Assembly: GCA_015852425.1 (NCBI GenBank)
Contig: JAAAIG010000899.1
Span: forward strand, 1 to 15,179
Reading direction: 5' to 3'
Source: Gryganskiella cystojenkinii
Lineage: Eukaryota > Mortierellomycota > Mortierellomycetes > Mortierellales > Mortierellaceae
Length of the DNA stretch: 15,179 nt
Part shown: positions 1-15,179 of the stretch, piece after piece
How positions within the stretch are numbered: the stretch's first letter is position 1
Layout: each line of letters starts with the position of its first letter
Translations under genes and position numbers: made by a program
The notes under the pieces: generated by a model
What the model was told of the DNA's origin: nothing
The model's input: the letters and a program-made list of their open reading frames with translations, nothing else
Database searches by the model: none

Positions 1-56
1 CATTTTTTTGAGTGGTATTCTTACCACGACCTAGTTAAAATACGAACCGAAGAGGG

Positions 57-200
57 TTTGACTGGGAGTCAAAAGTGCAAACTATGATGCTTTTGACGGG
101 GAGGGCACTCAAAATACCCTGTGAGAACCATTTTGACGGGAGTCAAATTGGGCCCAGAAAAGTTTCGACTCCCCGTCAAACGTTATTCTGACGGGGATGA
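57..200. repeat. Cluster of degenerate palindromic repeats, GAC-GGGGA-GTC type
   Basis: Five related short motifs lie within about 145 bp: TTTGACTGGGAGTCAAAA at 57-74, TTTTGACGGGG at 91-101 with CACTCAAAA at 106-114, TTTTGACGGGAGTCAAA at 131-147, GACTCCCCGTCAAA (opposite orientation) at 167-180, and CTGACGGGGATGA at 188-200. The core is an inverted repeat, TTTTGAC and GTCAAAA, around a G-rich centre. The copies differ in spacing and orientation, so this is not a simple microsatellite. It may be a degraded palindromic intergenic element, a MITE-like end, or a cluster of binding sites. No coding sequence overlaps it. The repetition is seen directly; its nature is not known. Confidence 0.6.
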
Positions 201-474
201 GGCAGAATTCGTTTGTCCTAATTTTAATGTTGGCGTAAAACGAAAATATCCATCAATGACAACCTGTTAATCCTAGTTACCGTATGCTTAGGGTCGTCTC
301 TCACAATAGACACGCAATAGGAGTAGTGTTCATGGACATTGAGGAACTGGTGGGGCTCCAATTTTGGAGTTGCGCCTAGTACTATCATATGTCATATCTT
401 CAATCCGATCGCCATCGTCCTTCAGTGACTTGCCCTGTGCTTGAAACTGATCAGAGAGGCACTGACGAACGCTA
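201..474. other. Intergenic, no recognisable feature
   Basis: No open frame with protein-like composition, RNA gene or further copy of the upstream palindrome was recognised here. Confidence 0.5.
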
Positions 475-813
475 CTATGGGCACCCATTGAACTTGGTCA
501 GGGTCTGACCCCTGTGCGACTGTATATTGGCATAGTGGATGAGAACGCTGTCTGCGTACTGAGAGATCGAAACAATTTCTTTTCGAGACCGTTCTTTGTG
601 CCTAAAGAGGAGCGCGTGCTGATCGCGTCGTGATGTGCGCAGAATCAAATAACCAGTCCTAGCAAAGCAAGCCCAAAATGCAAAATCGTTTGGTTGCCGA
701 GAAGAGAAGACAAGTTTCCTTAAGTTTTGCGAAGGAGACGCGGGCATTATTCGGTTGGAGAACACGTACATATCTTCCTGATCCGTCAAAAACGCATGGC
801 CGATCGTCACCAT
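475..813 (-). CDS. Hypothetical open frame, 112 aa, doubtful
   Basis: An open frame runs from an ATG at 813 to a TAG at 475 and could encode 112 residues beginning MVTIGHAFLTDQED. The middle is rich in aromatic residues (FAFWACFARTGYLIL) and the C-terminal half is basic and polar. No signal peptide, membrane anchor or family motif is recognised. Codon use is not obviously biased, and a competing frame (727-1065) is open on the other strand. It could be a fragment of a decayed gene or transposable element, given the palindromic repeats nearby, or simply chance. Confidence 0.2.
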   Translation of the reverse strand: MVTIGHAFLTDQEDMYVFSNRIMPASPSQNLRKLVFSSRQPNDFAFWACFARTGYLILRTSRRDQHALLFRHKERSRKEIVSISQYADSVLIHYANIQSHRGQTLTKFNGCP

Positions 814-843
814 CTTGGCGTCAAATACATCGGCCTGAAACAA

Positions 844-1395
844 CTCTTTGGAAATTACCTTGAGATTCTCCTATTGTCCCAACTGTTCAAAAACGAGGCA
901 AGCCGTTGGGAGGGAGGGAAGTGGCGCTGTCGAGAGCTCGAATCTCGCCGTGACGTTCAAAAAGATGGCTATGAACAATTAACCGACGTCCTCTCTCGCG
1001 ATAATCTCCTTGCGGATGCTGCTTGTATAATTGCCGCTACTGTTGTTGCAAGCACAGTTTTTTGATTTGGTGATAAAAATGGAGAAATAATGAGAATGGC
1101 TGAGGATTAAATGGGTGAAAGATTGTTTGAATGCTTAAAAGGCACCCATCCATTGTTCAAAAAGCTACTCGAGAATAGCTCCGCCGAGCACTGAATAGTT
1201 GGACGTTGCATAAATATTACGAACAAGCACCCTCAGGCCATCCCACGTCGATTTCTTTTACGCTTAGAAGTCTTGTTTTGCCATTGTTGGGTCACGGCGA
1301 CACCATACATTATATTATTTAAATTGTCTCAAATATTCTTGTCATCATAAACGTTGCTACAGATATTCGATATTCCTGTATGGTAGTTTGTTTCA
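844..1395. other. Gene-poor intergenic stretch
   Basis: This lies downstream of the START-domain gene, which reads right to left and stops at 1396. An open + strand frame at 727-1065 has no recognisable content. The AT-rich part nearest 1396 (about 1300-1395) presumably holds the 3' UTR and poly(A) site of that gene. Nothing else could be supported. Confidence 0.4.
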
Positions 1396-3002
1396 TTAAC
1401 GACGCCTCCTGTACCGAGCCAAAGCAGGTCCAAATACGGCCAAGAAAAGAGTCATCACAATGACCTTGTTCGCTTTGCTTCCAGACGTATGATGCTGTTG
1501 TTTGTACCCTAGGTTCTGTTTGATCCCGTCCCAAAAGACTCGAAAAGTGGATGGTGTTCGATTCTTTTCCAGGGAATGGTTATTGTTTCCGTTTGCTCGC
1601 TGTCGATCGGAGGACAAGAGTTGCTGTGCAGACTCATCACGGCTCTTCAACTCATGAGCGACTTCCTCTTCCTCCTCGGCCTCCTCTTCTTCCGCATCGT
1701 CACCTTCTGTGGCGGCGGTAGCAGCCTGGCGAAGTTCAGAGACAAGAGTAATGATCTTGGAATGCTCATATGGAGGCAAGGAGGGAATAAGTTTGTTGAC
1801 ATTGCGCATACCCTCGGGAACAGCCTTTGTGGAAACTAAGGATATAAAGAAAAAAAGTGTCAAATCAATACATCTGAGCGGTTATACCAATGGGTCTTGA
1901 AAATGGTAACTTGCAAGCGCCACTGCTTCCTTACCGAGCTGAATGACTTTTTCGGGGATCCAGCCTTTCAAATCCGCATCCAGGACCTGGACCAATCGAC
2001 ACTTTGTGGGCTCACCAGGCTCAGGCCCAATGATCTGTCCAGCAACAGCCGTTTCCATGCGCACAATCTTTTCTTTGATGCGCTCGGGCATGGTCGGATG
2101 TTCGATCGTCGAGGTCACATTGCAGTACCGTCCATCACCCAAATCTTTGACGGTGCCCAAGACGACGGTGTCTCTGGAGGCTGTGGGCCACATGCCCTTG
2201 GTGCGGACATACTGAACCTTTGTTCCAGGAGCAATGTCGGCTAGAGTCTTCGCCTCGACACAGAGCGGGTCCCATTCGACACGACGATGGATTTCACTGA
2301 GGAGATCAAATGTGACCGCAGCAGTATTGTTCATGACAGCAATGACCTTGTAGCACATGGGTCGTCCCTTGAACTGATAGACCTCGATCAATGAAGGGCT
2401 CGTCTCCTCAAATACCTTCTCCCATATCGTAGTGTTGTCGATATAGTCCATAAACTTTTTCTCCATGGCGACCAATTCCTTGGCGTAGGGTTGAGCGCGT
2501 GTGGATGAATGTTTCTTCTTTTTGATCAGGGTTGGGGTTGGGGTCGAAGGGGTAGTTGCCTCTCCTGCTCCTGTTGTTGTTGTGGTTCCAGTCGCAGATG
2601 ATTTGCGGACAATGACCTTCTTGATGATCTTTCGCTTGCCTCCTCCCTCGACAGCAGTAGTTTTGGCCAGGGGTGCCGCCTCGACAGCATGAACGGGCAC
2701 CTGAGCAGGGAAGAATCTTTCGCTCAGGTCAGGCAGTCCAAAGATCTTTCTGAAGGCGAGGACAAAGATGAGTTCAAAGAAGACGTAGTGGATCTTGTCC
2801 AGAATTCCGTTCAGGAACACTATCGAGGCGAAGGAAAGAAAAAAAGATAACAACATATTATTACGGATTTGGTTCTTTGTTTCGTTTGGATCCATGACAG
2901 CAATCGACTCTTTTTAAACATACGTTGGTTGACGAGGTAGAGGATGGTATACGGGGTGACGAGCACCAGCATGGCTAGTGGAGATTGAGTCGAGTCTCCC
3001 AT
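1396..3002 (-). CDS. START-domain lipid-binding protein with N- and C-terminal membrane segments
   Basis: The three-exon model is complement(1396..1835, 1935..2819, 2924..3002), 467 aa. The first intron (104 nt) has donor GTATGT and an acceptor ending GATAG. The second (99 nt) has donor GTAAGG and acceptor TATCCTTAG. Both are phase 1, and splicing restores an uninterrupted START C-terminal helix (VIQLVSTKAVPEGMRNVNK). The ATG at 3002 sits in ACAATGG, a good start context. Hydrophobic segments lie at residues 8-29 and 35-50, followed by a lysine- and threonine-rich linker (about 85-135). The START domain spans about 155-345, with WDP near 208-211, RTKGMWPTASRDTVVLG near 232-248 and DLKGWIPEKV near 309-318. 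An acidic run (365-379), a single C-terminal membrane span (about 446-461) and a YRRRR end follow. START domains bind sterols, phospholipids or ceramides in a helix-grip pocket. The ligand and membrane cannot be told from sequence, though both ends suggest tethering, perhaps at a contact site. The family call is firm. Confidence 0.88.
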
Positions 3003-3917
3003 TGTTTAAGTTTTGAATGTGTTTGTTGCGGGGTAGAAAGTGTTTCTTCGGGTCGGGCGGTAAAAGCGCGCTGGTGGAAGTAGGACAATCCAAGGTTGTA
3101 AAGGTCGAAAAATTGAGTTGAGCGAAGAGTGGGGTTACAGGCAGGAAGGGGGTCGTCGCAGGGTGACTGTTCGACAAATGACCATCAAAGGATGGAAACG
3201 AGAAAAGGAAAAGTAAAGAGAAGAATGGTTAGCATTCCAAGAATCACTTTGCTTCTCGCTCGCTGCAAAGGTTGCTCCATCCACACTCAGTCCAGCCGAG
3301 TGGAGTATGCTGGGTTCCATCTAAGCGTCTCATTACCTGTTTGTCGGTTGAACTGAAAGGTTGCACGAAAGAGCACAACAACGCAACAATGCAAATCACA
3401 GAAACGGGTGAATGATCTGTCAGTCAAAAAAAGAAAAGCGAACTGCAGCAGTCAATGAGTGCGGTTTCTTTCTCGTTTTCTCTTTTCTTGGAGAGGATAA
3501 AAGGGCAGAGGGATGTGCAATGACAACGGACGAAGAGGGAAGAAAGACGACAAAGAAGAGTCCCTCAGACTGCGACCGAGAAGACGCACACACGTCCACT
3601 CCGCAACACCCAACCGACCGATCGCCCAGACCCGTGAACTAAGTTATGGGCAGTCACCGCATGTGCACGTGCTAGTCCCTTGGGCGCAATTCTGCCTGAA
3701 TAAGCATAAATGCATTCGGGCCTCTCAAAGAGCCCGCCTTGTCGGACTCTTTGGTCTATCCTCAGTTTCCGCCAAGAATCGTGTCGATGTCATATCAATC
3801 GACACTGCGACACCTCGGCCATTGCTGTATAATGTTGATGCCCTCCGTCTAAGCAAACACGTATTTCTGTTTATTGCCAAGCAACACACCCTCGTACTCA
3901 ACCTCGGCTTTGTCCAT
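3003..3917. other. Intergenic region without a recognised gene
   Basis: About 900 bp separates the START gene start codon (3002) from the 3' end of the next minus-strand gene (3918). The first part is presumably the START gene promoter and 5' UTR. Several frames are open on both strands (for example 3513-3953 +), but none has recognisable domains, good splice signals or a convincing start. No tRNA or 5S signature was found. Confidence 0.4.
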
Positions 3918-4536
3918 CTATACCTTCTTGCAATTCAATATCGACTCATTTAAAGTCGAGATCAACGTGTCTGTCGAGACTTGATCCTGATCACAACCCC
4001 GTTTTGGATCATCCTGCCGAAGGATCTCTTCCTCCTGCGCCTCCCATTCTGGCTCGTAGGTACCCCAGCCTGGTTGTTCTTGCGTGAGAAAAGTTAAAGG
4101 GTCACCAAGAACAGGCGATCCGGACGTGTGATTCCTTCCTGTCCTTGTCCTCTCTACCCGCGGATCTTTTTCGGGGAGGAGTACAAAACGCACCGATCGA
4201 ACTTGCTTTCAGTGCTTGGGCTTCGTTCAGTTCGCTCCTTGCACGCTTCGCTGACTCTTTCAGAGCAGCGTGAACCTCATCAAAGCTCGGGTACTTCTAT
4301 TGCCGTTCGTACCCGCGTTCCTTTTCCAATCGCGAGACAAGGTTCGCCATCTTTTGATTTTGTTTCTTGAGCGATTTTGATGCCGGCTCTGGCAACGTCT
4401 ACAGGCTGCGGCGCACTTGTTTTTGATTATGGAGCGAGCCGGTGCCACTTTCGAACGTGACCCCGATTCCCGATTGATAATGACTTAACGTAGGATGACG
4501 ATTTTTCCTTTCGTTTGAACTGACAGAAACTCGGAC
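3918..4536 (-). CDS. 3' part of an unrecognised gene, possibly a pseudogene
   Basis: The best model of the visible 3' part is complement(3918..4078, 4194..4296, 4417..4536). The 3' intron (4079-4193, 115 nt) is well formed: donor GTGCGT, acceptor TTTCTCACGCAAG, phase 1. It joins a helical, charged exon (YPSFDEVHAALKESAKRARS) to a final exon rich in Trp, Glu and Asp (QPGWGTYEPEWEAQEEEIL) ending in TAG at 3918. Upstream, the same frame continues but carries two TAG codons (4297-4299 and 4399-4401). Either a 120-nt intron (4297-4416, donor GTGCGC, acceptor GCAATAG) removes both, or the gene is broken. The sequence between the stops looks like a coiled coil (QKMANLVSRLEKERGYERQ), which favours decay. 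The 5' end is unresolved; the frame is closed by TGA at 4537-4539. No family is recognised. Confidence 0.4.
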
Positions 4537-5348
4537 TCAGACTCAAATGCACTGAAGAGTCTCTGGTTTTCTTGCTTTCTTTGGCTGCGTGCAAAGTTAG
4601 CTTGATCTTGACCGCCGCGGCCTTTCCCTTGTCTTGATGATCAAGATGGGGATGATCTCTTGCGTTCGTCATACCCTTGTGTTGGACTTTGTAGTTATTC
4701 ACTTGAACGTCATAACTAAGGGATAACAAGGAGGGAGAAATTCGGAAAAAGTAAAAGGGTTACTGTCAAGAGACACCAAAAAAATTATGGGCATTGAAAA
4801 GATCAGAGGACACGATGAATGTTGTTTTCAGGCATACATAACGATGTTGCATTGATCCTTCCATGCCGGCTCTTTTTGAATGTAGAGAATAGCAGACCTG
4901 GAATAGCAGCTTAAGGACGGATGTGTACATACCCTGCTATCTTGGCAATTCCACAGGAAGATAAAGGGGACGGGGAAAGGCTTTGCGCCAATATTCCCGC
5001 CGTTTCGGTCGCAGCCCTGCGAGTGAAAGAAACGACTATGTATGCACACATTGCACGTATATATTCCAGTTCTTGCAGCCAAATGGGAAAAAAAAAATCG
5101 AGAGACAATAGCAAAGGATAACACCAACGAAATAATAATCTTTGGTAGCCCTTGGCCCCAGATCACTCTCGAGTGCGGGAACTATAGTCTTCCTCCTTCC
5201 AAGCACTGACCCTAGGCTTGTCATTTTGTGCTCCATCCCTCCTCTTTCCCTAGGATTTTTCAGCTGCTCACTCGCGCGCTCACGAAAATTGGGAGTCGCA
5301 GAGAGATGAATGTCATCGGCACTGGGGTCCCTGGGATCCTTTGCAAAC
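4537..5348. other. Region without a firmly supported gene
   Basis: A minus-strand open frame at 4427-4729 (from an internal ATG about MTNARDHPHLDHQDKG, Lys-rich) could contain an upstream exon of the neighbouring gene, but no convincing splice pair connects them. From 4740 to 5348 only short frames without motifs occur on either strand. The stretch ends at the edge of the 28S rRNA fragment. Confidence 0.35.
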
Positions 5349-5403
5349 CCTCTCGTACTAACTTTAATTACAATTGCAACAACATGAATTCTGCTTCAGT
5401 AGG

Positions 5404-5434
<31 letters not shown>

Positions 5435-5460
5435 TAACGTCGCTATAAACGCTTAACTGG
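5349..5460 (-). pseudogene. Rearranged fragment of cytosolic 28S (LSU) rRNA
   Basis: Read on the minus strand, this stretch follows a highly conserved part of nuclear LSU rRNA. It contains AAGCGTTTATAGCGACGTT, then TTTTTGATCCTTCGATGTCG and GGCTCTTCCTA, then GAAGCAGAATTCA, which is the peptidyl-transferase region of domain V. After GAATTCA it jumps directly to TGTTGTTGCAAT and AGTACGAGAGG, the sarcin-ricin loop of domain VI. About 90-100 nt that separate these blocks in intact LSU rRNA are missing, and homology stops abruptly at both ends. Several differences from the remembered consensus are C-to-T or G-to-A. It is therefore a non-functional rDNA scrap, not a working rRNA gene. It lies 81 bp beyond the 3' end of the HEPN-MYND gene. 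Recognition is from memory of conserved rRNA. Confidence 0.88.
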
Positions 5461-5541
5461 TATGTTATACTATTTATTCTGCCCCAATATCCTCCGCCAT
5501 CAACTTTAAACCAACGTGCTTCTGGGTACATCGTCTGGTCA

Positions 5542-8500
5542 CTATAGTACACAGATCAGTTTGTGACTATAATCCTTCCAGTCCAAGACTTGGCACTCCT
5601 TCGAACAGTATTTAGACCGTTTGCACTTTGAGCAAGAATACTTGGATTGGCCTTTTCCGCAATAGTGGCACATATCCACTATTTGTTGCGGAGAGACAAT
5701 GACAGAGTTTGGATCGTCGATTCTGATGATGGGCCTGCCGTCCATGGCTGTTCTAAGATATGGATTGATGACGCTAATCTTTGCTCCAATCGCCAGAGTG
5801 TGTTTTTTGTCGAAGTTGTACAGACTGACCCGCTGCACATTCAAGTTGCTATCCTCTGCAACAAAGGAAATCGACATGCTGTTGTTGAACGGCACCGTGA
5901 TAAGCGTGAGCTCCAGGACAAAACCGTCAAGCACATGGTCTGCAGTGGGGTTGATTTCGTTCAGATATACGGACTTTAGTCCAACCCATGACAGTGGTGC
6001 GCTCTGGCTTTTCGAAGGCTTTGCTGTGAAATTGACCTTGACGTGTTCGTCACTGCTCATGATCTTGCCGTACTCACTAACGACTCGTCTGTGGTTCACA
6101 ATCAGCTCTTTCCTAAATGGATCGGCCAGCTTGACGACAGGTTTTTCCTTGTCCTTAACGAGTCCTCCAATTTTCCGCAGCGGCAGCTCAAGCATCTCTT
6201 TGCTCGTCGACTCGTATGGCAAGAAGAATGGAATCTGCTTTGCCTCTGCGTTCAGCCCCTGTTCATAGTGCCGCGCGATGCTGTCTCTGTCCCTATTCGC
6301 AAAGCTACAGACCCCCAAAGAGTAGTAGGCTTCGGGCACCTTTCTGTGGTCCACAGACGCAACAGATAGGAATTTGGTGTATGCGTCTGTTGCTTGATTG
6401 TTCCGGCCCATTATCCTCAAGGTGGCGGCTTTGTGATATAGGTTGTTCACATCGTTCTTCGAAATGTTCTCAATGCGATTGAAGTCGCGCAGTGCAAATT
6501 CGTGTTTGTTGATGAAGTTGTACAGACACCCGCGAATCTCGAGGAAGAACTTGTTGTTGGGATACTTCTTGATGCATTCTGTCAGAAAGTCAATGTTTTC
6601 GTCGGACTGCATGTTCAGTACAGCATGGCAGATTCTACAGTCCTGGTTGAACGCCAGCTCGTCGATGTTTTCGGAGTGTTTTACAGTGCGGTCACTGTAT
6701 GACAAAAGCAGAAGAACGTGCTTTCGGATGACCTTGTGGATATCGATCGGCATGGGTCCGACAAAGTGTTCCAGCTTGTAGCACATGGCCAGCCGGCCAA
6801 TGAACGACCTTGAATCGTTGTCGAGAACAACAATGTTGCGCCGTGCAATGCTGTGAAATGTATCCATGGCCTGCATATAGTTCAGCACAGCGAAGTACAT
6901 CCGATTGCTAAACTCTGATTTGTCTTTGCGCTCGGCCAACACCTCCAAATCGTACTTGTATCCATTTTTGGTGATTCTGGTGGGCGACGCACGGTCTGAT
7001 TTGTTTTTGATGTTCTCCAAGTCATTCAGCGTTTCCAAGACTTCCGATTTGTCTGGGTATTCATATGAAAGTTTGCGGAAAATTCTCTCTCGGATAGACA
7101 TGTTTTCGAACGGCAAATTGAGCCCCTTTTCCCAATCGATTACGTCCGAGATGTCTGCGTTGCTCTCGAGTGCCATTTGGGCTATTGCTTTCTCTTTAAG
7201 GCGCGCAAGCTTCGAACCCTGCTTTATAGATTTCTCATTCCATTTCTCGGCCTTGTTGATATTTCCAGACGCCAGGTATAGACCGACAAGGTTGTCCATG
7301 GCATTCGGATCGCCATAGTTCAGCGCACATAGAAACAACTGCTCGGCCTGTTTGAAGTTCTTGACCACACCCTCTCCGTTCATATACATAAGCGCTAGAT
7401 TGTTTGCCGATATCCCGCTTTGATGCGAAATCGCCTTCTTGTACCATACTACAGCCAGATCAAGACTTTTCTCCGCAATGCTGCCTTCGTGGTAGCCCAA
7501 TGCAATGCAGTGCTCGGCCTCCTTCACCCCAACGATAGGAGCGTTGTGTTTGTCGAATGCGTCGAACTTGGAGATCTCCAGCAGTAGTTTAAGCGCCTGT
7601 GGGTAGTCTTTGCTGACGCCGTGCCCGCTGATCATGAACAGAGCCAGATTGTACATGCCTTCTGCATTACGCATATCGGCTGCCTGTTTGTAGCACTCTG
7701 CGGCCATGTTGTAGTTTTGATCATCGCGGTATTCGTGGCCGGCCCAGACATGCTCCAGCGCAGGATTGTCGTTGATCAGCAGCCTTTTGATTTCGTCCAT
7801 GTTTTTCATGTCTTTGAACCTCTGTCTGTTTTTCAAACTCAGATCTTTGAGGCTTTGGTCGTTGTCTCGCTCTTGCAGCCCCTTTAGTTTTCTGGCATCC
7901 GATCGCATCTGCCGTATTTCGTCGTTGTTCATATCTAAGCTGAGTGCTTTGTCGAAATGTTTGATGGCCTTGTCGTATTTTTCCAGCGACTCATACGCCT
8001 TTCCGAGCCTGATGTACGCCTTGAGATAATCGGGGTTTAGGTGTTTAGATAGCTTAGCATCCTCCAGGGCTTTGGCGTATTCGCCTAGCTTTAGATAGCA
8101 AAACGACCTGTTGGAGTGCAAAACCGAAAGATCTCTGTCGGAGATGCCCGGAAGAGTGATGGCGTCGGTGTATTTGGTCGCTGCCATTAGGAATTTCTGC
8201 GCTGTTATAAGGTTGTTGCCTTCATGCTTGAGTTCGATCGACTTTTTAACGTTTTCACTTATAATGTACATTTTGGAGTCGCTCGAATGCGAATGTAAAA
8301 TGTCGTCCAGCTCTTCGTCCGTAACGCCTAGGGACAACAGGATGACTTTCAGTTCGCTCCAGTACTGTTGGTACTCTTTAGTGCTGATTTTCTTGTCTGG
8401 ATGGTGGGCAATAAAGTTTCGGATAGGCATTAATCGTTTAAGATTGGCTTGGAACTCGTTGTCTCTGTTGAGATCGGTCATGGTGAAAATAACGTTGAAA

Positions 8501-8844
8501 ATCGTCAGGTCCCATTTTCTGATGTCGCCGCCTTCTAGATACTCCTTCTGAATCTTGCCTACGTGTCGGTATACGTTTAACCCCGCGTTGTTCGTGAAGT
8601 GCTGTCCACACTCAGGCGAGTTGCTCCATGCCACCTTGTACTTGTGTTGCCAACTTTGCTCAAACGCCTTTCTCAGACATTCCGACGCCTTTACAAGCAA
8701 CAGTTCGATCTTGCACCAGTTATAAAATTCTGCAGAATACATGTTGCAGCCTACGTTAGATTGAACAATACAGCTTATCAGTTTACTGTTCAAACCCTGC
8801 CTCAGCTTTTTGCACATGCACATATCTGATAAATGTGTATGCAT
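5542..8844 (-). CDS. HEPN(DZIP3-like)-TPR-Sel1-MYND zinc-finger protein
   Basis: This is one uninterrupted frame. Starting at the ATG at 8844 it gives 1100 aa; an ATG at 8742 (AACATG, better context) would give 1066 aa and still keep every domain. Residues 39-174 resemble the DZIP3-type HEPN domain, with KWDLT (110-114), the Rx4H motif R-N-F-I-A-H (142-147) and the conserved end ISTKEYQQYWSELKVILLSLG. Residues 191-316 form three Hop/STIP1-like TPRs with all five carboxylate-clamp positions (K206, N210, N245, K275, R279). Residues 365-546 carry Sel1-like repeats (AEGMYNLALFMISGHGV; ANNLALMYMNGEGV), and TPR-like helices continue to about 860. A beta-rich region (about 950-1050, with GAKISVINPYLR and IRIDDP) precedes a complete MYND finger with C1059, C1062, C1071, C1074, C1080, C1084, H1094 and C1098. 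A role as a chaperone-linked RNA-targeting or scaffold protein is inference. There are no introns, unlike the other confident genes here. Confidence 0.9.
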   Translation of the reverse strand: MHTHLSDMCMCKKLRQGLNSKLISCIVQSNVGCNMYSAEFYNWCKIELLLVKASECLRKAFEQSWQHKYKVAWSNSPECGQHFTNNAGLNVYRHVGKIQKEYLEGGDIRKWDLTIFNVIFTMTDLNRDNEFQANLKRLMPIRNFIAHHPDKKISTKEYQQYWSELKVILLSLGVTDEELDDILHSHSSDSKMYIISENVKKSIELKHEGNNLITAQKFLMAATKYTDAITLPGISDRDLSVLHSNRSFCYLKLGEYAKALEDAKLSKHLNPDYLKAYIRLGKAYESLEKYDKAIKHFDKALSLDMNNDEIRQMRSDARKLKGLQERDNDQSLKDLSLKNRQRFKDMKNMDEIKRLLINDNPALEHVWAGHEYRDDQNYNMAAECYKQAADMRNAEGMYNLALFMISGHGVSKDYPQALKLLLEISKFDAFDKHNAPIVGVKEAEHCIALGYHEGSIAEKSLDLAVVWYKKAISHQSGISANNLALMYMNGEGVVKNFKQAEQLFLCALNYGDPNAMDNLVGLYLASGNINKAEKWNEKSIKQGSKLARLKEKAIAQMALESNADISDVIDWEKGLNLPFENMSIRERIFRKLSYEYPDKSEVLETLNDLENIKNKSDRASPTRITKNGYKYDLEVLAERKDKSEFSNRMYFAVLNYMQAMDTFHSIARRNIVVLDNDSRSFIGRLAMCYKLEHFVGPMPIDIHKVIRKHVLLLLSYSDRTVKHSENIDELAFNQDCRICHAVLNMQSDENIDFLTECIKKYPNNKFFLEIRGCLYNFINKHEFALRDFNRIENISKNDVNNLYHKAATLRIMGRNNQATDAYTKFLSVASVDHRKVPEAYYSLGVCSFANRDRDSIARHYEQGLNAEAKQIPFFLPYESTSKEMLELPLRKIGGLVKDKEKPVVKLADPFRKELIVNHRRVVSEYGKIMSSDEHVKVNFTAKPSKSQSAPLSWVGLKSVYLNEINPTADHVLDGFVLELTLITVPFNNSMSISFVAEDSNLNVQRVSLYNFDKKHTLAIGAKISVINPYLRTAMDGRPIIRIDDPNSVIVSPQQIVDMCHYCGKGQSKYSCSKCKRSKYCSKECQVLDWKDYSHKLICVL

Positions 8845-9287
8845 CGACACAGTCAACCAAAATCTGCAACAAGCACATCGACTGCGCGGAATACATTGCG
8901 TACTCTAAAAGCACATCGCACAGTGCCGTGTTTGCATCAGATACGCCAGCAGTAGACGGTACCACAGTCAACTCAGAAGCCACGTCCAGAGAGGTTTCTG
9001 GATTACGAAGTTCCCAAGAAAAAAATGCGACTGCTGCAATGCATACGTGTACGCCCCAGATTTCATCGAACATGTCGAGCTACAGCGCCCCGCATTGAAA
9101 GTGCGAATTGTCGCCGAAAGAGAATAATTATGGTGCTTCGCCTTACCTTTCACCAGTGAATATGACAAAATAATGAGATGAGATGAAGGGGGATGAAAAT
9201 GAAACCAGTTGTAGAGATGAACAGGACGAAGACAAAAAATTTCAAGGCGAGGAAAAAAGCGACGGAAAAGGACAAGATGCACTGTTT
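8845..9287. other. 5' flank of the HEPN-MYND gene
   Basis: A TAG stop lies upstream in the frame of the big gene, about 75 nt beyond the 8844 ATG, so the long frame cannot extend further without splicing. A 96-aa minus-strand frame (8783-9073, beginning MFDEIWGVHVCIAAVAF) overlaps its 5' end in another frame. A possible acceptor (CTTGTTGCAG, near 8865-8875) could join an upstream exon, but no donor in the right phase stands out. The region most likely holds the promoter and 5' UTR. Confidence 0.35.
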
Positions 9288-9431
9288 GCCTTTTGCTTTG
9301 CCTTTTGCTTTGCCTTTTGCTTTACCTCTTGCTTTACCTCTTGCTTTACCTCTTGCTTTACCTCTTGCTTTACCTCTTGCTGTGCTTGTTGCTTTGCCTT
9401 TTGCTTAACCTCTTGCTATGCCTCTCGCTTT
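9288..9431. repeat. 12-bp minisatellite, 12 tandem units
   Basis: Twelve consecutive 12-bp units occur without any slip in register: three of GCCTTTTGCTTT (9288-9323), four of ACCTCTTGCTTT (9324-9371), then five diverged units to 9431. The array is in two homogeneous blocks, which suggests two rounds of expansion. Because 12 is a multiple of three, every frame reads as a simple repeat (LPFA/LPLA or CFAF/CFTS on +, and KARG-like on -). The two small + strand open frames that cross it (9183-9545, 9193-9408) have no other support as genes. Confidence 0.9.
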
Positions 9432-9528
9432 ACCTCTGAATTGAACACAGATCATTGTTGCACAAAGATAATTTCAAGGGCACCTGAGGCGAGGTGTGGC
9501 GGTGCATTGCGACATGTCCTCGAAAAGA

Positions 9529-9553
9529 CAGCCAAGCGTTTATAGCGACGTTG
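9529..9553 (+). pseudogene. Second, short 28S rRNA fragment
   Basis: CAGCCAAGCGTTTATAGCGA at 9529-9548, continuing CGTTG to 9553, matches conserved LSU rRNA just before the peptidyl-transferase GATGTCGGCTC block, with one C-to-T difference from the remembered consensus. Homology ends sharply on both sides. Nineteen of its bases (9534-9552) are the exact reverse complement of 5436-5454 in the larger fragment on the other side of the HEPN-MYND gene. Both copies share the same T where the common consensus has C, so they may come from the same source or from this organism's own rRNA variant. Confidence 0.7.
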
Positions 9554-10315
9554 TGGTGCAGTGAAACCAGAGCATACAAGTACATGCAATTACGCCCGTT
9601 TAGTGAATACCAAAACAAAAAAGAGCGAACAAAAGATTTCTGTTCGTGGTTGCCTTTTTCCCATTCATTCCCTACATACTGATTTCCATTGTCCCTTTGC
9701 GTCGACCCTTATGATGAAGATGATGATCAGATACCTTGTGATCGCGGCAACCCTTGCGGCTGTGCTTTGGTGAAGCTTCCGCGTGTGTATGTGTGCGCCT
9801 ATGTTTCTGGCTGATTGCTACTACCTTCACTGTTACTGGCCAAAAGAACATCTTTCCTTCCTACTTCTTTGTGATCCGTGTCCTAGGCCAGATCGGCCAA
9901 ACCGAGACAATAGCATGGGAAGTTGGTCTCTTCCAAGGGCCAACCAAAGTCGGTTCAGCAAAGAAAGGCAAGAGAGAAGGATGAGTTTGACGGTGTGTAC
10001 GGGTTTATGCCGCGGACAGGGGAGCGATAGGGTGTGATGAGAGTGCCCGACTGAGAGGCGTCGAAGGGGACATGGTTCGAAGGAGAGCTGGGTTCCTGAA
10101 TGGAAAGAATGTTGTTCATGCCGGATGTAGAATGAAAGTGTGATAGACAAAATTTCGAATTGATAGAAGAGACGATGGACGAACGCGAAAGGGAGGTAGA
10201 TCAACGCTGGTCCGTGCACGTGGTGCCCACTTGCAGGAACTTTTTTTCCAAATGGCAAAACTTCAAAAGGGTAGTCGTTTTTATTTGTTCTATCTTCGGT
10301 TGATAATTAACTTCA
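9554..10315. other. Intergenic region without a recognised gene
   Basis: This includes the 3' flank of the ACOT9 gene, which reads right to left and stops at 10316. A 20-codon + strand frame at 9711-9773 (MMKMMIRYLVIAATLAAVLW) looks like a signal peptide. It stops at once, and no splice continuation in the right phase gives a sensible protein. Longer frames on both strands (for example 9833-10258 -) lack a proper ATG or any motif. Confidence 0.4.
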
Positions 10316-12818
10316 TTACAAACCCAAGTTCTTGCGACTCAACTGGGCCAGCTTGTTGCCCTCCATCCGGCGACGCTTACCCTCGAGGTAAAGCATTGAC
10401 TCTGCATAGGTCCTCGGCATCACCTTGGGGGTCACGTTCCCTTGCTTGGGATCCTTAAAAGTGAACCAAAATGTGTTGGTCGTATCTCTAGTTCCCTTTT
10501 GGACGTTGAGCAGATCGGCCTTGACCATAACTTGGAACGAGTGATGATCACCTCCCTCTGCAAAGACTATCTGGGAGTCCAGGGCCAAGATCGTACCAAT
10601 AGGCACGGGCTTTCGGAACGAGATATCGTCCAGCGCCAAGAACAATGGTCGGTGCTTGATAAATACTGACGCGTTACAAAACGCGAGCTCATAGGCTAGA
10701 CGCATAAGATATCCTCCGAAAATCTAGTAGTTAGAACAAAAAGATCAATAAACAGGAAAGACGATGTGAGCAACAGCGTTGGCGTTCGTGAGTTCGGGCT
10801 TCAAATAGACGTTCTGGGCAGTCACTCCTACCTTATCGTGAATGTTACGATCTTGAGGCTGCATGATCTGGAAAGCACTCATCTTGGTATCCTCCATCCA
10901 CTCGACATTATCGGGCTTTTTCATCTTCAGATGAGGATCATCATACTTGGAGTATTCAAGGTACAAATCATGGATCAACAGACGTTCCTCCTGTGTTGGG
11001 GGTCGCTTGGTCAATGCGGATTCGGCAGCAAGCTTCTTTTTCGCCTTGTGGTCTTTGAGGGGGGGAAGATATTCTCACGCTAGTCAGTTGTCAGTTTCTA
11101 TCGCATCATCGTCCGGCTCTGCCTCTTGTTCATATGTATATGTCCTCTGCATAGAATTACCTTCGCCCATCTGGAACAATTTCTTCTCGGCATCGTCTTG
11201 GAGGAGCAGCGGGTTCACCTGTGCAGCCTTGCCCGTAAAAGAATCGCGGGCGACCATGGTGAAGCGCGCAACCAAGATTGTGTCTCCATGTTCTCCTGGT
11301 TTCTCGGTCGACATTTCCTCCATCTTCATGAAAACTGTTAACGTTGAACAAAATAAAATCATGATGAATGAAGGGGTGAGTCTAAGGATCATTTTTCGCG
11401 CTTTGGCACAAAGATCAAGAACTTTGTCTGTTGTAAAAGATAGAACGCTATATAATACCTTCCATGGAACTGTATCCCACATATGTGACATGGCCAGAGA
11501 GTCGAAGATCCGACACGCCAATGGGCTTGAGGAAATCGATCCGGTCAACCGATGCTGTGACGATGGTAAAGGGCGAGCTATTCTGCGTGCCATCATCGGT
11601 ATGTTTGTAAGCGATTGCTCCAGCTAAGGCATCCAGGTCTTCCATGATTCTTCCATGCCTGATAAACAAATTAAAAGATCAGGTGACGGTGGTTAGGACT
11701 GTCATGATCTTGTTTCGCTTCCCCGCCCGATGCCACATTTAAGTCACTAGTTTGTGATGCATTTTTTTACCTGACGTTGCCTCCAAAGGTGATGTATTCT
11801 TCCAAAAGGGCTTTGTCCTTTGCAAACGGCAAGATAATTTCTGTGTAGGAGTCCTGCATCTTCTTTAGAACGAGCTCTCTCTTTTGATATGTTTCATGTT
11901 TGGTTGTCGTGCCACTCCCTTCTGAATGTGTCGAAGTCGGAGATCCATGCTGACTCGCCAGCTTGTCGATCCAGGAGGTGATCGGCAAAACAGTAAAGAG
12001 CTTGGTCCTGGTCGAGAAGGCATTAGCAGCAACAGCAGCTGACGCCGGTGTGACCAAGGCGCCTGCACCTAAAATCGCCAGGGGTGATAGGAGAGTACGC
12101 AACGTGGAAGATTAGGGGATAATTGCTTAATCGTGATAGGGCTTTGCCGGGTGTGTAAGCTCCGCCCAAAGTCGCCAGCAATCTTTTGTCTCATCTGACA
12201 CTCCCTGATTTGGATATGCGATGACAGTCGTTATATCAAGCAGCTCTTTTGCGCACAGCCATCCAGAACTGAGAGACAAAATCGAGTGTTCAAAGTCAGT
12301 TGGTGGGATTGGCCCTTTCAAGAAAAGTCGTGCAATCTGATTTTTTCTTTCTCACGGCTTAATGTGTGACCAACACGGTTCCTCCCGATGGCGGCGGATG
12401 GGTGTTGGGTGTCAGAAGTTCGATCTACATGGCATACGAACAAGTAGGACTCTTGTTTGTTATAAAAGTCGAGAAGATGGAACGCCTGATCTGCCATTGC
12501 TTTACCTTCTGTGGTGATGACCGTTGATCCCTGGCTTTTCTTTGCCAACTTGTCCAAGAGATCGCTGCCTTTCTTATCAGCCTGCAACGACCTAGAGACG
12601 GCCAGTTTCTCTTGGGTGAGTTGATCACGCAAATGTCTGTTGGCACCCGCTAAAAAAAGAGGTTTCTTTGTGTTCAAGAAGCGTTTGGCACCAACGCTCG
12701 ATCTACAGGTGAAAGTTGAGCCTGGTGTTGACGGGAGAGAATGTAAGAGAGTTTGCTGGAAGAGAGTCGATCGCGAGAGGCGGACCGCTGATCGCGAGCA
12801 AGTGGAGACACAATGCAT
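10316..12818 (-). CDS. ACOT9: ACOT9-type mitochondrial acyl-CoA thioesterase (double hotdog)
   Basis: The model is complement(10316..10723, 10832..11052, 11161..11334, 11459..11658, 11771..12068, 12506..12818), 537 aa. The last five exons are firm. Their introns are 108, 108, 124 and 112 nt with donors GTAGGA, GTAATT, GTATTA and GTAAAA, and every junction keeps the frame of the ACOT9 family. Family landmarks are KMQDSYTEIILPF (174-186), VRHGRIMEDLDAL (203-215), SGHVTYVGYSSMEV, ARFTMVARDSF, and FGGYLMRLAYELAFCNAS (404-421) with LALDDISFRKPVPIG after it. These lie in two hotdog-fold halves. The enzyme hydrolyses acyl-CoA to free fatty acid and CoA, in mitochondria in known members. The 5' exon (12818-12506) is less certain. 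It starts with an Arg/Ser-rich, acid-poor stretch typical of a mitochondrial presequence (MHCVSTCSRSAVRLSRSTLF) and joins in phase 1 across a 437-nt intron. It could instead belong to a separate small gene. Confidence 0.88.
12069..12505 (-). other. Putative long first intron of the ACOT9 gene
   Basis: The interval is bounded by donor GTAAAG (12505) and acceptor GGCGATTTTAG (12069), preceded by CCTAATC as a plausible branch site. A second acceptor six bases on (GTGCAG) would be in the same phase. At 437 nt it is about four times longer than the other introns here. It contains a 64-codon frame (12127-12321, ending WRLWAELTHPAKPYHD) and alternative donors (GTATGC near 12440, GTGAGA near 12350). 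Extra small exons or a separate transcript are therefore possible. Confidence 0.4.
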
Positions 12819-12825
12819 TTCTTTA

Positions 12826-12885
12826 GGGGGGGGGGGGGGGGGGGAAAAAGGGGGGGGGGAAGTTTTTTTTTTGGGGGGGAAGGGG
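12826..12885. repeat. Homopolymer block (G19, A5, G10, T10, G7, G4)
   Basis: The + strand reads G x19 (12826-12844), A x5, G x10 (12850-12859), a T x10 run (12863-12872), G x7 (12873-12879) and G x4 (12882-12885). On the ACOT9 sense strand this is a C/A-rich stretch ending only seven bases before the proposed ATG at 12818. Four G runs of at least four make a G-quadruplex possible. Run lengths may be affected by sequencing error. Confidence 0.9.
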
Positions 12886-13241
12886 AGTTTTCTAAAAGAG
12901 GAAGCAGAGAGAAAGAAGAATGGTCGATGGGAATGAACGGAATGAAAGGAATGAATGAAAAGAATGTTGGTGAAAATCGAATGAGGGAGCTTGAAGCAAA
13001 CGAATGAAGACTGACGGCAGGAAAGCGAGAGGAAATAGGTAAACATATGCAGAGAACCAGAAGAAATAATATCTTGTTTCTTGTCTCTTGTGTAAACGAG
13101 GACCCACATGGCATGCAAGATCGATCTGCAAAGAGAATCATCTCCGACAGAAATTGCGCCCAAATAGGGGTAGCAAAAAAGAGTATTCTACGGCGACCAA
13201 GTTGGCGTTTCAGCGTGGTGCTTTTTACTGAGAATACCATT
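12886..13241. other. Promoter region of ACOT9 and 3' flank of the PEX26-like gene
   Basis: This lies between the ACOT9 start side and the stop codon of the next minus-strand gene at 13242. The sequence is purine-rich on + (12890-13000), with an irregular GGAATGAA-like repeat at about 12928-12970. Open frames here come from the low-complexity composition and have no motifs. Confidence 0.4.
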
Positions 13242-14856
13242 CTATGTAACCGTCGTACCGATCTTCACTGTCTGGATCAACTTCGTTACCACTGTCGACA
13301 TTGCTGCAGAGTATCGGGCTCGATTCCTGGTCACCGCCGCCAGTAGTATAATCAGCGCCACAATCGCCATCAGATGGCTTGGACCTATGCGTGTACCCGT
13401 ATTCCGCACAAGCTCAAAGTAGTGTCGAATAAAGATCCGAAGTCTTCCTTGCAAGGATGTCGACACTGTGGCTGCTGTGTTTGTGATGCTGTTTCCGTGG
13501 TTTGTAGTGGCTATTGACAATGCTATTGATCTCTTTGGTTGGCTACCAGCCGACTTGTAGGCAGAGTGTTGTTGCGATGTTGTTTTGAGTGACGTCGTAT
13601 CGGTCGAGTGTGTTGTTTTGTGCAGTAGCGGTGTCGATGGACTGGAGAACGTCGGTGAAGAGACCAGTGTGGAATTGGCAGAGGATGCTGTGGACGAGTG
13701 ATCTTCAAAGGCTGTCGTTCTTATCGCTGGTTTCCTGAGTACCGATTTAGGTCTTAATGACCTTTGATGAAGTTTCTCCAGAGTTCTTGAATACACCTAT
13801 GTGGATGACAAGAAATTTTCCCCCGAATGATTAAAAGAGAAGTCAGGAGTGGATCTCCTATCTCCTAGTTATCGTCACCCAGTTCTTTACCGTTTTAGTG
13901 GATTGGGATAGGACATTGTTAAACTCGAGAAAGACTTGCGCAGAATCCCATTCGCCGAGCTTTGCGAGAGCATGGACTACGTAGAGCTCCATGAGCCGTT
14001 CATAGTTGATCATTTCAGTGTCTTTTATCCTGTTCTCATTGCTGGTGATCTGAGCTCCTGCTGCGGCCTCCAGATGGATCAGTTTCGTGTCTGGGATCGT
14101 GGCCAGGTATGTCTCCGTGATTTGTCGGGTGAGTTTGTACAGTCTTTGGTTAACACAGAGTAACGCTCTGCGCCAGTTTTTAGGACATTCCGGATACATG
14201 CAAAGAAAAGATAAAAGATGGCTTCCGTTAGCGAACACAGGTCAAGTCAATGAACAGAGATTAATGACCACGGAGGACATCCATATTGGTCAAAAAAAAA
14301 AAGAACGAAATTAAACATACATGGACACCATAACCTGACTGTCAACATCACCCTCGATGCCGCCATAGTCATTGACCAGACGTCTCCAAAGATCTCTGAC
14401 GAGGACTTCAGGACTATCCTTTGCAGAATCCCTTGTGTTTGTTACCAGTCGCCTCCTGATTCTCCCTGCGAACCCTTGTTTATCGTCCTTTGTAAGGGTG
14501 TGGGGCGTGGATGGTTCTTGGTCTGCGAGGATAGCACCAAAGACGGTAGCATTCAAGACCCAGAGTTTTTGCTTCAAGACCAAGAAGGAGCGTGGTGTCT
14601 GGGAGTCTTCCTCTGACTGATCGAGTCCATAGAGTTGGCTGGTTCTTGAGAGCAGGCTGAGGGCTTCGAGAGAGGTAGCATAGGCAGAGGCGAGCTGTCT
14701 GAGCAAGAAGGCGGACGTGGCAGTGCGGTAGTGTGCCAGAATCTGGGTCAAGGGACTGTCGACTGTTGATTTGTCAACGCCATGCTTGTTGTCGTCGTGT
14801 GTTTGCATGACCAGGTTGTTTGAATGTGGCAGAGTCGTCGTCGTCGTTGTCGTCAT
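13242..14856 (-). CDS. Tail-anchored peroxisome biogenesis protein, PEX26-like
   Basis: The model is complement(13242..13796, 13891..14167, 14321..14856), 455 aa. The intron donors are GTATGT (14320) and GTAAAG (13890), and the acceptors are TGGCGCAG (14168) and CACATAG (13797). An alternative acceptor at 14222 (ACGGAAG) is in the same frame and adds 18 residues. The N-terminus is threonine-rich, from an ACG run. Residues up to about 270 form a helical repeat domain (FLLRQLASAYATSLEALSLL; KLWVLNATVFGAIL; LMELYVVHALAKLGEWDSA). A Ser/Thr-rich linker is followed by one membrane span (about 409-427, LMAIVALIILLAAV) and a 29-residue basic tail ending KLIQTVKIGTTVT. Helical body plus C-terminal anchor is the layout of PEX26/Pex15, which docks the Pex1-Pex6 AAA ATPases on peroxisomes to recycle PEX5. 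The gene model is firm. The family name rests on layout and the GTTVT-like tail, so it is moderately sure. Confidence 0.62.
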
Positions 14857-15089
14857 GGTGTCATTGCTGAAAAAAGGAAAACGTGGTCTTTATCTTCCCA
14901 AAGGAGAGTGTGACGTGGAAAATGGGCCACGAAGAAGGTTTCAATGCATTGGACACCTCTCCCTTTTCCTTGTCCATCTCCATTTTCCCTGTCTTTACCG
15001 TTCTTTTCGTCACCTTTCCTTTCCTTGCCTTTCTTTTCCTTCTTTACGTATCCCATCCCGAGAAAGAGAGACCGAGGGAATACAGGACA
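14857..15089. promoter_or_regulatory. Divergent promoter region with a pyrimidine-rich tract
   Basis: This 233-bp gap separates two start codons facing away from each other (14856 on -, 15090 on +). Positions 14954-15055 are strongly C/T-rich on the + strand, the kind of tract often found upstream of fungal transcription starts. The region is short enough that the two genes may share regulatory sequence. No specific factor site is claimed. Confidence 0.4.
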
Positions 15090-15179
15090 ATGAACAACTA
15101 CCCCAACAGCAACATCGACCGTGGCTACAACACCACGCCCTCCCAGCCTACAGGAAACAATACGCCGCCACCAAGAATG
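15090..15179 (+). CDS. N-terminus of a + strand gene cut by the window end
   Basis: An ATG at 15090 in the context ACAATGA (A at -3) opens a frame that stays open to the last base (30 codons). The visible peptide is low-complexity, rich in Asn, Pro and Thr (MNNYPNSNIDRGYNTTPSQP), like the disordered N-termini of many fungal regulatory proteins. A pyrimidine-rich tract directly precedes it. No domain is visible, so the product cannot be named. Confidence 0.5.
   Translation, partial: MNNYPNSNIDRGYNTTPSQPTGNNTPPPRM

Follow-up and report, generated by a model that had tools for sequence, protein, structure and literature searches.

The window analysed here, a stretch of 15,179 nucleotides from Gryganskiella cystojenkinii, encodes on its minus strand a protein in which an N-terminal HEPN domain with an intact Rx4H motif is joined to a TPR unit bearing a complete Hsp70/Hsp90 carboxylate clamp, to Sel1-like repeats, to a second helical array and an OB-like region, and to a C-terminal MYND zinc finger. 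This domain order is well supported, and it was computed here together with the predicted HEPN fold, the conservation of the Rx4H motif and of the zinc ligands, the presence of the clamp in most family rows and the occurrence of relatives in both fungi and animals. As to what the protein does, the reading that we favour, tentatively and at a little less than an even chance for the whole chain of reasoning, is that of a chaperone-linked HEPN ribonuclease belonging to a patchily distributed fungal and animal family.

The coding frame at 5542..8844 comprises 1,100 codons when read from the ATG at 8844, the start adopted in the earlier note. The place of the gene given there was right, although the gene lies on the minus strand, and its start should probably be moved to the ATG at 8742, giving a protein of 1,066 residues, because the relatives begin at or near the 35th codon. 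Starts that coincide with M35 of the longer frame, or lie no more than a few residues from it, were found in 19 of the 21 listed rows, the window's own protein (P0001) included; P0031 and P0042 start later, and P0011 and P0013 carry extra residues ahead of this position that are unlike the window's own upstream residues. Read from 8742, the frame needs no intron in its coding part, in agreement with the intron-free gene described earlier. A 5' intron or an upstream exon may nevertheless exist, as the start of P0013 has 57 more residues; when these were sought in the window, a convincing match was found only at the shared start (GC-x-M), among the 40 matches listed. At 8751-8759 of the minus strand, right before the likely ATG, CTAAC is followed by GTAG, which could represent the branch point and the 3' splice site of such an intron. 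At 9285-9437 of the window, some 540 bases upstream of the likely ATG, a 12-base unit is repeated in tandem (12.8 copies). In a neighbouring frame (1882-2895, minus strand) a START lipid-transfer domain scores 81 bits against a cut-off of 22. Neither tRNAs nor RNA families reaching their gathering cut-offs were found across the 15,179 nucleotides of the window. The features of the gene are as follows.

5542..8742, minus strand: whole coding sequence, 1,066 codons and a stop, intronless as read
8743..8844, minus strand: 34 codons from the ATG of the earlier note to the likely ATG, without counterpart in the relatives' starts listed; probably a 5' leader
8293..8742, minus strand: HEPN domain, residues 1-150 (Pfam HEPN_DZIP3, AlphaFold model, VIA-align)
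8404..8421, minus strand: Rx4H motif RNFIAH, R108-N109-x3-H113
7858..8256, minus strand: first TPR unit, residues 163-295, with clamp residues K172, N176, N211, K241 and R245
7120..7800, minus strand: Sel1-like repeats, residues 315-541 (Pfam Sel1 54 bits, cut-off 30.7; model helices)
6055..6819, minus strand: second helical (TPR-like) array, residues 642-896 (model helices; TPR families match residues 721-784 of P0053, the corresponding region of this relative)
5689..5985, minus strand: OB-like strand region, residues 920-1018 (model strands; Pfam TTC5_OB below cut-off)
5551..5670, minus strand: MYND zinc finger, residues 1025-1064 (Pfam zf-MYND 34.9 bits, cut-off 22.7)

HEPN_DZIP3, several TPR families (TPR_1 among them), Sel1 and MYND all exceed their Pfam cut-offs in the window protein. 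The fusion of these four parts, proposed earlier from the letters alone, is thus borne out, with conservation and, more weakly, the predicted fold in agreement; its domain list was correct as far as it went, and missed the second helical array (about 642-896) and the OB-like region (about 920-1018). From the N- to the C-terminus, the whole-protein model (mean pLDDT 83, pTM 0.48) contains HEPN helices at residues 4-149, the TPR unit, Sel1-like helices, the helical array at 642-896, strands at 923-1016 and the MYND end, the packing of these domains being uncertain because of the low pTM. TTC5_OB matches 24 of 42 family members at E <= 0.001, the window protein scoring 23.7 bits against a cut-off of 30, and a profile of the OB-like region made from nine members gave no match among PDB sequences at E <= 1. 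The eight MYND ligands (C1025, C1028, C1037, C1040, C1046, C1050, H1060 and C1064) are kept in all 13 rows that reach the C-terminal end in a non-redundant set of 16 rows (below 60% identity, the window's included).

The HEPN part was folded alone, because the full-length fold search showed repeat proteins (the 50 matches listed are, by title, TPR or designed repeat proteins). The resulting model is a confident one (pLDDT 88.7, pTM 0.82), and on this prediction residues 1-150 take the HEPN helical fold. Comparison with known structures gave a divided answer: VIA-align ranked Csm6 and AbiF first and HEPN structures fill most of its top rows, but Foldseek returned no significant match. The profile evidence is firmer, and the HEPN_DZIP3 (PF18738) assignment made in the earlier note stands, with 30.3 and 30.4 bits on the protein and 34.2 bits on residues 1-168 alone against a cut-off of 27, conservation and, more weakly, fold agreeing; the match spans profile positions 72-135 of 144. 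The same profile is matched by 37 of 42 family members, which are homologues and so do not count as independent trials. Further weak matches were obtained to DUF4559 (which we take to be HEPN-like), Swt1-like and RiboL-PSP HEPN models, all below cut-off except DUF4559 in P0038.

The active-site residues proposed earlier as R142 and H147 correspond to R108 and H113 in the protein of 1,066 residues, and the motif RNFIAH, with the polar residue N109 after the arginine, is confirmed. In the family of 62 proteins (P0001-P0054 and P0070-P0077, chosen by score), R108, N109 and H113 are kept together in 49 of the 51 rows that cover them, the window's included, and H113 in all 51; ten rows stop short of the motif, and P0054, which matches P0001 only at 486-614, was left out of the count. 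The two remaining rows are P0031, with Q in place of the arginine, and P0053, with C in its place and S in that of the asparagine. In the non-redundant set the arginine and the histidine are kept in 15 rows, and their columns rank with W39, D78 and F27 as the top conserved ones of the HEPN part. HEPN domains with this motif have been argued to be metal-independent RNases, according to excerpts of PMC3710099, and the motif was reported in 194 of 202 DZIP3-like HEPN proteins of the pearl oyster in the portions of PMC9646362 used here. RNA cleavage by the HEPN domain of the window protein is a reasoned prediction.

The most specific functional clue, judged from sequence, is the clamp, which goes beyond the 'Hop-like TPRs' noted before. 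The three-repeat unit fits the K5N9-N6-K2R6 rule (as given in the available text of PMC2939883), with the complete Hsp70/Hsp90 clamp KNNKR, and this full set is kept in 36 of 50 covered family rows; binding of the chaperones' EEVD tail would follow from it. Among the matches listed, the unit is structurally nearest to the TPR domains of Sgt2, SGT, RPAP3, PP5 and CHIP. Hop/STI1 is defined by an STI1/DP repeat besides its TPRs. The corresponding family, PF17830, is carried by the STI1-named search matches and is absent from the 23 Pfam families found in the window protein at E <= 1; judged by this list, the protein is therefore not Hop.

Close relatives from the first search number 24 (P0002-P0025) and show 59-89% identity; 20 of them are named and come from Mortierella, Linnemannia, Podila, Entomortierella, Modicella, Dissophora and Actinomortierella, genera that we take to belong to Mortierellomycota; the nearest named one in the tree is from Mortierella claussenii (Mortierellaceae, 87% identical). 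Twelve of these 20 are labelled 'Stress-induced-phosphoprotein 1', that is, as Hop, and the family is for this reason easily overlooked in name-based surveys; 'HEPN' occurs in none of the relatives' names as listed in shortened form, although PF18738 is frequent in their precomputed Pfam lists. The more remote relatives, of which some are fragments, come from Boothiomyces (Chytridiomycota), the rotifers Rotaria, Adineta and Brachionus (the last without the HEPN part), Hydra vulgaris (two proteins), the gnat Bradysia coprophila and environmental records. Contamination is an unlikely source of the Hydra and Bradysia records, since they sit on contigs of 54.5 and 12.7 Mb. By sequence, relatives in other fungi and some animals have much the same layout. 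The earlier impression that the combination is odd for a fungus was thus half right: it is present in seven Mortierellomycota genera and a chytrid, and long relatives exist in animals. Each search scored about 8,000 candidates, so absences mean little. The source assembly (35 Mb, 1,050 contigs) contains one HEPN_DZIP3 match, and two different proteins each occur in Linnemannia zychae (P0020, P0021) and Hydra (P0035, P0071).

Some of the proteins found differ from this layout. P0023 (Dissophora globulifera) carries a WD40 array at residues 1-482, ahead of a long HEPN-TPR-Sel1 part (residues 483-1434, matching P0001 1-979 at 81%), which may be a genuine fusion or else the product of two gene models run together. 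The environmental P0056 combines an SNF2-type domain with Sel1, TPR and MYND, P0001 matching it in the repeats and the MYND finger. P0051, P0052 and P0053, the last of which also lacks the motif arginine, all break off shortly ahead of the MYND finger, at almost identical positions, perhaps at an exon border followed by an intron.

The tree, a quick one with some long branches and rooted only for drawing, places Mortierellomycota, Hydra, Brachionus and environmental rows on one side, and Boothiomyces, bdelloids, Bradysia and further environmental rows on the other (SH-aLRT 99). Among the rows analysed, fungal monophyly is rejected. Holding nine fungal-side rows (one of which, P0025, has no taxon name) together against nine animal rows was rejected (p-AU 0.00033), as was an 11-row group of the same nine and two environmental rows (p-AU 0.00052), both tests having been made after the first tree was seen. 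Either an old duplication with losses or gene transfer might account for this history; the tests do not tell them apart.

Other sources of the protein were also considered. A viral origin was rejected after viral contigs were scanned with two family peptide patterns, to which the result is limited: 16 stretches yielded no confirmed relative. Viral structures gave no match at E <= 0.001. A bacterial origin of the whole protein was likewise rejected, as the relatives among 37 bacterial stretches, eight in number, all lie in the TPR/Sel1 repeats (query residues 304-535). PADLOC defence-system profiles found nothing in the four proteins tried.

By profile and motif the window protein belongs to the HEPN superfamily and to HEPN_DZIP3, and by its clamp residues to the clamp TPR proteins. 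With animal DZIP3/hRUL138-like proteins (PF18738) it shares an Rx4H HEPN joined to TPRs and a zinc-binding end, but it is fungal, possesses Sel1 repeats, an OB-like region and a clamp TPR, and ends in MYND instead of the Zn-ribbon or RING of a 2013 survey, where, in the sections consulted, DZIP3-type HEPN domains are described as fused to TPR, Zn-ribbon, RING, NACHT and others and as 'mainly animal lineage' (PMC3710099). Because animal DZIP3-type HEPN proteins with TPR and zinc-binding domains are already known from that source, we regard the family as a variant of a known group rather than a new one; its novelty lies in its occurrence in fungi, in an end made of MYND and OB-like parts, in the Sel1 repeats and in the clamp. 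The single match in the fungal assembly contrasts with 202 such proteins in the diploid pearl oyster genome, as counted in the part of PMC9646362 seen. Hop/STI1, CHIP, SGT, PP5 and RPAP3 share the five clamp residues and the TPR fold, whereas the window protein adds HEPN and MYND and is without PF17830, so that 'Stress-induced-phosphoprotein 1' fits its TPR unit only. The bacterial HEPN ribonucleases AbiF and Csm6 are the first-ranked solved structures for the HEPN part, but identity over the aligned parts is 4-12% and the window protein's Pfam list has no CRISPR-type domain. No description of a HEPN-TPR-MYND family was found in the open-access PMC papers searched; print beyond open access may differ.

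From these data we infer RNA cleavage, dimer formation, chaperone binding and a physiological role, any defence role included. Most likely, the N-terminal HEPN domain would pair with a second copy and cut RNA through R108 and H113 in a metal-free manner. The first TPR unit would dock the protein on the EEVD tail of Hsp70 and/or Hsp90, and the Sel1 array, the second helical array, the OB-like region and the MYND finger may bind clients or recruit partners, so that the whole protein would act as a chaperone-linked ribonuclease responsive to stress or infection. The sensor-effector-adaptor layout imagined in the earlier note is conceivable.

The main rival, which we consider rather unlikely, would make the protein a proteostasis adaptor rather than a ribonuclease: HEPN would bind RNA or only pair, the clamp would hold Hsp70/Hsp90, and the MYND/OB-like end would recruit partners, as in a CHIP-like scaffold. 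The structural kinship of the first TPR unit fits such a role, as does the higher mean conservation, in the non-redundant set, of the Sel1 (0.565), OB-like (0.565) and MYND (0.666) parts than of HEPN (0.471). However, few HEPN columns are as conserved as R108, N109 and H113, which are retained in a larger share of rows than the clamp (49/51 versus 36/50), and this points to a working site. Another interpretation, to which we give a rather low probability, involves a housekeeping RNA-processing or complex-assembly factor with no defence role, comparable to RPAP3/R2TP co-chaperones with an RNase, or to Swt1/Las1. The one HEPN_DZIP3 match in 35 Mb, set against the large expansions that the accessible text of PMC9646362 reports for the pearl oyster, and the RPAP3 TPRs among the best structural matches would suit it, but the family is patchy among named taxa (with about 8,000 candidates scored per search) and the number of copies varies, with two different proteins each in Linnemannia zychae and Hydra. 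Partial profile coverage and the Foldseek result might suggest that the profile matched a helical N-terminus by chance, the HEPN assignment then being spurious; this is highly improbable given the matches of homologous members to the same profile, the weak matches to other HEPN models, the conserved R, N and H and the VIA-align ranking.

The chaperone-linked ribonuclease that we favour could also be drawn more boldly, as a chaperone-switched eukaryotic RNase, a speculation that we hold to be improbable. Hsp70/Hsp90 held by the clamp would keep HEPN inactive or bound to clients until proteotoxic stress, or an overload of viral proteins, released it for pairing and RNA cleavage. Early-diverging fungi, and some aquatic animals with them, would then possess a response resembling that of Ire1 or RNase L but assembled from different components; the tree being patchy, gene transfer may have spread it.

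Among immune-type proteins of animals, HEPN domains of the DZIP3 type have undergone expansion, as stated in the passages of PMC9646362 drawn upon here. A version with an intact Rx4H motif, occurring in culturable Mortierellaceae, linked to a TPR predicted to dock chaperones and present as a single match in this assembly, would offer a simple system for asking whether RNA is cut, which RNA, and what switches the activity; to our knowledge, a physiological RNA substrate has been established for none of the DZIP3-type HEPN domains.
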